Assembly (NCBI RefSeq): GCF_900113135.1
Contig: NZ_FOOH01000019.1
Span: forward strand, 1-64,000
DNA length: 64,000 nucleotides
Source of the DNA: Salegentibacter agarivorans
GTDB lineage: Bacteria > Bacteroidota > Bacteroidia > Flavobacteriales > Flavobacteriaceae
Direction: 5' to 3'
The notes under the pieces are model-generated. The model did not search any database. It had not been told where the DNA came from and worked only from the letters and a program-made list of their open reading frames with translations. The position numbers and the translations under genes were made by a program. This document shows positions 1 to 64,000 of this stretch, in pieces; within the stretch, counting starts at the first letter, position 1; the number at the start of each line of letters is the position of its first letter.

Positions 1-317
1 TGATGAAAAGCTGGAAAAGCTGGAAACCTCTTCACCGACAACTAAGGCGTATGGGTTATAAGGGGAATTTTCTTAAGATATCGGTAACCCGATGGAGAAA
101 CTCCTCCACCAATTTAATACACTATGCCCTGCCCAATAAGTACTTCTCAGAATTAGGGTTGTACGCAATGGACACAGTTGAAGGGAATACTTTGCATCAG
201 TACTATCAAACAGTACTGAATAAGATTTAACATGAGCCGTGTACGAGACCCGTATGCACGGTTCTGGAAGAGGGATGAAGATAATAAATGCTCAAATATT
301 TATTATCTTCACCCTAC
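1..317 (+). mobile_element. 3' end of a group II intron (continues left of the window)
   Basis: The segment holds the end of a maturase reading frame followed by RNA domains V and VI, the standard 3' organisation of a bacterial group II retro-intron. Domain V is visible at 234-264: GAGCCGTG pairs with CACGGTTC and an inner TACG pairs with CGTA. Domain VI is the long hairpin at 271-315, with a 13-bp arm at 277-289 pairing with 298-310 and an unpaired A at 311, a plausible branch point. The 3' boundary is near 317 but cannot be fixed without the empty site. The rest of the element lies outside the window, so it may be intact. Confidence 0.8.
3..230 (+). CDS. Group II intron maturase/reverse transcriptase, C-terminal fragment
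   Basis: Seventy-five residues are visible, resembling the C-terminal end of LtrA-type intron-encoded proteins: a basic WKPLHRQLRRMG stretch, then a region like the family's RKGYWRIANSP...NEYWEKLGL end (here NSSTNLIHYALPNKYFSELGLY). The ATG at position 3 is probably internal, because the conserved part starts immediately and the reverse-transcriptase domains must lie upstream of the window. The stop is four bases before domain V, as expected for an ORF looped out of domain IV. It belongs to a different intron lineage from the fragment at 53-54 kb, since the two C-termini do not resemble each other. Confidence 0.7.
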   Translation: MKSWKSWKPLHRQLRRMGYKGNFLKISVTRWRNSSTNLIHYALPNKYFSELGLYAMDTVEGNTLHQYYQTVLNKI

Positions 318-1553
318 TTGATTATTTTTCTCTTTTTCTTCAATAAATTTGGCCATAAAATACGTACTTCTATGCTGATGATGCTGCAGCAATTTCCCAA
401 TAAAATTCTTTTGCCTATAGAAATCTATATTCTGAAATAAATCAGTGATTCTTTCTAAGAATTTCTGCTGAAATGCGTTTTTATTAAACCTGGAATTAAT
501 TATTCTAAAACCATTTTCTACCGAGGCTAGCCATACATTTTCTTCGGAATATAATTGCATCGCTTTTTCTACAAATTCTTTAGGATCGTTGGTTATAAAA
601 CCATTCCAGTTGAGTTCTCCCGCAATTCCCTCGGCACCAATGGGAGTTGTTACAGAAGGCGTTCCACATTGCATAGCCTGTATGAGTTTTCCTTTTAATC
701 CTGCTCCAAACTGAATTGGCGCCAGGCAAACCTTAGCATTTTGCATTACCTCGGGTGCATTTTCAGCGCGGCCCTTTACAAGAAAACCTTCTTTTTCGTT
801 GTGCAGATTCCATACCTTTTGGGAAGGATAAGCACCATAAATTTCCAGCTTGGAAGCTGGAAGTTGTTGTTTAATTAACGGCCAGATTTCTTCTTTTAAA
901 TATAATACCGCATTCCAGTTAGGTTCATGAAGAAAATTGCCAATACTTATAAAATTTTGTCTTTTACTGAATCTGGGCAATTCCGCTTTATTTCCTTCGG
1001 AAATTGATTCCAGGAGAAAAGGAAGGTAATGCAGAATAGTTTTAGGGATATTGAATTCATTTTGAAGCAAATCCATTTCAACTTCTGAAATTATCAGGCT
1101 CAGGTCGCAGCGATAAATACTCGCGACTTCCCTTTTGGTAATATCGACATCAAAATAAAGACTTTCTGCAGAAATATTTTTTTTATAAGCTTCAGTCCGT
1201 GTTTTTCTAAGAAAATGAAGATCTTCAGTATCTAAGATTTTTATTGCTTTCGGGCAGGTTTCATCAACTCTCCAGCCAAATTGCTCTTCAGTCATAAACC
1301 TATCAAATAGCACTAAATCCGGTTGAATTTTTTTCAGCATTTCATCAAAAGAACTATGATTCATTTTTATCACTTCAGAAGCGATATTCATCTTTTCTAA
1401 ATCTACAGCAAATTTGCTGCGCGCTGCAGTGGTAACAAAGGTGATTTTGTAATTTTCAGCAAGAAAAAATTCTAATAATTGTAGCATTCGGCTACCGGCA
1501 GCAGAAGAATTAGGTTCGGGCCAAACACAACCAATTACAAGTAAATTGGGCAT
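309..1553 (-). CDS. Glycosyltransferase, group 1 (GT4-like), cytoplasmic
   Basis: A 414-residue protein with the two-Rossmann-fold look of GT-B enzymes. The N-terminal acceptor half opens with MPNLLVIGCVWPEPNSSAAG. The C-terminal donor half contains ISIGNFLHEPNWNAV and then KGRAENAPEVMQNAKVCLAPIQFGAGLKGKLIQAMQCGTP, typical of the nucleotide-sugar site of the Glycos_transf_1 family. No signal peptide or membrane segment is seen. Donor and acceptor cannot be deduced. Its last codons are unusual: the terminal VG and the TGA stop are read from the 3' end of the group II intron, so the intron may have replaced the original C-terminus, though only a few residues can be affected. Confidence 0.8.
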   Translation of the reverse strand: MPNLLVIGCVWPEPNSSAAGSRMLQLLEFFLAENYKITFVTTAARSKFAVDLEKMNIASEVIKMNHSSFDEMLKKIQPDLVLFDRFMTEEQFGWRVDETCPKAIKILDTEDLHFLRKTRTEAYKKNISAESLYFDVDITKREVASIYRCDLSLIISEVEMDLLQNEFNIPKTILHYLPFLLESISEGNKAELPRFSKRQNFISIGNFLHEPNWNAVLYLKEEIWPLIKQQLPASKLEIYGAYPSQKVWNLHNEKEGFLVKGRAENAPEVMQNAKVCLAPIQFGAGLKGKLIQAMQCGTPSVTTPIGAEGIAGELNWNGFITNDPKEFVEKAMQLYSEENVWLASVENGFRIINSRFNKNAFQQKFLERITDLFQNIDFYRQKNFIGKLLQHHQHRSTYFMAKFIEEKEKNNQVG

Positions 1554-1595
1554 AATTTTTTTTCAAAAATACCGGAATTTAAACCAGTTTCCTAA

Positions 1596-3407
1596 TTATA
1601 AACTAGCAGATAGCAGGAGAGAAGCAGTAACCCAGAGTACCAGGGAAACGATACCGCCAATGATAAAAAAGTGTCTAAAACGGTAAATTCCCATCCCATA
1701 AATTATGGTATTGGTTTGGTAACCTACAGGTGTAAAAAAACTAAAATTAGAAGCAAACAGAACCGATAAAATAAAGGGTTTTGGATCCATTTGCATACTC
1801 GCGGCAATACTTATGGCGATAGGAGTTATAATTATTGCCGTAGCATTATTAGAGATAAATCCGCTTAAAACCATCGTCACCAGGAATAAAATCCCAATTA
1901 CAATAATATCTGTTTGGTTTTCAAAAATTAGCAATAATTGGTCTGAAATCCATTGATCGGCGCCGGTATTGTTCATTGCTACGCCTAAAGGAATCATCCC
2001 CGCTAAAAGAAAAATAATCTGCCAGTTTACCTGGGAATAAATTTTACCCAGGTCTATACATTTCGTAAAAATCATTAAAAAGCAGCCAATAAGTGCACTT
2101 TTTAAAATGGGAAAAATAGAAAATGCAGAGAGCGCAATAACCACTAATAGAATTGCAAGCGAAATATATTTTTTAGTTTTAGTGGTAACTTCAATATTCT
2201 TGTGTTGCTGCAAGATCGTTACATTTTCAATCTTTTGAAGTTCATCCAGTGCGCTTTCGCTAACTTCAACCAGTAAGCGGTCTCCAACCCTTAATTCTAT
2301 TTCGTCTTTCCCCCGATTAAAAATTCTACGCCTGGGATTTCTAAAATTTCTTCGTTTTCTAATCGCCAAGGGTACCGCCCCGTGAAGATCATACCAACCC
2401 ACGGTTTTTATACTTTTTCCTATTAATGGTGAATTTGGCAGCATTAAAATTTCCACTACCTGTACATTTTCCTCCAGTTCTTCAGAATCAGTAATAGGAT
2501 CGGCTAATTTCCTATTATCTTCCTCTTTAATTACGGTAAATCCCTTAGCATCTTTTAATTTTATAAGATTTGCAAGATTACAGCGCAGTAAAAGCTGGTC
2601 GCCTTCTTTGAGCGTAGTGAATTTTCCTGGGCGATCGTTTATAATCCCATTTCGCTTTAGCCTTAGAACTTCAATATCTTCATTATTATATAAGAAACTT
2701 TCACTAATACTTTTTCCAATTACACTGGAGTTTTCGGTGACAATTACTTTAGTAATATATTCATCAAGATTATAATCTTCACTTATTTTAGTCTTTTTGG
2801 TGTTGGGGAGTATTTTAATTAAAGCACTTACTATAACAATGGTGATTACCATAAAAATAACTCCATACCACGTAAATTCAAAGAAACTAAACCTTTCAAC
2901 ACCCCTGTCTATAGCAACTGCGTTTACAATAAGGTTGGTAGATGTACCCATTAGCGTGCAACTCCCGCCTATAATACCCGCGAAAGAAATTGGTAGAAGC
3001 AATTTTGAATTGGGTATATCGTATTTAGCAGATAATTCTGTAATAATCTTTATAAAAACAATTACCACAGCTGTAGTATTTATAAATGCTGAAATACTCC
3101 CTGCAATAAACATAAAGACAGGTACCATTATAAATATTGGCAGAACCCTTAGATTTTTGAGTCCGCTGGCCAGCCAGTCTATAACCCCGTTTGTTTCCAG
3201 CCCTATGGCTATAATCATTAAAGCCAGTACCGTAATAGTTGCCGGACTGGAAAAGCCAGAAATAGCTTCTTCGGGACTTACCAGGTTAGTTAACAATAAG
3301 GCTGCAAGAATAAAAAACGCAATTTTATCTACCGGAAAAACTTCCAGGGCAAAGAAAACAATTACCACTATGATAATAAGAAACAATATGGCTATTTCGA
3401 GGCTCAT
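1596..3407 (-). CDS. SLC13-family permease with two RCK_C (TrkA-C) domains
   Basis: A 603-residue inner-membrane transporter of the divalent-anion:Na+ symporter type (ArsB/CitT superfamily). Hydrophobic segments fill residues 1-200 and about 405-603. The first half has the family's NTTAVVIVFIKII and GGSCTLMGTSTNLIVNA elements, and the second half has FISNNATAIIITPIAISIA. Between them, about 210-300 and 315-400, lie two soluble TrkA-C/RCK_C-like domains (IGKSISES..., IGKSIKTVGWYDLHG), which usually bind a regulatory ligand. Proteins with this architecture are often annotated as sulfate or dicarboxylate transporters; the substrate here is unknown. It stands alone, with a 42-base gap to the downstream glycosyltransferase gene. 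Confidence 0.85.
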   Translation of the reverse strand: MSLEIAILFLIIIVVIVFFALEVFPVDKIAFFILAALLLTNLVSPEEAISGFSSPATITVLALMIIAIGLETNGVIDWLASGLKNLRVLPIFIMVPVFMFIAGSISAFINTTAVVIVFIKIITELSAKYDIPNSKLLLPISFAGIIGGSCTLMGTSTNLIVNAVAIDRGVERFSFFEFTWYGVIFMVITIVIVSALIKILPNTKKTKISEDYNLDEYITKVIVTENSSVIGKSISESFLYNNEDIEVLRLKRNGIINDRPGKFTTLKEGDQLLLRCNLANLIKLKDAKGFTVIKEEDNRKLADPITDSEELEENVQVVEILMLPNSPLIGKSIKTVGWYDLHGAVPLAIRKRRNFRNPRRRIFNRGKDEIELRVGDRLLVEVSESALDELQKIENVTILQQHKNIEVTTKTKKYISLAILLVVIALSAFSIFPILKSALIGCFLMIFTKCIDLGKIYSQVNWQIIFLLAGMIPLGVAMNNTGADQWISDQLLLIFENQTDIIVIGILFLVTMVLSGFISNNATAIIITPIAISIAASMQMDPKPFILSVLFASNFSFFTPVGYQTNTIIYGMGIYRFRHFFIIGGIVSLVLWVTASLLLSASL

Positions 3408-3543
3408 TATTTAAATTTATAAAATAAAAATAAGGGAATACCGCCTGGTAGAATTCTTCTTCTGAAAGATTTATGAATTAATAAATCAGTATAATTTTTT
3501 ACCGAAGCATATTAATTCCTATTTTGAAGTTTAAAACTAAATT

Positions 3544-4038
3544 ATGAGCAGAGGATTTGTAAAAGAAGACGACCAGGAAGAAGCTCCTATTATCCCGCCA
3601 AGAGCGGCTTTACCGGCGGGTGAAACAAATTATGTTACGCCAAATGGATTAAAAGAATTAAAAGAAAAAGAGGAAAAGCTCACAGAAGAACGTGCTAATC
3701 TCGATAAAGAAAATGAAACAGAACGTAGAAGGGCACAGGCGGTTATAGATGGCAATCTCAAATTATTAAGAGAGCGAATTAGCACCGCGAGGGTTTTAGA
3801 CCCTAAAGAACAACCTGAAGATGAAGTGCGTTTTGGAGCTTTGGTTGAATTGAAGCAAAATGGAAATATTCAAAAGTTTCAAATTGTTGGGGTAGATGAG
3901 GCTGATGTTAAAAAACAAAAGATCGCTTTTGTGGCGCCTATCGCAAAAGCGGTTACCGGTAAAAAGGTTGGAGATAAAATTGATTTCAAATTAGGCGAAG
4001 AAATCCGAAAACTGGAAATCTTAAAAATTACTTACTAA
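3544..4038 (+). CDS. GreA/GreB-family transcription elongation factor (GreB-like)
   Basis: A 164-residue protein. The N-terminus MSRGFVKEDDQEE followed by PPRAALPAGETNYVTPNGL is characteristic of GreB-like factors. Residues about 35-100 form a charged coiled coil that would insert into the RNA polymerase secondary channel, and residues about 105-160 (VRFGALVELKQNG...KVGDKIDF) form the FKBP-like GreA/B C-terminal domain. Known role: stimulates cleavage of backtracked RNA. Its TAA stop overlaps the ATG of the downstream kinase-dehydrogenase gene by one base, so it is translationally coupled to the gluconate operon. That is a surprising partnership and may simply be genomic convenience. Confidence 0.85.
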   Translation: MSRGFVKEDDQEEAPIIPPRAALPAGETNYVTPNGLKELKEKEEKLTEERANLDKENETERRRAQAVIDGNLKLLRERISTARVLDPKEQPEDEVRFGALVELKQNGNIQKFQIVGVDEADVKKQKIAFVAPIAKAVTGKKVGDKIDFKLGEEIRKLEILKITY

Positions 4039-5939
4039 TGGCCGTATATATTGTAATGGGTGTTTCGGGTTCTGGTAAAACTACTATTGGAAAACTTCTC
4101 GCTAAAGAATTGAATTTACCTTTTTATGATGCCGATGATTTTCATCCTTCAGAAAATGTGGAAAAAATGAAAAACGGTATCCCGCTGCAGGACGAAGATC
4201 GAAAAGGCTGGTTGGCCATTTTAGCTGAAAATATTCAAAAATGGGAGCAAGGCGATGGCGCTGTTTTGGCCTGTTCGGCTCTAAAAGAAAAATATAGACA
4301 ACAATTAACTTCCATTCCTGAAGAATATTTAAAATGGATTTTCCTATCGGCTGATTTTGAAGTGATTTTAGAAAGGTTAAAAGCCAGGAAAGGCCATTAT
4401 TTTAAACCAGAATTGCTCACTTCGCAATTTGAAACCCTGGAAGAACCACAATATGGATTACGAGTAAATGTAAATACTTCTGAAGAAAATATTTTAAAAG
4501 AAATTATGACAAAATTAAAAGCTCCTAAAGCTGAAATTGGGCTTATTGGACTTGGAGTAATGGGAAAGAGTTTGGCTTTAAACCTACTTTCAAAAAATAT
4601 TAATGTTTCTGTTTTTAATAGGCAAGTACCCGGTCTTGAAGAAAATATTGCCAAAAATTTTGTTCAGGAAAATGCTGAAAAATATACATTTCAGGGTTTT
4701 GATGATTTAAAGGAATTTGTTTCGTCTTTAAATCGGCCCAGGAAAGTTTTATTGATGGTAAATGCCGGCGCTGCGGTTGATGCAGTGATAGAAAGTTTGC
4801 TTCCTTTTTTGGAAAAAGGTGATATCATTACCGATGGCGGTAATTCCCATTACAAAGACACCTGGAGAAGAGAAAAGATGTTAAGAGAACAGGGAATTCA
4901 TTTTATAGGTTGTGGAATATCGGGTGGGGAAGAAGGCGCCTTAAAAGGTCCCTCAATTATGCCCGGTGGCTCTGCAGAAGCGTATAAACAAATGGGACCG
5001 CTTTTGGAAAAAATAGCAGCAAAAGATAAGACCGGAAACCCTTGCTGTACTCATATTGGACCCGATGGTTCAGGACACTTTGTAAAGATGGTTCACAATG
5101 GTATTGAATACGCCGAAATGCAACTAATTGCTGAAACTTACCATTTTTTGAGATTTTATACGAATTCAAAACCGACAGCAATTGCCAGTCTTTTTGAAGC
5201 CTGGAATAAGAAAATGAAAAGCTATTTACTGGAAATATCCGTAGATATTCTTCGAAAAAAGGAGAATGAAGACTTCCTGATCGATAAAATTCTGGATGCA
5301 GCTAAACAAAAAGGCACTGGCGGTTGGTCAACGAACGCCGCCTTAGAACTTGGTGTTCCGCTTGATACCATTACCGCTGCGGTTTTGGCCAGGAATATTT
5401 CCGGGATGAAGGAAATTCGGGTGAATGCCTCATATTTGTATAAAAATGATAACCAAAATGGAAATTTAGAAGAAATAAAAGATGAATTATTCCAGGCCTA
5501 CAAAACTGCCAGTATAATTAATCATGCCGTAGGTTATGATTTACTTCGGGTTGCCTCATCAGAATATAGCTGGAATCTTAATTTATCTGAGATTTCCCGT
5601 GTTTGGACCAACGGATGTATTATTCGTTCCGGTTTGATGGAAGATTTAGTTGATATTTTTAAAGATTCAAATAATCATTTACTGCTTAATAAAAATATTA
5701 TTTCAGAAGTAGAGAAAAATCAGGCTTCCTTGACGAAAACAATTAGTATTGCACTTCAGTCTGGTTTTGCCGTTCCGGTTTTATCTGCTGCCACCAATTA
5801 TTTACTGAACTTTACTTCAGCTCAAAATTCTGCAAATATGATTCAGGCACAACGAGATTATTTTGGCGCACATACTTACGAGCGAACTGATAAGCCCCGG
5901 GGCGAATTTTTTCATACCCAATGGAAAAACAATAGTTAA
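4038..5939 (+). CDS. gntK-gnd: Bifunctional gluconokinase / 6-phosphogluconate dehydrogenase fusion
   Basis: A 633-residue fusion. Residues 1-160 are a thermoresistant-type gluconokinase with P-loop GVSGSGKTT (8-16) and the DADDFHP substrate loop. Residues about 166-633 are a complete NADP-type 6-phosphogluconate dehydrogenase: GLGVMG dinucleotide motif (171-176), GISGGEEGA with GPSIMPGG (293-311), catalytic GHFVKMVHNGIEY with Lys350, and QAQRDYFGAHTYER near the end. The single protein would phosphorylate gluconate and oxidise the product to ribulose-5-phosphate, CO2 and NADPH. The frame is open throughout, with no sign of an artefactual join. It is coupled by one-base ATG/stop overlaps to the gene before it and to the gluconate permease after it. 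Confidence 0.93.
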   Translation: MAVYIVMGVSGSGKTTIGKLLAKELNLPFYDADDFHPSENVEKMKNGIPLQDEDRKGWLAILAENIQKWEQGDGAVLACSALKEKYRQQLTSIPEEYLKWIFLSADFEVILERLKARKGHYFKPELLTSQFETLEEPQYGLRVNVNTSEENILKEIMTKLKAPKAEIGLIGLGVMGKSLALNLLSKNINVSVFNRQVPGLEENIAKNFVQENAEKYTFQGFDDLKEFVSSLNRPRKVLLMVNAGAAVDAVIESLLPFLEKGDIITDGGNSHYKDTWRREKMLREQGIHFIGCGISGGEEGALKGPSIMPGGSAEAYKQMGPLLEKIAAKDKTGNPCCTHIGPDGSGHFVKMVHNGIEYAEMQLIAETYHFLRFYTNSKPTAIASLFEAWNKKMKSYLLEISVDILRKKENEDFLIDKILDAAKQKGTGGWSTNAALELGVPLDTITAAVLARNISGMKEIRVNASYLYKNDNQNGNLEEIKDELFQAYKTASIINHAVGYDLLRVASSEYSWNLNLSEISRVWTNGCIIRSGLMEDLVDIFKDSNNHLLLNKNIISEVEKNQASLTKTISIALQSGFAVPVLSAATNYLLNFTSAQNSANMIQAQRDYFGAHTYERTDKPRGEFFHTQWKNNS

Positions 5940-7285
5940 TGGAACTACAATTACTCTTTGCCGTTTTCGCCGGGATTGCACTTTTGCTTTTCCTTATTTT
6001 AAGATTAAAGATACAGGCTTTTCTGGCTTTGCTAATTGTTTGCATTGCGGTAGGAATTATCGCCGGAATGCCCGCTACCGAAATCCTGGAGACTATGAAG
6101 GACGGGATGGGCAGCACACTGGGTTTTGTAGCCACGGTAGTTGGTTTAGGAGCTTTATTTGGCGGAGTTTTGGAACAATCTGGTGGAGCACAACGCCTGG
6201 CTTCTTTCTTATTAAAGAAAACAGGTGATAAAAAAGCACCCTGGGCATTGATGGTTACCGGTTTTGCCGTAGCCATTCCGGTATTTTTCGATGTGGCTTT
6301 TATTATTCTGGTGCCGGTTACTTATGCATTGAGCAAACGTACCGGAAAATCACTTTTGCTGTATGCGCTACCTCTTTTGGCCGGTTTGGCAATTACGCAC
6401 GCTTTTATCCCACCCACGCCAGGACCAATTGCGGTTGCAGATATATTAGGTGCCGATTTAGGTTGGGTAATTGTTTTTGGATTTTTGGCAGGAATTCCCG
6501 CAGCAATCATCAGCGGACCAATTTTCGCCAGGTATATTTCCAAAAGAATACAAATTGAACCCAAAACTTTTACCGAGGAAATAGAATACGATGAAGCAAA
6601 AGCGCCATCACCGGGACTAATTATTTCTATAATTCTAATTCCTATTTTTCTTATTGTAGCAAACACTTTAGTACAGAGTCCTTTATTTGAAGGGATTTCA
6701 ATTCCGGAAGGAATTTTATATGCGATAGAATTAGTGGGACATCCATTTTCGGCATTGATTATTGCAAATCTTGTGGCCTGGTATTTTCTTGGAGTAAGGC
6801 GGGGAATGCAAAAAGAATTTTTACTGAAAGTAGCAACAAAATCTTTTCAGGCAGCCGGAATAATTATTTTACTTACCGGTGCCGGTGGTGCTTTTAAACA
6901 AATCCTGATCGAAACAGGAGCAGGAGAAATGATTGCCGATGCTTTAAATAACGCCTGGTTCAATCCGCTGGTTTTTGGGTTTATTGTAGCAGCTTTGGTA
7001 AGAATTTTACAGGGATCTTCAACCGTTGCAATGATTACCGCTGCGGGAATTACTGCGCCGGTTTTAACGGGTGGCGATTATTCTATGGCGCAAACCTCGC
7101 TTATTGTAATTGCAATTGCCTCAGGGGCTTCAATTTTATCCCACGTTAACGATAGCGGATTTTGGCTCGTTGGTCAGTATTTAGGTTTAACCGAAAAACA
7201 AACTTTTAAATCCTGGACGGTGATGACAACCTTAATAGCCATAGTTGGTTTGGCCGTTTCCCTAATTATATGGTTTATAATTTAA
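5939..7285 (+). CDS. gntP: Gluconate:H+ symporter, GntP family
   Basis: A 448-residue, highly hydrophobic inner-membrane protein with about 12 transmembrane segments and GntP-family landmarks: GLGALFGGVLEQSGGA, PVFFDVAFIILVPV, HAFIPPTPGP and the late VRILQGSSTVAMITAAGI and SHVNDSGFWLVGQY. Length matches the family. It would import gluconate or a related aldonate, which the preceding fusion enzyme then phosphorylates and oxidises. Start overlaps the stop of that gene (TAATG). It ends one base before the convergent usher-like fragment, leaving no room for a dedicated terminator. Confidence 0.92.
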   Translation: MELQLLFAVFAGIALLLFLILRLKIQAFLALLIVCIAVGIIAGMPATEILETMKDGMGSTLGFVATVVGLGALFGGVLEQSGGAQRLASFLLKKTGDKKAPWALMVTGFAVAIPVFFDVAFIILVPVTYALSKRTGKSLLLYALPLLAGLAITHAFIPPTPGPIAVADILGADLGWVIVFGFLAGIPAAIISGPIFARYISKRIQIEPKTFTEEIEYDEAKAPSPGLIISIILIPIFLIVANTLVQSPLFEGISIPEGILYAIELVGHPFSALIIANLVAWYFLGVRRGMQKEFLLKVATKSFQAAGIIILLTGAGGAFKQILIETGAGEMIADALNNAWFNPLVFGFIVAALVRILQGSSTVAMITAAGITAPVLTGGDYSMAQTSLIVIAIASGASILSHVNDSGFWLVGQYLGLTEKQTFKSWTVMTTLIAIVGLAVSLIIWFII

Positions 7286-7735
7286 TTAATCGGCTTCAAC
7301 GGTGAATTCCAGGGTATCTACAATATCACCATATTCATCTATTTTGATTTCAAATTCAATGGGTTCGCTTGCAGTGTAATCTAATTTCTGCATTTGCACA
7401 GGATCAATTTCAGCAGTATAATTTCCGGGTTTTAATCCCAGGTATGTGAAATATCCGTCTCCTTCAGTTAAAATTTCTTTTACCAGGTTTCCGTTTTCAT
7501 CCAGAATATTTACGGTAATTCTTCCCTGGCCGCGAAGACTGCTTCCTTCTTTAAAATAAACCATTCCGGCAACTTCACCTAAAACCTCTACCGGGACTTC
7601 AATCTCCTGAAACTGGTTAGGAACGGTATGTACCTTTATCTTTTCATTTTTCACTTTCCAGGCAATATTATCTAGGCTATTTGGATCTACTTCAAGAATA
7701 ATATCTATATAAGGTTGAAGTTCGGTATAATTGTC
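7286..7735 (-). pseudogene. C-terminal remnant of a usher-like / carboxypeptidase-regulatory-like surface protein
   Basis: An open frame of about 149 codons without a plausible own start. It reads DNYTELQPYIDIILEV, then DPNSLDNIAWKV, then EIEVPVEVLGEVAGMVYFKE, and ends in a beta-sandwich-like domain with GRITVNILDENGNLV, GDGYFTYLGLKPGNYTAEID. From family knowledge this resembles the C-terminal end of the large Bacteroidetes outer-membrane usher-like proteins that accompany PapD-like chaperones; that identification is from memory. An internal ATG at 7654 could start a 122-residue product with no signal peptide. Upstream it runs out of frame into the DUF4402-like piece at 7705-8019. Either the usher barrel was deleted, or one base is missing near 7735-7741. 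Confidence 0.6.
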
Positions 7736-8019
7736 CCGGGGTTGGCATATACATCAAATAAAGCGGCAGAGACCGGTTCCCCAAAATTTAGTTCAACAAT
7801 ATCGCCATTTACAGTGCGTTGGTCGTCATAACTTACACTAACATTCCCACCAGCACTACCGGCAGTAAACGAACCAAAATTAAGGTTTCTAGAAGTTCTA
7901 ACTTCAACCTCTATGGGGACTGGCGGATTTTCCTGGGCTTTGATTTCAAATACTGAAAACATAAGCAATAACAATAAAAATGTGTTATTATATAAGCTTC
8001 TATTTTGCATAGTTTCCAT
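7705..8019 (-). pseudogene. DUF4402-like protein, truncated N-terminal part
   Basis: A 104-residue frame with a signal peptide (hydrophobic stretch TFLLLLLMFSVFEIKA before QEN) and the first two thirds of a DUF4402-type beta domain: LNFGSFTAGSAGGNVSVS, then RTVNGDIVELN, then ALFDVYANPG. It stops soon after ANPGTIIP, whereas its three relatives in this locus are 161-166 residues and end in a VTVNYN-like strand. The missing C-terminal third is replaced by the out-of-frame usher-like fragment. Its ATG overlaps the stop of the upstream 1701-residue gene by one base; an alternative ATG lies three codons in. A short product could still be made, but it would lack the terminal strand. Confidence 0.6.
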
Positions 8020-11000
8020 TATTTTTTTATTAATACTTTTTTGCCATAATAAGCTTTACCTACCTGTAGGTTAATAATATAAACCCCTTCACTGGTAATC
8101 CCTTCAAAAATAACTTCGTCTTTGCCACCTGCTTCTTTTATTTGTAGAATTTGCCCCGTCATTGAACTGGCTCTTAAAATTCCTTCCTGATTTTCTTCTA
8201 AATTCATTTTCACCACCACATCTCCATTTTCAACTTCAACATCAAAAGGTTCGTTAAAAGCAATGGCAGGACTGGTTACCCTTTCTTCAGAAAACATTAA
8301 TTCAAACCTGGAGTTATGAGTTCCCGCTTGAAGGTTGAAACTATATTCCGGATTATTTCTCAGGTTTTGACCTTTACCTTTTTCGTGGTCTATTAAATAA
8401 ATATTGAAATTTGAATTAAAATTTTCTACCGATACCAGGTTGATCTTCATTTCACCATTTTCATCGGCTTTAATGCCCAATGGAATCTTTTTATAGCTTC
8501 TCGATTCCGGAAAAGGAATTGCGTTAATAGCCAGTTCCTTTTTATTTTCGGTTATATTATAAAAACTTGGTACAGCAGGATCGGTATTCATTAATTTATG
8601 GGCGTCCATTTCCTTTTCAAAATTAGGAGTGGCATACGAGGAAAAGTAGATCACCATAGGATCTTGCTGGATTGAAGTTTTAAAGCCAGCCTCCAAACGA
8701 ATTAACGGTTTAAGATCTTCCTGGGTTCTTAAAAACTCCTGCTCAAAATCGTTTATTCGTACCCTGTTGTCCATTCCAAAACTTCCCGTCATTACATCCT
8801 GGGTATCAGAATCCATTACTTTAATAAAAAAGCCCTGCATAGAAGGAATAATATTTGAAGATTTTCCATCAGTTGTAGATACCTGATTTACATAAGCGGA
8901 ATAGGTACCGGTATACTGACTTGTATCACTGGCGGTGAAAAAATAAATTCCGTCATCAATATTAGTTTTTGTCCAACCCTGGGAAGCATCCCAATCTATA
9001 GGGGAAGGGTATGGGTTTCCTACCAAATGAAAACCTCTTGTATATTCGCGATGATTATTTTCTAACTGCCGGGTGGGAATAGTACCATTGTTAACTTCAC
9101 CACTTAACTCTATAGTTTGTGAAGCGGTTGAAGTTCCAAAATTAAGCGCATAACCTTCAGCATTATTTAAACTATTGGTAGTCGTGGTATAAACTTCCCA
9201 ACCGGTAGCATCCCGAACAATATCATTTATATTGATATTTCGGTTTTCATTATAGCTGTAAAAGTGTGGAAATCCAGTAACTGGATCTTCAAAATCCATA
9301 TAAGGAGCGAAATCTCCTACGGTGGAATTTTGAAATGGAGAACTAAAATATTTATACCCGAAAGCTTTATCCAGATAGCGTTGCATTTTTACGATGCCGA
9401 TAACTTCACCATTTCCTGCACCACTTATTAACGCTGTTTGATTTTCATCGGAAATTAAGGTTAATCCATTTCCGGTATCGAAATTCCCTTCTACTACATT
9501 TAAAGTTCCGGTAATTTCTATTGTTGCTTGTGAATTTACCCCTGAAGTATTATCGATTCTTAAATTCTGAATGCGATTATATTGAAAAGCCGTACTAGGA
9601 ATTGTTTGAGCTGAAGCACCTTGAAAAGAAATATTTCCGGTTACGGTATTTAGAATTCCGTTATTGGTAAGATCTCCTGCAATTCGTAACCAGTTTTCTT
9701 CAACCATAACTGAAGCATTGTTTTCAATACTTAAATTTTTTGTGTATGCATTAACACCAGAATTAATTTTCGGGTAATTATTTGAAGGTAAATTCTCAGG
9801 AATCAAAACATCGGTTTCGAGTGTAGGTAAGGCGTTACAGCTCCAATTGGCGGTATTGTTCCAGTTGGTGTTTTCAGCGCCGGTCCACGTGTTTTCTTCC
9901 TGCACAGGAATATATAAGACCGGGGATTCATTAGTACAACTACCTGAGTTTACAATTCGTTTTAACCAGATATCTGTGTTTAAAATTCCGGGATTATAAT
10001 TTTGCTGGTTATTATTGCCCGGGGCATCAGCAAAACCAGAAGCAGGCCCTTCGGTACTTAATTGCCAGGTATATGAAATATTATTTCCTTCTATTTCTGT
10101 ACCGCTTACGATGCCGGGATCTATTCCTTTACAAAATGCTTCAGAATAGGTTGCGCTAATATAAAGTCGTTTAAAGGTACCTACACAGGGATCGGTAAAA
10201 ACACCGTTAGTCGCAGAAATTGTAGCCGAATTTTCTCCTAATAAATAAGCTTCTGTAACAGCCTGGCTGGTGTTGGCGTGGCAATTTTCATTAATATCAA
10301 AGTTCCCGGCATTATTAACAGGAGTTCCATAGCTGGCAAAATCTACATAAGTAAAAATCGTTTCCTCGGGCGACTCTATATTTACCTCTCCATTCTCATT
10401 TGCTGTTGTTTGAAGTGTATTTGTATTTCCGTTGAAAAATGAAATTTTATTATTAGCTATGTTAGTATTGATTGTAATTTCTATGGAATTTGAAATATCT
10501 TCATTACAATTTTGAACATTTACTTTTCTACGGTACCAGGTAGTTTCAGACACCGTTCCGGGATTGTAATCGGATTCGGTATTATTTCCGGGAGTCTGGG
10601 TAAAACCAGTAGTCCCACCAGTAGTGCTTATTTCCCATTCGTAATTGTATCCTTCTCCCAAATCTTCTCCAATTAGTCTTTCTGCATCAAATACTCCGCA
10701 AGACTCTTGTGCACCGGAAATTGTATTATTTTTAATAGAATTAATCACATTTATGGTAACCGATTCATTTGGATTATTATTTGTACAGCCATTGGCATCA
10801 GTAATACCCAGGATTTCAATGGTGGTATTTTGCTGAATATTGATTGGGTAATCAAAATTTCTTTCGTTAATACTTAAATTAAAAGTTTGCCCATTTATTG
10901 AAGCTTCAATATTCCAGGGTGCTGTACCGGTAAAAGTACCGTTAATATTAGCCTGGCCACTACAAATAATTAAGGGAGCGTTTAACGAAACTGTTGGCAT

Positions 11001-13124
11001 TTCTGGGCATTGGTTTTCCCCAACGTTGAGAAAAGCTGTATCTGAAATAGAAACACAACCATTAGCATTCGTAACTAAAAGTCTGTAGCGCGAACCATCT
11101 ACCGGAAAATACCCTACAGTAAGTAGTTCCAATCTTTTGGTTTTGGTACCGCTGTAATTAGCATTATCATTAATATCATACCAATTTGAACTATAGGTTT
11201 GCCATTGGAATGTTAAGTTGTTACCAGAAACTCCAGCTTCAATGATAGCATTTTCACCAAATCCTGCCGTAACATCTTGCGGCTGTTGGGTTATTGGATT
11301 TAAATTTACTTGCAGATTTGCCGGTTGAGAATATACCTTACAATTTTGATTGGAAACAGCTATTCTATATAAATTGTTATTGAAATGAGCAGGAGCGTTT
11401 ATAATATCAAGTTTCTGAGAATTTACATTCTGATAAAATTCGTTGTTCGAAATATTGCTCCAGGAAATACCACTATCTTCACTTACCTGCCATTGACGTT
11501 GATCGTTTGAAGTATAGGTTTGAAAGGAAATATCATTGCCTTCGCATACAATTTGATTAGTAGGTTGGGTGTAAATCCCTTGGGGGCTTTGGTATAGATT
11601 TAAAAGTGCAGGGTTAGAGGTGACTGAGTTACCATGCCTGTCGGAAATTTTAACTCTAAACTTTATATTGTTTAAAGAAGTTTCAACCACATTGATACTT
11701 AAACCTGATGTTTGTGTTCCTGAAAAAATTTCTCCATTATCAATATTGTAAAATCCAGTATTACCGCCGTTATTTCTCTGCCATTGATAGGATAGATTTT
11801 GTCCCCGAGCAATTACGTTGAAATTAATTGGATTACCTGTACAAGCTGTGAAATTCTCGGGTTGCTCAACAATATCAATCGGCTTTTCTACAGTAATAAT
11901 AGCAACATTTGATCTTTTACTTGCCCGGTAAGCATTTGCCAAGCGGTTGTTGCTACTGGTTAGAGTAGCTATTCTATAAATATAATAAGTGCCTTCGGTA
12001 TTAAATGGTTCTAAATTTCTATTTGGAGTAAAACTTGCATTTGTTGCTCCGGGAATTGCAGTAGTTTCCCCATTTTCTGTTGTACTATAAACCCATTGAT
12101 ATCCATTTCCAAACCTACTTATTCCACTCGGCAGACCATTAAATTCATCTCCGGTAATTGTTTGGCCAGATGTCTGGAAATTAAGTGTTTGATTGAGATT
12201 ATTAGATAAAATATTTTTTATTATAAGTTGGGGCTCCCCAATACTAATACGGTTTCCTCCGCTGTTTTCATAATAATCTAGCACTAAATTGCTATTACCA
12301 GATAGGCTTAATAGAATATTCTGATTGCGATATGCGTGATCATTCCAATCGTTATAAATTAATTTACCATCTACACTTAGCCTGCTACCATCATCAGAAC
12401 CTGTATTCAAAGAATATAGCCCGCTTAAAGAACTGTTCATTCTATAGCGTACAGAAAAAGTTTCGGTATAGATAAAAGGTGCACAAATACCAGTTCCTAT
12501 TTGAAAATTGTTGGTGTCGCCACCAAAGCTTTGGTCAAAACTTAGATTTTCTGTATATCCCCTAATATAATTATTGAAATTTTGATCAAAAGTTATATTT
12601 TGGTTTGTTCCATCATAAACGTGGCCTATCCAGGAGTCGTTGCCGGCTTCACTTTCCTGGTAAAACGTAGAGGGGTTTATTGTAAAAGTATTGGATGGAA
12701 CAGAGCGGGCATTGGGATTTGTAGATTGAACCTCTAAAGTATAATTTGAGCCACTAAATCCTTCAGGAATAGTTAAGCTTGTGGTAATTTCAAAAAAGTT
12801 TGTACTTCTAGCTCCCGGTGCGGTTTGAGAACTAAATGATTTTATTTCTTGAGGTCCATCTTGAGAGTTAAGGAAAATTTTATAGTTTGTACTGGTGGTA
12901 AAAGGTATAAAATCGGTATAATAAAAAATTAAAAACCAGTTTCTTGTATAGCCATTTCTTACCTGGAAAGAGATATCTATTTCCTCTCCGGCACAAATTA
13001 GATTGGTATTAGTATTAATAGTAAGATTGTTGATTTCGGGTGAATATACCTGCCCCTGCACAAAACAACTCCCAAGCAGACATATGCATAAGGTAAGAAT
13101 ACGTGCAATAGGGGGCATCTTCAT
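8019..13124 (-). CDS. Giant secreted multidomain protein with T9SS C-terminal sorting domain
   Basis: A 1701-residue protein. A signal peptide spans residues 1-24 (ending FVQGQ). About 150-310 is a PA14-like module (GSDDGSRLSVDGKLIYNDWN). Several Ig/PKD-like repeats follow, with recurrent 'Q-P-x-N/D ... C-x-G ... YQWQ' patterns (around 415, 515 and 610). A WTGAENTNWNNTANWSC block, common in flavobacterial adhesins, lies near 1080. The last 80 residues look like a type IX secretion sorting domain (ASSMTGQILQI ... GVYIINLQVGKAYYGKKVLI). It is probably exported and anchored on the cell surface. It lies between a PapD-like chaperone gene and a broken DUF4402 gene, suggesting it is the adhesive or scaffold part of the same structure. 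Confidence 0.8.
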   Translation of the reverse strand: MKMPPIARILTLCICLLGSCFVQGQVYSPEINNLTINTNTNLICAGEEIDISFQVRNGYTRNWFLIFYYTDFIPFTTSTNYKIFLNSQDGPQEIKSFSSQTAPGARSTNFFEITTSLTIPEGFSGSNYTLEVQSTNPNARSVPSNTFTINPSTFYQESEAGNDSWIGHVYDGTNQNITFDQNFNNYIRGYTENLSFDQSFGGDTNNFQIGTGICAPFIYTETFSVRYRMNSSLSGLYSLNTGSDDGSRLSVDGKLIYNDWNDHAYRNQNILLSLSGNSNLVLDYYENSGGNRISIGEPQLIIKNILSNNLNQTLNFQTSGQTITGDEFNGLPSGISRFGNGYQWVYSTTENGETTAIPGATNASFTPNRNLEPFNTEGTYYIYRIATLTSSNNRLANAYRASKRSNVAIITVEKPIDIVEQPENFTACTGNPINFNVIARGQNLSYQWQRNNGGNTGFYNIDNGEIFSGTQTSGLSINVVETSLNNIKFRVKISDRHGNSVTSNPALLNLYQSPQGIYTQPTNQIVCEGNDISFQTYTSNDQRQWQVSEDSGISWSNISNNEFYQNVNSQKLDIINAPAHFNNNLYRIAVSNQNCKVYSQPANLQVNLNPITQQPQDVTAGFGENAIIEAGVSGNNLTFQWQTYSSNWYDINDNANYSGTKTKRLELLTVGYFPVDGSRYRLLVTNANGCVSISDTAFLNVGENQCPEMPTVSLNAPLIICSGQANINGTFTGTAPWNIEASINGQTFNLSINERNFDYPINIQQNTTIEILGITDANGCTNNNPNESVTINVINSIKNNTISGAQESCGVFDAERLIGEDLGEGYNYEWEISTTGGTTGFTQTPGNNTESDYNPGTVSETTWYRRKVNVQNCNEDISNSIEITINTNIANNKISFFNGNTNTLQTTANENGEVNIESPEETIFTYVDFASYGTPVNNAGNFDINENCHANTSQAVTEAYLLGENSATISATNGVFTDPCVGTFKRLYISATYSEAFCKGIDPGIVSGTEIEGNNISYTWQLSTEGPASGFADAPGNNNQQNYNPGILNTDIWLKRIVNSGSCTNESPVLYIPVQEENTWTGAENTNWNNTANWSCNALPTLETDVLIPENLPSNNYPKINSGVNAYTKNLSIENNASVMVEENWLRIAGDLTNNGILNTVTGNISFQGASAQTIPSTAFQYNRIQNLRIDNTSGVNSQATIEITGTLNVVEGNFDTGNGLTLISDENQTALISGAGNGEVIGIVKMQRYLDKAFGYKYFSSPFQNSTVGDFAPYMDFEDPVTGFPHFYSYNENRNININDIVRDATGWEVYTTTTNSLNNAEGYALNFGTSTASQTIELSGEVNNGTIPTRQLENNHREYTRGFHLVGNPYPSPIDWDASQGWTKTNIDDGIYFFTASDTSQYTGTYSAYVNQVSTTDGKSSNIIPSMQGFFIKVMDSDTQDVMTGSFGMDNRVRINDFEQEFLRTQEDLKPLIRLEAGFKTSIQQDPMVIYFSSYATPNFEKEMDAHKLMNTDPAVPSFYNITENKKELAINAIPFPESRSYKKIPLGIKADENGEMKINLVSVENFNSNFNIYLIDHEKGKGQNLRNNPEYSFNLQAGTHNSRFELMFSEERVTSPAIAFNEPFDVEVENGDVVVKMNLEENQEGILRASSMTGQILQIKEAGGKDEVIFEGITSEGVYIINLQVGKAYYGKKVLIKK

Positions 13125-13174
13125 TTTATTTGGAAAAATTAGTTTTTGCTTATAGCGAAGTGTTTTGAATATTT

Positions 13175-13993
13175 TTATAATTCATAAATTTTACTCGCAA
13201 GCGTTTCTCCCTTTTCTTCCGCATATGAAACTTCCAATTTTCCACTATTCAAATCAACTTCAGTAGCATTTCTAAGCTCAAAGCTAAAAATCCTTTTTTC
13301 ATTAGGCGTATACACCGAAACTCCTTTTACCATCCCAACCTCGGTTTGAGTACCATTAGGGGCGATATGAGTTGCTGTTAAATTCCCGTAGACTGACATA
13401 TTTCCGGAACGATTAATTACCAGAGACAATCTTGGGTTCTCAGTATCCGTCTCTAATGCAAGATCGGTAAGTGTAATATTTGTTGTAGATGTTCCTGCTC
13501 TAATAATAATGGGGATACTAATTCCAAATACAGTTTTTATGTTAATGGAAATTCCATCGCTTTCTTCGGTTTCTTCTGCACCAAGCGCGGTTTGATCTTC
13601 TACTGCACGAAAATACATATGGGAACGGTATTCACCCTGTTCCAGGTCTCCGGTTCGGGTCTTTTGTACCCGAATAGTTTGTGCTTCATTAGGAGCCAGA
13701 ATCACACGCCTTGGAAAATAGCGAAGAAAATCTTCAGCAAATCGCTGACCTTCTTCAGGCGCTTCCACCTGTTCAAAATTTCCTTTTTCGGTCATGATGT
13801 AATTCACAAAAGAAATAGCATAAACTGCGGTATCGCTGCCGGTATTAGCCAGGTTGATTTCCTGGGAACGCTCAGAACCTTCAAATACCAAACGTTTAGG
13901 CATAATCATAAGATCTCCCTGCGCGTATGTAGCAAGTCCTGAAAAAACAAAAATAAAGAAAAGGAGTAGGGGGCTAAGTAGTTTTTTTATCAT
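13175..13993 (-). CDS. PapD-like periplasmic chaperone (fimbrial-type)
   Basis: A 272-residue protein with a signal peptide (cleavage near ATYAQG). The first immunoglobulin-like domain shows the chaperone pattern: LMIMPKRLVFEGSERSQEINLANTGSDTAVYAISF, followed by FPRRVILAPNEAQTIRVQ, which corresponds to the subunit-binding G1 strand region. The second domain runs from about 155 to the end. Known role: PapD-family chaperones donate a strand to incomplete Ig-like subunits in the periplasm. The flanking DUF4402 beta proteins are the obvious candidate subunits. No intact usher gene is present nearby. It lies 51 bases upstream of the giant T9SS gene and is probably cotranscribed with it. Confidence 0.82.
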   Translation of the reverse strand: MIKKLLSPLLLFFIFVFSGLATYAQGDLMIMPKRLVFEGSERSQEINLANTGSDTAVYAISFVNYIMTEKGNFEQVEAPEEGQRFAEDFLRYFPRRVILAPNEAQTIRVQKTRTGDLEQGEYRSHMYFRAVEDQTALGAEETEESDGISINIKTVFGISIPIIIRAGTSTTNITLTDLALETDTENPRLSLVINRSGNMSVYGNLTATHIAPNGTQTEVGMVKGVSVYTPNEKRIFSFELRNATEVDLNSGKLEVSYAEEKGETLASKIYEL

Positions 13994-14074
13994 ATCCTGG
14001 GGCTGGATTTTGGGTTATATCATTGTGTACAAAAATACTAAATAAGAATTTACCTGTTAAGGAAATCTAAAAAT

Positions 14075-14569
14075 TTAATTATAGGATACCGTTACATTAA
14101 ATCCGGAAGAATTAGTATAAAAGCCGGAAGTCTGGTTGGCTTCAAGGTTTAAAGTACCGCCAATTTTAATGATATCGATAACATTGCCTTCCTGGGGTTG
14201 AATAATAAACTGATCTATAACAAGGACCTGGGTAGGATTTTCCTGGTTATATAACGTAAATTGTTCGGGTAGGCTAATAGAATAATTATTATTGCCGTGA
14301 GTAACTACTGCTTCGGCGGGGTTTACCGTTCCCGGAATAGAATTAGAAATCTGTACGCCATAAGCAACCCGCGAACCATCTGGCGACAAAATCACCTGTC
14401 CTGGGTTATAAGCACTTATTACGTTACCAAAATCAAGGTCTACCGTTTTATCAATTTTAATAGGATCTATAACCGTTGCCCTGCTATTTACCGTAACTGA
14501 AGCCGAATTTTGCGCAAATACGCTAAATCCGATTAAGCTAAAAAATAAAATGAAAAGATAATTTTTCAT
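14075..14569 (-). CDS. DUF4402-domain secreted protein (putative pilus-like subunit)
   Basis: A 164-residue protein with a signal peptide ending FSVFAQ. The DUF4402 pattern is clear: DLDFGNVISAY, VILSPDGSRVAYG, and a closing GGTLNLEANQTSGFYTNSSGFNVTVSYN. The conserved terminal beta strand ending in N is typical of the family and resembles the exchangeable strands of subunits handled by PapD-like chaperones (inference). It lies 81 bases upstream of the chaperone gene on the same strand and downstream of a strong terminator, so it may head the chaperone transcript. Confidence 0.82.
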   Translation of the reverse strand: MKNYLFILFFSLIGFSVFAQNSASVTVNSRATVIDPIKIDKTVDLDFGNVISAYNPGQVILSPDGSRVAYGVQISNSIPGTVNPAEAVVTHGNNNYSISLPEQFTLYNQENPTQVLVIDQFIIQPQEGNVIDIIKIGGTLNLEANQTSGFYTNSSGFNVTVSYN

Positions 14570-14612
14570 TGTGATTTATGTTAAAGCGATTAGACAAGAA
14601 ATTGGTTTAAAC

Positions 14613-14640
14613 TAAAAAACGCCGCCACAGCGGGCGGCGT
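14613..14640 (-). terminator. Rho-independent terminator after the second DUF4402 gene
   Basis: The GC-rich stem ACGCCGCC/GGCGGCGT (14619-14626 with 14633-14640) has a six-base loop and, on the minus strand, is followed by six T residues (14613-14618). It lies 22 bases beyond the stop of the DUF4402 gene at 14662. It is unusually GC-rich for this genome, and should give that gene its own, probably abundant, monocistronic transcript. Confidence 0.85.
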
Positions 14641-14661
14641 TTTAAATATTCTTAGATAATA

Positions 14662-15147
14662 TTATTCGTAAGAAACCGTTACTTGAACTTCACCTTCATA
14701 AATTCCTTCTGCTGCATCAGATGGTACATTTAATGTGCCACCAACGGTAAAAGAAGTTGCACTATTATTAGCACTGCCCGCTGTTGAAGTTAGATTAGTT
14801 AAGGAAAGCGTGTTTTCGCCTAAAGTAGGAGAATCAACTACATCTAGTTCTAAACTATAAGCAACGTTGTCCGACTTAGTAACAGTAAAAGTAGGAACCG
14901 AGAAAACATCGCCAGGAAGAACCATATCAGTTTCTGAGAAATTTTTCTCACTGCCGTCAGGTAAAATTACGATAGTAGCGTCATTGACAGAGGTAGTAAA
15001 AGTCCCGAAATTTAAGACTCCAGAACTAGCTATTCCTAATGGACTAACTATTTCAGCATTAACTTGGGCTTCTCCAGTTACGGAGTTTTGTGCAAAAGCA
15101 GTTCCAGAAATAAGGCTTACAAGTAGGATTAAAGTAATTTTTTTCAT
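14662..15147 (-). CDS. DUF4402-domain secreted protein (putative pilus-like subunit)
   Basis: A 161-residue protein with signal peptide MKKITLILLVSLISGTAFAQ. DUF4402 landmarks: LNFGTFTTSVNDATIVILPDGS, VTKSDNVAYSLELDV, GGTLNVPSDAAEGIYEGEVQVTVSYE. It is a paralogue of the genes at 14075 and 15325 but has an independent terminator and its own long upstream region carrying a motif shared with the 15325 gene. That layout, a strong private terminator plus an upstream element, suggests it is the major, separately expressed subunit (inference). Confidence 0.83.
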   Translation of the reverse strand: MKKITLILLVSLISGTAFAQNSVTGEAQVNAEIVSPLGIASSGVLNFGTFTTSVNDATIVILPDGSEKNFSETDMVLPGDVFSVPTFTVTKSDNVAYSLELDVVDSPTLGENTLSLTNLTSTAGSANNSATSFTVGGTLNVPSDAAEGIYEGEVQVTVSYE

Positions 15148-15194
15148 TTTGAGTATTTTTTAGTTTTTGATTTGGGTTCAAAAGTTTAACACTG

Positions 15195-15270
15195 CAAATA
15201 TGGGGGTAAACCCTTATACGAATGAAACTTATTCGATAATCAAGATAAAATACTCGTTGAAATGCACGTT
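15195..15270 (-). promoter_or_regulatory. Upstream regulatory region, copy 1 of a shared motif
   Basis: Plus-strand 15234-15270 contains CGATAAtcaaGATAAAATA, then cTCGtTGAAATgcACGTT. The same ordered blocks occur at 15888-15921 upstream of the neighbouring DUF4402 gene, with only short insertions. Closer to the gene, CAAATATG (15195-15202) reads CATATTTG on the minus strand, a 7/8 match to the Bacteroidetes -7 box TAnnTTTG. The shared block may be an activator or repressor site. No binding protein can be named from the sequence. Confidence 0.45.
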
Positions 15271-15324
15271 TAGATAAATTTATGATAAAACTACAACGAT
15301 ATAGTAGTTTTTGTTGAGGAATAT

Positions 15325-15825
15325 TCAATTGTAGTTTACGGTAACCTGTAAATCATTATTTGTTTTATAGTCTCCTGGTTTCTGATTAGGATTAACAATT
15401 AGACTGGCGCCAACTCTTATTGTTTTACCATCACCATTTATACTGCTCCCATCATAATTAGTAGTAAAATCCTGAAGTATCATACTTTCACTTCCGCTGC
15501 TTAATCGGTGTGTTCCCCTGGGCAGGCTTATCCCAAAAGCAAAACCACTTTGCCCGGTAACTTCAAAAGTAGCGGCAGAAAAATTTCCTCCATCAGCTAA
15601 GACTAACTCCCCAGTGGTAATTCTGGTATTTTCGGGAGTAAGAATAACCGCACCACCATTTTGAGCATCAATATTTGCGAATTGCATATTAGAAGTGGTA
15701 GTGATTCCTATAGGTTGAATAATTGTGGCAGAAGCTGTAAAATTTGCTGTAGCCGAGGCTTGAGCAAAAACAGGAGACATTCCTGTAAATAGAAGAATTA
15801 GTGTTATTAAATAAAATCGTGTCAT
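15325..15825 (-). CDS. DUF4402-domain secreted protein (putative pilus-like subunit)
   Basis: A 166-residue protein with a signal peptide (cleavage near PVFAQA). Family pattern: MQFANIDAQNGGAVILTPENTRITTG, FEVTGQSGFAFGISLPRG, and a closing VGASLIVNPNQKPGDYKTNNDLQVTVNYN. It is the first gene of the minus-strand surface locus. It is separated from the next DUF4402 gene by 177 bases containing a second regulatory block, so the two genes are probably transcribed separately but coregulated. Confidence 0.82.
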   Translation of the reverse strand: MTRFYLITLILLFTGMSPVFAQASATANFTASATIIQPIGITTTSNMQFANIDAQNGGAVILTPENTRITTGELVLADGGNFSAATFEVTGQSGFAFGISLPRGTHRLSSGSESMILQDFTTNYDGSSINGDGKTIRVGASLIVNPNQKPGDYKTNNDLQVTVNYN

Positions 15826-15857
15826 TAAGATAATGCATTAAATAAATTCTCGGATTA

Positions 15858-15923
15858 TAAAGATATAAAACCCCCTTGATTAATCATCGATAAAAGACAT
15901 AAAATATCGATGAAATACGTTTT
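15858..15923 (-). promoter_or_regulatory. Upstream regulatory region, copy 2 of a shared motif
   Basis: Plus-strand 15888-15923 carries CGATAAaagacATAAAATA, then TCGaTGAAATACGTTT, aligned block by block with 15234-15270. TAAAGATA (15858-15865) reads TATCTTTA on the minus strand, a near match to the -7 box TAnnTTTG. The rest of the 290-base gap up to the divergent DoxX gene is AT-rich and shows no gene. Confidence 0.45.
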
Positions 15924-16116
15924 TTTTGCCAATTATTAAATCTAAAAGCTTAATTCGCTCTTAATTTTTGTCTATGTAGTGGTTGATGAGGATCTCATTA
16001 AGGATTTTCTAATAATCTGAAACAAATTCTTTATTTCGAAATCCTAAATTCAGTAGCTTATGAAAAGAATATGTTTAAATTAGAGGTTTAATCTACTATC
16101 TGAAAACAATTTATCT

Positions 16117-16533
16117 ATGAGAAACGCTTACACCACCAGTTTGAACCTTCAGAATACCGATTTTGGTTTACTCTTATTTAGAATATTTATCTCTGGCTTA
16201 ATGCTTACCCACGGGGTTCCAAAACTTATTACATTTTTTGGGAGCGAGGAGATTGCTTTTGCAGATCCTATTGGGTTAGGGGAAACCGTCACCTTTACTT
16301 TTGCTGTTTTTGCAGAATTTGTATGTGCCATACTTATATTATTTGGATGGGCTACCCGGTTTGCAGCAATTCCTTTAATTATTACCATGGCTGTGGCTGC
16401 AATTATTGTTCACTGGACCGATGGTTTTGGTCGCCAGGAATTGCCTTTACTATATATGGGAGGATTTCTCTTGCTTTTCTTTACCGGTGCAGGTAAATTC
16501 TCCCTGGATTATTATCTTTTAAAGAAAAAGTAA
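16117..16533 (+). CDS. DoxX-family membrane protein
   Basis: A 138-residue protein with four predicted transmembrane helices and DoxX-type signatures: FRIFISGLMLTHGVPKL near the N-terminus and the late GGFLLLFFTGAGKFSLDYYL. Members of the family are small inner-membrane proteins sometimes linked to redox or sulfur metabolism; the exact role is unknown. Its TAA overlaps the ATG of the following amidohydrolase gene by one base, so the two are translationally coupled and may work together. Confidence 0.85.
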   Translation: MRNAYTTSLNLQNTDFGLLLFRIFISGLMLTHGVPKLITFFGSEEIAFADPIGLGETVTFTFAVFAEFVCAILILFGWATRFAAIPLIITMAVAAIIVHWTDGFGRQELPLLYMGGFLLLFFTGAGKFSLDYYLLKKK

Positions 16534-17930
16534 TGAAAAATGAGCGTAGGGATTTTTTAAAGAAAACCGGGTTGCTGGGAATCGGCGGATTTATCAGTCC
16601 GTTTTCTGTTTTTTCTGAAAATCAACAAAAACGCTTTCAATTCCAGCAAAATTCCTATTTAATTAAAGAGGCCTGCGTTCTCAGTATGGATGAAGAATTT
16701 GGCGATTTTAATTCTGCTGATGTCCTTATTGAAAATGGAAAAATAACAAGGTTGGGAAAGAATATTGAAGGTCCCTCATACACTGAAATAATAAATGCCG
16801 AAGGCGGTATTTTAATTCCCGGCCTTATAGATTGTCATTGGCATTTATGGACTTCCTTATTAAGAAGTATGGCCGGGGATTCTGCCGAAGAAGGTTACTT
16901 TAAAATGACGGCGCGTTATTCCAGGCTGTACTCGCCTGAAGATATGAAACTGGCCGCAACTTATGCTATCGCTGAAGCAGTTCATTCGGGAATTACCTGC
17001 ATAAGCGATTATAATCATAATGCCAGGAGCCCGCAATTTGTACAAGCCAGTTTTGATGCTATGGCCGCAACGGGCATTCGAGGTCACATTAGTTATGGAA
17101 CCTATCGTGACTTACCCGATAGCCAGCCTACAGATTTTAAAGGAATTAATGAATTAAAACAGTTTATCGATTCAAATTCAAAGTATAAAGGTATTAGTTT
17201 GGGTCTTGGTTCGCGCTCTGTGAATTATAATAATCTTGAAAAAGACTGGAAGCACGCCCGGGATTTGGGCTTAAGAATTACCATCCACGCAAGTTCAAAC
17301 GAGAGTCAGAAAGGTCAGATAACCTCACTTTTTAAAAAAGGTCTTTTAGCTGAAGATGTCAATATTATTCACGGCAATGCAATAACTCCAGATGAAATTA
17401 AAATGCTAGAAGATACCGGGACGAGTCTTACTATGACACCATATTCTGAAATGCGCATTGGCTACGGACTTCCTAAAATAAATGAGCTGTACGAAGCTAA
17501 TATTAATTGCTGCGTAGGTATAGATACTACCGCTTTAACAGGTAACGCTCATTTACTTGATACTTTGAAAATGCTCCAAAATCTCGCAAATGCGAATGCC
17601 AAAGATGAATTTTACCTGCATCCAAAGGAAGTTTTAAAAATGGCCACAATAAATGGAGCTATAAATTTGGGTATAGATAAGAAGACAGGTTCTATCACTC
17701 CTGGAAAAAGCGCCGATTTGGTTTTACTTAAAAAATCTGATATTAATTTTTCTACGGGGAATAAACCTTATCACCTGGCAATTGAAGCGGCGTTGCAGGA
17801 AAATATTGATATGGTCATGGCAAAAGGAAAGATTTTAAAGTACGATGGGAAGCTTACTGGTATAAATGCCAAAGACTTAATAATTCAGGCTAAAAATCGT
17901 TTTGCCGAAATGGAAAAAGAAATTAATTAA
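16533..17930 (+). CDS. Tat-exported amidohydrolase (deaminase/chlorohydrolase-like)
   Basis: A 465-residue protein with a twin-arginine leader (ERRDFLKKTGLLGIGG). The metal-dependent hydrolase motifs follow in order: GLIDCHWHLW (the paired metal-binding histidines, an HxH with Trp between), a histidine in ITIHASS, another in NIIHGNAIT, and the metal-binding Asp in GIDTTALTG. The C-terminal GSITPGKSADLVLL is typical of the SAH-deaminase/guanine-deaminase/TrzN branch. It probably hydrolyses a C-N bond of a purine-like or related substrate in the periplasm. Possible substrates cannot be separated by eye. It is coupled to DoxX upstream and followed at once by a terminator. Confidence 0.85.
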   Translation: MKNERRDFLKKTGLLGIGGFISPFSVFSENQQKRFQFQQNSYLIKEACVLSMDEEFGDFNSADVLIENGKITRLGKNIEGPSYTEIINAEGGILIPGLIDCHWHLWTSLLRSMAGDSAEEGYFKMTARYSRLYSPEDMKLAATYAIAEAVHSGITCISDYNHNARSPQFVQASFDAMAATGIRGHISYGTYRDLPDSQPTDFKGINELKQFIDSNSKYKGISLGLGSRSVNYNNLEKDWKHARDLGLRITIHASSNESQKGQITSLFKKGLLAEDVNIIHGNAITPDEIKMLEDTGTSLTMTPYSEMRIGYGLPKINELYEANINCCVGIDTTALTGNAHLLDTLKMLQNLANANAKDEFYLHPKEVLKMATINGAINLGIDKKTGSITPGKSADLVLLKKSDINFSTGNKPYHLAIEAALQENIDMVMAKGKILKYDGKLTGINAKDLIIQAKNRFAEMEKEIN

Positions 17931-17967
17931 AAACCTTCCCGAAATTACAGCTTTACAGGAAGGTTTT
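17930..17967. terminator. Bidirectional terminator between convergent genes
   Basis: The ten-base arms AAAACCTTCC (17930-17939) and GGAAGGTTTT (17958-17967) form a hairpin with A/T tracts on both sides. It begins on the stop codon of the amidohydrolase and can also serve the convergent gene ending at 18016. Confidence 0.75.
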
Positions 17968-18015
17968 CAAACTTTTCGTTAATCTATTTAAGCTTTTATC
18001 TTGCTTTAAATTCAA

Positions 18016-18312
18016 CTAGTTATCCTTTGTAGTATCAGGATCGGGAATATCATCCAGGTCTCGCTTTTCTTTCTCGGTTCCTCTTTTATTAAATCGGTAA
18101 TTTTCTTCGTCTACCAATTCATCCCTATCATTTTTGGCAGTTTGATTACTACCGGGGATATCTAAATTATCGGCAGTAAAATCTACCGGTTTTTCCCTGT
18201 CTAATTCTTTATCCTGACCTTTATTCATACTTCGACCTTTTTTATTTAAGGCTTGTTTATCTTCAGAAGTAACATCAGAATCATACTTTTTCTTTTCTTC
18301 TTGCTTACTCAT
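18016..18312 (-). CDS. Small, highly charged hypothetical protein
   Basis: A 98-residue protein with no hydrophobic segment, rich in K, D, E and N (MSKQEEKKKYDSDVTSEDKQ... DLDDIPDPDTTKDN). It looks intrinsically disordered. Similar short hydrophilic proteins are common and unnamed in Flavobacteriaceae, sometimes stress related; nothing in the sequence assigns a function. It sits between two terminators and is probably monocistronic. Confidence 0.65.
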   Translation of the reverse strand: MSKQEEKKKYDSDVTSEDKQALNKKGRSMNKGQDKELDREKPVDFTADNLDIPGSNQTAKNDRDELVDEENYRFNKRGTEKEKRDLDDIPDPDTTKDN

Positions 18313-18383
18313 ATCTCTATATTTTTCTTTTAAATTAAGAAATAGAAGAGAACCTTCAGGTTAAAAACTGGTTAAAATAAAAA

Positions 18384-18413
18384 GGCCTAAAAAGAATTAA
18401 ATCTTTTTAGGCC
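18384..18413 (-). terminator. Terminator of the OmpA-family gene
   Basis: A perfect 12-bp stem, GGCCTAAAAAGA with TCTTTTTAGGCC (18384-18395 with 18402-18413), is followed on the minus strand by a T-rich stretch. It lies 24 bases beyond the stop of the OmpA-family gene. Confidence 0.8.
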
Positions 18414-18436
18414 AGTAATATTGGAAATACGGTTGA

Positions 18437-19264
18437 TTATTCAGATTCCAACATTGCAAAGAATTTATCCAGGTTAGGTATAATTACAATTCTGGTTCTC
18501 CTATTTTTAGCTCTACTTTCGTTATCTACATTATCTACTAATGGTTGGTAGCTACTTCTACCAGCGGCGATAAGTTTCTCTGGTGCAACATCGTACTTAT
18601 CCTGAAGTAAACGAACAATTGAAGTTGCTCTTCTTACACTAAGATCCCAGTTATCCTGGATGTAAGAACCTTCTACCATTGTACGATCGTCTGTATGTCC
18701 TTCAATCATCACTTCCATGGCTGGCTCAGAGTTAATAACTTCAGCAAGCTTTTTTAGTAAAGGTTGTGCTTTGTTAGATACTCTGTAGCTTCCGCTTCCA
18801 AATAATAGTTTATCTGAAACATTGATCATTACTACAGTTTCATCTACAGTAATATCAATATCTTCATCATCAGAGCCTTCAGAAATATTGCTTTTTAAAT
18901 TATGAGAAACCGCAAGGTTAATAGAATCTTCTAAAGTTTCGGCACCCGCTACTTTTTCAGGATCCATCTTTGCGATTGTTGCCCGCATCTGGGCCTTGTT
19001 ATTATTAGACATTACAGTAAGATCGTTCATTTCCATCTTACTATCGTTCTCCTCGCGTAAAGAATTGATTTTTGAGTTGTAATCTGCAACGCGTTCTTCT
19101 ATACGTGCAAATTTTTCTTCGATTTCCTCTTTTTCTACCTGAGTTTTTTGCAACGTACTACGGGTATCGTTTAATTCCTCTTCTAAAGTTACATACTTTT
19201 TCTTAGAAACACACGAGCTTAGCATTGTTGCGGCTAAAACGGTTACGGCGATTGTTCTTTTCAT
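18437..19264 (-). CDS. OmpA-family peptidoglycan-binding lipoprotein
   Basis: A 275-residue protein with a lipoprotein signal (lipobox LSSC at about residues 15-18). Residues about 25-80 form a long coiled coil rich in E, K and R. An OmpA C-like domain occupies roughly 150-270: KLLFGSGSYRVS, VMIEGHTDDRT, NWDLSVRRATSIVRLLQ, AAGRSSYQPL and RAKNRRTRIVI. These are the standard peptidoglycan-binding motifs, so it should tether the outer membrane to the cell wall. It is monocistronic, with its own terminator. Confidence 0.9.
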   Translation of the reverse strand: MKRTIAVTVLAATMLSSCVSKKKYVTLEEELNDTRSTLQKTQVEKEEIEEKFARIEERVADYNSKINSLREENDSKMEMNDLTVMSNNNKAQMRATIAKMDPEKVAGAETLEDSINLAVSHNLKSNISEGSDDEDIDITVDETVVMINVSDKLLFGSGSYRVSNKAQPLLKKLAEVINSEPAMEVMIEGHTDDRTMVEGSYIQDNWDLSVRRATSIVRLLQDKYDVAPEKLIAAGRSSYQPLVDNVDNESRAKNRRTRIVIIPNLDKFFAMLESE

Positions 19265-19646
19265 ATTTCGGATTTTTTAAGTTAGGCCTTGTATAATTTA
19301 GATTTGGTTTTTTGTAAGGCTTGTAGATATTGGGCGAGAATCATACCATGTTGGTAAAGTAGTTGATAGTAGAAAGTAGGTAAACCCCGGTTGTTTTTTT
19401 ACCTTCTCATTTTATGAGACTTAGAAAGACCCTTTAAGGAGAAATTAACTTTGTAGAACGGTTTTTGAATATATTTTCTATTTGATGAAACCTGTGGAAT
19501 TCTTTTAAAATCTGTGGTAAAATTACACACATTCCTCAAACTTAAAAGTCAAATTTGCTCCATTCTCGTCAGTTTTAAACGACTTAACTACAATAAGTTG
19601 AGATTGAATTATATAAATATTAGTACTAATTTAAAAATGGGGAATT
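19265..19646. other. Intergenic region between divergent genes
   Basis: 382 AT-rich bases separate the OmpA gene (minus) from the acidic lipoprotein gene (plus). They must hold both promoters, but I see no clear TTG/TAnnTTTG pair, no RNA gene and no repeat. Short frames here are unconvincing. Confidence 0.5.
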
Positions 19647-20501
19647 ATGAAGAATTTAGAATCTTTTTACCGGTTGGTTTTCGCATTACTGCTTGTCTTT
19701 AGTTTATCGACGGCTTGTAGTAATGATGACGATGTAGATGAAGTAGATGATGTAACCGATGATCTTACAGATGATATAAATGGATCTGACGACGGCAATG
19801 GAAATGGAGATGGAAATGGTGAGCCCGATCCTGATGCCGCAGCTGTTTTTGTTTTAATAGATGAAGAGAGCATAGATAACGGAAATGAACCAAATGATTT
19901 CTCTGAAACCGATGTAAATGATGATATTTCCGAAATAGGCCAGAGAGAGGTGCTCGCATATTTTAATGAAAATACCGGGGAAGAAATCACACTTTATACC
20001 GGCCAAACCGGCGACGAAGCCTGGTTTGTATTAAAAGAGATTCCATCTTCCTGGGATGAAGCGGGGCCAAATGAAAGTGGCGCGAGAAATTTCATGGAAG
20101 CCGGCCCCGGTTTGGGACAGGACGAAAGTGAAGATCTATTAGATGAAGTTCCCGATGTCACGCCACTTAGAGCAACCGGCTTGTCCATGTTAACTGGTCA
20201 AACCATTATTGCCGTAGTTTATGATAGCGATATAAGTATTAATTACGATCCTTTAGTAGGAAATTTGCAGGGAGAAAATCTTGGGGTAGTGGCTTTTGAA
20301 GTATTAAATGTTACTGAAAGAACAGATGGTTCAGATTCAGATCTTCCTTCTGTAAATATCAGGATTTTAGAATATGCAGCAGTTGAAGCATTGGGATTGA
20401 ACTTATTTAGCAACGCGCCAACGCCTGAATCTTCTTCAGAACCTGAAGATACCACCCCGCCAGAAACGATTCCAGATATTGAATTAAGTCCCGCTGAATA
20501 A
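19647..20501 (+). CDS. Acidic surface lipoprotein, function unknown
   Basis: A 284-residue protein with a lipoprotein signal ending STAC and then SNDDDVDEVDDVTDDLTDD. A cysteine followed by acidic residues matches the Bacteroidetes lipoprotein export signal, so surface exposure is likely. A low-complexity Asp/Gly/Asn linker (about 35-62) precedes a globular region of about 180 residues with no domain I recognise, and the tail is rich in Ser, Pro, Glu and Thr. It lies 84 bases upstream of tamB but is separated from it by a hairpin, so cotranscription is uncertain. Confidence 0.7.
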   Translation: MKNLESFYRLVFALLLVFSLSTACSNDDDVDEVDDVTDDLTDDINGSDDGNGNGDGNGEPDPDAAAVFVLIDEESIDNGNEPNDFSETDVNDDISEIGQREVLAYFNENTGEEITLYTGQTGDEAWFVLKEIPSSWDEAGPNESGARNFMEAGPGLGQDESEDLLDEVPDVTPLRATGLSMLTGQTIIAVVYDSDISINYDPLVGNLQGENLGVVAFEVLNVTERTDGSDSDLPSVNIRILEYAAVEALGLNLFSNAPTPESSSEPEDTTPPETIPDIELSPAE

Positions 20502-20538
20502 TGCTTAATTAACTAAACCTTAAGCCTAAAAACTTCAT

Positions 20539-20564
20539 TTTATTGTAAGAATACAATAAATTTG
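20539..20564 (+). promoter_or_regulatory. Hairpin and -7 box before tamB
   Basis: TTTATTGTA (20539-20547) pairs with TACAATAAA (20552-20560) around an AGAA loop. Overlapping its right arm, TAAATTTG (20557-20564) is an exact TAnnTTTG -7 box 21 bases before the tamB start. No TTG is properly spaced as a -33 element, so promoter strength is uncertain. Confidence 0.4.
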
Positions 20565-20585
20565 AAATTCTAGCGATCACGGGAT

Positions 20586-23500
20586 TTGGAAAAAGAAAAA
20601 AAGAAGAAGAAAAAAAGATACCGCATATTAAAGATCCTCGCAAAATTCTTTGCGGGGCTCTTTATTTTTATAATACTTTTGCTGCTTTTTATTAGAAGTC
20701 CCTGGGGCCAGGACATCATTAAAGAGCAGATAGTGAAGAATATTTCAGGTAAAACGAATACCGAAATTAGCCTCGATAAACTCTTTATAACCTTTGCCGG
20801 AAATATCCAATTGGATGGTCTTTACCTGGAAGATAAAAAAGGCGATACCCTGGCCTATTCGAAATCCCTGGAGGCCGATATTCCTATTTGGCCCATTATT
20901 CAGGGCAATGCTATAAGTATAGATAATATAGATTGGGAAGGCTTAAAAGCCAATATTACCCGAAAAGATTCTATTGAAGGTTTTAACTACGAATTTTTAA
21001 TTGAAGCCTTCGCGGCAGATTCTACCCAACAAACTCAAACCACGACCGCACAAGATACTACTGCTTCACAGGAAATAAATATTGGCGATTTAAATTTTAA
21101 AGATTTTGACATAACATTTCAAGATGATGTTATGGGAATTGATACCCAGATTGAGCTTGAGGAACTCATCGTGGAACTGGAAAAAACCGATCTTGAAAAA
21201 ATGGATTTTCGTGCCGGCAATGCCAGTATAACCAATGCACAAATAAATTATACACAAACCAAACCATTTCCTGAACCACAAAATGAAGAACCGGTCCCTA
21301 TGCCTTATTTGGTGGTAGATAATTTTAACCTGGAAAATGTGCAGGCTAATTATAATTCTATTCCAGATGGTATTAATGCGAATCTTGATATCAATGAATT
21401 TTTAGCTGAAGTCCCATTAATGGATCTTAAAGCTCAGGAGATTAAAGTGAATAGTATTGCACTGAATAATTCTGATATTAAAGTTGAAATGAAAACTTTA
21501 GAAAAACCTCAGGATACCACTACAACCGAAGCTTCCCCTTTTACCTGGCCCGAATGGAAAGTTGCTGTAAATGAAATTAATTTTTCTGAAAATAAATTGA
21601 GTTATTTAATAGATAGCGCTGAGCCTAGACCGGGGAAATTTAATCCTGAAGCCCTGGTACTTGATTCTCTTAATTTTAATGGCAATAATTTATTTTTAAA
21701 AGATCAAAATGCAGGAGCAGAGGTTACTGCCTTAAATTTTAATGAAGCTTCAGGGATAAATTTGAAAAAGCTGAATTTCAACTTAAAACTTGAAGAAACG
21801 CAATTAAACCTTTCAGACCTGGCATTAGCTTTAAATAAAAATCAATTAGAAGGTGAGGCTACTGTAAAATATAATTCCATCCAGGAGTTGATTAATAATG
21901 CTGAAAATGCAGAGCTTGCGTTAGATTTACCCACTATTTCAGTAGATCTAAAAGATGTTTTTAGATTTCAACCAGATTTGAGATCTAATCCTTATATGAA
22001 GGAATTAAGCACAAATAACGTATCAGGAAATCTTCTGGCTTCAGGAAAACTTTCGGCTATAGATATTTCACGTGCCAATTTTAGATGGAAAAACACTTCA
22101 TTTTCAGCTAATGGAAATATTTACAACGCCACAGATCCCAATAATATTCAGTTAAATATTCCTCGTTTTAATGCAAAATCCCGAAAATCAGATCTCACGG
22201 GTTTTGTAAGTGAAAAAGATTTGGGTATCAATATTCCTAAAAATATTCAGCTTAGTGGGAATTTTAAAGGAGGCCTGGAAGATCTTTCTACCAAAGCCCT
22301 TTTACAAACTTCAGAAGGGGATATTCGTATAAATGGGAACTTCTCAAACCAGGAAGAAATTGTTTTTGAAGGAACCATGACTTCAGAAGAACTTCAGCTT
22401 GGAAATATTTTGCAAAATGAAAGCCTGGGTGCATTAAATATTGAAATTGAAACTTCCGGGAAAGGAAGTACAATAAACACGCTAGATGCTACACTAGATG
22501 CGAAAATAACTTCATTTGCATATAACAACTACGAGATAAAAGATCTTAATATTCAAGGTGATATTGAAAATGGAAGCGGGAATATCACTTCAAGTTATAA
22601 AGACGATAATTTAGAATTGGCGTTAAACTCCCAGGTAGAGCTAGATTCGGTTAAACCTAGAGCGAATCTTAATTTAGATCTAAAAGGGGCCAGGTTACAG
22701 GAACTGGGATTGGCATCCCGGGATATTCGGTTGGCCTTTAAACTGGCAGCCCAATATGAAGGTAACGCAGAAGAATATGAAACCTATGCCGATATTAAAG
22801 ATGCGGTGGTAGTTTATGATAATAACACCTATCTCCCCGGAGATTTAAGCGCTCACGCTTTTGTGCGCACCGATTCTACTTCGTTGCAAATAAATAATAA
22901 AATCTTAGAGCTGGATTTAAACTCCAATGCCGATCCTGTAGATTTATCTAATGCGCTAAACCGCCATTACGAATCTTATTTTACCGAGGTAGATCCGTTA
23001 GATACCGTGCAAAAACCGGTCAATCTAAAACTGCGGGGCACTATAATGGACGATCCTGTTTTGAGTGAAGTTTTCTTATCTAATTTAGAAGAATTAGACA
23101 CTATTCATATTGAAGCCGATTTTAATGAAAAAGAGCGAAAACTTGACGCCCTGGTAAGTTTGCCATATATAAATTATTATAGCAGTGAGATTGACAGCCT
23201 GGAATTCAGCTTAAATTCCGATCCCGATAATTTTAATTTTAACCTTGGATTTAACGCGATTAACTCTGGGCCTATCGCAATCCAAAAAACCGATTTTCAC
23301 GGAAGTCTTACTGAAGATAAACTATTTCTTGATTTTACCTCAATGCAGGGTGAAGAGCGTTTAATTCATATGGCTTCAGAAATTATAAAACCAGGAGACA
23401 GTATTGAATTTCATATTAATCCGGAAGATTTAATTCTTAATAAAAAAGAGTGGAATATTGCCGCTAACAACAAGATGGTGATTTACGACCAGGAAATTAC

Positions 23501-25580
23501 TGCGAATAATTTCCGGTTAACCCGAAATAACCAGGAAATGCTATTAAGCAGTGAACTTTCTTATTCAGATAAAAATCATATAGGCTTAGAGTTTAAAAAC
23601 TTCAATTTAGGTGCCATACTTAATTATTTTAATCCCGAAGAAGAATTAGCCACCGGGCAATTAAACGGCCATTTAATTTTTGAAGATCCGTTGCAAAAAA
23701 TTGGAATTCTGGCAGGAATGGAGATCAACCAACTTAATGTAATGCAGGTTGAACTTGGTAAACTAAGTTTAAATTCTACCCCGAAAGCCGATTTTTTATA
23801 CGATGTTGGCCTGGCGATAAAAGGCGAAAACGTAGATCTTGATATGAGTGGCGATTTCCAGGCGCTAGATTCTACAACCGTGGTAGATATGGAAATGCAG
23901 ATTAATAAAATTAATATGAAAACGGTTGAAGGTTTTTCAATGGGAGCCATTAATAACGGTGAAGGAAGTTTTTCTGGAAATTTGAGCTTGAGCGGGACTA
24001 CAACCGAGCCGGAATATAACGGCGAGCTTCAATTTGATGAAGCTCAATTTCGGGTAGCACTTCTTAATGCCCCTTTCAAATTCCCATCAGAAACTTTAGA
24101 ATTTGATAATGCGGGAATCTATTTTAATGAATTTAGAGTGGAAGATAAAGATGCCAACTCGTTTGTAATAAATGGAGAGGTTTTAACCGAAAATTTACTA
24201 AATCCTGAATTCAATTTAAATTTTAAAGCCAGGAATTTCCAGGTGCTTAATTCTACCAAAGAAGATAACGAAATGTTCTATGGCACCGCCACCTTTGATG
24301 CCGATGCCACTCTAACCGGCGATCTTAATATTCCTATTTTAGATATGAATATCACTATAGGTTCTAATACCGATTTCACCTATGTAATGGTAGAAGAAGA
24401 ATTGGCTATGCAGGAGCGAGACGGAATTGTGATTTTTACAAACCGGGAAGATCCAGATGATATTCTTACCGGAAACGAGGAAGAAGAATCGGCTACGCTC
24501 ACGGGTTATGATATTAATGCCAGGATTAATATAAATGAAGAAGCCGCATTTAGTATAATTATAGATGAACAAACCGGCGATAATTTTAGGGTAAAGGGAG
24601 AAGGAGAATTAGATTTTAATATTTCACCTAACGGAAGAATGACCCTGGCTGGCCGATATACAATGAACGACGGGCACTATGAAATGAGTTTATATAATTT
24701 GGTAAAGCGTAGATTTGATATCGCTGAAGGCAGCCGAATTTCCTGGGCGGGAGATCCTTTTGACGCTTCTTTAGATGTGAGTGCTATTTATAGGGTAGAA
24801 GCATCACCTTCTTCGCTTATGGCTACCACACAGGGTGCAGGGAATAACCAGTTTAGAAGAGAGTTACCATTTTTGGTTTATCTTAATGTAGATGGAGAAT
24901 TAATGCAGCCTAAATTATCTTTTGGGCTACAAATGCCAGAAGAAGAACGGGGTGCCGGTGGTGGCCAGGTTTACGGTCGCTTACAACAATTAAACAGTCA
25001 GGAAGCAGAATTAAATAAACAGGTTTTTTCCTTGTTGGTACTTAACCGTTTTTACCCAACATCAGGAAGTGCTGGAGACGGTGGCGGAAATCTTTCTATT
25101 GCCCGCGATAATTTAAATCAGGCCTTATCAGATCAATTAAATATGTTCTCGGATAAATTACTGGGAGATACCGGTGTGGAACTTAATTTTGGCGTAGATA
25201 GTTATACCGATTACCAGGGAAATACCGCTACCGAACGTACCCAGGTAGATATAGAAGCCCAAAAGCGCTTACTGGACGATCGTTTAATTGTGAGTGTGGG
25301 GAGTGAAGTAGATGTGCAGGGAAGTAATAGGCCCGGGGAAGAAGCCAGCCCGGTAATTGGAAATGTAAGCATAGAGTATTTGCTTACCGAAACCGGGAGA
25401 TTTAGATTGAAAGGTTTTAGAAGAAATGAGTTTGAAAATGTAATAGACGGCCAGCTAATTGTTAGTGGTATAGCCTTTATCTTTACTCGTGAATTCAATG
25501 AATTTCAGGAATTATGGGATAATTTCTTCCTGAAAGAAGACGAAGAAGAACAGGCTCAAGATAATGAAGAAGAGAAATAA
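20586..25580 (+). CDS. tamB: TamB-family translocation/assembly module protein
   Basis: A 1664-residue inner-membrane-anchored protein. A lysine-rich cytoplasmic start is followed by one transmembrane helix (about 20-42). A very long repetitive beta-strand region then carries AsmA/TamB-like statements (SPWGQDIIKEQIVKNISGKTN near the start), and a C-terminal DUF490/TamB domain contains RGEGELDFNISPNGR-like and SFGLQMPEEE features. The family bridges the periplasm and moves outer-membrane proteins or phospholipids to the outer membrane with a BamA-type partner, here the next gene. The start is TTG at 20586: an in-frame TAG lies at 20571-20573 and no ATG intervenes before the lysine-rich head. 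Confidence 0.88.
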   Translation: MEKEKKKKKKRYRILKILAKFFAGLFIFIILLLLFIRSPWGQDIIKEQIVKNISGKTNTEISLDKLFITFAGNIQLDGLYLEDKKGDTLAYSKSLEADIPIWPIIQGNAISIDNIDWEGLKANITRKDSIEGFNYEFLIEAFAADSTQQTQTTTAQDTTASQEINIGDLNFKDFDITFQDDVMGIDTQIELEELIVELEKTDLEKMDFRAGNASITNAQINYTQTKPFPEPQNEEPVPMPYLVVDNFNLENVQANYNSIPDGINANLDINEFLAEVPLMDLKAQEIKVNSIALNNSDIKVEMKTLEKPQDTTTTEASPFTWPEWKVAVNEINFSENKLSYLIDSAEPRPGKFNPEALVLDSLNFNGNNLFLKDQNAGAEVTALNFNEASGINLKKLNFNLKLEETQLNLSDLALALNKNQLEGEATVKYNSIQELINNAENAELALDLPTISVDLKDVFRFQPDLRSNPYMKELSTNNVSGNLLASGKLSAIDISRANFRWKNTSFSANGNIYNATDPNNIQLNIPRFNAKSRKSDLTGFVSEKDLGINIPKNIQLSGNFKGGLEDLSTKALLQTSEGDIRINGNFSNQEEIVFEGTMTSEELQLGNILQNESLGALNIEIETSGKGSTINTLDATLDAKITSFAYNNYEIKDLNIQGDIENGSGNITSSYKDDNLELALNSQVELDSVKPRANLNLDLKGARLQELGLASRDIRLAFKLAAQYEGNAEEYETYADIKDAVVVYDNNTYLPGDLSAHAFVRTDSTSLQINNKILELDLNSNADPVDLSNALNRHYESYFTEVDPLDTVQKPVNLKLRGTIMDDPVLSEVFLSNLEELDTIHIEADFNEKERKLDALVSLPYINYYSSEIDSLEFSLNSDPDNFNFNLGFNAINSGPIAIQKTDFHGSLTEDKLFLDFTSMQGEERLIHMASEIIKPGDSIEFHINPEDLILNKKEWNIAANNKMVIYDQEITANNFRLTRNNQEMLLSSELSYSDKNHIGLEFKNFNLGAILNYFNPEEELATGQLNGHLIFEDPLQKIGILAGMEINQLNVMQVELGKLSLNSTPKADFLYDVGLAIKGENVDLDMSGDFQALDSTTVVDMEMQINKINMKTVEGFSMGAINNGEGSFSGNLSLSGTTTEPEYNGELQFDEAQFRVALLNAPFKFPSETLEFDNAGIYFNEFRVEDKDANSFVINGEVLTENLLNPEFNLNFKARNFQVLNSTKEDNEMFYGTATFDADATLTGDLNIPILDMNITIGSNTDFTYVMVEEELAMQERDGIVIFTNREDPDDILTGNEEEESATLTGYDINARININEEAAFSIIIDEQTGDNFRVKGEGELDFNISPNGRMTLAGRYTMNDGHYEMSLYNLVKRRFDIAEGSRISWAGDPFDASLDVSAIYRVEASPSSLMATTQGAGNNQFRRELPFLVYLNVDGELMQPKLSFGLQMPEEERGAGGGQVYGRLQQLNSQEAELNKQVFSLLVLNRFYPTSGSAGDGGGNLSIARDNLNQALSDQLNMFSDKLLGDTGVELNFGVDSYTDYQGNTATERTQVDIEAQKRLLDDRLIVSVGSEVDVQGSNRPGEEASPVIGNVSIEYLLTETGRFRLKGFRRNEFENVIDGQLIVSGIAFIFTREFNEFQELWDNFFLKEDEEEQAQDNEEEK

Positions 25581-25677
25581 TAGAAATCGGCGTTTTTTAG
25601 AATTATTTACTGGCAAATTATAGGAAAGATTATAAGATCCTGACTTAATTACCACTTTGAGATTGAAAATGTAATAG

Positions 25678-27948
25678 ATGAAATTATACTTAAAATATAT
25701 CGCTTATCTCTGTGCTGCATTTTTTTTGCTGCAGGCCTGTAATGTGAAAAAATTTGTGCCCGAAGACGAATTACTCTACACGGGCGCCAAAATTACCATG
25801 GAGAGTGATACCAGTATTAAAAGACGCGCCCGTTTAAAAGCAGAATTAGAATCGGTTTTAAGACCTGAACCCAATAGTTCATTTCTGGGAATGCAACCGG
25901 GGCTTTATTTTCATTATAAAGCTCAACGTGAAAAGCCGGGTTTTATCAATAAATTTTTAAACAAACAAATAGGGGAAGAGCCGGTTTACGCCAGTGATGT
26001 AGATCCTCTTAGAACAGAAGATTTGTTGAAAAACAGGCTGGAGAACAGAGGCTTTTTCTACAGTACAGTAGTTTCTACCGAGAACAGGAAAGAGAAGAAA
26101 AAAGAAATGGATGTAGCTTATAATATTGAGGTACCTACGCCATACTTACTGGAGAATTATAAGTTAGACTCAGATTCACTCAAGATTTTTAAGGAAATTG
26201 GGAACAATTTAGAAAATTCTCCAATAGAAAAAGGAATGCGATTTGACCTTGCAGCTTTAAAATTGGAAAGAGAGAGAATTGATGCCAATTTAAAGTCTAA
26301 AGGCTATTATAATTTCAATCCAGGGTTTTTAATTTTTGAAGCAGATACCAATCAATATGAACATAAGAATTTTGATCTCTTTTTAAGATTGAAAAAGGAT
26401 GTTCCTACCGAAAGTATTATTCCTTATAAATTAAAAAGTGTTAATATTTATCCCAAGTATGAAGTAGGAACCGATAGTACTACCGCAAAAACCCGCTATG
26501 CTGAAAAGAACTTTTTTCAAAAAGAAATATTTTTTAAACCTAAACATTTAGATCCTTACATTTTACTGGAAGAAGGGCAGTATTATAACCCTGAAAATTC
26601 CCGAAATACCGCCAGGAGGCTAGGAGATATCGGCGCTTACAAATTCGTAAATATAAATTATACCGAAATTGATAGCCTCTCTACCGATAGTTTGGGAGTG
26701 CTGGAAACCAATATTTATCTTTCTCCATTAAATAAACGCTCCTTGCGTGCAGAAATCCAGGCGGTAACAAAATCTAACGGCTTTACCGGCCCTAGTTTAG
26801 CTTTGGGATATACTAACAGGAATCTTTTTAAGGGCGGAGAAATTCTAAATGTTACCGGAGATTTTGGTTATGAAGTACAAACCGGCGGAGGCACGCAGGC
26901 AGGATTAAACAGTATACAATTAGGTTTACAGGGAGATCTTATTTTCCCCAGGTTATTATTTCCCATAAATTTTGATAAAAACTGGTTTTCATATTCCATC
27001 CCCAAAACAAAGACCAGTTTAGGTTTTGATTACCTTACCCGAAGTAAACTGTTTAGCCTTGGTTCAGTTTCTGCGCGGTTTGGTTATCTCTGGAATGCAA
27101 ATAGGTTTGTGACCCACGAGTTTTATCCTATTTCCTTAAATTATGTCAACCTGGGGAATACTACCCAGGAATTTCAGAATATTTTGGACGACAACCCATT
27201 CTTAGAACGAAGTTTTAACCAGGAATTTATTGCCGGTTTAACCTACTCTTTTCTTTATAACGGACTTATAGACGGGAATAGCAGGCACCAATTCTTTATA
27301 AATTCTACTTTAGATGTGGCTGGAAATTTAATTGATGCCATAAGCGGGCACGGGGAAGAAAATCCGCAAACCTTTTTAAATCTTGAATATGCCCAATACG
27401 CCAAGGCCGATATTGATTTGCGATATCATTTAAAAACAGGATCAGATTCTAAAATAGCTACCAGGCTGTTTGCCGGCTATGGGTTGCCTTATGGAAATTC
27501 TGATGTTTTACCATTCACAAAACAGTATTTTGCCGGTGGACCGTATAGCGTAAGAGCTTTTAATACCCGATCTTTAGGTCCCGGAACGTATACACCGCCA
27601 GATGAAGAAGGTGCATTTTTTGACCAGGCTGGTAATATTAGGCTGGAAGCTAACCTGGAATATCGTTTTCCGCTTTTTCCATACTTGTACGGTGCCGTTT
27701 TTGCCGATGCCGGTAATGTTTGGAATACTGGAGAAAACAGCACGCTGGTAGGAGGTGAATTCAGTAAAGATTTTATGAATGAGCTGGGCATTGGTACCGG
27801 CTTTGGTTTAAGGGTAGATATTCAAAGTTTTGTGATTCGGGTAGATCTGGCAGCTCCTTTACATGATCCTTCCTTACGGGAAGGCGAGCGCTGGGAATTT
27901 GATTATGCAAATCCGGTCTTGAATTTCGCTATAGGTTATCCTTTCTAA
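25678..27948 (+). CDS. tamL: TamL: BamA/TamA-family outer-membrane lipoprotein
   Basis: A 756-residue outer-membrane protein with a lipoprotein signal (lipobox LLQACN near residue 20), the hallmark of the Bacteroidetes TamL form of TamA. Residues about 30-350 hold POTRA-like domains (KLKSVNIYP, YYNPENSRNTARRLGDIGAYKFVNI), and about 370-756 form the 16-strand barrel (NLFKGGEILNVTGDFGYE, YFAGGPYSVRAFNTRSLGPG, the conserved late VRAF-type loop). It pairs with TamB encoded 97 bases upstream. The barrel ends in a hydrophobic LNFAIGYPF strand with terminal Phe, as expected for an OMP. Confidence 0.9.
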   Translation: MKLYLKYIAYLCAAFFLLQACNVKKFVPEDELLYTGAKITMESDTSIKRRARLKAELESVLRPEPNSSFLGMQPGLYFHYKAQREKPGFINKFLNKQIGEEPVYASDVDPLRTEDLLKNRLENRGFFYSTVVSTENRKEKKKEMDVAYNIEVPTPYLLENYKLDSDSLKIFKEIGNNLENSPIEKGMRFDLAALKLERERIDANLKSKGYYNFNPGFLIFEADTNQYEHKNFDLFLRLKKDVPTESIIPYKLKSVNIYPKYEVGTDSTTAKTRYAEKNFFQKEIFFKPKHLDPYILLEEGQYYNPENSRNTARRLGDIGAYKFVNINYTEIDSLSTDSLGVLETNIYLSPLNKRSLRAEIQAVTKSNGFTGPSLALGYTNRNLFKGGEILNVTGDFGYEVQTGGGTQAGLNSIQLGLQGDLIFPRLLFPINFDKNWFSYSIPKTKTSLGFDYLTRSKLFSLGSVSARFGYLWNANRFVTHEFYPISLNYVNLGNTTQEFQNILDDNPFLERSFNQEFIAGLTYSFLYNGLIDGNSRHQFFINSTLDVAGNLIDAISGHGEENPQTFLNLEYAQYAKADIDLRYHLKTGSDSKIATRLFAGYGLPYGNSDVLPFTKQYFAGGPYSVRAFNTRSLGPGTYTPPDEEGAFFDQAGNIRLEANLEYRFPLFPYLYGAVFADAGNVWNTGENSTLVGGEFSKDFMNELGIGTGFGLRVDIQSFVIRVDLAAPLHDPSLREGERWEFDYANPVLNFAIGYPF

Positions 27949-27950
27949 GA

Positions 27951-28532
27951 ATGTTGATAATGCATAAAGAAATTTTAAAACACGTAACTTCAAAAATTAA
28001 TCTTTCAAAAGATGAACAACGAGAATTTACTGGTGTTCTATCAGAAAAACGTATTTCAAAAAAAGAATTTCTATTTAAACCGGGGCAGGCTGTAGACTAT
28101 GAATATTATGTGGTTCAGGGGTGTTTAAAGGCCTTTTATTTAGATGAAAATGGAAATAAGCATATTATTCAGTTTGCAGTAGAAGACTGGTGGATAAGCG
28201 ATTTTGAAGCTTTCTTCGGAAATTATCCCGCCCAGTTATATGTTGAAGCTATAGAAGATTCGGTTCTCCTGGGAATTCATCGCGATACTCTTGAAACTTT
28301 ATATAAGCGAATTCCTAAATTTGAACGTTTTTTCAGAATTAAAACTACTAATGCTTTTGTGGCACTTAGAAGTAGAATTCTTTCCTCCCTTCAAAAAAAT
28401 AACAAAGAGCGCTACCTGGAATTCTGCCAAACCTATCCCCAAATTGAAAAGCGCGTTCCCAATTACCATATTGCGAACTATCTTGGTATAAAACCAGAAA
28501 GCCTAAGCAGGCTGCGAAAAGAGCTGTCTTAG
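27951..28532 (+). CDS. Crp/Fnr-family transcriptional regulator
   Basis: A 193-residue protein. An N-terminal cyclic-nucleotide-binding-type beta roll spans about 20-120 (FKPGQAVDYEYYVVQGCLKAFY), followed by a C-terminal winged helix (about 140-193, HIANYLGIKPESLSRLRKEL). No cysteine cluster for an Fnr iron-sulfur centre is seen. It starts two bases after the tamL stop, so it is cotranscribed with the Tam genes. It may instead act on the ene-reductase gene 118 bases downstream, a common pairing in Flavobacteria. An ATG at codon 4 is an alternative start. Confidence 0.87.
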   Translation: MLIMHKEILKHVTSKINLSKDEQREFTGVLSEKRISKKEFLFKPGQAVDYEYYVVQGCLKAFYLDENGNKHIIQFAVEDWWISDFEAFFGNYPAQLYVEAIEDSVLLGIHRDTLETLYKRIPKFERFFRIKTTNAFVALRSRILSSLQKNNKERYLEFCQTYPQIEKRVPNYHIANYLGIKPESLSRLRKELS

Positions 28533-28650
28533 CTTAACATTTTTTAACAGGCCCTGCTAACATACATCAAGTAGTTTCTTTCCTTTTTCATATAATTTAG
28601 CTTTTAAAAATTGCTAAGAAAAAGATTGATTAATACAACCAAAAAAAGCT

Positions 28651-29763
28651 ATGAGTAAAGAACAACATTTATTAAAATCATATAATTTAAACGGATTAGA
28701 ACTTCCTAATAGAGTAGTAATGGCTCCAATGACGCGAAGTAGGGCTGATAATCCTGAAAATACGCCTATTGAAGGTCTACACGATGTTTATTACACCCAA
28801 AGAGCTTCTGCCGGACTTATTATTACCGAAGGTTCCCAGGTTTCTAAAGAAGCTGTGGGGTATGTAAATACACCTGGAATTTACAGCAAAGAGCAAATTG
28901 CAGGCTGGAAAATGGTAAATAAAAAAGTGCACGAAGCTAAAGGCAGAATGTTTATTCAGCTTTGGCACGTGGGTAGAATGTCTCATCCCGATTTTCATAA
29001 CGGGGATTTACCTTTATCGGCTTCAGCAATAAATCCTGAAGCGCAATCTTATACACCGGAAGGTTTTAAAGATACCGTGACGCCAAAAGAAATGACCATT
29101 GAAGATATTAAAAGAACGATCCAGGATTTTAAAAATGCGGCTAAAAATGCAATGGAGGCCGATTTTGATGGAGTTGAAATTCATTCTTCAAATGGATATT
29201 TATTTCACCAGTTTTTTAATGGAACTTCTAATAAAAGAAATGATGAATATGGCGGAAGCATAGAAAATCGTGCAAAGATCTTGTTTGAAACCATAGATGC
29301 GATTAAGGAGGTAATGCCAGAGCAAAAAATTGGTTTAAGATTAAACCCGTCCCTGAACGGTATTTTTGGAATGACGATGGATGAGGAAACCATCCCAACT
29401 TTCGATTATATTATCAAGAAATTGAACGATTACGATCTTGCTTACCTGCATTTGTCAGAGCCTTTTAACGATGTTTCAGATGTTCCTTATGCGGTAACTG
29501 AAATCGCTAAGAGATACCGGCCAATGTATAATGGTACTTTAATGATTAACGCAGGCTTTGATCAAGAATCTGGAAATAAAGTAATTGAAGAAGGAAATGC
29601 CGATTTGGTAGCCTTTGGAAAACCTTATATTTCCAATCCCGATTTAGTAGAGCGTTTTGCTGAAAATATTCCGCTTTCAGACTGGGACACCGATACTTTC
29701 TATGTGCCCGGTGAAAAAGGTTATATAGATTACGAAGCTAAAGCCAGAAAACAGGAAGCTTAA
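28651..29763 (+). CDS. Old Yellow Enzyme-family alkene reductase
   Basis: A 370-residue FMN-dependent TIM-barrel oxidoreductase of the NemA/OYE type. Visible motifs: NRVVMAPMTRSRA, FIQLWHVGRMSHPD, GVEIHSSNGYLFHQFFN (with the His/Asn-type substrate pair region) and RNDEYGGSIENRAK. It reduces activated C=C bonds of enals, enones or nitro compounds using NAD(P)H, in the cytoplasm. It is probably part of an electrophile or oxidative stress response together with the neighbouring alcohol-dehydrogenase-like gene and the Crp/Fnr regulator (context inference). Confidence 0.92.
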   Translation: MSKEQHLLKSYNLNGLELPNRVVMAPMTRSRADNPENTPIEGLHDVYYTQRASAGLIITEGSQVSKEAVGYVNTPGIYSKEQIAGWKMVNKKVHEAKGRMFIQLWHVGRMSHPDFHNGDLPLSASAINPEAQSYTPEGFKDTVTPKEMTIEDIKRTIQDFKNAAKNAMEADFDGVEIHSSNGYLFHQFFNGTSNKRNDEYGGSIENRAKILFETIDAIKEVMPEQKIGLRLNPSLNGIFGMTMDEETIPTFDYIIKKLNDYDLAYLHLSEPFNDVSDVPYAVTEIAKRYRPMYNGTLMINAGFDQESGNKVIEEGNADLVAFGKPYISNPDLVERFAENIPLSDWDTDTFYVPGEKGYIDYEAKARKQEA

Positions 29764-29788
29764 AAGATCCTGTTTAATTGTAATTAGA

Positions 29789-29920
29789 AGAGGTTGTTTG
29801 TTAAGTTTTAAGCCGTCACCCTGAACTGGTTTCAGGGTCTAACATGTTTAAAATCATGAACATATTAGATGCTGAAACGAGTTCAGCATGACGCTAAAAG
29901 ATTAATTCCAAACAACCTCT
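29789..29920. repeat. Nested inverted repeat inside a bidirectional terminator, copy 1
   Basis: The outer 12-bp arms AGAGGTTGTTTG (29789-29800) and CAAACAACCTCT (29909-29920), with flanking A/T tracts, form a terminator for the convergent genes. Inside lies an imperfect 28-base inverted repeat (29815-29842 with 29865-29892). Each arm is itself a small hairpin: CCCTGAACTGGTTTCAGGG and TGCTGAAACGAGTTCAGCA. A related copy sits at 38214-38273, so this is a dispersed intergenic repeat family. Confidence 0.8.
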
Positions 29921-29928
29921 TTTTTATT

Positions 29929-30942
29929 TTAAAACGAAATCACATTTTTACCAATAGATTTCCCAGATTCCTGTAAACTATGAACTTCTTTAAAAGTTTC
30001 GGAATTTAATCCTGAAAAAGTTTTATTTAATGTGGTTTCAATAGTTTTTTCTTCTAAAAGTTTAGAAACTCTCTCCAGTATTTCGTGCTGTTTGTGCATA
30101 TCTGGAGTTTGAAATTTAGCCCGGGTAAACATCAATTCCCAGTGAAAAGCCACACTTTTACCCTTAAGTTTATTTAAATCTACTTTATCTTTTGTTTCAA
30201 CAATAGAGCAAATTTCTCCCTGTGGTTTTATGAGTTCGGCCATTGCGTCCCAGTGCAATTCGGTATCAGAAAAGTTGAGGATATAATCTACGTTTTCATA
30301 ACCTTTAGCTTTCATTTCTTCTACTAAATTCTTGTGATTTACAATCACATCGGCGCCCATATTTCTACACCATGCTTCGGTTTCATTCCTGGATGCAGTG
30401 GCAATTACATTAAATTTGGTAAGTTTCTTTAAAAGCTGAATTCCAATGGAACCAACTCCGCCGGCACCGCCAATAACAAGAATATCCCGGTTTTCCCCTG
30501 AATTTTCTTCAATTTTTAAACGCTCAAAAATACATTCCCAGGCTGTGAGAGCGGTTAGGGGTAAAGCGGCTGCTTCTTCAAAAGAAAGGTTTTTAGGTTT
30601 ATGGCCTGCAATATTTTCGTTTACTAACTGTAATTCGGCATTGCAACCCGGCTGGTCAATTTCCCCGGCATAAAAAACTTCATCGCCCTGTTTGAATTTA
30701 GTAACTTTATTTCCAACCCGTTCTACAATTCCGGCAGCATCCCAACCTAAAATTTTGGGTGTATCTAACTCTTTGTTTTTTGCGGCATTTTGCCTCACTT
30801 TAAAATCTACAGGATTTACAGAAACGGCTTTAATACGCACCAATAGATCTGAATCTCCCGGCTTGGGTTCTTCAGTATTAAATTCAATAAAACTATCTGA
30901 ATGATCTATAGGAAGCGATTTTTTTATTCCAACGGCTTTCAT
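29929..30942 (-). CDS. Zinc-type alcohol dehydrogenase / quinone oxidoreductase-like protein
   Basis: A 337-residue MDR-superfamily reductase. The GroES-like N-terminal domain contains AVSVNPVDFKVR and GWDAAGIVERVG. The Rossmann domain contains IGGAGGVGSIGIQLLKKL. The catalytic-zinc cysteine and histidine pattern of true alcohol dehydrogenases is not evident, so a zinc-independent NADPH:quinone reductase or enoyl reductase function fits better. It is convergent with the OYE gene and shares its terminator. Confidence 0.87.
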   Translation of the reverse strand: MKAVGIKKSLPIDHSDSFIEFNTEEPKPGDSDLLVRIKAVSVNPVDFKVRQNAAKNKELDTPKILGWDAAGIVERVGNKVTKFKQGDEVFYAGEIDQPGCNAELQLVNENIAGHKPKNLSFEEAAALPLTALTAWECIFERLKIEENSGENRDILVIGGAGGVGSIGIQLLKKLTKFNVIATASRNETEAWCRNMGADVIVNHKNLVEEMKAKGYENVDYILNFSDTELHWDAMAELIKPQGEICSIVETKDKVDLNKLKGKSVAFHWELMFTRAKFQTPDMHKQHEILERVSKLLEEKTIETTLNKTFSGLNSETFKEVHSLQESGKSIGKNVISF

Positions 30943-31038
30943 AATTTATTTTTTAAGAATTAGCATATTAATATTTGAATTTAAGAAATAAACAAGTCAG
31001 CGCCCAGCACTTAAAAAAATAATAAGAACGGAATATTA

Positions 31039-31698
31039 TTAATGCTGAAGTTTGCCGCCATAGCAAAGATCTCCGGCATCTCCAAGGCCTGGGACAATAT
31101 ACCCGCGATCGTTTAATTCTTTATCTATGGTTGCTATCCAGAGTTTGGTATCTGCAGGAAATTCTTCAGCTACGTGGGCAATGCCTTCTTCGGCACCAAT
31201 TACTGCTACTAAATGAATTTCTTTGGGTTTACCCATATGTTCCAGGGCTTTCATCACATTAACAAAAGAACGGCCGGTAGCCAGCATTGGGTCGGCAAGA
31301 ATTAGGGTTTTTCCTTCCAGGGAAGGCGAGGCAAGGTATTCTACTACAATTTCAAAATTCTCATCGTTGGTTGGATGATGGCGATATGCTGAAATAAAAG
31401 AATTTTCAGCATCATCAAAATAATTTAATAAACCATTGTGTAAAGGAAGTCCGGCGCGTAAAATAGAACAAAGCGCAACCTGGGTTTCAGGTAATTGCAC
31501 TTCAGCATTTCCCAGTGGCGTATTTATATTTTTTGAAGTAAATTTTAGTGTTTTACTTAGTTCGTAGCCTAAAATCTCACCTAAACGCTCAATATTTCTG
31601 CGAAAACGCATTCTATCTTTCTGAATTTCAGTATCTCTGAGTTGTGCTACAAATTTTCCGGCTATAGAATTTTCTTCTAAGAGATGATTTATTTGCAT
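31039..31698 (-). CDS. upp: Uracil phosphoribosyltransferase
   Basis: A 219-residue pyrimidine-salvage enzyme that makes UMP from uracil and PRPP. The PRPP loop is LILADPMLATGRS and the uracil-recognition C-terminus is RGYIVPGLGDAGDLCYGG, both diagnostic. VALCSILRAGLPLHNGL is also family-typical. Length is normal. It is probably monocistronic; TAAAGATA at 31733-31740 (TATCTTTA on the minus strand) is a weak -7 candidate 35 bases before the start. Confidence 0.95.
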   Translation of the reverse strand: MQINHLLEENSIAGKFVAQLRDTEIQKDRMRFRRNIERLGEILGYELSKTLKFTSKNINTPLGNAEVQLPETQVALCSILRAGLPLHNGLLNYFDDAENSFISAYRHHPTNDENFEIVVEYLASPSLEGKTLILADPMLATGRSFVNVMKALEHMGKPKEIHLVAVIGAEEGIAHVAEEFPADTKLWIATIDKELNDRGYIVPGLGDAGDLCYGGKLQH

Positions 31699-31824
31699 GG
31701 TAGTTTTTAAATTTTTGAACTTTCCTGGTGAGTAAAGATAAGTAATTGTTTTTCGAATGGCCTGAGCGAGACAGCTACATTTCAGGTTTATCTTAAAAGA
31801 TTTTTCTGTATGCTAATTTGGCTG

Positions 31825-31832
31825 TATTTTTG
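31825..31832 (+). promoter_or_regulatory. Candidate -7 promoter box
   Basis: TATTTTTG exactly matches the Bacteroidetes -7 consensus TAnnTTTG, 27 bases before the ATG of the gene at 31860. No well spaced TTG at -33 is visible. Confidence 0.4.
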
Positions 31833-31859
31833 ATATAATTAGCTTAAAGAATTCATTTT

Positions 31860-32477
31860 ATGAAGTTTATCTATACATCCTTGTTTTTTTGCTTCACCTT
31901 TATAAGCTACGGGCAAATAGATCTTCCTGCTACCAATAATACCGGAGGAATTCTAAAAGCTGAGCCTGAAACAAAATCTTCTGGTTTTCCTATTCTTAGG
32001 GCCGAAGAATCTAACGAAGAAAGCAAATACCTGCGAGAAAAACCTAAAACAATAGACTTTAGAGAAAAACCTAATAATTTAAAAACCGCTGGAGATGCAG
32101 TAAAGGAGAAGTGGACAGCAGATAAAGAAGCTTTAAATAAATATAAGGAAGACCAGTATTTAGGCGACTTTAAAACTACCGGTAAATTTGTGGAGCTGTA
32201 TTGCCGCGACCATCAATTTGTAGATGGTGACCAGGTAAATATTTATGTAAATGGTAATTTTGTAAAACGTGTAGTGCTGGGAAGTGGGTATCACCCGGTT
32301 TTGGTTACATTAGAAAGCGGATTTAATAATATTGAATTTGAAGCGATAAACCAGGGATCTTCCGGTCCTAATACCGCGCAGTTAAAAGTTTTGGAAGAAA
32401 ACGGAAACCTGGTTGCTTCTAAAGAATGGAACCTTTTAACCGGCGCCAAAGCGAGCTTAATTGTGGTTAAAGAATAA
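31860..32477 (+). CDS. Secreted hypothetical protein with a beta-rich C-terminal domain
   Basis: A 205-residue protein with a signal peptide (FFCFTFISYGQ). A charged linker (about 45-100, repeats of REKPKTIDFREKP type) precedes a beta-sandwich-looking domain (DGDQVNIYVNGNFVKRVVLG, HPVLVTLESGFNNIEFEAINQGSSGPNTAQL). The C-terminal half resembles the small periplasmic or secreted beta domains found in many Flavobacteria without assigned function. It may be cotranscribed with the universal stress protein 92 bases downstream. Confidence 0.7.
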   Translation: MKFIYTSLFFCFTFISYGQIDLPATNNTGGILKAEPETKSSGFPILRAEESNEESKYLREKPKTIDFREKPNNLKTAGDAVKEKWTADKEALNKYKEDQYLGDFKTTGKFVELYCRDHQFVDGDQVNIYVNGNFVKRVVLGSGYHPVLVTLESGFNNIEFEAINQGSSGPNTAQLKVLEENGNLVASKEWNLLTGAKASLIVVKE

Positions 32478-32569
32478 AATTTAACCAGATTTCTTTTTTC
32501 AACCGATTCATTACCAATTATTCTAATTTTTAAAATTCATTTAATAACTTTATAAGAAATCCCAATCTT

Positions 32570-33031
32570 ATGAAGCGTATATTAATTGCAATAGATTATC
32601 ATCCTGTTTCAGAAAAAGTGGCTGAAGCCGGTTACAAACTCGCCAAACAATTAGATGCCCGGGTTTGTTTACTTCACGTAATGGCCAATGTAAGTTACTA
32701 CGGAATTGATTATCCTACGTTTATGGGATATTCAGGCTATGATGAAATGGCTGTAAATTTAGATATAGCCCTGGAAATGCGGGAGGTTGTAGAAGATTTT
32801 CTGGAAACTGCAGCAAAACACCTTAACGATGAAAATGTAGAAACGCATTTAGCCGAAGGCGATGCCGCCACCGCTATTCTAGAATATTCTAAAACCTGGA
32901 ATGCCGATTTGGTGGTAATGGGCACGCATAGCCATTCGGTTTTTGAAAAACTTTTAATGGGAACAGTTGCTTCAAGCGTATTAGAAAAAACTGAAGTTCC
33001 GGTTTTTATGGTGCCAATTAAGAAGGATTGA
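32570..33031 (+). CDS. Universal stress protein, UspA family
   Basis: A 153-residue single-domain UspA protein. It opens RILIAIDYHPVSEKVAEAGYKLA and ends with the nucleotide-binding motif MGTHSHSVFEKLLMGTVASSVL, followed by VPVFMVP. The G-x2-G-x9-G-(S/T) type pattern suggests ATP binding. Role: survival under stress in the cytoplasm. It is followed by a strong bidirectional terminator. Confidence 0.92.
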   Translation: MKRILIAIDYHPVSEKVAEAGYKLAKQLDARVCLLHVMANVSYYGIDYPTFMGYSGYDEMAVNLDIALEMREVVEDFLETAAKHLNDENVETHLAEGDAATAILEYSKTWNADLVVMGTHSHSVFEKLLMGTVASSVLEKTEVPVFMVPIKKD

Positions 33032-33054
33032 TAAGAAATCAAAATTCCAATAAT

Positions 33055-33085
33055 AAAAAAGTCTTCTACTACAGAAGACTTTTTT
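33055..33085. terminator. Bidirectional terminator
   Basis: A perfect 13-bp stem, AAAAAAGTCTTCT with AGAAGACTTTTTT (33055-33067 with 33073-33085), has a five-base loop and lies between convergent genes. It provides a U-tract in both directions. Confidence 0.85.
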
Positions 33086-33086
33086 A

Positions 33087-33674
33087 TTACCCAAAATTAA
33101 ATTTATAATTACGGGTAGCAGATAATACGTCTTCCAATTCTTTTTGAAGCTCTTTTCCTTTATCTAAATTATACCAATTTTGTATCTCAGTTTTTATGAT
33201 CTCAAAAGAAGCTCTCTCCTGGAGTAGTTCAGCATACATTTTTTGACAATTTTCAGGACGTGGTCCCCAGGTTGCTAAATCTTTACCTTGTTGATTTTGA
33301 ATTACTAATTTAGGAATTGATTGTGTACCATTGGTGAGATACTGCTCAATCCTGTAAGGTGCTGCATCTCTTAATTCATAAGAAACCGTTATTAGCGGAT
33401 TCTCACTTGCTATCATTTCTATAAAAGGAATATTGTGAGCTGCGTCGCCACACCAGGGCTCGGTAATAATAATCCAGTGTTGCGGTTGATCTATCTTTTT
33501 GACAATCTCGACAATATCATGTGATAATTTTCCTGTTTTGAACCACCGGTTCATACGTGACCAGTTTAGCTTTGTATAATTCAGGTAATCGGGATTATCA
33601 TAAGGCGGTTGGTGTTCCGTCGCAGGTTTAAGCAGGATATTTTTGAAGTATGAGCTATATTCTTGATAATTCAT
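33087..33674 (-). CDS. Thioredoxin-like protein with a single active-site cysteine
   Basis: A 195-residue cytoplasmic protein. The central region has a thioredoxin-like fold signature (HWIIITEPWCGDAAHN, later IPKLVIQNQQGKDLATWGPRP with the cis-Pro). The active-site segment reads W-C-G-D-A, so only the first cysteine of the usual CxxC is kept. Such thioredoxin-family proteins are widespread in Bacteroidetes and their partner is unknown. CAAATCTA at 33707-33714 gives an exact TAnnTTTG box upstream. Confidence 0.8.
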   Translation of the reverse strand: MNYQEYSSYFKNILLKPATEHQPPYDNPDYLNYTKLNWSRMNRWFKTGKLSHDIVEIVKKIDQPQHWIIITEPWCGDAAHNIPFIEMIASENPLITVSYELRDAAPYRIEQYLTNGTQSIPKLVIQNQQGKDLATWGPRPENCQKMYAELLQERASFEIIKTEIQNWYNLDKGKELQKELEDVLSATRNYKFNFG

Positions 33675-33706
33675 TGAAATTAATTTTATCGCGATTTTTA
33701 TTAATT

Positions 33707-33714
33707 CAAATCTA
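33707..33714 (-). promoter_or_regulatory. Candidate -7 promoter box
   Basis: The minus-strand TAGATTTG is an exact match to TAnnTTTG, 32 bases before the start of the thioredoxin-like gene. It lies just beyond the tRNA terminator. No clear TTG -33 element is seen. Confidence 0.4.
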
Positions 33715-33730
33715 CAGAATAGGAAATAAA

Positions 33731-33767
33731 AAAACCGTAAAGACTTAAAATTAAGTTTTACGGTTTT
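33731..33767 (-). terminator. Terminator of the tRNA-Arg gene
   Basis: The 11-bp arms AAAACCGTAAA (33731-33741) and TTTACGGTTTT (33757-33767) end six bases beyond the 3' end of the tRNA. On the minus strand the A tract becomes a U tract. Confidence 0.75.
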
Positions 33768-33773
33768 ACAAAG

Positions 33774-33847
<74 letters not shown>

Positions 33848-34137
33848 GTTTTTGCGGTTGCAAATATAAGCCTCTTTCCAAATAAAACAAGCTTTTTTTA
33901 TTTAAAAATTTATTTTTTTCATCAACTTGATTTTAAGGGAATTTTAATCTGTTTTTAACTTAATTTTTAAATTGAAAGTTTTTCTCAATTATATCCTTAA
34001 TTTTGCCTCGGTAAATTTTTTAAAAAATTCCTTTGATAACATTGAAATATTTTTTGCTCCAAAATTCAACGCCTGTTAACCAGATATTTAGGTTTAGTAA
34101 ATTTACCTCAATTCTTAATAAAGCCTGTTAATTGTTT

Positions 34138-34854
34138 ATGGAGTTTCAATTCACCATTATTGTTCCGGTTTATAACGAGATTGAAAGTTTACCCAGGCTT
34201 TTTGATTTTTTGCAGAATTACGTTAAATCGGCTTCACTCAAATCCTGTGTTTTACTGGTAGACGATGGCTCTGGTGACGGCAGTGCTTCGGCTATAGAAA
34301 AATTCTGTTTAGATCACGAGGATTTTAATTGTTTGTTATTCGACAAAAATTATGGGAAAGGCGCAGCATTAAAAGCCGCTTTCGATCATACTAAAACGCC
34401 ATTGCTTGGTTACCTGGATGCCGATCTACAAACGCATCCCGAAGATTTTGAATTACTTCTGCCATATATTAAAGATTTTGGTTTGGTTACCGGCTGGCGT
34501 AAAAATAGAAAAGATACCCTTGTAAAACGTATTTCTTCCAAAACCGGAAATGCCGTACGCATATTTTTTACGCACGATAATATTCACGATACCGGCTGCC
34601 CGCTTAAGATAATGCATACCGAATACGCCAAGAAAATCCCTATGTTTAAAGGTTTACAGCGTTTTTTACCGGCTATGATATTATTGCAGCAAAAGGAGAT
34701 AAAAGAGGTGGTTATTAATCATTATCCAAGAATTGAAGGCGAATCTAAATACAATTTCAAAAATAGGTTTTTGGGGCCTTTGGTAGATTGTTTTGCTTAT
34801 GTTTGGATTAAAAAATCGTATATAGATTATAGCATAAAAGCGAAACATGGATAA
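34138..34854 (+). CDS. Glycosyltransferase family 2 (polyprenyl-phosphate glycosyltransferase-like)
   Basis: A 238-residue GT-A enzyme: FTIIVPVYNEIESLPRL, LLVDDGSGDGSAS, and the DxD region GYLDADLQTHPED. No C-terminal transmembrane helices are seen, unlike ArnC/GtrB. Because it is followed by LAB_N and GT39 genes, it probably makes a sugar-phosphopolyprenol donor in the cytoplasm (inference). The ATG at 34138 is chosen; a TTG two codons upstream is less likely. It overlaps the next gene by eight bases. Confidence 0.87.
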   Translation: MEFQFTIIVPVYNEIESLPRLFDFLQNYVKSASLKSCVLLVDDGSGDGSASAIEKFCLDHEDFNCLLFDKNYGKGAALKAAFDHTKTPLLGYLDADLQTHPEDFELLLPYIKDFGLVTGWRKNRKDTLVKRISSKTGNAVRIFFTHDNIHDTGCPLKIMHTEYAKKIPMFKGLQRFLPAMILLQQKEIKEVVINHYPRIEGESKYNFKNRFLGPLVDCFAYVWIKKSYIDYSIKAKHG

Positions 34855-35476
34855 TTCGCTGCTTATTTATGTAATTGGCTTTACCGCGCAAATCCTTTTT
34901 TCGTCAAGGATGATTATGCAATGGATACTTTCTGAAAAACAAAAGAAAGTGCTTACCCCAATTCTTTTTTGGGAATTAAGTTTACTGGCTTCTTTTTTAC
35001 TTTTTATTTACGGCTATTTTAGAGATGACTTTGCGATTATGTTGGGCCAAACGCTAACGTATTTTATTTATATAAGAAACTTACATTTCCAGGGGCAATG
35101 GAAAAAGCTTCCCTATTTAATACGATTTATAATCCTGGTTTTCCCTGCTATTGTGGTTATTTACAGCTTTTTTAATAACGAATATAACCTTCAGAAATTA
35201 TTTCTGAATGAAGCAATCCCATTTTGGTTGCTTTTGTTAGGAATTTTTGCCCAGGTAGTTTTTACCTTAAGATTTTTATACCAGTGGATATATTCTGAAA
35301 AACAGAAGAAATCCTGTTTACCGCTTGGATTTTGGTGGTTAAGCCTGGTAGGTTCTTCGTTAATTTTAATTTATGCAGTCTTTAGAAAAGATCCCGTTTT
35401 GCTTATTGGGCATTTGTTTGGCGCCATAATGTATATTAGAAATATTATAATTCACCATAATGAAATTAGAGAATAA
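34847..35476 (+). CDS. Membrane protein with two LAB_N (lipid A biosynthesis N-terminal) domains
   Basis: A 209-residue polytopic membrane protein made of two similar halves. Half one (about 10-85) contains FSSRMIMQWILSEKQKK, then FWELSLLASFLLFIYGYFR and YFIYIRN. Half two (about 125-205) contains FTLRFLYQWIYSEKQKK, then FWWLSLVGSSLILIYAVFR and IMYIRN. This is the LAB_N domain otherwise found before lipid-A-disaccharide synthase in some bacteria. It overlaps both neighbours (8 and 17 bases), so the three proteins are probably made together. It may act as a lipid-linked sugar flippase or a helper to the GT39 enzyme (inference). Confidence 0.83.
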   Translation: MDNSLLIYVIGFTAQILFSSRMIMQWILSEKQKKVLTPILFWELSLLASFLLFIYGYFRDDFAIMLGQTLTYFIYIRNLHFQGQWKKLPYLIRFIILVFPAIVVIYSFFNNEYNLQKLFLNEAIPFWLLLLGIFAQVVFTLRFLYQWIYSEKQKKSCLPLGFWWLSLVGSSLILIYAVFRKDPVLLIGHLFGAIMYIRNIIIHHNEIRE

Positions 35477-37082
35477 ATATCTTCTGCTACTCATTTTTGC
35501 AGCAATAGCCGTGTTTTTTATAAACCTGGATGCAATTTATATCAACATTATGGAGGCGCGTAATTTTATTACCGCTCGCGAAATGCTGAATGATAATAAC
35601 TGGATATTCACCACGATGAATGCTGAGCCGCGTTATGAAAAACCACCTTTACCAACCTGGCTAACCGCAATTTCAATGTCGGTTTTTGGGATGGAAGGAC
35701 TTTTTGGCTTGCGACTTCCTTCAGCAATTATGGGATTAATTTTAGTAGTTTTTATCTACAAATTACTACTCAAAATTACCAAAAATATAGAATTGTCTTT
35801 TGTGGCCGGTTTAATTGCTACTACCTCATTTTATATTGTTTTCTCCAGTAGGGACGGGCAGTGGGATATTTATACCCATAGTTTTATGATGCTGGCTATC
35901 TTTTGGCTGTATAAACTCTATAATTCCACTAAAAACTGGTATTTGTATGCTTTAGTTAGCGGATTGTTTATTGGTTGTTCTATTCTTAGTAAGGGCCCGG
36001 TTTCACTTTATGCATTATTTCTTCCGTTTTTAATTGCTTACGGAATTATTTACAAATTTGATGGCACAAAGGCACGGTGGAAGGCCCTGGCTCTTTTAAT
36101 TTTGGTGGCATTAATTTCTGGCGGTTGGTGGAACCTCTATGTTTATTTATTTGATACTCGTGCAGTTGCCGAAATTACCAGCCAGGAGACGGGGAGATGG
36201 TTAAATTACAACGTAAGGCCGTTTTATTATTACTGGAGCTTTTTTATTCAAAGTGGTTTATGGACCATTCCATCTTTTGTGGCCTTGTTTTATCCTTATT
36301 TAAAAGATAGGGTTAGCAATAAAAAAGCTTATAAATTCACGCTTCTCTGGACGCTGGCTTCAGTTTTTTTGCTTTCAGTAATTCCAGAGAAAAAATCCCG
36401 CTATCTGTTGCCGGTTCTTATTCCTATGGCAATGAATACCTCATTTTATATTGAATTTCTTTTTAATCATTTTAAAAGCTTAAAGACAAAAGAAGCGGCG
36501 GTGATTTATTTTCATTTTGGAATTTTCGCCATTGTAGGCTGTGTTTTTCCCATTGCTGCATATTTCTATTTTGAATCTTTTCTGCAGGATATTTTGATTT
36601 GGTATATCTTGAGTTCAATTTTCTTATTTATCATCGGGGTTTTAATGTTTAGGTTTTTAATACTGAAAAAAATAAAACCACTTTTTTATTTAAGCATATT
36701 CTTCCTGGTAAGTATTGTATGGTTTGGTTTGCCAATAGCCAATAAAATTAATGTAAACAAAGATTATAATAGCATTGTAAATATTAAGAGGCATCTCAAA
36801 GAATATAATGCACCTGTTTATGAAATTAATGATTTTGCGCCAGAAATGATTTGGGAATATGGAAAACCAATTCCGGTTTTAAATAAGAATGGTGAGATTA
36901 AAATCCCTTCAGAAGATAAATTTTTGATTTTATCTGATGGGAAATATAATCTTGATAGTTTACAGACCATTTTTAGAAACTATAGCACGATTAAAATTGA
37001 TAGCGTAGATATGAATCCTGTGAGCAGCAAACACAAACAACGGTTGTACAGGGATTTATTCCTCGTTGAAAAAGAAAATTAA
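35460..37082 (+). CDS. Glycosyltransferase family 39 (ArnT/PMT-like) membrane enzyme
   Basis: A 540-residue integral membrane protein with about 11-13 transmembrane helices. The first periplasmic loop has the ArnT/PMT catalytic look: AIYINIMEARNFITAREMLNDNN (acidic residue before AR) and RYEKPPLPTWLTA. Further on come LLSVIPEKKSRYLLPVLIPMA and a small C-terminal soluble part. Such enzymes take a sugar from a polyprenyl-phosphate carrier and attach it to lipid A, another lipid or a protein at the periplasmic face. With the GT2 and LAB_N proteins it forms a compact lipid-glycosylation operon. Confidence 0.87.
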   Translation: MKLENKYLLLLIFAAIAVFFINLDAIYINIMEARNFITAREMLNDNNWIFTTMNAEPRYEKPPLPTWLTAISMSVFGMEGLFGLRLPSAIMGLILVVFIYKLLLKITKNIELSFVAGLIATTSFYIVFSSRDGQWDIYTHSFMMLAIFWLYKLYNSTKNWYLYALVSGLFIGCSILSKGPVSLYALFLPFLIAYGIIYKFDGTKARWKALALLILVALISGGWWNLYVYLFDTRAVAEITSQETGRWLNYNVRPFYYYWSFFIQSGLWTIPSFVALFYPYLKDRVSNKKAYKFTLLWTLASVFLLSVIPEKKSRYLLPVLIPMAMNTSFYIEFLFNHFKSLKTKEAAVIYFHFGIFAIVGCVFPIAAYFYFESFLQDILIWYILSSIFLFIIGVLMFRFLILKKIKPLFYLSIFFLVSIVWFGLPIANKINVNKDYNSIVNIKRHLKEYNAPVYEINDFAPEMIWEYGKPIPVLNKNGEIKIPSEDKFLILSDGKYNLDSLQTIFRNYSTIKIDSVDMNPVSSKHKQRLYRDLFLVEKEN

Positions 37083-37209
37083 AAATAAAAATCAGCCGTA
37101 TTTTTAGAGAAGCCTAAAACTTTTCAATTCTTGTTAAAATGAGACGCTACCAATTTTTTAACATGCTAATATTTGATTATATTGGAGCGCTTTTAAAACT
37201 AACCAAATA

Positions 37210-38181
37210 ATGCTTGACTATCCAATAAAATTTTTCCCCATTTTGAAAGAAAAAATATGGGGTGGAGAAAAACTAAAAACAATTCTAAATAAAGAAACCA
37301 ACCGGGACGACCTGGGCGAAAGCTGGGAAATATCTGGTGTAGAAGGAGCTATATCTGTAGTTTCTAATGGTGAACTTAAAGGGTTTTCCCTAAAGGACCT
37401 TTTAAAGGAATACAAAGAAGAAATTGTAGGTAAGAAAATCTATAAAGAATTCGATGCCGATTTTCCTTTGCTTATAAAATTTATAGACGCCAATACAGAA
37501 CTTTCTGTACAATTACATCCTAACGATGAGCTTGCGCAGCAACGCCATAATTCTTTCGGAAAAACCGAAATGTGGTATATTATGCAGGCCGATGAAGGTG
37601 CAAAAATCAACATTGGTTTTAAAGAAAGTGTTTCTAAAGAAGACTATATTACCCGTTTAGAAGAAGGAAAAATTGTTGAATTACTCAATTTTGAAGAAGT
37701 AAAAAAAGGCGATAGTTTCTTTATAAATACCGGAAAAGTACACGCGATAGGAGCAGGGGTGCTTTTAGCTGAAATTCAGCAAACCTCAGATGTTACTTAT
37801 AGAATTTACGATTGGGACCGAACCGATGATGAAGGAAATTCCCGGGAACTGCATACCGCATTAGCCATTGATGCGATAGATTTTGAAAAGAAAGACGATT
37901 TTAAGCTGAACTACGAAAAAACAAAAAACAAATCTTCTGAAGTTGCCAGTTGCCAGTATTTCACTACAAATTACTTAGCTGTAGATGGAGAAATTACCAA
38001 AGATTATAGCAATTTAGATTCGTTTGTAATCTATATGTGTGTTAACGGAAATGGAGAAGTTTCAGTAAATGGAAATTCTGAAAAAATCGCCCAGGGAGAA
38101 ACTTTATTAATCCCGGCCTCGAATAAAGAAGTTAAGCTTTCAGCTGAAAATTGTGAACTTTTAGAGGTTTATATTAAATAA
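37210..38181 (+). CDS. manA: Mannose-6-phosphate isomerase, type I
   Basis: A 323-residue zinc enzyme interconverting mannose-6-phosphate and fructose-6-phosphate. Motifs: FPILKEKIWGGEKL at the start, the metal-binding LSVQLHPND and GKTEMWYIM, VHAIGAGVLLAEIQQTSDVTYRIYDW, and a C-terminal cupin-like domain. It supplies GDP-mannose precursors, consistent with the glycosylation genes upstream, although a 127-base gap suggests its own promoter. Confidence 0.94.
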   Translation: MLDYPIKFFPILKEKIWGGEKLKTILNKETNRDDLGESWEISGVEGAISVVSNGELKGFSLKDLLKEYKEEIVGKKIYKEFDADFPLLIKFIDANTELSVQLHPNDELAQQRHNSFGKTEMWYIMQADEGAKINIGFKESVSKEDYITRLEEGKIVELLNFEEVKKGDSFFINTGKVHAIGAGVLLAEIQQTSDVTYRIYDWDRTDDEGNSRELHTALAIDAIDFEKKDDFKLNYEKTKNKSSEVASCQYFTTNYLAVDGEITKDYSNLDSFVIYMCVNGNGEVSVNGNSEKIAQGETLLIPASNKEVKLSAENCELLEVYIK

Positions 38182-38302
38182 AAAATAGGCTGTCTAAATC
38201 GCGTTTTACAATCGTCATCCTGAACTGGTTTCAGGACCTATGTTGTTAGAAGTTGAAATAAGTTTTGCCTGACGGAAATATGCGTTTTAAACAGCCTATT
38301 TT
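38182..38302. repeat. Nested inverted repeat inside a bidirectional terminator, copy 2
   Basis: The outer arms AAAATAGGCTGT (38182-38193) and ACAGCCTATTTT (38291-38302) form a terminator between convergent manA and the aldo/keto reductase gene. Inside, 38214-38239 (GTCATCCTGAACTGGTTTCA...) matches copy 1 at 29815 closely, while the opposite arm (38248-38273) has degenerated. Confidence 0.78.
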
Positions 38303-38306
38303 AACC

Positions 38307-39305
38307 TTATTTATTTTTTAAAATTTCTTCTATTTTTTCCAATTCAATTTTATTGAATTCAAGGTTTTCAATGGCTTTAATATTATCTTCTAATTGAGAA
38401 ACCTTACTCGCACCCACCAAAACGGAAGTGACGCGTTTATCTTTTAATAACCAGGCCACGGCCATTTGGGCTAAACTTTGATTCCTGGATTGGGCAATTT
38501 CGTTTAGTGCCTGCACTTTTTTTACCACTTCAGGTGTAATTTGCGACTCATCTAAATAACTGCCCTGGGTTGCCGCTCTACTGTCTTTTGGAATTCCGTT
38601 TAAATATTTATCGGTTAAAATTCCCTGTTCCAATGGAGAAAAAACGATGCTGCCAATCCCTTCGTGTTCAAGTGTATTTAATAAACCATTTTCAACCCAG
38701 CGATCCATCATATTATATCGAGGTTGATGGATTAGGAAAGGTGTTTTCTGCGCTCTAAGAATTTCAGCTGCCCTGGCAGTATCTTTAGATGAATATTGGG
38801 AAATACCCACGTAAAGTGCTTTTCCCTGTCTTACAACCTGATCTAAAGCACCCATAGTTTCTTCTAAAGGTGTATCAGGATCTGGGCGGTGGTGATAGAA
38901 GATATCTACATAATCCAGTCCCATTCTTTGTAACGACTGATCTAAACTGGCAATAAGGTATTTCCTGGACCCAAAATTACCATAAGGTCCCGGCCACATA
39001 TCCCAACCGGCTTTGGTAGAAATAAGCAATTCATCACGGTATTGCTTAAAATCTTCGGCAAAAATCTTCCCGAAATTTTTCTCAGCCGAACCATAAGGTG
39101 GCCCATAATTATTGGCAAGATCAAAATGGGTAATACCATTATTAAATGCTGCTCTTAAAATGTTTCTTGCATTTTCAAAATCATCATTATCTCCGAAATT
39201 ATGCCATAAACCCAGCGAGAGTAGGGGAAGTTTAATTCCGCTTTTTCCGCAGCGGCGGTATTGCATCTTTTCGTATCGATTCTCGTTAGCTATATATTTA
39301 CTCAT
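38307..39305 (-). CDS. Aldo/keto reductase, L-glyceraldehyde-3-phosphate reductase (YghZ) type
   Basis: A 332-residue NADPH-dependent TIM-barrel reductase. The catalytic tetrad is visible: Asp in ITHFDLANNYG with the Tyr of NNYG, Lys in ISTKAGW, and His in IFYHHRPD. The opening YRRCGKSGIKLPLLSLGLWHNFGD is typical of the YghZ group, which detoxifies aldehydes. It is the last gene of a tightly spaced minus-strand run (17 bases from the next upstream gene). Confidence 0.9.
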   Translation of the reverse strand: MSKYIANENRYEKMQYRRCGKSGIKLPLLSLGLWHNFGDNDDFENARNILRAAFNNGITHFDLANNYGPPYGSAEKNFGKIFAEDFKQYRDELLISTKAGWDMWPGPYGNFGSRKYLIASLDQSLQRMGLDYVDIFYHHRPDPDTPLEETMGALDQVVRQGKALYVGISQYSSKDTARAAEILRAQKTPFLIHQPRYNMMDRWVENGLLNTLEHEGIGSIVFSPLEQGILTDKYLNGIPKDSRAATQGSYLDESQITPEVVKKVQALNEIAQSRNQSLAQMAVAWLLKDKRVTSVLVGASKVSQLEDNIKAIENLEFNKIELEKIEEILKNK

Positions 39306-39322
39306 TGAAATTAATTTTAGTT

Positions 39323-40663
39323 CTAAATCTTAGGTAATTCCCAACTATTATGGTAATTCGCTTTTAACAGATTATTCGCCTCATCATCATCGAAACTTTC
39401 ATTTTCTGAATCCCAGTACAATTTTTTTCCTGTTTTGTATGCAATATTTCCCATATGGGCATTAATAGCCGCGATGCTTCCTGGTTCAATACCACAATTA
39501 AGTTTTGAACAATCATTGGTAGTTATGGCTTCAACAAAATTAGCCGCATGTTTTTCCAGCGCATTTCCTTCAGGTTTTTGCAATGCTATTTCTTCCACTT
39601 TCGGAACAAATTTTCCATCAATATTATCTCCTTCAGGAATTATCTCCCAGCCGTCTCTATTTACTACCAGCGTACCGTTATTTCCTATAAAAGCAATGCC
39701 TTCATTTCTACCATAATTTCCACCGTCAATTCCAACGGCGTGTTCCCATAGTAAATTGAAATTCTCAAACTCATATACTGTTTGAAGCGTATCGGGAGTT
39801 TCAGCGGCATCATTGGGGTAAGCAAGTTTTCCGCCAGAAGCTAAAACAGATTTTGGTGCTTTAGCATTCATTGCATAGAGTGCAATATCAATTTCATGCA
39901 CACCCCAATCGGTCATAAGTCCGCCGGCATAATCCCAAAACCAACGAAAAGTAAAATGGAACCGATTTTCGTTAAAAGGTCTTTCAGGCGCAGGACCCAA
40001 CCACATTTTATAATCTACACCCGGTGGAGGAGTGCTGTCAGGTTTATGTGGAAGCCTGTCTTTCCAGCCTATATAAGCCCAACATTTCACCAAGCGAATA
40101 TTCCCAAGTTTTCCCGATTTTACATAATTTATAGCATCGTCATAATGTGTCCCGCTGCGTTGCCATTGGCCTACCTGTACAATTTTATTATACTTTTTGG
40201 CGGCCTTAAGCATGGTGTTACATTCTTCAATACTATTGGCAAGCGGTTTTTCCACATAAACGTGCTTCCCGGCTTGCAGAGCGTGAACCAAATTCAAACA
40301 ATGCCAATGGTCTGGTGTACCAATTATTACCGCATCAATATCTTTGTTTTCCAGCATTTGACGGTAATCTTTGTACTGTTTTGGTGCTTTACCGGTTATA
40401 TCCTTTACATTTTTAGTCCTTTCATCTAAAACACGCTGGTCTATATCTGCCAGGGCCACGCAGGTTAGATTGGGTAATTTAAGGTGAGCCTGCATATTAG
40501 ACCATCCCATTCCTTTACAACCAATTAATCCAAAATTAATTTTGTCTTTTGTACCAAAACTCTGATAACCTGAAAATGGATTGGCCAATAAGGACCCTGA
40601 TAAACCTAAACCGGCAGTAGCCAGAGTAGTTTGCTGCAAAAATTTTCTTCTTGAATTCTTCAT
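39323..40663 (-). CDS. Gfo/Idh/MocA-family oxidoreductase with Tat leader
   Basis: A 446-residue protein with a twin-arginine signal (SRRKFLQQTTLATAGLGLSG) and an NAD(P)-binding domain starting INFGLIGCKGMGWSN. It has the family EKP motif (YVEKPLA) and a C-terminal beta-sheet domain with GLMTDWGVHEIDIALYAM. Secreted members in Bacteroidetes act on sugars or glycosides in the periplasm. It neighbours a DUF1080 protein (11-base gap), a partnership linked to 3-keto-sugar metabolism in this phylum. Confidence 0.88.
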   Translation of the reverse strand: MKNSRRKFLQQTTLATAGLGLSGSLLANPFSGYQSFGTKDKINFGLIGCKGMGWSNMQAHLKLPNLTCVALADIDQRVLDERTKNVKDITGKAPKQYKDYRQMLENKDIDAVIIGTPDHWHCLNLVHALQAGKHVYVEKPLANSIEECNTMLKAAKKYNKIVQVGQWQRSGTHYDDAINYVKSGKLGNIRLVKCWAYIGWKDRLPHKPDSTPPPGVDYKMWLGPAPERPFNENRFHFTFRWFWDYAGGLMTDWGVHEIDIALYAMNAKAPKSVLASGGKLAYPNDAAETPDTLQTVYEFENFNLLWEHAVGIDGGNYGRNEGIAFIGNNGTLVVNRDGWEIIPEGDNIDGKFVPKVEEIALQKPEGNALEKHAANFVEAITTNDCSKLNCGIEPGSIAAINAHMGNIAYKTGKKLYWDSENESFDDDEANNLLKANYHNSWELPKI

Positions 40664-40674
40664 TTTGTAACAGA

Positions 40675-41439
40675 TTAATTCAATTCCCTAACCCAGATAT
40701 TTCTGAAACTCACTGGATTTCCATGATCTTGCAAATGAATAGGAAGTTTTTCGTCGTGTTTAGTATAATTAGGTATGCCAATATATTCGGTTGGGCCACT
40801 TAATTCGTAATTGTTTTGAACCAACACCCCGTTATGAAACACGGTAAGTTTTGCCGGACTTAATAACAGGCCATTTTCATTAAATCTGGGCGCAGTAAAA
40901 ATAATATCGTAAGTATTCCATTCTCCGGGTGCTTTTGTTGCATTTACAAGTGGAGGGGATTGCTTATAAATACTGGCGGCCTGGCCGTTGGTATAGGTTT
41001 CATTTTCATAAGAATCCAGAATCTGTACTTCATATTTTTCCATAATAATTACTCCGCTATTTCCACGGCCCTGTCCGTCACCTTTAACTTCTGAAGGCGA
41101 ACGCCATTCTACATGTAATTGCATATCTCCAAAATTCTCTTTTGTTTTTATGCCGCCGGTTCCCGGTTTTACGGTTAACACATCTCCTTCTATATTCCAG
41201 GTGGGTTCGGAGCCATCTTTTTCGTTTACAAAAGCTGAGAGATCTGAACCGTCAAACAATATTATTGCATCAGAAGGTGCGGTGGTAGTAGATTCTCCGG
41301 CTTGAATTTTAGGCGGCACCGGTTCGTAAAACTCGGTGGCTTCAGGTGGTAAATCGATGTTTTTTTCCTGGGCAAAAGCAGGGAATGAAGCAATTATAAA
41401 AGTACCTGCCAATAAACTTAATTTTAAAGATATTCTCAT
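40675..41439 (-). CDS. DUF1080 protein (3-keto-disaccharide hydrolase-like), secreted
   Basis: A 254-residue protein with a signal peptide (IIASFPAFAQE). The DUF1080 domain covers about 55-252: IILFDGSDLSAFV, NFGDMQLHVEWRSP, GRGNSGVIIMEKYEVQILDSYEN, GEWNTYDIIFTAPRF and the terminal PVSFRNIWVREL. The family has a concanavalin-like fold, and some members hydrolyse 3-keto-glycosides. Placed next to a Tat-secreted Gfo/Idh/MocA oxidoreductase, it probably takes part in periplasmic oxidation and cleavage of a glycoside; the substrate is unknown. Confidence 0.9.
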   Translation of the reverse strand: MRISLKLSLLAGTFIIASFPAFAQEKNIDLPPEATEFYEPVPPKIQAGESTTTAPSDAIILFDGSDLSAFVNEKDGSEPTWNIEGDVLTVKPGTGGIKTKENFGDMQLHVEWRSPSEVKGDGQGRGNSGVIIMEKYEVQILDSYENETYTNGQAASIYKQSPPLVNATKAPGEWNTYDIIFTAPRFNENGLLLSPAKLTVFHNGVLVQNNYELSGPTEYIGIPNYTKHDEKLPIHLQDHGNPVSFRNIWVRELN

Positions 41440-41460
41440 TTTGAAATTTTTAGTTGGAAA

Positions 41461-42342
41461 TTATTTAACATGTTCGTAAATCATTTTTGAAACCTGGTTA
41501 AGCATTTTGGTACCGGTATCCATATCTTCCATATTTTTTGAAAGTAGAACCAATACATATTTTCTTCCGTCGGGTAATTCTATAAGGGCTGAATCGTGGT
41601 GCACTCCGGTAATCCAACCGGTTTTATTGGCAATTTTTAAATTTTCAGGAAGCAAATGGGGAATAAGATCCGTGTGTTTTTGTTGGCGCAAAATATTCAG
41701 CATTTTTTCGTCGGCTTCAGGATTTACTGCATTTCCGGTAGCGAGATCTTCAAAAATTAGCATTAAATCGTATGCGGTGGTAGAATTGCTTAACCCGGCT
41801 TCGTAGGCTTTCATATCCTCTACACCACGAAGCACATTAATATTTTTTGCATCCAGATTTCGCATTGTTTTGTTTACATTCTTAGCATCAACCAACTCAA
41901 TTATAATATTAGTAGCCAAATTGCTGCTATAAATAATCATATCGGTTACCAGGTCTTCAATACTTCTTTTCTGGTCAATTTGTTCATAGAGATGTTCCCC
42001 ACTGTCGCGACCAAGCTCGAGAGAATAAGAGCTGCCATCTAAGATACTTTTAAATTGATTTTTGACAATCAGGGAATCCTGGAGAGCGAATTTTCCCGCT
42101 GAAGCTTGTTTAAAAACCTCTATCATCACCGGGGTTTTCATCGTGCTGGCGGCGTGAAAATCTTCGTGATGATTTATAAAAATACTGTTTTTTTCTTCGG
42201 AAAGATCTTTAAAAGCAATAGCAAAATCACCTTGCGTGATTTTAAAAATAGAATCAATAGTATGCTGAAGTTCTTCAGTAGAAGTTTGTGCATTGCTTAT
42301 AAAACAAGCAAAAATGAAAAGAATGGCGGGGAAAAATTTCAT
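41461..42342 (-). CDS. Serine hydrolase, class A beta-lactamase-like fold
   Basis: A 293-residue secreted protein (signal peptide ending ISNAQ). Catalytic elements in order: S-T-M-K (the SxxK motif, in HAASTMKTPVMIEVFKQA), S-S-N (replacing the SDN motif), acidic VEDMKAYE in the omega-loop position, and NKTGW (KTG box). All core motifs of the class A fold are present, but the changed SDN and omega loop make a true beta-lactamase uncertain. It could be a housekeeping DD-peptidase-like or other serine hydrolase. It is in a close same-strand run with deoD upstream. Confidence 0.82.
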   Translation of the reverse strand: MKFFPAILFIFACFISNAQTSTEELQHTIDSIFKITQGDFAIAFKDLSEEKNSIFINHHEDFHAASTMKTPVMIEVFKQASAGKFALQDSLIVKNQFKSILDGSSYSLELGRDSGEHLYEQIDQKRSIEDLVTDMIIYSSNLATNIIIELVDAKNVNKTMRNLDAKNINVLRGVEDMKAYEAGLSNSTTAYDLMLIFEDLATGNAVNPEADEKMLNILRQQKHTDLIPHLLPENLKIANKTGWITGVHHDSALIELPDGRKYVLVLLSKNMEDMDTGTKMLNQVSKMIYEHVK

Positions 42343-42390
42343 TAGTTTCGAAATTACTTTCCGAATTTAATGAAATTTCCCTAAACACAC

Positions 42391-43089
42391 TTAAATACTG
42401 CCCAAAGCGATTTCTACCATTCGGCTAAAACTCTGTTCCCGGTCTTTTGCGGGTAAATGTTCCCCCGTAACCAGCGAGTCAGAAATCGTCAATACCGAAA
42501 GGGCCTTTACTTTATGTTTGGCAGCAACGCTGTAGAGTCCGGCGGTTTCCATTTCTACACACAAAACGCCATAATCTGCCCATTTTTTATAATTCTGGTC
42601 GCTTTCTTCGTAAAAAACATCAGAAGAAAGTACATTCCCGGCTCTGAATTTTATATTATGGTTTTCAGCAAAATTTACGGCTTTCATAAATAATTCAAAA
42701 TCTACGGTAGGAGCATAGTCGGCGTGCTGAAATTTCGCCTTATTAAAACCTGAATTTGAAGAAGCAGCCATAGCTAAAACCACTTCATTTACCTTTAAAT
42801 CTTCCTGATAAGAACCGGCAGAACCTACACGAATAAGCTTTTTAGCGCCATATTCAGTAATTAATTCAGTGCAATAAATCAGTGCGGAAGGAATCCCCAT
42901 TCCGGTAGCCTGTACCGAAACTTTTTTACCCTGATAAGTGCCGGTATAACCCAGCATTCCTCGTACTTCGTTATAACAAACTGCATTTTCCAGGAAGTTT
43001 TCTGCAATCCATTTTGCTCTTAAAGGATCTCCCGGTAATAAAACGTTTTCTGCTATTTCTCCTTTCTTTGCCTGTATATGTACGCTCAT
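42391..43089 (-). CDS. deoD: Purine-nucleoside phosphorylase, DeoD type
   Basis: A 232-residue enzyme that phosphorolyses purine (deoxy)nucleosides to the base and (deoxy)ribose-1-phosphate. Diagnostic stretches: VLLPGDPLRAKWIAE, IRVGSAGSYQ (phosphate loop), VEMETAGLYSVA and LTISDSLVTGE (with the catalytic Asp). Only a one-base gap separates it from deoC, forming a deoxynucleoside-salvage pair. Confidence 0.95.
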   Translation of the reverse strand: MSVHIQAKKGEIAENVLLPGDPLRAKWIAENFLENAVCYNEVRGMLGYTGTYQGKKVSVQATGMGIPSALIYCTELITEYGAKKLIRVGSAGSYQEDLKVNEVVLAMAASSNSGFNKAKFQHADYAPTVDFELFMKAVNFAENHNIKFRAGNVLSSDVFYEESDQNYKKWADYGVLCVEMETAGLYSVAAKHKVKALSVLTISDSLVTGEHLPAKDREQSFSRMVEIALGSI

Positions 43090-43090
43090 T

Positions 43091-43741
43091 CTATTTTTTA
43101 TCTGACGTTAAAAGCTTAATTCCCGAAGAAGTTCCCAACCTGGAAACACCTAATTCAATATATTTAATAGCGGTTTCTCTATCTTTAATTCCGCCAGAAG
43201 CTTTTATTTGCATTTTATCCCCTGCGATTTCTTGCATCAATTTCACATCTTCAAAAGTAGCCCCACCGCTTCCAAAACCAGTAGAAGTTTTTACAAAATC
43301 GGCATTTGCCTTTAAAGCAGCGTGACAGACAACTTTCTTTTCGGCATCGGTTAAAAAGCAGGTTTCAATAATCACCTTAAGTACTTTAGAACCTATGGCT
43401 TTTTTAATTTCGGTGATTTCGTTTTCTATATATTCAATTTTTTCGGCCTTAAGCATTCCAATATTTATTACCATATCAATTTCATCGGCACCAAGTTCAA
43501 TAGCATCTTTAGCTTCAAAAACTTTGGCTTTGGTGGTCATTGCTCCTAAAGGAAAACCTATTACTGCCGCTATTTTTACAGCAGAGCCTTCTAAAGCCGA
43601 TTTGGCTAATTGGATATAAGAAGGAGAAACGCAAATTGCATAAAACTGGTGCTCTACTGCCTCTTTACATAACTTTTTTATATCTGCCGGTGTGGCCGTT
43701 GGCTTCAATAAAGTATGATCTATATATTGGTTGAGTTGCAT
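43091..43741 (-). CDS. deoC: Deoxyribose-phosphate aldolase
   Basis: A 216-residue class I aldolase splitting 2-deoxyribose-5-phosphate to glyceraldehyde-3-phosphate and acetaldehyde. It shows the catalytic Schiff-base lysine in DFVKTSTGFGSGGAT, plus MQLNQYIDHTLLKPTAT, VIGFPLGAMTTKAKVFEA and IKASGGIKDRETAI. It is the first gene of the minus-strand run and has an exact -7 box upstream. No phosphopentomutase gene is nearby, so that step must be encoded elsewhere. Confidence 0.95.
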   Translation of the reverse strand: MQLNQYIDHTLLKPTATPADIKKLCKEAVEHQFYAICVSPSYIQLAKSALEGSAVKIAAVIGFPLGAMTTKAKVFEAKDAIELGADEIDMVINIGMLKAEKIEYIENEITEIKKAIGSKVLKVIIETCFLTDAEKKVVCHAALKANADFVKTSTGFGSGGATFEDVKLMQEIAGDKMQIKASGGIKDRETAIKYIELGVSRLGTSSGIKLLTSDKK

Positions 43742-43760
43742 AAAATGGATTTAATCTTTA

Positions 43761-43768
43761 CAAAGCTA
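43761..43768 (-). promoter_or_regulatory. Candidate -7 promoter box for the deoC run
   Basis: The minus-strand TAGCTTTG exactly matches TAnnTTTG and ends 19 bases before the deoC start codon. A convincing -33 TTG is not seen. Confidence 0.45.
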
Positions 43769-43944
43769 AAACTTTCTAACAGATCTAATTTATGATAATT
43801 CTCAGGTTTTTGATATTGTGCTGGTTTTAGGGATTTAACATTCAATAATTTATTTTTAATATTAATAAAAAAAATATTAATGAAAATCTATTATATTTTG
43901 TAGTTTTCTGGAATTATCAGGTATTATTCATCAATCTTTTCTTA

Positions 43945-44673
43945 ATGTTTAAAAATTACTTTCTTCTTTTTTTTATCTTAATTTCTTCAGCGACATTTTC
44001 TCAGAATTACTCCGAAGAAAAGATATACTCCTTGTATGATAAGCAAGTTGGAATTGAAAATTCTGTTTTATTCCGGGGTATTGAGTATGTGGAACTTCAC
44101 CGTGTAATTAATGAATTCCATAAATTTTTTGAAGTCAATGAATTTGTGGATGCTTCAATTATTTATAACGATCAAAAATTTCCCAATGTACCTATTAAGT
44201 ATAATGTTTATGATGATTTAATCCTGGTAAATCTTCAGTACAATCAAAACAAATCAATTTTTAAGCTAATTAACAATAGAGTGCAGGAATTCTATATTAA
44301 CGGTCATCAATTTATTTATTTAGAAACTTCAAATGATATAGATCTCAACGGATTTTTTGAAGTAATTGATAGGGAAGGAGCATTTAAAATCTACAAAAGG
44401 CATAAAAAAGATATGCAGGAACGTCGTGATAAACAGATGGTTTATCATGAATTTAAAAATGATAAGCCAGATTATTATTTCGAGTTTCAAAATGATGTTT
44501 TTGAATTGAGGAATAAAAGAAACCTTTTTGACGTTTTTCCGAAGCTAAAATCTGAAATAAGAAATTTTTATAGAGCAAACAGAAAGGAATTTAGAAATAA
44601 CCCTGAAGATTTTATGAAAACACTTGCCACAGAGATGAATTCATTGCTTTCAAATTTCCAAAACGAAATTTAA
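43945..44673 (+). CDS. Secreted hypothetical protein, first gene of a TonB-receptor operon
   Basis: A 242-residue protein with a signal peptide (ISSATFSQ). The mature part has no domain I recognise; it is rich in Phe, Tyr, Asn, Lys and Glu, mixed alpha/beta, with a basic C-terminal third (YRANRKEFRNNPEDF). Its stop lies two bases before the start of the TonB-dependent receptor gene, so it is cotranscribed and is probably an accessory of the same uptake or surface complex. Confidence 0.7.
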   Translation: MFKNYFLLFFILISSATFSQNYSEEKIYSLYDKQVGIENSVLFRGIEYVELHRVINEFHKFFEVNEFVDASIIYNDQKFPNVPIKYNVYDDLILVNLQYNQNKSIFKLINNRVQEFYINGHQFIYLETSNDIDLNGFFEVIDREGAFKIYKRHKKDMQERRDKQMVYHEFKNDKPDYYFEFQNDVFELRNKRNLFDVFPKLKSEIRNFYRANRKEFRNNPEDFMKTLATEMNSLLSNFQNEI

Positions 44674-44675
44674 GA

Positions 44676-47432
44676 ATGAGAAAAATTTTACTCCTGTTTA
44701 TTTTTATTTCTATTCATTTTACTCAAGCCCAAACGGATAATAAGGAAATATCTCTTAAGGTTGAAAATAAAACGAAACCCGAAATATTAGAAGCATTAGA
44801 AAGTAGCTCAGGTTACCCAATATATTTTGATGAAAGATGGTTTGACCTATCTAAACTTACCGGGGTGTATAAAGGCTCTCCGATTACCATACTCAGGCAA
44901 ATATTAGAAGAAACCAATGTTAACTTCTATATGAAAGGGGATCGTATAATTTTAACCCAGGGTAGTGTTATTTACGATAAGCTTCCCGATGGTTTCCTGG
45001 AAACAAAACCAGAGCAAGATGTACTTGCTAATAAAAGTTCTACAGAGATTTCAGACCCCGTTTTCTATAACAATAATACTGTTAAAAGTGATGTTATAGA
45101 AACTGTTATTATTGGAAAAGAGGATCGCACTGAAGGAAAAAACACTTACCAACTTTCAGGGAGGGCTATGTCTAAGAAAGGTGAACCAATTTCAGGACTT
45201 AATATTTTAATACCTGAAAAAAATATTGGTACTGTTACAGATATAAATGGGTACTATGAGCTAAACGTACCTAAAGGAGTAAATCTTCTTGAAACTCAGG
45301 CTTTAGGAGTAGGAAAAGTAAAAAAACGTCTTATTGTTTATAATAATGGCTACCTGGATCTAGAACTAACACAAAGTTTTGAAGAACTCAGCGAGGTTTT
45401 AGTAGAAGCGAATGCCAGGGATAATATTAGAACCGCTTTAACCGGTGTAGAAAAAATTAATGTTGCAGAGATAAAAACCATTCCCCTTGTATTAGGTGAA
45501 CGGGATATTTTAAAAGTAGCAACTACGTTACCTGGAATTAGCACTGCTGGGGAAGGTGCAAGTGGCTTTAATGTTAGAGGAGGAAAAACCGATCAAAATT
45601 TAATCTTGCTTGATGGTGGTGTTATTTACAACCCATCTCATTTCTTTGGCATATTTTCCGGCTTAAATCCTTTCACTACCGGAAGTGTAAGTATTTACAA
45701 AGGAAGTATTCCTGCCGAATTTGGTGGAAGATTATCTTCAGTTTTTGATCTAACTACCAAAAAAGGCAATAATGAAGAATTTACCGGTGAAGCTTCAATT
45801 GGGCCAGTAACGGGTAATTTAACTCTCGAAATTCCAATTATAGAAGGTAAATCAAGTTTAATAATTGGTGGTAGAGGTACATATTCAGACTGGATTTTAA
45901 ATCTTACTGATGAAGAATCCCTTCAAAACAGTCAGGCTTCATTTTATGATGCCGTAGCTAAATACAATCATAATTTTGATAATAATGATGAATTAAACAT
46001 TACCGGTTATTATAGCGATGATGTTTTCAGCATTACATCAGATTCTTTATTTAATTATAATAATAGCCTGGTGTCGCTTTCATATAAAAAGGTTTTTAGT
46101 GAAAAACACCAGGGCGAATTGGTTCTTGCCAATAGTAATTATAACTTCAATATAGATTATGCCAGTGATTTTAGCGATAATTTTGAGTCTGGGTACTCCA
46201 TAAACGAGTCGGAATTAAAATTAAAAATGAAATATTTCCATAATATTAAACATACTTTTAATTATGGGATAAACAGTAAACTATATATGGTATCGCCCGG
46301 AGAAATTAACCCCGGTAACGCCGAATCATTAATAGAAGAACTAAATATTCCAAAAGAGCGAGGTTTGGAAACTGCTGTTTATTTTGAAGATAGTTTTGAA
46401 ATAAATGAAAAACTTTTGCTTAACGCCGGATTAAGGTATTCGTTTTATACTGCTTTTGGTCCCAGAACTGTAAATACCTATGAAGATAATTTACCAAGAA
46501 ATGAAGAAACAAATATTGGTAACGAGACTTACGGTAGTGGTGAAGCCATAGAGACTTATGCAGGCCCTGAAGCAAGATTTTCAGCAAGGTATTTTTTAGC
46601 ACCTACTTTCTCAACGAAGATAAGTTATAACAATACCTATCAGTACATTCATACATTGTCTAATAACACTACAGCAGCCCCCACCGATACTTATAAATTA
46701 TCAGATTCTTATATCAAACCCCAAAGAGCAAGTCAATATGCTTTAGGTTTTTATAAGAATTTCACCGATAATATTTATGAGGTAAGCCTGGAGGGTTATT
46801 ATAAAACTTCTAATAATCTTTTAGACTATAAAGTTGGAGCCGATTTATTTTTAAATGAAAATATTGAAACTGAAGTTCTTCAGGGGGAAGGAAAAGCTTA
46901 TGGAGCCGAATTACTTTTAAAGAAAAGGACCGGGAAATTAAACGGCTATTTGGGCTATACTTATTCCCGGTCTTTTATAAAACTAGCAGGTGACTTTCAG
47001 GAAGAAACAGTAAATAATGGTGAATTTTTCCCTACAAATTTCGATAAACCACACGATTTTAGCGCAGTGTTGAATTATAAACTTACTCAACGTTTTAGCT
47101 TTTCAGCAAACTTTGTATACCAAACAGGTCGACCGGTTACTTATCCTATTGGAAAATTCAATTTTAATAATTCTGAATATGTTATGTATAGTGACAGGAA
47201 CCAATTTAGAATCCCAGATTATTATCGTCTGGACCTGAGTTTTAACGTAGAAGGAAATCACAAAATTGAAAAATTAGCACATAGTTTCTGGAATATTTCT
47301 GTTTACAATGTATTGGGTAGAAACAATCCCTATTCAGTATTTTTTGTAACCGATAGTGGTGAGGTAAAAGCTTACCAAAGCTCTATTTTTTCAATTCCAA
47401 TTCCTACAATTACATATAATTTTAGATTCTAA
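44676..47432 (+). CDS. TonB-dependent outer-membrane receptor with STN and carboxypeptidase-like N-terminal domains
   Basis: A 918-residue outer-membrane protein. Signal peptide 1-19 (HFTQAQ). About 25-100 is an STN/secretin-like domain (KPEILEALESSSGYPIYFDERW ... FYMKGDRIILTQG). About 160-245 is a CarboxypepD_reg-like domain (YQLSGRAMSKKGEPISGLNI). The plug is at about 260-380 (GERDILKVATTLPGI, GFNVRGGKTDQNLILLDGG), followed by a 22-strand barrel ending in ITYNFRF with terminal Phe. STN domains usually signal to an anti-sigma factor, but no sigma/anti-sigma pair is adjacent. Its partner is the DUF4249 lipoprotein rather than a SusD protein. Confidence 0.9.
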   Translation: MRKILLLFIFISIHFTQAQTDNKEISLKVENKTKPEILEALESSSGYPIYFDERWFDLSKLTGVYKGSPITILRQILEETNVNFYMKGDRIILTQGSVIYDKLPDGFLETKPEQDVLANKSSTEISDPVFYNNNTVKSDVIETVIIGKEDRTEGKNTYQLSGRAMSKKGEPISGLNILIPEKNIGTVTDINGYYELNVPKGVNLLETQALGVGKVKKRLIVYNNGYLDLELTQSFEELSEVLVEANARDNIRTALTGVEKINVAEIKTIPLVLGERDILKVATTLPGISTAGEGASGFNVRGGKTDQNLILLDGGVIYNPSHFFGIFSGLNPFTTGSVSIYKGSIPAEFGGRLSSVFDLTTKKGNNEEFTGEASIGPVTGNLTLEIPIIEGKSSLIIGGRGTYSDWILNLTDEESLQNSQASFYDAVAKYNHNFDNNDELNITGYYSDDVFSITSDSLFNYNNSLVSLSYKKVFSEKHQGELVLANSNYNFNIDYASDFSDNFESGYSINESELKLKMKYFHNIKHTFNYGINSKLYMVSPGEINPGNAESLIEELNIPKERGLETAVYFEDSFEINEKLLLNAGLRYSFYTAFGPRTVNTYEDNLPRNEETNIGNETYGSGEAIETYAGPEARFSARYFLAPTFSTKISYNNTYQYIHTLSNNTTAAPTDTYKLSDSYIKPQRASQYALGFYKNFTDNIYEVSLEGYYKTSNNLLDYKVGADLFLNENIETEVLQGEGKAYGAELLLKKRTGKLNGYLGYTYSRSFIKLAGDFQEETVNNGEFFPTNFDKPHDFSAVLNYKLTQRFSFSANFVYQTGRPVTYPIGKFNFNNSEYVMYSDRNQFRIPDYYRLDLSFNVEGNHKIEKLAHSFWNISVYNVLGRNNPYSVFFVTDSGEVKAYQSSIFSIPIPTITYNFRF

Positions 47433-47435
47433 TTA

Positions 47436-48599
47436 ATGAAGCTTATTACTATCAATAAGAAATTACTTTTATTATTTTTATTATCTATTGCAGTATTATC
47501 TTGTGTGGAAGAAATCCCCATTGAGCCTGAAACTTTTGAAGAAGCTATTGTGATTGAAGGTAGTATTACCAATGAAGAAAAACAGCATCAAATTAAATTA
47601 TCTAAAGCATTCAAAATAGATACCACCGGGCCAAATCCTTTATCTGGTGCTAGTGTAACGGTAACAGGCGACAGGGAGTACATTTTTGAAGAAAGTGAAC
47701 CGGGAATTTATACATCAACAAAAATTTTTTCAGCACAACCTGGAGTTGAATACCAATTAAGTATTCAGACAAATGGTGAAGAATATAAGTCTGAGCCAAT
47801 GCAATTATTAAATAACAGGGAAATCGCATCTATAAACGCTAATAGAATAACGTATGAAGGTGACGATGGTGTGGCAATTACCTTAAACCAGGAAAGCACA
47901 CAAAGTGACGCAAATTATTACAGATATGAATATTCTGAAACTTTCAAATTTAATTCCCGTTTTTTTAAAACCAGTGATCTTGTAATTAGAGATGGTATAC
48001 CGGTGGAAGTTCCTAAAACCAAAGAAGAATATACCTGTTACCGTACTGAAGAATCTCAAGATATTATCCTGGCCAATACCAACTCTTTATCAGAAGATAA
48101 TGTAAATAACCTTTTACTTACCTTTATCAAGGCCGACGATCCAAAATTGGCACGTAGGTATAGTGTTCTGGTTAAACAATACGTAATTAGTCGGGGTGCG
48201 TATAATTATTATGCAACTTTAGAAGAGCTTTCAGGCTCCGATAATGTTTTCTCCCAAAGTCAACCCGGTTATTTTTCTGGAAATCTAGAAAACATTAATA
48301 ATCCGGATGAAAAGATTATAGGTTTTTTTGATGTTTCTTCGGTTTCGACAAAAAGAACATTTTTTAGCTATGAAGATTTCTTTGACTCCGAGCATAGCAA
48401 TCCTTATTTAGCCTCTTACTGTCCTATAGAAAGTCCAGATTTACCACATTTAATAGAACTGGTTGAAAATAGAAATGTTAGATGGTTTAGTACGGTGCCA
48501 GTTCCTTTTGGAACTCCAGTATTTGAAATTGTACCGGCAAGTTGTGTAGACTGTACGGTATTTGGAAGTAACGAAGTTCCAGATTTTTGGGAAGAATAA
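47436..48599 (+). CDS. DUF4249 lipoprotein
   Basis: A 387-residue protein with a lipoprotein signal (lipobox VLSC, then VEEIPIEPETFE, acidic after the cysteine). The beta-rich start EAIVIEGSITNEEKQHQIKLSKAF, then LSGASVTVTGD, is typical of DUF4249, the usual companion of this class of TonB receptor in Bacteroidetes. A role in ligand capture at the cell surface is inferred from that pairing. The gap to the receptor is three bases. Confidence 0.87.
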   Translation: MKLITINKKLLLLFLLSIAVLSCVEEIPIEPETFEEAIVIEGSITNEEKQHQIKLSKAFKIDTTGPNPLSGASVTVTGDREYIFEESEPGIYTSTKIFSAQPGVEYQLSIQTNGEEYKSEPMQLLNNREIASINANRITYEGDDGVAITLNQESTQSDANYYRYEYSETFKFNSRFFKTSDLVIRDGIPVEVPKTKEEYTCYRTEESQDIILANTNSLSEDNVNNLLLTFIKADDPKLARRYSVLVKQYVISRGAYNYYATLEELSGSDNVFSQSQPGYFSGNLENINNPDEKIIGFFDVSSVSTKRTFFSYEDFFDSEHSNPYLASYCPIESPDLPHLIELVENRNVRWFSTVPVPFGTPVFEIVPASCVDCTVFGSNEVPDFWEE

Positions 48600-48614
48600 A
48601 TCAATACTAATTAA

Positions 48615-50309
48615 ATGATTAAAAATAAGTTTATACTAATTCTATTTTGCCTTGGTTTTTTATCTTCCACCTATGCTCAGGTAGAGGAGGGTTTAATACA
48701 AACCCAAATGCCCAAAGAAAAGGTGTTTATTCACACTAATAATACTCTATTGCTCACAGGGGAAAAATTACTTTATAAATTTTATTCTCTGGAAAGCGAA
48801 ACGAACAAACTAAGCGATTTTAGTAAAGTTGGTTGGGTACAATTGATCAATAATAAGAAAGAAGTTGTTTTTCAGCATAAGGTCAAATTAAAGAAGGGGC
48901 AGGGGTTTGCAGATTTTTTTATACCTGCAAATTTAAATTCGGGAGCTTATAAATTAGTAGCATATACCAATTGGATGTTAAATGCGCAAGCCAATTATTT
49001 TCAACAAGAAATATATATTTTGAATCCGTACCAGGAAAGTAATGAAGACCTGGAAATAGAAGAAAAGAATCAATTTACAAGGCACAAAACCAATTTTGAT
49101 AATCAGGAAATAAGTTTAATTCTAAATAAAAATACCTTTCAACAAAGAGAAGAAGTTGTTTTAGAGATAGAAAATCCTAACCAATTATCAGGAAATTTCT
49201 CTATTTCAGTAAGAAGAATTGACAGTATTAATAAACCTCCCCGAGTTACAAGCCTTGACTTCAATAAACTCTTTGAAAATATTAAGTGGAGTTTTAATGA
49301 TACCTTATTTTATCCTGAAATAAGAGGCACTTTTTTTCAGGGCAAAATAGAAGCAGATCCTAACCCAACTTCTTTAGAAAAAAATATTTCAATTTCATCA
49401 CCGGGAGAAAAAAACCAACTTCAAATTGTTTCAACTGATGCTGGGGGAAAATTTTCATTCATTTTAAATGAAGTACCAAATGAAGACGAGTTTATCATGC
49501 AAGTTTTGAACGATGAAGTCACCTATAAAATTAACCTACAAGAACAACCGAAATTAGATTATAGTAAATTATCTTTTTCCACTCCAGGTCTAGCTACTTC
49601 CAATAAGGAATATATTCTTGAAAAAAGTATTAATATTCAAATTGAAAATGCTTATAACGCCACTAAATCCGATAGATTTGTCAATTTAGATAATAATTAT
49701 TATTTCTTTGATGAAGAATTGATTACTTATAATCTAGATGATTATAACAGGTTTCCAGACCTATCTCAAACATTTACTGAAGTTATTAAATTCGGCAGAA
49801 TAAGACGAAATGATGAAGGTGAAAACATCTTTTTAGTTAGAAATAAAAACCCGCTTGTAGAATTTGACAGTGCAGCACTACTTCTTATAGACGGAGTAAT
49901 TCTAAATGATCACGAGAAATTAATTTCTTACGATCCACAGCAAATTAAAAGTATAGGAATATTAAGAAATAAGTTGTTTTTAGGGCCATCTGCATTTGAA
50001 GGCGCCATTATCGTTAATACAAAAAGTGGCGATTTTCCTAACGAATTTCAAGATGAAAGTATGATTTCAACAAAACTTAAAATACCTCGAAAATCTAAAG
50101 AATATTATTCACCTAATTATCCAAATGAAAGCTTAAGACGAATACCCGATTATAGATATCAACTCTTGTGGAATCCTGAAGTCAAGTTTAACGATGAACC
50201 GCTACGACTTTTCACTTCAGATTTAAATGGAGAATTTGAGATAAACCTGGAAGGTTTTACAGAAGATGGAAAACCCATTTCAATAACTAAAACTTTTTAC
50301 GTAGAGTAG
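48615..50309 (+). CDS. Secreted MG2-like protein with a TonB-plug-like segment
   Basis: A 564-residue protein with a signal peptide (SSTYAQ). The N-terminal 130 residues (KEKVFIHTNNTLLLTGEKLLYKFY ... GAYKLVAYTNWMLN) resemble the alpha-2-macroglobulin MG2-type beta domain found in Bacteroidetes surface proteins. Around 420-485, VEFDSAALLLIDGVILNDHE and GPSAFEGAIIVNTKSG resemble a receptor plug domain without a barrel. The gene ends the TonB-receptor operon (15 bases after the DUF4249 gene). The plug-like piece may contact the receptor or a TonB-type energiser; this is inference. Confidence 0.72.
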   Translation: MIKNKFILILFCLGFLSSTYAQVEEGLIQTQMPKEKVFIHTNNTLLLTGEKLLYKFYSLESETNKLSDFSKVGWVQLINNKKEVVFQHKVKLKKGQGFADFFIPANLNSGAYKLVAYTNWMLNAQANYFQQEIYILNPYQESNEDLEIEEKNQFTRHKTNFDNQEISLILNKNTFQQREEVVLEIENPNQLSGNFSISVRRIDSINKPPRVTSLDFNKLFENIKWSFNDTLFYPEIRGTFFQGKIEADPNPTSLEKNISISSPGEKNQLQIVSTDAGGKFSFILNEVPNEDEFIMQVLNDEVTYKINLQEQPKLDYSKLSFSTPGLATSNKEYILEKSINIQIENAYNATKSDRFVNLDNNYYFFDEELITYNLDDYNRFPDLSQTFTEVIKFGRIRRNDEGENIFLVRNKNPLVEFDSAALLLIDGVILNDHEKLISYDPQQIKSIGILRNKLFLGPSAFEGAIIVNTKSGDFPNEFQDESMISTKLKIPRKSKEYYSPNYPNESLRRIPDYRYQLLWNPEVKFNDEPLRLFTSDLNGEFEINLEGFTEDGKPISITKTFYVE

Positions 50310-50319
50310 TAATTTCAGT

Positions 50320-50541
50320 TTAATTTACTTCATCAGGATAATCTTCATACCAGTCATCAAAGGTCTTTTTAGTTTTATAACTATCGGTAAGAACTTTATA
50401 AACGGTGTAAATAAGTAGAATTTGGCCTATACAGGTTAAATAGAAAATCACCGGAAAATTGATATTAAAATAAACCATGCTAGTTATTACTACTAATAGA
50501 AGCGAGGTGATTATTAAATATGTAATTCCATTATTTTTCAT
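50320..50541 (-). CDS. Small two-helix membrane protein
   Basis: A 73-residue protein with two hydrophobic helices (about 7-28 and 31-49) and an acidic C-terminal tail (KTFDDWYEDYPDEVN). Function unknown; no homologue recognised. It is convergent with the preceding operon at a ten-base gap and has no visible terminator. The regular codon structure and hydrophobicity favour a real gene. Confidence 0.6.
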   Translation of the reverse strand: MKNNGITYLIITSLLLVVITSMVYFNINFPVIFYLTCIGQILLIYTVYKVLTDSYKTKKTFDDWYEDYPDEVN

Positions 50542-50671
50542 AACCTTTAAATTACAGAATATTGCTTATAACATCTCTTAAAGAGGCATTAAAGTATTGT
50601 TATGGATTTTTAAAATGTTTGATAATAAGTAATTTATAAATCTATTGGGAGATTTATAAAACAGGTAGTAT

Positions 50672-52873
50672 TTACAGCGCGATTGATTTTAAATTCAATT
50701 CTATAGCTTCAGCTTTATTTTCTATAATTTTATAGAAGGTATTTAAACTGAGGTTTTCAAAAACATGTGAGGTACCGCTGCCGGCCCATTTAATTGTGAT
50801 TTTTTTTATTTCTGAAGCCTTTCCTAATCCTATTTGAGCCCTTAAAGTAGAGGCTCCAAAACTACCACCAGAACTAATGGTATGAAATATAGAACGTGTT
50901 TTTCCGTCTTCCGTAACCAAAACTTCAATTTTACTTCCTATGGCGGCCCTGTTTGCTTCAATTCCTTCTAGTTTTAAGCTTATCCAATTATTTTCAACAT
51001 CATATGGATTCAGATATAGAGAATTAAAAAATTTATCACCTTCATAAGCACCGCCCATAACTACGTGAATATCCTGGTCTCCATCATTATCAATATCAGA
51101 AAAAGAGACGGCGTGGCCTTTTTGTATATGGCCAAAGCCACCTGCTGTGGTCACATCCTGAAAATTTTCCCCTAAATTATTTCTAAAAACCCTGTTTGGA
51201 ATAATTGACTCGTAACTTACTTCTCCTGTACTCAAATAAATATCTGGATAACCATCATTATCCAAATCGCCGTAATTGGCACCCATTGCGTAGCCTATTT
51301 TATCTAATCCAACCGCTGCAGAAACATCGGTAAATGTTCCTTTGTTGTTTTGATAAAGGCGCATCGTTTCAGCATTATTTCGTTCGCCTAAATACTCTTT
51401 AGTAATGTCTGGGACAATGGTGTAAAAATCGCTTTTTCGATATCCGGCTACAAAAATATCCATCCAACCGTCATTATTATAATCAAATGACCAGGTGGGA
51501 AAACTGGAAATTTGCTCACCCAATCCTACTTCAGCTCCTGCTTCTTTAAAACTTATATTTCCTTTGTCATCACTTCCATTATTTAGATATAATAAATTTT
51601 TGCTTGAAGCCTGGAGCGTAGAAATATAAATATCCATCCAGCCATCGTTATTATAATCTCCACTGGTTACACCTTTTATATAAAATGGTTGATCTTTTGT
51701 ACTCACCGAAAGTCCTACACAGGAAGTAATGTTAGAAAAAGTCCCGTCTCCATTATTTTTGAAAAATTCAGAAGGATGAATATTTTTTTTTTCAGATTCA
51801 TTTCCTATAAATAAATCTACCCAACCATCGTTATTAAAATCGGCCCAGGTGGCAGTTTGGGTAGGGTGGAAGGAAAGTAAACCAGATTCAATAGTAACAT
51901 CGGTAAAAGTGCCATCTCCATTATTTTTAAGTAGAGAATTTGGATGTTTCCCTAAAATTCCCATCCAGGCACCCCGCATTACAAAAACATCAAGAAAACC
52001 GTCGTTATTATAATCTGCCTGTACCATATTCAGACCACCTGTAACTAATTCTAAACCGGCAGTTTCTGTTTTTTCTGTAAATGTTCCATCTCCATTATTT
52101 ATAAAATACCTAAGATTATCTGAAGGCGACCAACTGGAAACCAATACATCTAAAAGATAATCGTTATTAAAATCATCTACAATTCCGCCACCTGATAACT
52201 CATTGACATTTAAACCTAATTTGGGGGCAATATCTTCAAATTTCTGCAGTGGATAATCTGATTCAAAAGTACTTTCAGGAATTAACCATTTTTCGGAAAC
52301 ACCTTCAGGATATTCTCCTAAAGTCATATAAGCAATATTCAATAACCATCTACTATTATAATCGTGTGAATTTTGCCTTAAGAATTCTTCATAAAGTTTA
52401 ATGGCATTCCTGGAGCCATTAGGAACCTGGTGAAAGCCTTTTGGATTAATTGGAATAATGCAGGATGCTGAAGCATCGTGGTGATGTATGCAGTTTTGCT
52501 GTTCACCCAGGCGCATATAAGCTAGAGCGAGTAAAGGGCCTATACTTTCTTCTTCATGAGCATCCAGTTTGTATAATAGCAGCCCGCCGCTACTTGCATC
52601 TCTTAAATTTTCCAGAATAATAATAGCTTCTTCGGTTTTACCGGCGTATAACAGGGCACGTGCTCTTTTAAGATTATATCTTTCTTTTTGGTTTTTTGGT
52701 GCCACTTGTGCTATACTATCAAAATATGCAGCTCTTACTGAAGACGCATAGATATTTTCGGGTACAAAAAATTGATTTTCGGCTGTTTCCTCTAGAAGTT
52801 CAGGCATTGTCTTTTTATTGTCACAGGAAACAAAGACTAAAACTGAAAATAGGGTAGTAAATAGATACTTCAT
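50672..52873 (-). CDS. CRTAC1-type lipoprotein with FG-GAP/VCBS repeats and an ASPIC/UnbV tail
   Basis: A 733-residue lipoprotein (lipobox VFVSC, then DNKK). The N-terminal 180 residues look alpha-helical and TPR-like (GKTEEAIIILENLRD). At least six calcium-binding FG-GAP/VCBS repeats follow with DxNxDG cores: DYNNDGFLDVFV, DFNNDGWVDLFI, DYNNDGWMDIYI, DYNNDGWMDIFV, DLDNDGYPDIYL, DIDNDGDQDIHV. The last 90 residues (GGSFGASTLRAQIGLGKASEI) are an ASPIC/UnbV domain. A seven-bladed propeller on the cell surface is expected. Function unknown; such proteins often sit in polysaccharide-use loci. Confidence 0.88.
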   Translation of the reverse strand: MKYLFTTLFSVLVFVSCDNKKTMPELLEETAENQFFVPENIYASSVRAAYFDSIAQVAPKNQKERYNLKRARALLYAGKTEEAIIILENLRDASSGGLLLYKLDAHEEESIGPLLALAYMRLGEQQNCIHHHDASASCIIPINPKGFHQVPNGSRNAIKLYEEFLRQNSHDYNSRWLLNIAYMTLGEYPEGVSEKWLIPESTFESDYPLQKFEDIAPKLGLNVNELSGGGIVDDFNNDYLLDVLVSSWSPSDNLRYFINNGDGTFTEKTETAGLELVTGGLNMVQADYNNDGFLDVFVMRGAWMGILGKHPNSLLKNNGDGTFTDVTIESGLLSFHPTQTATWADFNNDGWVDLFIGNESEKKNIHPSEFFKNNGDGTFSNITSCVGLSVSTKDQPFYIKGVTSGDYNNDGWMDIYISTLQASSKNLLYLNNGSDDKGNISFKEAGAEVGLGEQISSFPTWSFDYNNDGWMDIFVAGYRKSDFYTIVPDITKEYLGERNNAETMRLYQNNKGTFTDVSAAVGLDKIGYAMGANYGDLDNDGYPDIYLSTGEVSYESIIPNRVFRNNLGENFQDVTTAGGFGHIQKGHAVSFSDIDNDGDQDIHVVMGGAYEGDKFFNSLYLNPYDVENNWISLKLEGIEANRAAIGSKIEVLVTEDGKTRSIFHTISSGGSFGASTLRAQIGLGKASEIKKITIKWAGSGTSHVFENLSLNTFYKIIENKAEAIELNLKSIAL

Positions 52874-52881
52874 GATTTTAT

Positions 52882-52897
52882 AAGGTAATATTACCTT
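52882..52897. promoter_or_regulatory. Perfect 16-bp palindrome upstream of the FG-GAP lipoprotein gene
   Basis: AAGGTAATATTACCTT is a perfect palindrome 9-24 bases upstream of the start codon at 52873. The position fits an operator or a short 5'-leader element; the binding protein is unknown. Confidence 0.35.
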
Positions 52898-52996
52898 TAT
52901 TTCTATCTAAATGAATTGGATTTGCTGACTGATACAGATAGGTGAAATTGAATTATTTAATTTATTAAACCTAAGGAAATAAAATATTTTTATGAA

Positions 52997-53965
52997 GTGC
53001 CTTCGAATCTTTTTTTAAGAATAGAAGGAAAATATTTTGGGTATCGTCCCAGAAAATCTGCACATGATGCCTTAGGCCAATGTCGTATAAATTGTTTACG
53101 ATATAGCTGGGTCATTGATTTGGACATAAAAGGATTTTATGACAACATTGATAATGAACTGCTACTGAAAGCTGTTCAGCACCATACACAGGAGAAGCAT
53201 ATTTTGCTTTACGTGAAAAGGTGGCTGGAGGCACCAGTGCAATTATCTGATGGAACGCTGCATAATCCAAATGGTAAAGGCACACCACAGGGCGGAGTAA
53301 TCAGTCCTGTATTAGCTAATATCTTTATGGATATTGTATTCGACAAGTGGATCCAAAAGCGTTATCCTGATATCCAGTTTGAACGTTACGCTGATGACAT
53401 TGTGGTTCATTATTACCACTTGCCTCAAGCTAATCGACTTCTTGAAGAAATCGAAAGACGATTCAAAGAGTGTAAACTGGAAGTGAATCAGGAGAAGACA
53501 AGAATAGTTTACTGTCGCAGAAATCAGAAGAAAAGACCAAGGTTTAAAGTCAAGTTCCAGAAGTTCGATTTTCTGTGCCACACCTTTAAACCCAGAGTAG
53601 TCAAAATAAGGGGCATAATGAAATTAGGTTTTACCCCTGCCATCAGTCAGAAAAGCATCAACAGAATAAATGAAGAGCTCTTCAGGATAAACATTCATAG
53701 AATGGTACAGTTCCCGTTGAGTAAAATTGCATCTCTGTTGCAGCCTAAAATCAGAGGATGGATAAACTACTACGGTAAATTTCGACTGGGAGGCCTCAAG
53801 AAACTATTCAGAACATTGCACATTCGCTTAACGAAATGGGTACGCAATAAGTACCGTAGGTTTAAGCGGAAGCAGTGGGTCCTCGCGCTAAGACATCTAC
53901 AGAAAATATGCAGGCTCGAACCTTACCTGTTCGAACATTGGCAATACTCAGGGCTCAAACCTTAA
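52997..53965 (+). pseudogene. Group II intron reverse transcriptase/maturase, N-terminally truncated
   Basis: 322 residues from a GTG codon. Catalytic blocks present: FGYRPRKSAHDAL (end of RT2), DLDIKGFYDNID (first catalytic Asp, residues about 41-43), GTPQGGVISPVLANIFM (96-112) and YADD (131-134). A maturase X-domain-like C-terminus follows with GWINYYGKF. RT0, RT1 and most of RT2 are missing, so it cannot be a functional enzyme alone. The GTG start is only nominal. The C-terminus (LFEHWQYSGLKP) differs from the intron at the left window edge, so the two are separate lineages. Confidence 0.8.
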
Positions 53966-53980
53966 AGTCTTGGCTGAGAG

Positions 53981-54051
53981 GAGCCGTATGAATTGAGAAG
54001 TTCACGTACGGTGAGAGGTTTAGGGGTGAAATTCCCCTTTACCTACTCGAC
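53981..54051 (+). ncRNA. Group II intron domains V and VI
   Basis: Domain V is a 34-base hairpin starting GAGCCGTATGAATTGAGAAG and ending CACGTACGGTGA, with the AGAA-type tetraloop region and two-base bulge expected. Domain VI has AGGT/ACCT and AGGGG/CCCCT arms with an unpaired A near 54041 as the possible branch point. The intron end is CTAC or CGAC near 54046-54051. Confidence 0.8.
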
Positions 54052-54243
54052 ACTCATTTTTCGTACGTCTTATTCCTTAATAACCATATTTAAAATTATG
54101 AATTAATATTCAACTTTGGATTCTTGTTTGAAATCAAAATATATTGCCAAATCGGTCTCTCTACTATTTTATTTTACAGAATAAATAGAATTTTTAGTGT
54201 CTAAAAACCTAAATATTTAAGCAATATAGTAGTTTTCTCCTTG

Positions 54244-54251
54244 TATATTTG
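54244..54251 (+). promoter_or_regulatory. Candidate -7 box for the potassium operon
   Basis: TATATTTG is an exact TAnnTTTG match 19 bases before the TTG start of the sensor kinase gene, giving a leader of about 15 bases. The region 54052-54243, between the intron end and this box, is AT-rich and shows no gene. Confidence 0.42.
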
Positions 54252-54270
54252 AATAAAGAAATTTCACGAA

Positions 54271-55353
54271 TTGGAATCTTTTAAAAATATAAATGAAAAC
54301 CGGGCCCTTCAATATCTTATTGGAATTGGTTCTATACTTTTTATTTCATTTATCTGCTATCTATTTATAGATGTTATTGGTTACCACGTGGTAGCACTGG
54401 TTTTACTCCTAGTAGTTTCAATATTAGCTATGTTTTTTAAGATACTTCCGGTGGTAATTGCTGCTGTGTTAAGTGCCTTAATCTGGAACTTTTTATTTAT
54501 TCAACCGCAATTAACTTTTAAAATCAGTACTCCGGAAGATGCTCTTTTATTTTTGATGTATTTCGTTATTGCCGTTATGAATGCTGTTTTTACCACTAAA
54601 ATTAGAAAGGCTGAAGCTGTTTCCAGGAAAAGAAAGGAAAGGGAAAAGACTATACAATTATATAACACGCTGTTTAATTCACTTTCTCACGAATTAAAAA
54701 CGCCTATTGCAGCTATTATCGGTTCGGTAGATACATTAAAAGAAAGTACAGAGAAACTTTCAACTGAGAATAAAAATGAACTCTATAATGAAATAGAGAT
54801 TGCAGGAAATAGGCTGAATAGGCAGGTTAAAAATCTTTTAAATATGAGTCGCTTAGAAAGTGATTCCATCCATTTACAGCTTAATTGGTATGATGTTAAC
54901 GAGATTGTCTACAATGTTATTGATAATAATAAAATAGATTGTAATCAACATCAAATTATTTATCAGCCTCAAGATAATTTACCTGTTTTCTTGTTTGATG
55001 CTACATTAGTAGAGCAAATTTTACATAATATTGTTCATAATGCTATTCAGTATACACCAAAAGGTTCAAAAATTGAAATTAGGGTGTCACACACAAGTGA
55101 GAACTGCGTTTTTGAAATTTTAGATAATGGAAAAGGTTTTCCGGACGATAATATAGAACGGGTTTTTGAAAAGTTTTATCGATTACCAAATTCATCAACA
55201 GGCGGCACCGGGCTTGGTCTTTCTATTGCCCAGGGATTTGCCGAAGCTCATAATGGAAAGATCAAAGTTCAGAACAGAAGCAATGGTGGTGCCCAATTTA
55301 CGGTAACAATTCCGGCGAAAATGACTGACCCTAAAAATTACCAAAATGAATAA
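54271..55353 (+). CDS. KdpD-like sensor histidine kinase (short form)
   Basis: A 360-residue kinase. Four transmembrane helices of DUF4118/KdpD type span about 15-107, with the KdpD-like loop WNFLFIQPQLTFKI. HisKA has FNSLSHELKTPIAAI with His140. The ATPase domain has HNAIQYTPKG, DNGKGF and TGGTGLGLSIAQGFAEAHNG. It lacks the 370-residue cytosolic KdpD/USP sensor region of full KdpD. The start is TTG: an in-frame TGA lies at 54250-54252, no ATG intervenes, and the promoter box fits. It overlaps the response-regulator gene by eight bases. It probably controls the downstream potassium system. Confidence 0.85.
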   Translation: MESFKNINENRALQYLIGIGSILFISFICYLFIDVIGYHVVALVLLLVVSILAMFFKILPVVIAAVLSALIWNFLFIQPQLTFKISTPEDALLFLMYFVIAVMNAVFTTKIRKAEAVSRKRKEREKTIQLYNTLFNSLSHELKTPIAAIIGSVDTLKESTEKLSTENKNELYNEIEIAGNRLNRQVKNLLNMSRLESDSIHLQLNWYDVNEIVYNVIDNNKIDCNQHQIIYQPQDNLPVFLFDATLVEQILHNIVHNAIQYTPKGSKIEIRVSHTSENCVFEILDNGKGFPDDNIERVFEKFYRLPNSSTGGTGLGLSIAQGFAEAHNGKIKVQNRSNGGAQFTVTIPAKMTDPKNYQNE

Positions 55354-56023
55354 TGCAGAAATACTTGTTATTGATGATGAGCCACAGATTAGAAAACTGC
55401 TTAAAATCACGCTGGAAAGCAACGATTACAAAGTAGTATTGGCTGAAACAGGCACAGAAGGTGTTCATTTGGTGGCCAACCATACGCCAAATCTTGTAAT
55501 TCTGGATTTGGGTTTACCGGATAAAAGCGGGCATTTGATATTAAAAGATTTAAGAGAGTGGTATGATAAATCAATAATAATTCTTTCTGTACAGGATAGC
55601 GAAGCCGATATTATTAAAGCTTTGGATAATGGTGCTACAGATTATCTCACCAAACCTTTTAGAACGGGAGAATTATTGGCCAGGATAAGAGCTTCATTAA
55701 GAATAAACCAGAACACCGATTTACAACCCATTATCTCAACCGGGGAATTAGAGATCGATTTAAGTTCGAGAACGGTAAGCAGAAATAATATTCCCGTAAA
55801 ATTAACTGCTACCGAATACAATTTAGTAGCCTTGCTGGCAAAAAATCAGGGTAGAGTTTTAACCCATCAATTCTTATTAAAAGAGATTTGGGGTTTCGGC
55901 TCGCAAAATGAAACTCAATACCTACGGGTTTTTATCGCTCAGCTTAGAAAGAAGTTGGAAGAAAACCCGAATAGCCCGGTTCATATAATTACAGAAAGTG
56001 GAGTGGGTTACCGTTTCGTGTAA
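55346..56023 (+). CDS. KdpE-like response regulator (OmpR family)
   Basis: A 225-residue protein. The receiver domain (1-120) has acidic Asp10/Asp11, phospho-acceptor Asp54 (VILDLGLPDKSG) and Lys103 (LTKPF). The winged-helix DNA-binding domain (about 130-225) has LTATEYNLVALLAKNQGRVLTH and ESGVGYRF. It is translationally coupled to the kinase. KdpE orthologues usually control the KdpFABC ATPase, absent from this window; here the likely target is the Ktr system 240 bases downstream. Confidence 0.88.
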   Translation: MNNAEILVIDDEPQIRKLLKITLESNDYKVVLAETGTEGVHLVANHTPNLVILDLGLPDKSGHLILKDLREWYDKSIIILSVQDSEADIIKALDNGATDYLTKPFRTGELLARIRASLRINQNTDLQPIISTGELEIDLSSRTVSRNNIPVKLTATEYNLVALLAKNQGRVLTHQFLLKEIWGFGSQNETQYLRVFIAQLRKKLEENPNSPVHIITESGVGYRFV

Positions 56024-56114
56024 TCTTTATAAAATCTTTATAGTCCCGGTTTAAATTTTATATTCTGCTTATAGCCTTACACCTAACTTTGCATTATAAT
56101 TTAATCAAAGTACA

Positions 56115-56255
56115 GTGGCTAAACCTCCAAAAAGATCGCCTAACGAAAAAAATCAGTCTTACTCCCATTTAAAATGGCCGGCAATTATAATAGCCATTTT
56201 AATAGTAGTTATTGTGGCAGTTCTCGATTACTGTAGTCGCCAGGGTAATTTATAA
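56115..56255 (+). CDS. 46-residue single-helix membrane peptide
   Basis: A GTG-started frame of 46 codons between the response regulator and the KtrB gene. A basic hydrophilic head (MAKPPKRSPNEKNQ) precedes one strong transmembrane helix (PAIIIAILIVVIVAVL) and a short tail DYCSRQGNL. Its stop is ten bases before the KtrB start. Size, topology and position recall the small KdpF-type subunits that stabilise potassium transporters, but no sequence homology can be claimed. The consistent hydrophobic pattern argues for a real gene. Confidence 0.55.
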   Translation: MAKPPKRSPNEKNQSYSHLKWPAIIIAILIVVIVAVLDYCSRQGNL

Positions 56256-56265
56256 TTAGGGAGAA

Positions 56266-58053
56266 ATGTTGTCATTTTTCAAGAATATTTTATCTGGAAT
56301 ATACCGTGAGCGAAGATTAAGTAAAATTGCTGCAATTCTAAGTGTCTGCGGTATATTTCTTCTTATTTTCGATTTAGGTTTTACTCATATTGAGAGCGAA
56401 AGAAATTTTTTAAAAAACCTCTATTATGGTATCATAAGCCTCGGTTTTTTAATTGTACTCGTTCGAAGTTTTTTACCGCGACAAGAAACCCCAAAAAAGG
56501 TCAGGTTATTTGATTGGCTACTTAGCATTTCCTTTGGAACGCTGCTTCTTTTAAGAATAGATTTCATTATTGTAAATCTTGGATTTTTAAAATTCTTTAA
56601 TCAAATGGGATGGGTCTACCTTGGGCTTTTTCTCTTTTTTATACGCGAAATATCTTCTTTTAAAGTAAACTTTAAAAAAGATTATTTAAACCCCGCACAA
56701 TTATTTGTCGCGAGTTTTCTCCTCATTATTTTCTTAGGAACTTTCTTCCTTCTTCTTCCTAAAGCCACCCATTCTGGGATTGGCCTTATTGATGCACTTT
56801 TTACCGCTACCAGTGCAGTGTGTGTTACAGGTTTAATCGTGGTAGATACGGGCAGTTATTTTACCACATTTGGACAAAGTGTTATTATGGTTTTAATTCA
56901 ATTGGGAGGGCTGGGGATCATGACCTTTGCCAGTTATTTTAGTTATTTCTTTAGAGGTAATACTTCTTACGCTAACCAGCTTATGCTAAAGGATATAAGT
57001 AATTCTGAAAAAATAGGAGAGGTATTTATGGTGCTGAAGAAAATATTGCTTTTAACCTTTTCAATAGAAGCTGCAGGAGCCCTTTTTATTTATTTCAATA
57101 TAGATAGCGCAATAATTAGTTCTCTCTCAGATCGTATATTTTTCTCTGTTTTTCATAGTATTTCGGGATTTTGCAATGCCGGATTTTCTACTCTGGAAAA
57201 TAGCCTCTACGAGCCAGGTTTTCGGTTTAATTATCCTTTACATCTAATTATTGCTGCCCTATTTATTCTGGGAGGTATAGGCTTTCCTATTTTATTGAAT
57301 CTTTATAAATATGTGAGATATTATACCCTAAGGAAACTACAAAAAATAAAAGATCCACATAAAGCGATTTACATGCCCTGGGTTTTAAATCTAAATTCCC
57401 GAATAGTATTAATCACCACCCTTATTTTACTGTTAACCGGGACAGGCTTATTTTATATTTTTGAATATAATAACACCCTAAGTGAGCATAGCGAATTTGG
57501 TAAAATTGTTACTGCATTTTTTGGCGCCGCAACTCCAAGAACTGCCGGTTTCAATTCGATTGATACCTCTGCTTTACATTTCTCTACCTTAATGCTCGTA
57601 TTTCTTTTAATGTGGATAGGTGCTTCTCCTGCTTCAACCGGTGGTGGAATTAAAACCAGTACGTTCGCGCTTGCAACACTTAATTTTTTGAGCCTGGCAA
57701 AAGGAAAAGACAGGATTGAAGTTTATAAAAGAGAGGTTTCTAATATCTCTATTAGAAGAGCCTTCGGCATAATTAGTTTATCTCTTATCGTTATTGGATT
57801 AGCAATTTTTCTAATGGCATTTCTTGAGCAGGATAAGAATATCATCGCCATTACTTTTGAAGCTTTTTCGGCATATAGTACAGTGGGGCTAAGTATGGGA
57901 ATTACGGCCGGTTTAAGTTCCAGCTCAAAATTAATAATTATCGCTACCATGTTTGTTGGCCGGGTAAGTATGTTAACTCTACTAATAGCCATTCTAAGAA
58001 ATATTAAACATCTTAATTATCGCTATCCTTCAGAAGAAATTTTAATCAACTAA
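56266..58053 (+). CDS. ktrB: Potassium uptake channel subunit, TrkH/KtrB family
   Basis: A 595-residue membrane protein with four pore loops: ATSAVCVTGLIVVDTG, FHSISGFCNAGFS, FFGAATPRTAGFNSID and FEAFSAYSTVGLSMG. Each carries the single selectivity-filter glycine of the superfamily. The roughly 140 residues before the first pore unit form extra N-terminal helices, making it longer than typical KtrB and in the range of Bacteroidetes TrkH/Ktr proteins. It works with the RCK subunit encoded ten bases downstream to take up K+, probably coupled to Na+. Confidence 0.92.
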   Translation: MLSFFKNILSGIYRERRLSKIAAILSVCGIFLLIFDLGFTHIESERNFLKNLYYGIISLGFLIVLVRSFLPRQETPKKVRLFDWLLSISFGTLLLLRIDFIIVNLGFLKFFNQMGWVYLGLFLFFIREISSFKVNFKKDYLNPAQLFVASFLLIIFLGTFFLLLPKATHSGIGLIDALFTATSAVCVTGLIVVDTGSYFTTFGQSVIMVLIQLGGLGIMTFASYFSYFFRGNTSYANQLMLKDISNSEKIGEVFMVLKKILLLTFSIEAAGALFIYFNIDSAIISSLSDRIFFSVFHSISGFCNAGFSTLENSLYEPGFRFNYPLHLIIAALFILGGIGFPILLNLYKYVRYYTLRKLQKIKDPHKAIYMPWVLNLNSRIVLITTLILLLTGTGLFYIFEYNNTLSEHSEFGKIVTAFFGAATPRTAGFNSIDTSALHFSTLMLVFLLMWIGASPASTGGGIKTSTFALATLNFLSLAKGKDRIEVYKREVSNISIRRAFGIISLSLIVIGLAIFLMAFLEQDKNIIAITFEAFSAYSTVGLSMGITAGLSSSSKLIIIATMFVGRVSMLTLLIAILRNIKHLNYRYPSEEILIN

Positions 58054-58063
58054 AACATTCAAA

Positions 58064-58759
58064 ATGAAATATATTATCATAGGATTAGGCAACTTTGGAG
58101 CTTCCCTGGCAGAGAAATTAACCTCTATGGGCAACGAAGTTATTGGAGTGGATAACAATTTGGATAAAGTTGAAGCTATTAAAGAAAAAATCACCCACGC
58201 TATAAGCCTTGATGCTACAGATTTTAACGCGGTGAGCAATTTACCTCTTGAAGATACTGATATTGTAATTATTGGAATTGGAGAAGATAAAGGCGCAAAT
58301 ATTATGGCTACGGCTTTAATGAAACAGTTGCATGTGAAGCGGTTAATTAGCAGGGCGGTTTCCCCTTTACAGCAAATGGTTTTAGAAGCTATGGGTGTAG
58401 AGGAAATAATTCATCCGGAAGAAGAAACGGCAGAGCGCTGGTCAAAAAAGCTAAACCTGGAAGGTGTGGTAGATTCCTTTGAGGTCACCGGCGAATACAG
58501 TATAGTTGAAAGTGAAATTCCAAAAGAATTTGACGGAAAAACCCTAGATGAAATTGGTTTAAAGAAGAAGTATAATATTATAGTGCTCACCACAATTAAA
58601 TATACTGAAGGTAAAAATGAAATTGGTTCTGCAAAAACGTTGTCCAATGTTCAGGGGGTTGCCACCGCAAAAACAGAATTACATTATGGCGATATTATGG
58701 TGTTATACGGAAACAATCAGGATATTAAAAAGCTCTTAAAAGAAATTAGAAAATCATAA
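58064..58759 (+). CDS. ktrA: Potassium uptake regulatory subunit, KtrA/TrkA family
   Basis: A 231-residue cytosolic RCK protein. The Rossmann domain (1-140) starts MKYIIIGLGNFGASLAEKL with GLGNFG nucleotide motif and an acidic residue after the second strand (VIGVDNN). The TrkA_C ligand domain (about 150-231) includes EIPKEFDGKTLDEIGL. It forms the octameric gating ring on KtrB. It is the last gene of the potassium operon and is followed by a perfect inverted repeat. Confidence 0.93.
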   Translation: MKYIIIGLGNFGASLAEKLTSMGNEVIGVDNNLDKVEAIKEKITHAISLDATDFNAVSNLPLEDTDIVIIGIGEDKGANIMATALMKQLHVKRLISRAVSPLQQMVLEAMGVEEIIHPEEETAERWSKKLNLEGVVDSFEVTGEYSIVESEIPKEFDGKTLDEIGLKKKYNIIVLTTIKYTEGKNEIGSAKTLSNVQGVATAKTELHYGDIMVLYGNNQDIKKLLKEIRKS

Positions 58760-58787
58760 TTTATTATAGAACGAGAATAGAGAACAA

Positions 58788-58829
58788 ACTAATTAGGCTT
58801 AAGATTGAATAAACTTAAGCCTAATTAGT
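58788..58829. terminator. Perfect 16-bp inverted repeat after ktrA
   Basis: ACTAATTAGGCTTAAG (58788-58803) pairs exactly with CTTAAGCCTAATTAGT (58814-58829) around a ten-base loop. It lies between convergent ktrA and the integrase remnant. T-tracts are poor, so it may be a weak terminator or mark an element boundary. Confidence 0.55.
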
Positions 58830-58848
58830 ATTACGTTTAAAATAGCGT

Positions 58849-60048
58849 TTATAATCTCTCCTGTAACCGTTTAATATCGTCAGATATTTTTGAATCAATT
58901 GCCCTTGCATAAATCTGGGTAGTTGATAATTTGGTATGCCCCAAAAGTTTAGATACTGTTTCTATGGGAACGCCATTAGCTAAGGTTACCGTTGTTGCGA
59001 AAGTATGCCTGGCCGCGTGGAAACTAAGTTCCTTATCGATCTTTACCGCTTTGGTGATCTCCCGTAAATATTGATTGGTTTTCTGGTTGGAATAGACCGG
59101 AAGTAAAATATCACTCGAATGTACTTTTGGATGGTCCTGGTACTTTTCAAGAATTCGTTCGGCTTCGTCAAGCAAAGGGATTCTCAGCATCGTATTGGTT
59201 TTGATCCTTCTGGTGTAGATCCACTTATTCCCATCAACACCTATCTGAATATGCTTTTTCTTTAGCATTTTGACATCGCCATAGGCAACCCTGTATAACA
59301 ACAGAACACAAAAATATCTCGGTTGATATTGTGAGTAGATTTTTTGAAATCCTTTTCCTTGATCTTCTGTAATTCGGCTTTGGATAGGTAGACCATATCC
59401 ACCTGGTCAAAGCGGAGTTTAAATCTTTTGGTAGGGTTCTTTTCAATCCATTCTAAATCCTCAGCCAGGCGCATCAGTTTTTTAAAACGTTCCATATGTT
59501 TCATTACCCCGTTATTTTGAAGGCTGGGCAAGCCCCTTAAAAAACTTTCAAATCCCAGGGTAAATTGATAGTCAACCTGTTTTAAATAAATATCTGAGGT
59601 ATGATACTGGGCTTTTAAAAAATCTTTGAGGTAGTTTTCTGTAGTAGTATAGTTTTTCATAGTCCCATACTTTAAAACCTTACCCATTTTCTCCTTGTGA
59701 TATTTGATCAAATAGATAAGGGTATAATGTTGCTGGTCACTTCCCAGAAATCTACCTTTGACCGTCTGCGTGGTTACCAGCATCCCGTCTTTTAAAAGAC
59801 TGTCATGCGTTTTATAGAGTTGTGCCTTGGTTTCATCTATTTTTTTATTGATTAGCCGGCTTTCAGCACTGCTACCAGTAAGTTTATTGGCAGATTGGTT
59901 CCACTTATCCACCGGAATAGTTCGTTTTAAACTAATTTCTAATGATTTGCCGTTAACGGTCATTCGGGCATAGAGGAGGGCTAATTCAGGTTGCTTTTTT
60001 CTTTTTTCGAATAATAAAAGAAATGGAAAAGGTTTGACTGGTGCGCAT
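58849..60048 (-). pseudogene. Tyrosine recombinase (Bacteroidetes integrase), two frameshifts
   Basis: Read across two frame changes, the gene gives about 400 residues, the normal size. It starts MRTSQTFSISFIIRKKKK (ATG at 60048), changes frame at an A run near 59995-60005, continues PELALLYARMTVNGKSLEISLKRTIP with the SAM-like core-binding domain, changes frame again near 59285 at YTGL/AYGDVKML, and ends with the catalytic block HAARHTFATTV ... LLGHTKLSTTQIYA (Arg, His, His, Tyr). The Arg I position reads TGLAYGDV without arginine, as in IntDOT-like recombinases. It is probably inactive unless the frameshifts are sequencing errors. Confidence 0.85.
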
Positions 60049-60143
60049 AGCTTTGTTGTTTAAATGAAACAATTATTAAGGCGAAAGTCAAACTAACAAT
60101 ACGTAATTATAGAGTATCGATAAGCTAAAAATACAAAAAAATA

Positions 60144-60189
60144 ACTCACGTACACTCACAAATTCACCGTGAACTCACGATAAACTCAC
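60144..60189. repeat. Helically phased ACTCAC repeats
   Basis: ACTCAC occurs at 60144, 60154, 60173 and 60184, with a degenerate TTCACC at 60163. Spacing is about 9-11 bases, one DNA turn, so all copies lie on one face. They sit about 100 bases upstream of the integrase start, a position typical of recombinase arm sites or regulator iterons. Confidence 0.5.
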
Positions 60190-60229
60190 ATAAAATTTAA
60201 CACTATTTGTTAAATTTTGAGCAAAAAAT

Positions 60230-60267
60230 AAAGGGTAACTATATGAAAACCATACAATTACCCTTTT
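60230..60267. terminator. Hairpin with T-tracts on both sides
   Basis: AAAGGGTAA (60230-60238) pairs with TTACCCTTT (60258-60266). A T run follows on the plus strand and a U-rich tract on the minus strand. It could terminate the phosphoesterase-ATPase transcript coming from the right. Nothing else coding is seen in 60049-60520. Confidence 0.55.
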
Positions 60268-60293
60268 TTTATGTTAAAATATAACTTGTAAAA

Positions 60294-60308
60294 GTCGGGG
60301 TGGCAGGA
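60294..60308 (-). other. tRNA-Pro 3'-end fragment: probable attachment site
   Basis: The minus strand reads TCCTGCCACCCCGAC. This equals the 3' strand of a T stem (CCTGC), a full acceptor 3' strand (CACCCCG), discriminator A and one more base, as in flavobacterial tRNA-Pro(UGG), whose 5' acceptor would be CGGGGTG. The rest of the tRNA is absent. Such orphan 3' ends are left where an element integrates into a tRNA gene. The identification of the tRNA is from memory. Confidence 0.5.
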
Positions 60309-60520
60309 AGCTTTTGAGGCTTCATCAGCCGAGTAATACCACGACTCTGTACTTTAAATTTTGGATATATTCACCGAATCATTCACTAAACTAGAAAGAA
60401 CTAAAAGACTAATAATATTTAATCGTCTTTGGTATCGTAATAATACAAATTCTATCAATTTTAAAAAATCTTTTCTACTTATTTTCTGAAACTTCTATGT
60501 TCTAGATTTCTTTTTTAATA

Positions 60521-63172
60521 TTAATCTTTTAAATCTAATCCAATTATACCTAAAAGATATATTTTAAACTTGTCCGAGATAAGTGAACTTGATTTTTTTA
60601 TTAAAGACTGAAAAGTTTGATGGTCATAATTCAAAAAATAGGTATTACCGTTATTTACAGATGCTTTATTGATATTACTAAACTTTCCAACTTCAATTTG
60701 AATTGAATACTCATTTTCAATTTCAACTATTAAATCCTGTAATAGTTCGGGAAATTGCTTTTTATTCATTTTCATTTCACTTAAAATAGAGGGATTTATA
60801 GCGGAAATATCTTGGCAAGGAATTGCAACTTCTTTGCAAATAATTTGAATAACTGTATTTAAGTTCACACTTTGCTGTGAAACATCGTGGAAGCTAACGT
60901 TAAAATTTATGTTTTTGAAAATAAAGTGACCTTTACTTTGTAGGTATTGTATAATTATTTTTTGAAAATCGGAGATTACATTAGAATTAATGCTAAATAT
61001 AATATCAATATTCTGAGATTTTAATTTCATAAATACCTCACTCAAACTTCGCCTTTGGTTTTCATATTCAACTATTATATGTTCTTTACAGAGAGAGATT
61101 AATTCTTTCTTCGAATAAAAATCTTGGTATGACTTATCATATAGAGGCTTTAATTGGTCATAATTTTGCAAATAAAACTGCAGATAATTGACTACAATTT
61201 GATATGTCTGTTGATTGCTAGATTCCAAACAATCTCTAAATAATTTCCTTAGCGCTAATGAGATTTCTCTTTGAACGGCTTGTGATTTATCCGTGGAAAT
61301 AATTTTCGTTCTAGATATATCAAAATCTATACTCTTAGGTGCAAAATTTATTTCTCCAACAATATGTGAGGGAAAACGGAAAGGTAGTATGGCGCTGTTA
61401 TGAGGACTGATAAAAAAACCGCAGTAGGAAGCGTATAATCCTTTAGTGGAATTATTTAAACCTAACTTCAATAAGTACCTATTATTTTCGACTGTGTAAA
61501 AAAATGAAGAGTCTTCCATATTCCATCTCTCTTCGATTTTCACTACTGAATCTCCGTGCTTGATTTCTAGATTATTAACATGTCTGCAGTACCTTCTTAT
61601 TGTATCATAAGCAGTATTAATATCAAATCCCTTTTTTAAGTAAACCCTAATTGATGTACCAGTTTTACTTTCTAATTCATTTTGAGAATTACTAAAATAT
61701 TTAAAACCTTTGAATACATCTTCAATTTCAAATTTGATCGAACCATCTTCCTCTGTTTTAGTATTAATAACTACTTTTTCTGCTGCGATAAAAGTACTAA
61801 TAAATCCAATCCCAAATTTTGATATAAGATTGGATCTTTGGGTGTTGTCATTATGATCTTGGCTAATGCTTTTTCCTATTACAGCGAAATGGTTTTTGAT
61901 AACATTTTTAGTCATTCCATCTCCCTCATCATATACTTCGATGAAATTAGATTCAGGATCTATCGTAATTATTATCCTAGGGGATGCATGAGAATTAGTT
62001 TCAATAACTCTATTACAAGCATCTACTGAGTTTTGTACAAGCTCTCTTGTAAATGCATATTTATCAGGGTATATTGACTCTCCAATCAATAGACCAACAA
62101 TCCGATCGACATCAGCTGTGTAACTATCTGGTAAATTTTCATCTTCATTGTTTGTATTCTCTGCTAATGCGTAAAGTCTCTCATTCTGTGGTAATAAACC
62201 AGATTCCTCTCCATTAGGTACTGAATCAGTATCCTTATCAAACCTATAGCCAGAACCTTTTATAAATTTTCTTGCCGAAATTTTATAAGTTTTTTCGTGT
62301 GGATCTAAGTCTAATAGGTTATATCCTGGTTGATATAAACTTGATGTTTCACTAGGGTTAGAAAATGCGGATCTGCCATTTATCGATAAATATCCGCCAT
62401 GCCCAGAGATTAGTCTTTCAGCTTCATATTTATGATTATGACCGAAAATAGCAATATCAAAATTCTTAGTTTTTAAAATGTTTTTAATCTCTGATTGTTC
62501 ATCTCCGTTTAAGGCAGGTAACGGATGATGAAATATAGCTAAGTTTAGATCCGTTTCTTCCTTTATAAAAAAATTTCGAGCTTTAAATAATTGACTATGC
62601 CCCATATAGTGTTGATCTCTTTTGAGATCTGGTGAACATCGCCAAGAATCATTTAATAATGCGAACCCAACTTTAAATTCTTTATTATCCCAAATGAATA
62701 AAGAATGCATATTGGAGAATGTATAATTTTCAGTTGAGCGGTGTAATTCCTTTTCAAAGGTTTTAAATTGCTCAATTCTTTTATTTTCATCTTTAATTTC
62801 ATTTTTTAAATCATCCACGTATTGGTTTGCTAATTTACAGTTTAACTTTTCTGACAGATAAAATTCATTATCCACTTTAATAAATTCTTGGTTTATATCG
62901 TGGTTGCCAGGAATGATCAAAAAATGATTAGGAGGAATATCTAATGCGTCACTTATTGGTTTAATAAAATTATCTTGAAAAAACTTATAAGGTTCTGGAC
63001 CAAGAGAATTACCTCCTTTGTCGACTAAGTCTCCTGTTATAAGTATCAAGTCTATTCTTTTTTCCTGACTAAAATTACTTAAATCTTCAATTAAAGATTC
63101 TACATAGTAATTTTTAAGATCTTCTTTATTTTTACTATTAAGATGTATATCTGAAAGGTGTACAATTCTCAT
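60521..63172 (-). CDS. Calcineurin-like phosphoesterase fused to an HSP90-type (GHKL) ATPase
   Basis: An 883-residue soluble protein. Residues 1-300 form a class III metallophosphoesterase with all metal motifs: SDIH (7-10), GD (47-48), GNHD (89-92), FHHP (214-217) and GHNH (244-247), closest in style to SbcD/CpdA-like enzymes. Residues about 355-600 are an HSP90/HtpG-like ATPase: FTRELVQNSVDACNRV (Glu377, Asn381), DEGDGM (415-420), SKFGIGFISTF (451-461). The last 280 residues are not recognised. The gene is more AT-rich than the chromosome around it. With a neighbouring XRE regulator and integrase remnant, a role in phage or plasmid defence is plausible (inference). Confidence 0.85.
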   Translation of the reverse strand: MRIVHLSDIHLNSKNKEDLKNYYVESLIEDLSNFSQEKRIDLILITGDLVDKGGNSLGPEPYKFFQDNFIKPISDALDIPPNHFLIIPGNHDINQEFIKVDNEFYLSEKLNCKLANQYVDDLKNEIKDENKRIEQFKTFEKELHRSTENYTFSNMHSLFIWDNKEFKVGFALLNDSWRCSPDLKRDQHYMGHSQLFKARNFFIKEETDLNLAIFHHPLPALNGDEQSEIKNILKTKNFDIAIFGHNHKYEAERLISGHGGYLSINGRSAFSNPSETSSLYQPGYNLLDLDPHEKTYKISARKFIKGSGYRFDKDTDSVPNGEESGLLPQNERLYALAENTNNEDENLPDSYTADVDRIVGLLIGESIYPDKYAFTRELVQNSVDACNRVIETNSHASPRIIITIDPESNFIEVYDEGDGMTKNVIKNHFAVIGKSISQDHNDNTQRSNLISKFGIGFISTFIAAEKVVINTKTEEDGSIKFEIEDVFKGFKYFSNSQNELESKTGTSIRVYLKKGFDINTAYDTIRRYCRHVNNLEIKHGDSVVKIEERWNMEDSSFFYTVENNRYLLKLGLNNSTKGLYASYCGFFISPHNSAILPFRFPSHIVGEINFAPKSIDFDISRTKIISTDKSQAVQREISLALRKLFRDCLESSNQQTYQIVVNYLQFYLQNYDQLKPLYDKSYQDFYSKKELISLCKEHIIVEYENQRRSLSEVFMKLKSQNIDIIFSINSNVISDFQKIIIQYLQSKGHFIFKNINFNVSFHDVSQQSVNLNTVIQIICKEVAIPCQDISAINPSILSEMKMNKKQFPELLQDLIVEIENEYSIQIEVGKFSNINKASVNNGNTYFLNYDHQTFQSLIKKSSSLISDKFKIYLLGIIGLDLKD

Positions 63173-63222
63173 TAAGTGAACTTTATTTTTATAGATGAAA
63201 ATCGGTATTAAAAAACTTCTAT

Positions 63223-63603
63223 TTATTTAAGAAGTTTCTCCAAATAAGCAACCTTATCCTTCTCCGCCTGAACAAGGCGTTCGTAAAGTTCAACTATTTT
63301 TTCAACTGGGTCTATTGTACAGAAGTAATTGTTATTATTTGCGCTGTTATCTTTGAAGGTGTTATTGATAATATTGAATACCGCTTCTTCACTAAAATGA
63401 CGAATTGCTTCAGGAGAAACTTTTAATACCTCTGAAACTTTATTAAGTGTTTCATCTTCCACTTTTTCGCTTTTTTCAAGGCTGGAAACACTTTGTTGGC
63501 TAATGCCTAATTCTTCGGCTAGAGTTTCTTGCTTCATTCCGCGTAGTTCGCGAATGCGGGCAATCTTGCGCCCTATATGGTTGGGTTTGGTAGTTGTTAT
63601 CAT
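63223..63603 (-). CDS. XRE-family helix-turn-helix regulator
   Basis: A 126-residue protein. The HTH_3 domain (about 10-65) contains IGRKIARIRELRGMKQETLAEELGISQQSVSSLEKSE. A C-terminal helix (DPVEKIVELYERLVQAEKDKVAYLEKLL) looks like a coiled-coil dimerisation segment. It lies 50 bases upstream of the phosphoesterase-ATPase gene on the same strand, so it may be cotranscribed and control it. Similar short regulators are common near mobile or defence genes in Bacteroidetes. Confidence 0.85.
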   Translation of the reverse strand: MITTTKPNHIGRKIARIRELRGMKQETLAEELGISQQSVSSLEKSEKVEDETLNKVSEVLKVSPEAIRHFSEEAVFNIINNTFKDNSANNNNYFCTIDPVEKIVELYERLVQAEKDKVAYLEKLLK

Positions 63604-63651
63604 AATCTCAAAGATAAGGATTCCTTTTAAAGTTTTAAGACTTTACGCAAG

Positions 63652-63671
63652 CGGTAATTTACAGGTTACCG
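63652..63671. promoter_or_regulatory. Possible operator of the XRE regulator
   Basis: CGGTAA (63652-63657) and TTACCG (63666-63671) form an inverted repeat with an eight-base spacer, about 50 bases upstream of the regulator start. It is in the intergenic region shared with the rightward gene at 63857, a typical place for autoregulation. Confidence 0.35.
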
Positions 63672-63856
63672 GCTGTATTTTACAAAAGCGCTTGGTTCGG
63701 TACGGGGACTAAATTTCAGAATTTGAAGCCAGAATCAATAAAATTAACGGCTTAATAATAAAAATTTCTACCCCTGTCCAAATATATAGAAAATGCGTTA
63801 AAACCAATTACGGGAAACCGTATTAAGAGCAATAAACACTTTAAATCATAATAGTT

Positions 63857-64000
63857 ATGAAAATCAAAAACATACCGCAGCAAGTATTGGAGCGCCTCAT
63901 AGAGGTAATAAGATCTTTTGTTAAGGTGCATTCCATTTACTGGATTGGCGCAACTAAAAATGAGCGTTCATCCGGGTACCTGTTCAATTCTGAAGCCAAT
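63857..64000 (+). CDS. Unknown protein, 5' part only (cut by window end)
   Basis: Forty-eight codons are visible from an ATG: MKIKNIPQQVLERLIEVIRS, then FVKVHSIYWIGATKNERS, then SGYLFNSEAN, still open at the edge. It looks like a cytoplasmic alpha/beta start without a signal peptide. The domain cannot be named from this piece. It is divergent from the XRE regulator across a 253-base gap and probably belongs to the same accessory region. Confidence 0.55.
   Translation, partial: MKIKNIPQQVLERLIEVIRSFVKVHSIYWIGATKNERSSGYLFNSEAN

Follow-up and report, generated by a model that had tools for sequence, protein, structure and literature searches.

A predicted metallophosphoesterase-HSP90 fusion protein encoded on accessory DNA of Salegentibacter agarivorans

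Results

The DNA stretch analyzed here (the window) comprises 64,000 nucleotides, positions 1 to 64,000, of contig NZ_FOOH01000019.1 of Salegentibacter agarivorans. Near its end, a single open reading frame (ORF) occupies positions 60521..63172 and encodes 883 residues, as the original prediction had it, although the strand was not given there. The plus-strand frame over 60521-63172 is full of stops, and the coding strand is minus, where 883 codons run from an ATG to a stop. At least five relatives, full-length or cut by a contig end, were aligned to this frame. The gene is AT-rich, with a G+C content of 29.7% compared with 35.5% in the window. Its product joins a calcineurin-like phosphoesterase (MPE) to an HSP90-type ATPase and is referred to as MPE-HSP90.

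The DNA around the fusion gene is accessory and strain-specific. A trkA-like gene was present in 10 of 14 other congeneric genomes, and blastn showed that similarity to the window stopped directly after this gene (58753..58766, no strand assigned) in all five of these loci that were fetched. Next to this endpoint lies a split tyrosine integrase on the minus strand (58849..59963), whose two ORFs (58849-59301 and 59262-59963) overlap and match Phage_integrase, Phage_int_SAM_5 and Arm-DNA-bind_5; this is the integrase remnant that had been pointed out before. A genome sequence search further showed that 17 bp at 60292..60308 on the plus strand match the ends of three tRNA-Pro genes exactly. The 17-bp sequence recurs at three other places in the genome, each with a tRNA-Pro(TGG) whose 3′ end it overlaps, as judged from the coordinates; for its 15-bp core, the number of chance occurrences expected in the window is 0.00. 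The proposed att-like scar is thus supported by the tRNA-Pro repeat, and the accessory setting was confirmed by this repeat and by the loss of congeneric similarity near the trkA-like gene. The scar separates the split integrase from the fusion gene, with no tRNA gene nearby in the fetched stretch.

Inspection by eye past the window end revealed a putative second integrase ORF at contig positions 76124-77392. It also revealed genes for a C39-peptidase-type ABC exporter and an HlyD-like protein, as well as a short ORF containing a double-glycine motif, at contig 68061-73563 (L214:10062-15564), possibly a bacteriocin or RiPP export cluster of the same accessory stretch.

An Xre-type HTH gene (63223..63603, minus strand; HTH_3, E 1.6e-12) is located 50 bp upstream of the fusion gene on the same strand and is possibly a local regulator. 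Such an arrangement, along with weak NCBIfam matches to HipB/Xre-type antitoxin models, could reflect a toxin-antitoxin or repressor-controlled unit in which the HTH gene is the partner. However, no HTH-like ORF was seen upstream in 5/5 relatives (by eye, among ORFs of at least 50 aa). The HTH gene was accordingly rejected as a conserved partner, and we regard this explanation as highly improbable.

The MPE covers residues 1-330 (62183..63172, minus strand). All the metal-site motifs listed in the original prediction were found in the translation, namely SDIH at residues 7-10, GD at 47-48, GNHD at 89-92, HH at 215-216 and GHNH at 244-247, and D8, H10, D48, N90, H91, H215, H216, H245 and H247 were identical in 6/6 MPE-HSP90 proteins. 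Pfam Metallophos matched residues 1-249 (E 1.5e-18). Defense-related models also matched: NCBIfam DS9_1, an anti-phage phosphoesterase, at residues 2-247 (E 1.3e-14, under its cut-off), PADLOC PDC-S60 at residues 1-309 (E 8.4e-43), that is, the MPE part only, and the PADLOC model "Effector, Endonuclease" at residues 2-249 (E 2.6e-28). By fold comparison, SMPDL3A was among the close folds; it is described as a cGAMP phosphodiesterase in PMC13092281. Calcineurin-type domains are given as predicted effectors of conflict systems in PMC8195603 and PMC7159879.

The lineage of this half was analyzed in an MPE tree of 27 rows, which was rooted on SbcD and hence provides no test of an SbcD-type nuclease reading. 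As shown by this tree, the six MPE-HSP90 MPEs form one clade (support 98/97), whose sister (100/99) consists of five stand-alone MPEs from the same family with 40-43% identity. Each of the five (L033-L037) lies directly upstream of a large ORF, of 1186-1194 aa in four and of 803 aa in one. The sole large ORF scanned (1/5) contained a NACHT domain (E 5.6e-7) and a partial match, far under cut-off, to the antiphage NACHT protein EruA (4.6e-11). These Flavobacteriaceae loci appear as a two-gene unit, an MPE of ~365 aa followed by the large ORF, for whose protein PADLOC gave no match. They contain the closest MPEs, but in them the MPE and the ATPase are separate genes and HSP90 is lacking. The next branch (90/89, below the starred level) comprised MPE-STAND fusions and a Klebsiella plasmid protein, and 3/3 of these fusions were full-length PDC-S60. 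One MPE-STAND fusion (3.7e-52, 177 bits) and the Klebsiella protein (4.6e-56, 190 bits) matched DS8_antiphage over most of their length; because both scores are under the 790-bit cut-off, they are relatives of DS-8 and not DS-8 itself. In the tree, the window MPE falls within a 15-row group with DS-8-like proteins at a support of 90/89.

The second half begins with an HSP90 N-terminal ATPase domain at residues 351-540 (61553..62122, minus strand). Pfam HATPase_c_3 matched residues 377-480 (E 6.7e-10), NCBIfam HtpG matched residues 351-539 (E 6.2e-24, under the model cut-off), HSP90 chains matched by sequence, and E377, N381, D415, G419, G454, G456 and T506 were identical in 6/6 MPE-HSP90 proteins; the HSP90-type ATPase with intact N, G1 and G2 boxes was thus correctly predicted. 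About 280 residues behind it had been left unassigned, and this description has to be revised, as they matched HSP90 middle and C-terminal domains by fold comparison. The middle domain spans residues 541-792 (60797..61552, minus strand) and contains R621, which was identical in 6/6 proteins. It is followed by a probable short C-terminal domain at residues 793-883 (60524..60796, minus strand), where fold matches to HSP90 structures of both domains reach residue 340-344 of the 344-residue model. A profile comparison with HtpG gave almost no signal for the two domains (probability 5%, in a weak alignment that placed R621 opposite HtpG R339), so their assignment rests on folds. As modeled, the fusion partner looks like a whole three-domain HSP90, with an ATPase, a middle domain with a conserved arginine and a short C-terminal domain.

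A different use of a GHKL-type ATPase would be DNA- or RNA-directed restriction, with the ATPase serving as a clamp like that of MutL-like or HgiDII/BbrUII restriction enzymes and the MPE as an SbcD-type nuclease. NCBIfam indeed gave weak matches to BbrUII/HgiDII (9.3e-9) and SbcD (3.6e-9), and PADLOC calls a similar MPE "Effector, Endonuclease". Nevertheless, both NCBIfam scores are far under the cut-offs (34.3 of 550 bits and 36.8 of 77.65 bits), and the C-terminal half folds as HSP90, not MutL-like, among the fold matches listed. Restriction is therefore considered unlikely.

An HSP90 tree was built by a quick method with 57 rows, in which HD-CE is a default label for rows not individually checked and odd-numbered HD-CE rows from L160 on were omitted. 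The six MPE-HSP90 proteins formed one clade (support 99) outside the HtpG clade (100; four HtpG rows as root), and their sister (98) was a TIR-HSP90 ORF (L138) on a long end branch. The window protein resembles HSP90/HtpG in the order of N, M and probably C domains, in the ATPase residues and in the middle-domain arginine, but differs by its fused effector, its short C domain and its place outside the HtpG clade. A separate HtpG-like frame (632 codons, G000:C25) is present in the window genome.

A scan of an 84,980-species collection identified at least five relatives of the same architecture with 43-51% identity. One comes from a Bacteroidetes MAG (51%), and the others represent four further Bacteroidota families: Pseudoflavitalea (51%), Pedobacter jeongneungensis (50%), Fibrella forsythiae (43%) and Botryobacter ruber (46%, truncated at the end of its contig). 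Because the architecture and the active sites are kept in five relatives, the fusion is not due to chance. Identity to the window protein was 52-60% in the ATPase, 47-52% in the MPE, 33-43% in the middle domain and 23-53% in the C domain. Of the four relatives that cover all domains, three had their lowest identity in the middle domain and one, Fibrella, in the C domain. A fast-evolving middle domain would fit a role in sensing, without demonstrating it.

The full architecture was not found outside the window genome among 60 relatives, 397 family genomes and 395 phylum genomes; these samples overlap, and the phylum sample was searched by single protein and by profile. Among plasmids, 290 records had a match, none over more than 80% of the query, and the best 40 of the 290 comprised six in the MPE part and 34 in the HSP90 part; with the Pedobacter relative as the query, one record was obtained, the Klebsiella MPE, and no full-length relative. 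Phages yielded 32 records without a full-length relative, the 30 matches listed being all in the HSP90 part. In viral contigs, the single-protein query retrieved no relatives. Queries A4 (29 loci, MPE part, one match reaching residue 351), A2 (59 loci, mainly ATPase) and A6 (3 loci, HSP90 part) likewise retrieved no full-length relative there. Aligning MPE and HSP90 fragments together led to misalignment, and separate alignments were used for each half. Pfam, NCBIfam and PADLOC yielded no named family that combines exactly this architecture with a non-defense role, and no conserved housekeeping context was seen across the six MPE-HSP90 loci.

Next, we consider the wider HSP90-effector family. 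A census covered 74 loci (L139-L212), of which two had no ORF and five were dropped with an ORF start close to the ATPase; the remaining 67 HSP90-type relatives were scanned, and 56 contained HD-CE and five contained MPE. The TIR-HSP90 ORF L138, which lies in the same Fibrella genome as an MPE-HSP90, matched TIR_2 (1.3e-17) and HATPase_c_3 (4.5e-14), and ThsB-like (Thoeris-type TIR) genes were found for 3/8 scanned neighbors of TIR-HSP90. Judging from domain matches, the HSP90 chassis is thus a carrier of at least three kinds of predicted effector domain, MPE, TIR and HD-CE. Both HD-CE-HSP90 (PF24391 plus PF13589) and TIR-HSP90 resemble the window protein in having an effector-type domain before an HSP90-type ATPase, whereas HD-CE or TIR takes the place of MPE as their effector; Pfam detected no HD-CE in the window protein up to E 1. 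The L138 ORF (L138:7593-9059, Fibrella forsythiae) ends past the region of the middle-domain arginine. It is followed by an ORF of 208 aa in another frame, whose weak alignment (17%, E 0.079) to the C-terminal part suggests that the gene is possibly broken.

The five MPE-containing members of the census (L166, L188, L189, L190 and L202) are long fusions of 1174-1288 aa with ~600 residues before the ATPase. Their hosts are Clostridia-type Bacillota and one Chitinophaga, and they form a separate HSP90 lineage; a single origin of all MPE-HSP90 fusions was rejected, since grouping the long type with the window type gave an AU p of 0.0004 in the HSP90 tree. The long fusions being a separate line, the joining of MPE with HSP90 apparently took place two or more times.

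PP5 is a phosphatase that acts with HSP90 in animals. By analogy, MPE-HSP90 could be a stress chaperone-linked phosphatase, in which the fused MPE removes phosphate from clients bound to HSP90. PP5-HSP90 complexes, one of which is known from the title of 8gae, were among the fold matches, and a phosphoesterase and an HSP90 do share one chain. However, related MPEs have NACHT/STAND partners and show kinship to DS-8, the gene has a patchy distribution and lies in strain-specific DNA, and TIR and HD-CE stand in the place of the MPE in relatives. Taken together, we consider a client phosphatase distinctly unlikely.

Neighboring genes were scanned with PADLOC at a threshold of E 1e-10. The 77 neighbor ORFs of the six MPE-HSP90 loci gave one match each to mad3, SNc+LTD and HTH_VI (at most 3/77), whereas eight HtpG control loci with 96 ORFs gave CARF_2OG (5), PDC-M43B (2) and Csa3 (1), or up to 8/96. 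The defense-island enrichment put forward as a check was accordingly not observed. Ten HD-CE-HSP90 loci, hand-picked from the scan, with 103 ORFs matched 224 PADLOC families, a number that is not a gene count, as many models match one gene. Their neighbors include type I R-M, Hachiman HamA and HamB, Kiwa KwaB, a CBASS cyclase and a 2TM effector. These results indicated that the wider HSP90-effector class accompanies defense genes, but the MPE-HSP90 subfamily does not do so visibly.

The SMPDL3A-like fold of the MPE raises another possibility, that it removes the cyclic nucleotide of another system, for regulation or counter-defense, with HSP90 as a stability module. On the other hand, no cyclase-type PADLOC match occurred among the 77 neighbors at E 1e-10, and quenching would be at odds with the TIR or HD-CE domains of relatives. 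We deem such a quenching role very unlikely.

Discussion

According to PMC13092281, DS-8 (NCBIfam NF053861) loses defense upon mutation of MPE or NACHT residues, and DS-9 likewise requires its MPE for defense. The window protein resembles DS-8 and PDC-S60 in carrying, at the N-terminus, an MPE from a related lineage whose metal motifs are the same, in the ATPase behind it and in being a single gene. Nevertheless, their ATPase is NACHT/STAND and that of the window protein is HSP90: Pfam detected no NACHT/STAND family up to E 1 and HATPase_c_3 instead, and DS8_antiphage was not among the 11 NCBIfam families matched up to E 1. By homology with DS-8-type MPE-ATPase proteins, the MPE would be the effector and HSP90 the switch.

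From the computed architecture, the conserved active sites and lineages of both halves and the accessory location, we propose, with slight preference, that MPE-HSP90 is an accessory anti-phage protein encoded by one gene and built as sensor, switch and effector, in which HSP90 replaces the STAND sensor and the MPE is the effector. The sensor/effector logic suggested by the original prediction fits the relatives, as the MPE lineage occurs with NACHT/STAND ATPases, the one tested member of the wider group, DS-8, is anti-phage, and the HSP90 lineage includes TIR. The ThsB-like genes near TIR-HSP90, the defense genes at the HD-CE-HSP90 loci and the SMPDL3A-like fold also favor it. Speaking against it are the missing defense-island enrichment, the lack of a full-length relative among the plasmids, phages and viral contigs searched, and the 90/89 support of the node shared with the DS-8-like branch.

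With ATP, the HSP90 dimer closes, and HSP90 also binds client proteins. Because of these properties, the simplest model would be a client-triggered closure that activates the MPE. The HSP90 half would fill the place of the NACHT/STAND ATPase of related proteins and sample phage-made or phage-disturbed proteins as clients. Its ATP-driven dimer closure might then free or pair two MPE domains, which may hydrolyze nucleotides or a nucleotide signal and thereby arrest the growth of the phage, probably at a cost to the cell. The sensor role assigned to HSP90 derives from its position in the protein and from general properties of HSP90. That bacteria have chaperone-based sensing is shown by bNACHT25, a bacterial NLR-like protein that senses a phage coat protein via the chaperone DnaJ (PMC12169576).

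A bolder version, which we hold as tentative and rather doubtful, is that a complete HSP90 was recruited as an immune receptor. Its middle domain would bind phage proteins, for example structural ones during folding or assembly, the ATP-driven clamp closure by which clients are normally remodeled would instead switch on a fused nucleotide-destroying enzyme, and lineages would have swapped MPE, TIR and HD-CE. If true, HSP90 would serve as a chassis for receptors, in parallel with NLR/STAND proteins. NLR immune receptors of animals and plants are supported by HSP90; an HSP90 in the position of the NLR ATPase would shift the picture from chaperone-assisted sensing to the chaperone as sensor. The proposed anti-phage role is testable by a few point mutants, there being one gene with two defined active sites, and related MPEs with NACHT or HSP90 partners permit direct comparison of both switches.

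Nicastro et al. are said to have proposed, in 2023, Calcineurin-CE and HD-CE effectors and HSP90-related modules as STAND-domain analogues. Their HSP90-effector immune proteins reportedly combine a nucleotide-targeting effector with an HSP90 module, a description that the window architecture would fit; the class is therefore probably already predicted in print. The earlier view that no such architecture is described thus held in part: the exact MPE-HSP90 protein was not found in the searchable literature, which did not include Nicastro et al., but its MPE half has a tested defense relative in DS-8 and its class was reportedly foreseen. Added here are the complete HSP90 anatomy, the lineage trees of both halves, the TIR sister and the mobile context.

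Further branches of the HSP90 tree were also noted. An archaeal 641-aa HSP90-type gene of Methanimicrococcus (L149:7893-9818) falls inside the long MPE-HSP90 branch; its ORF shows no Pfam effector, although the tree labels it HD-CE, and its effector was possibly lost. Furthermore, HSP90-type proteins of ~640-745 aa (L139, L141-L143, L146-L148, L151, L153, L154, L156 and L157) form a clade in Desulfobacterales and other delta-type bacteria, where the N-terminal region had no HD-CE match in one protein and a weak one in the sole full ORF scanned.
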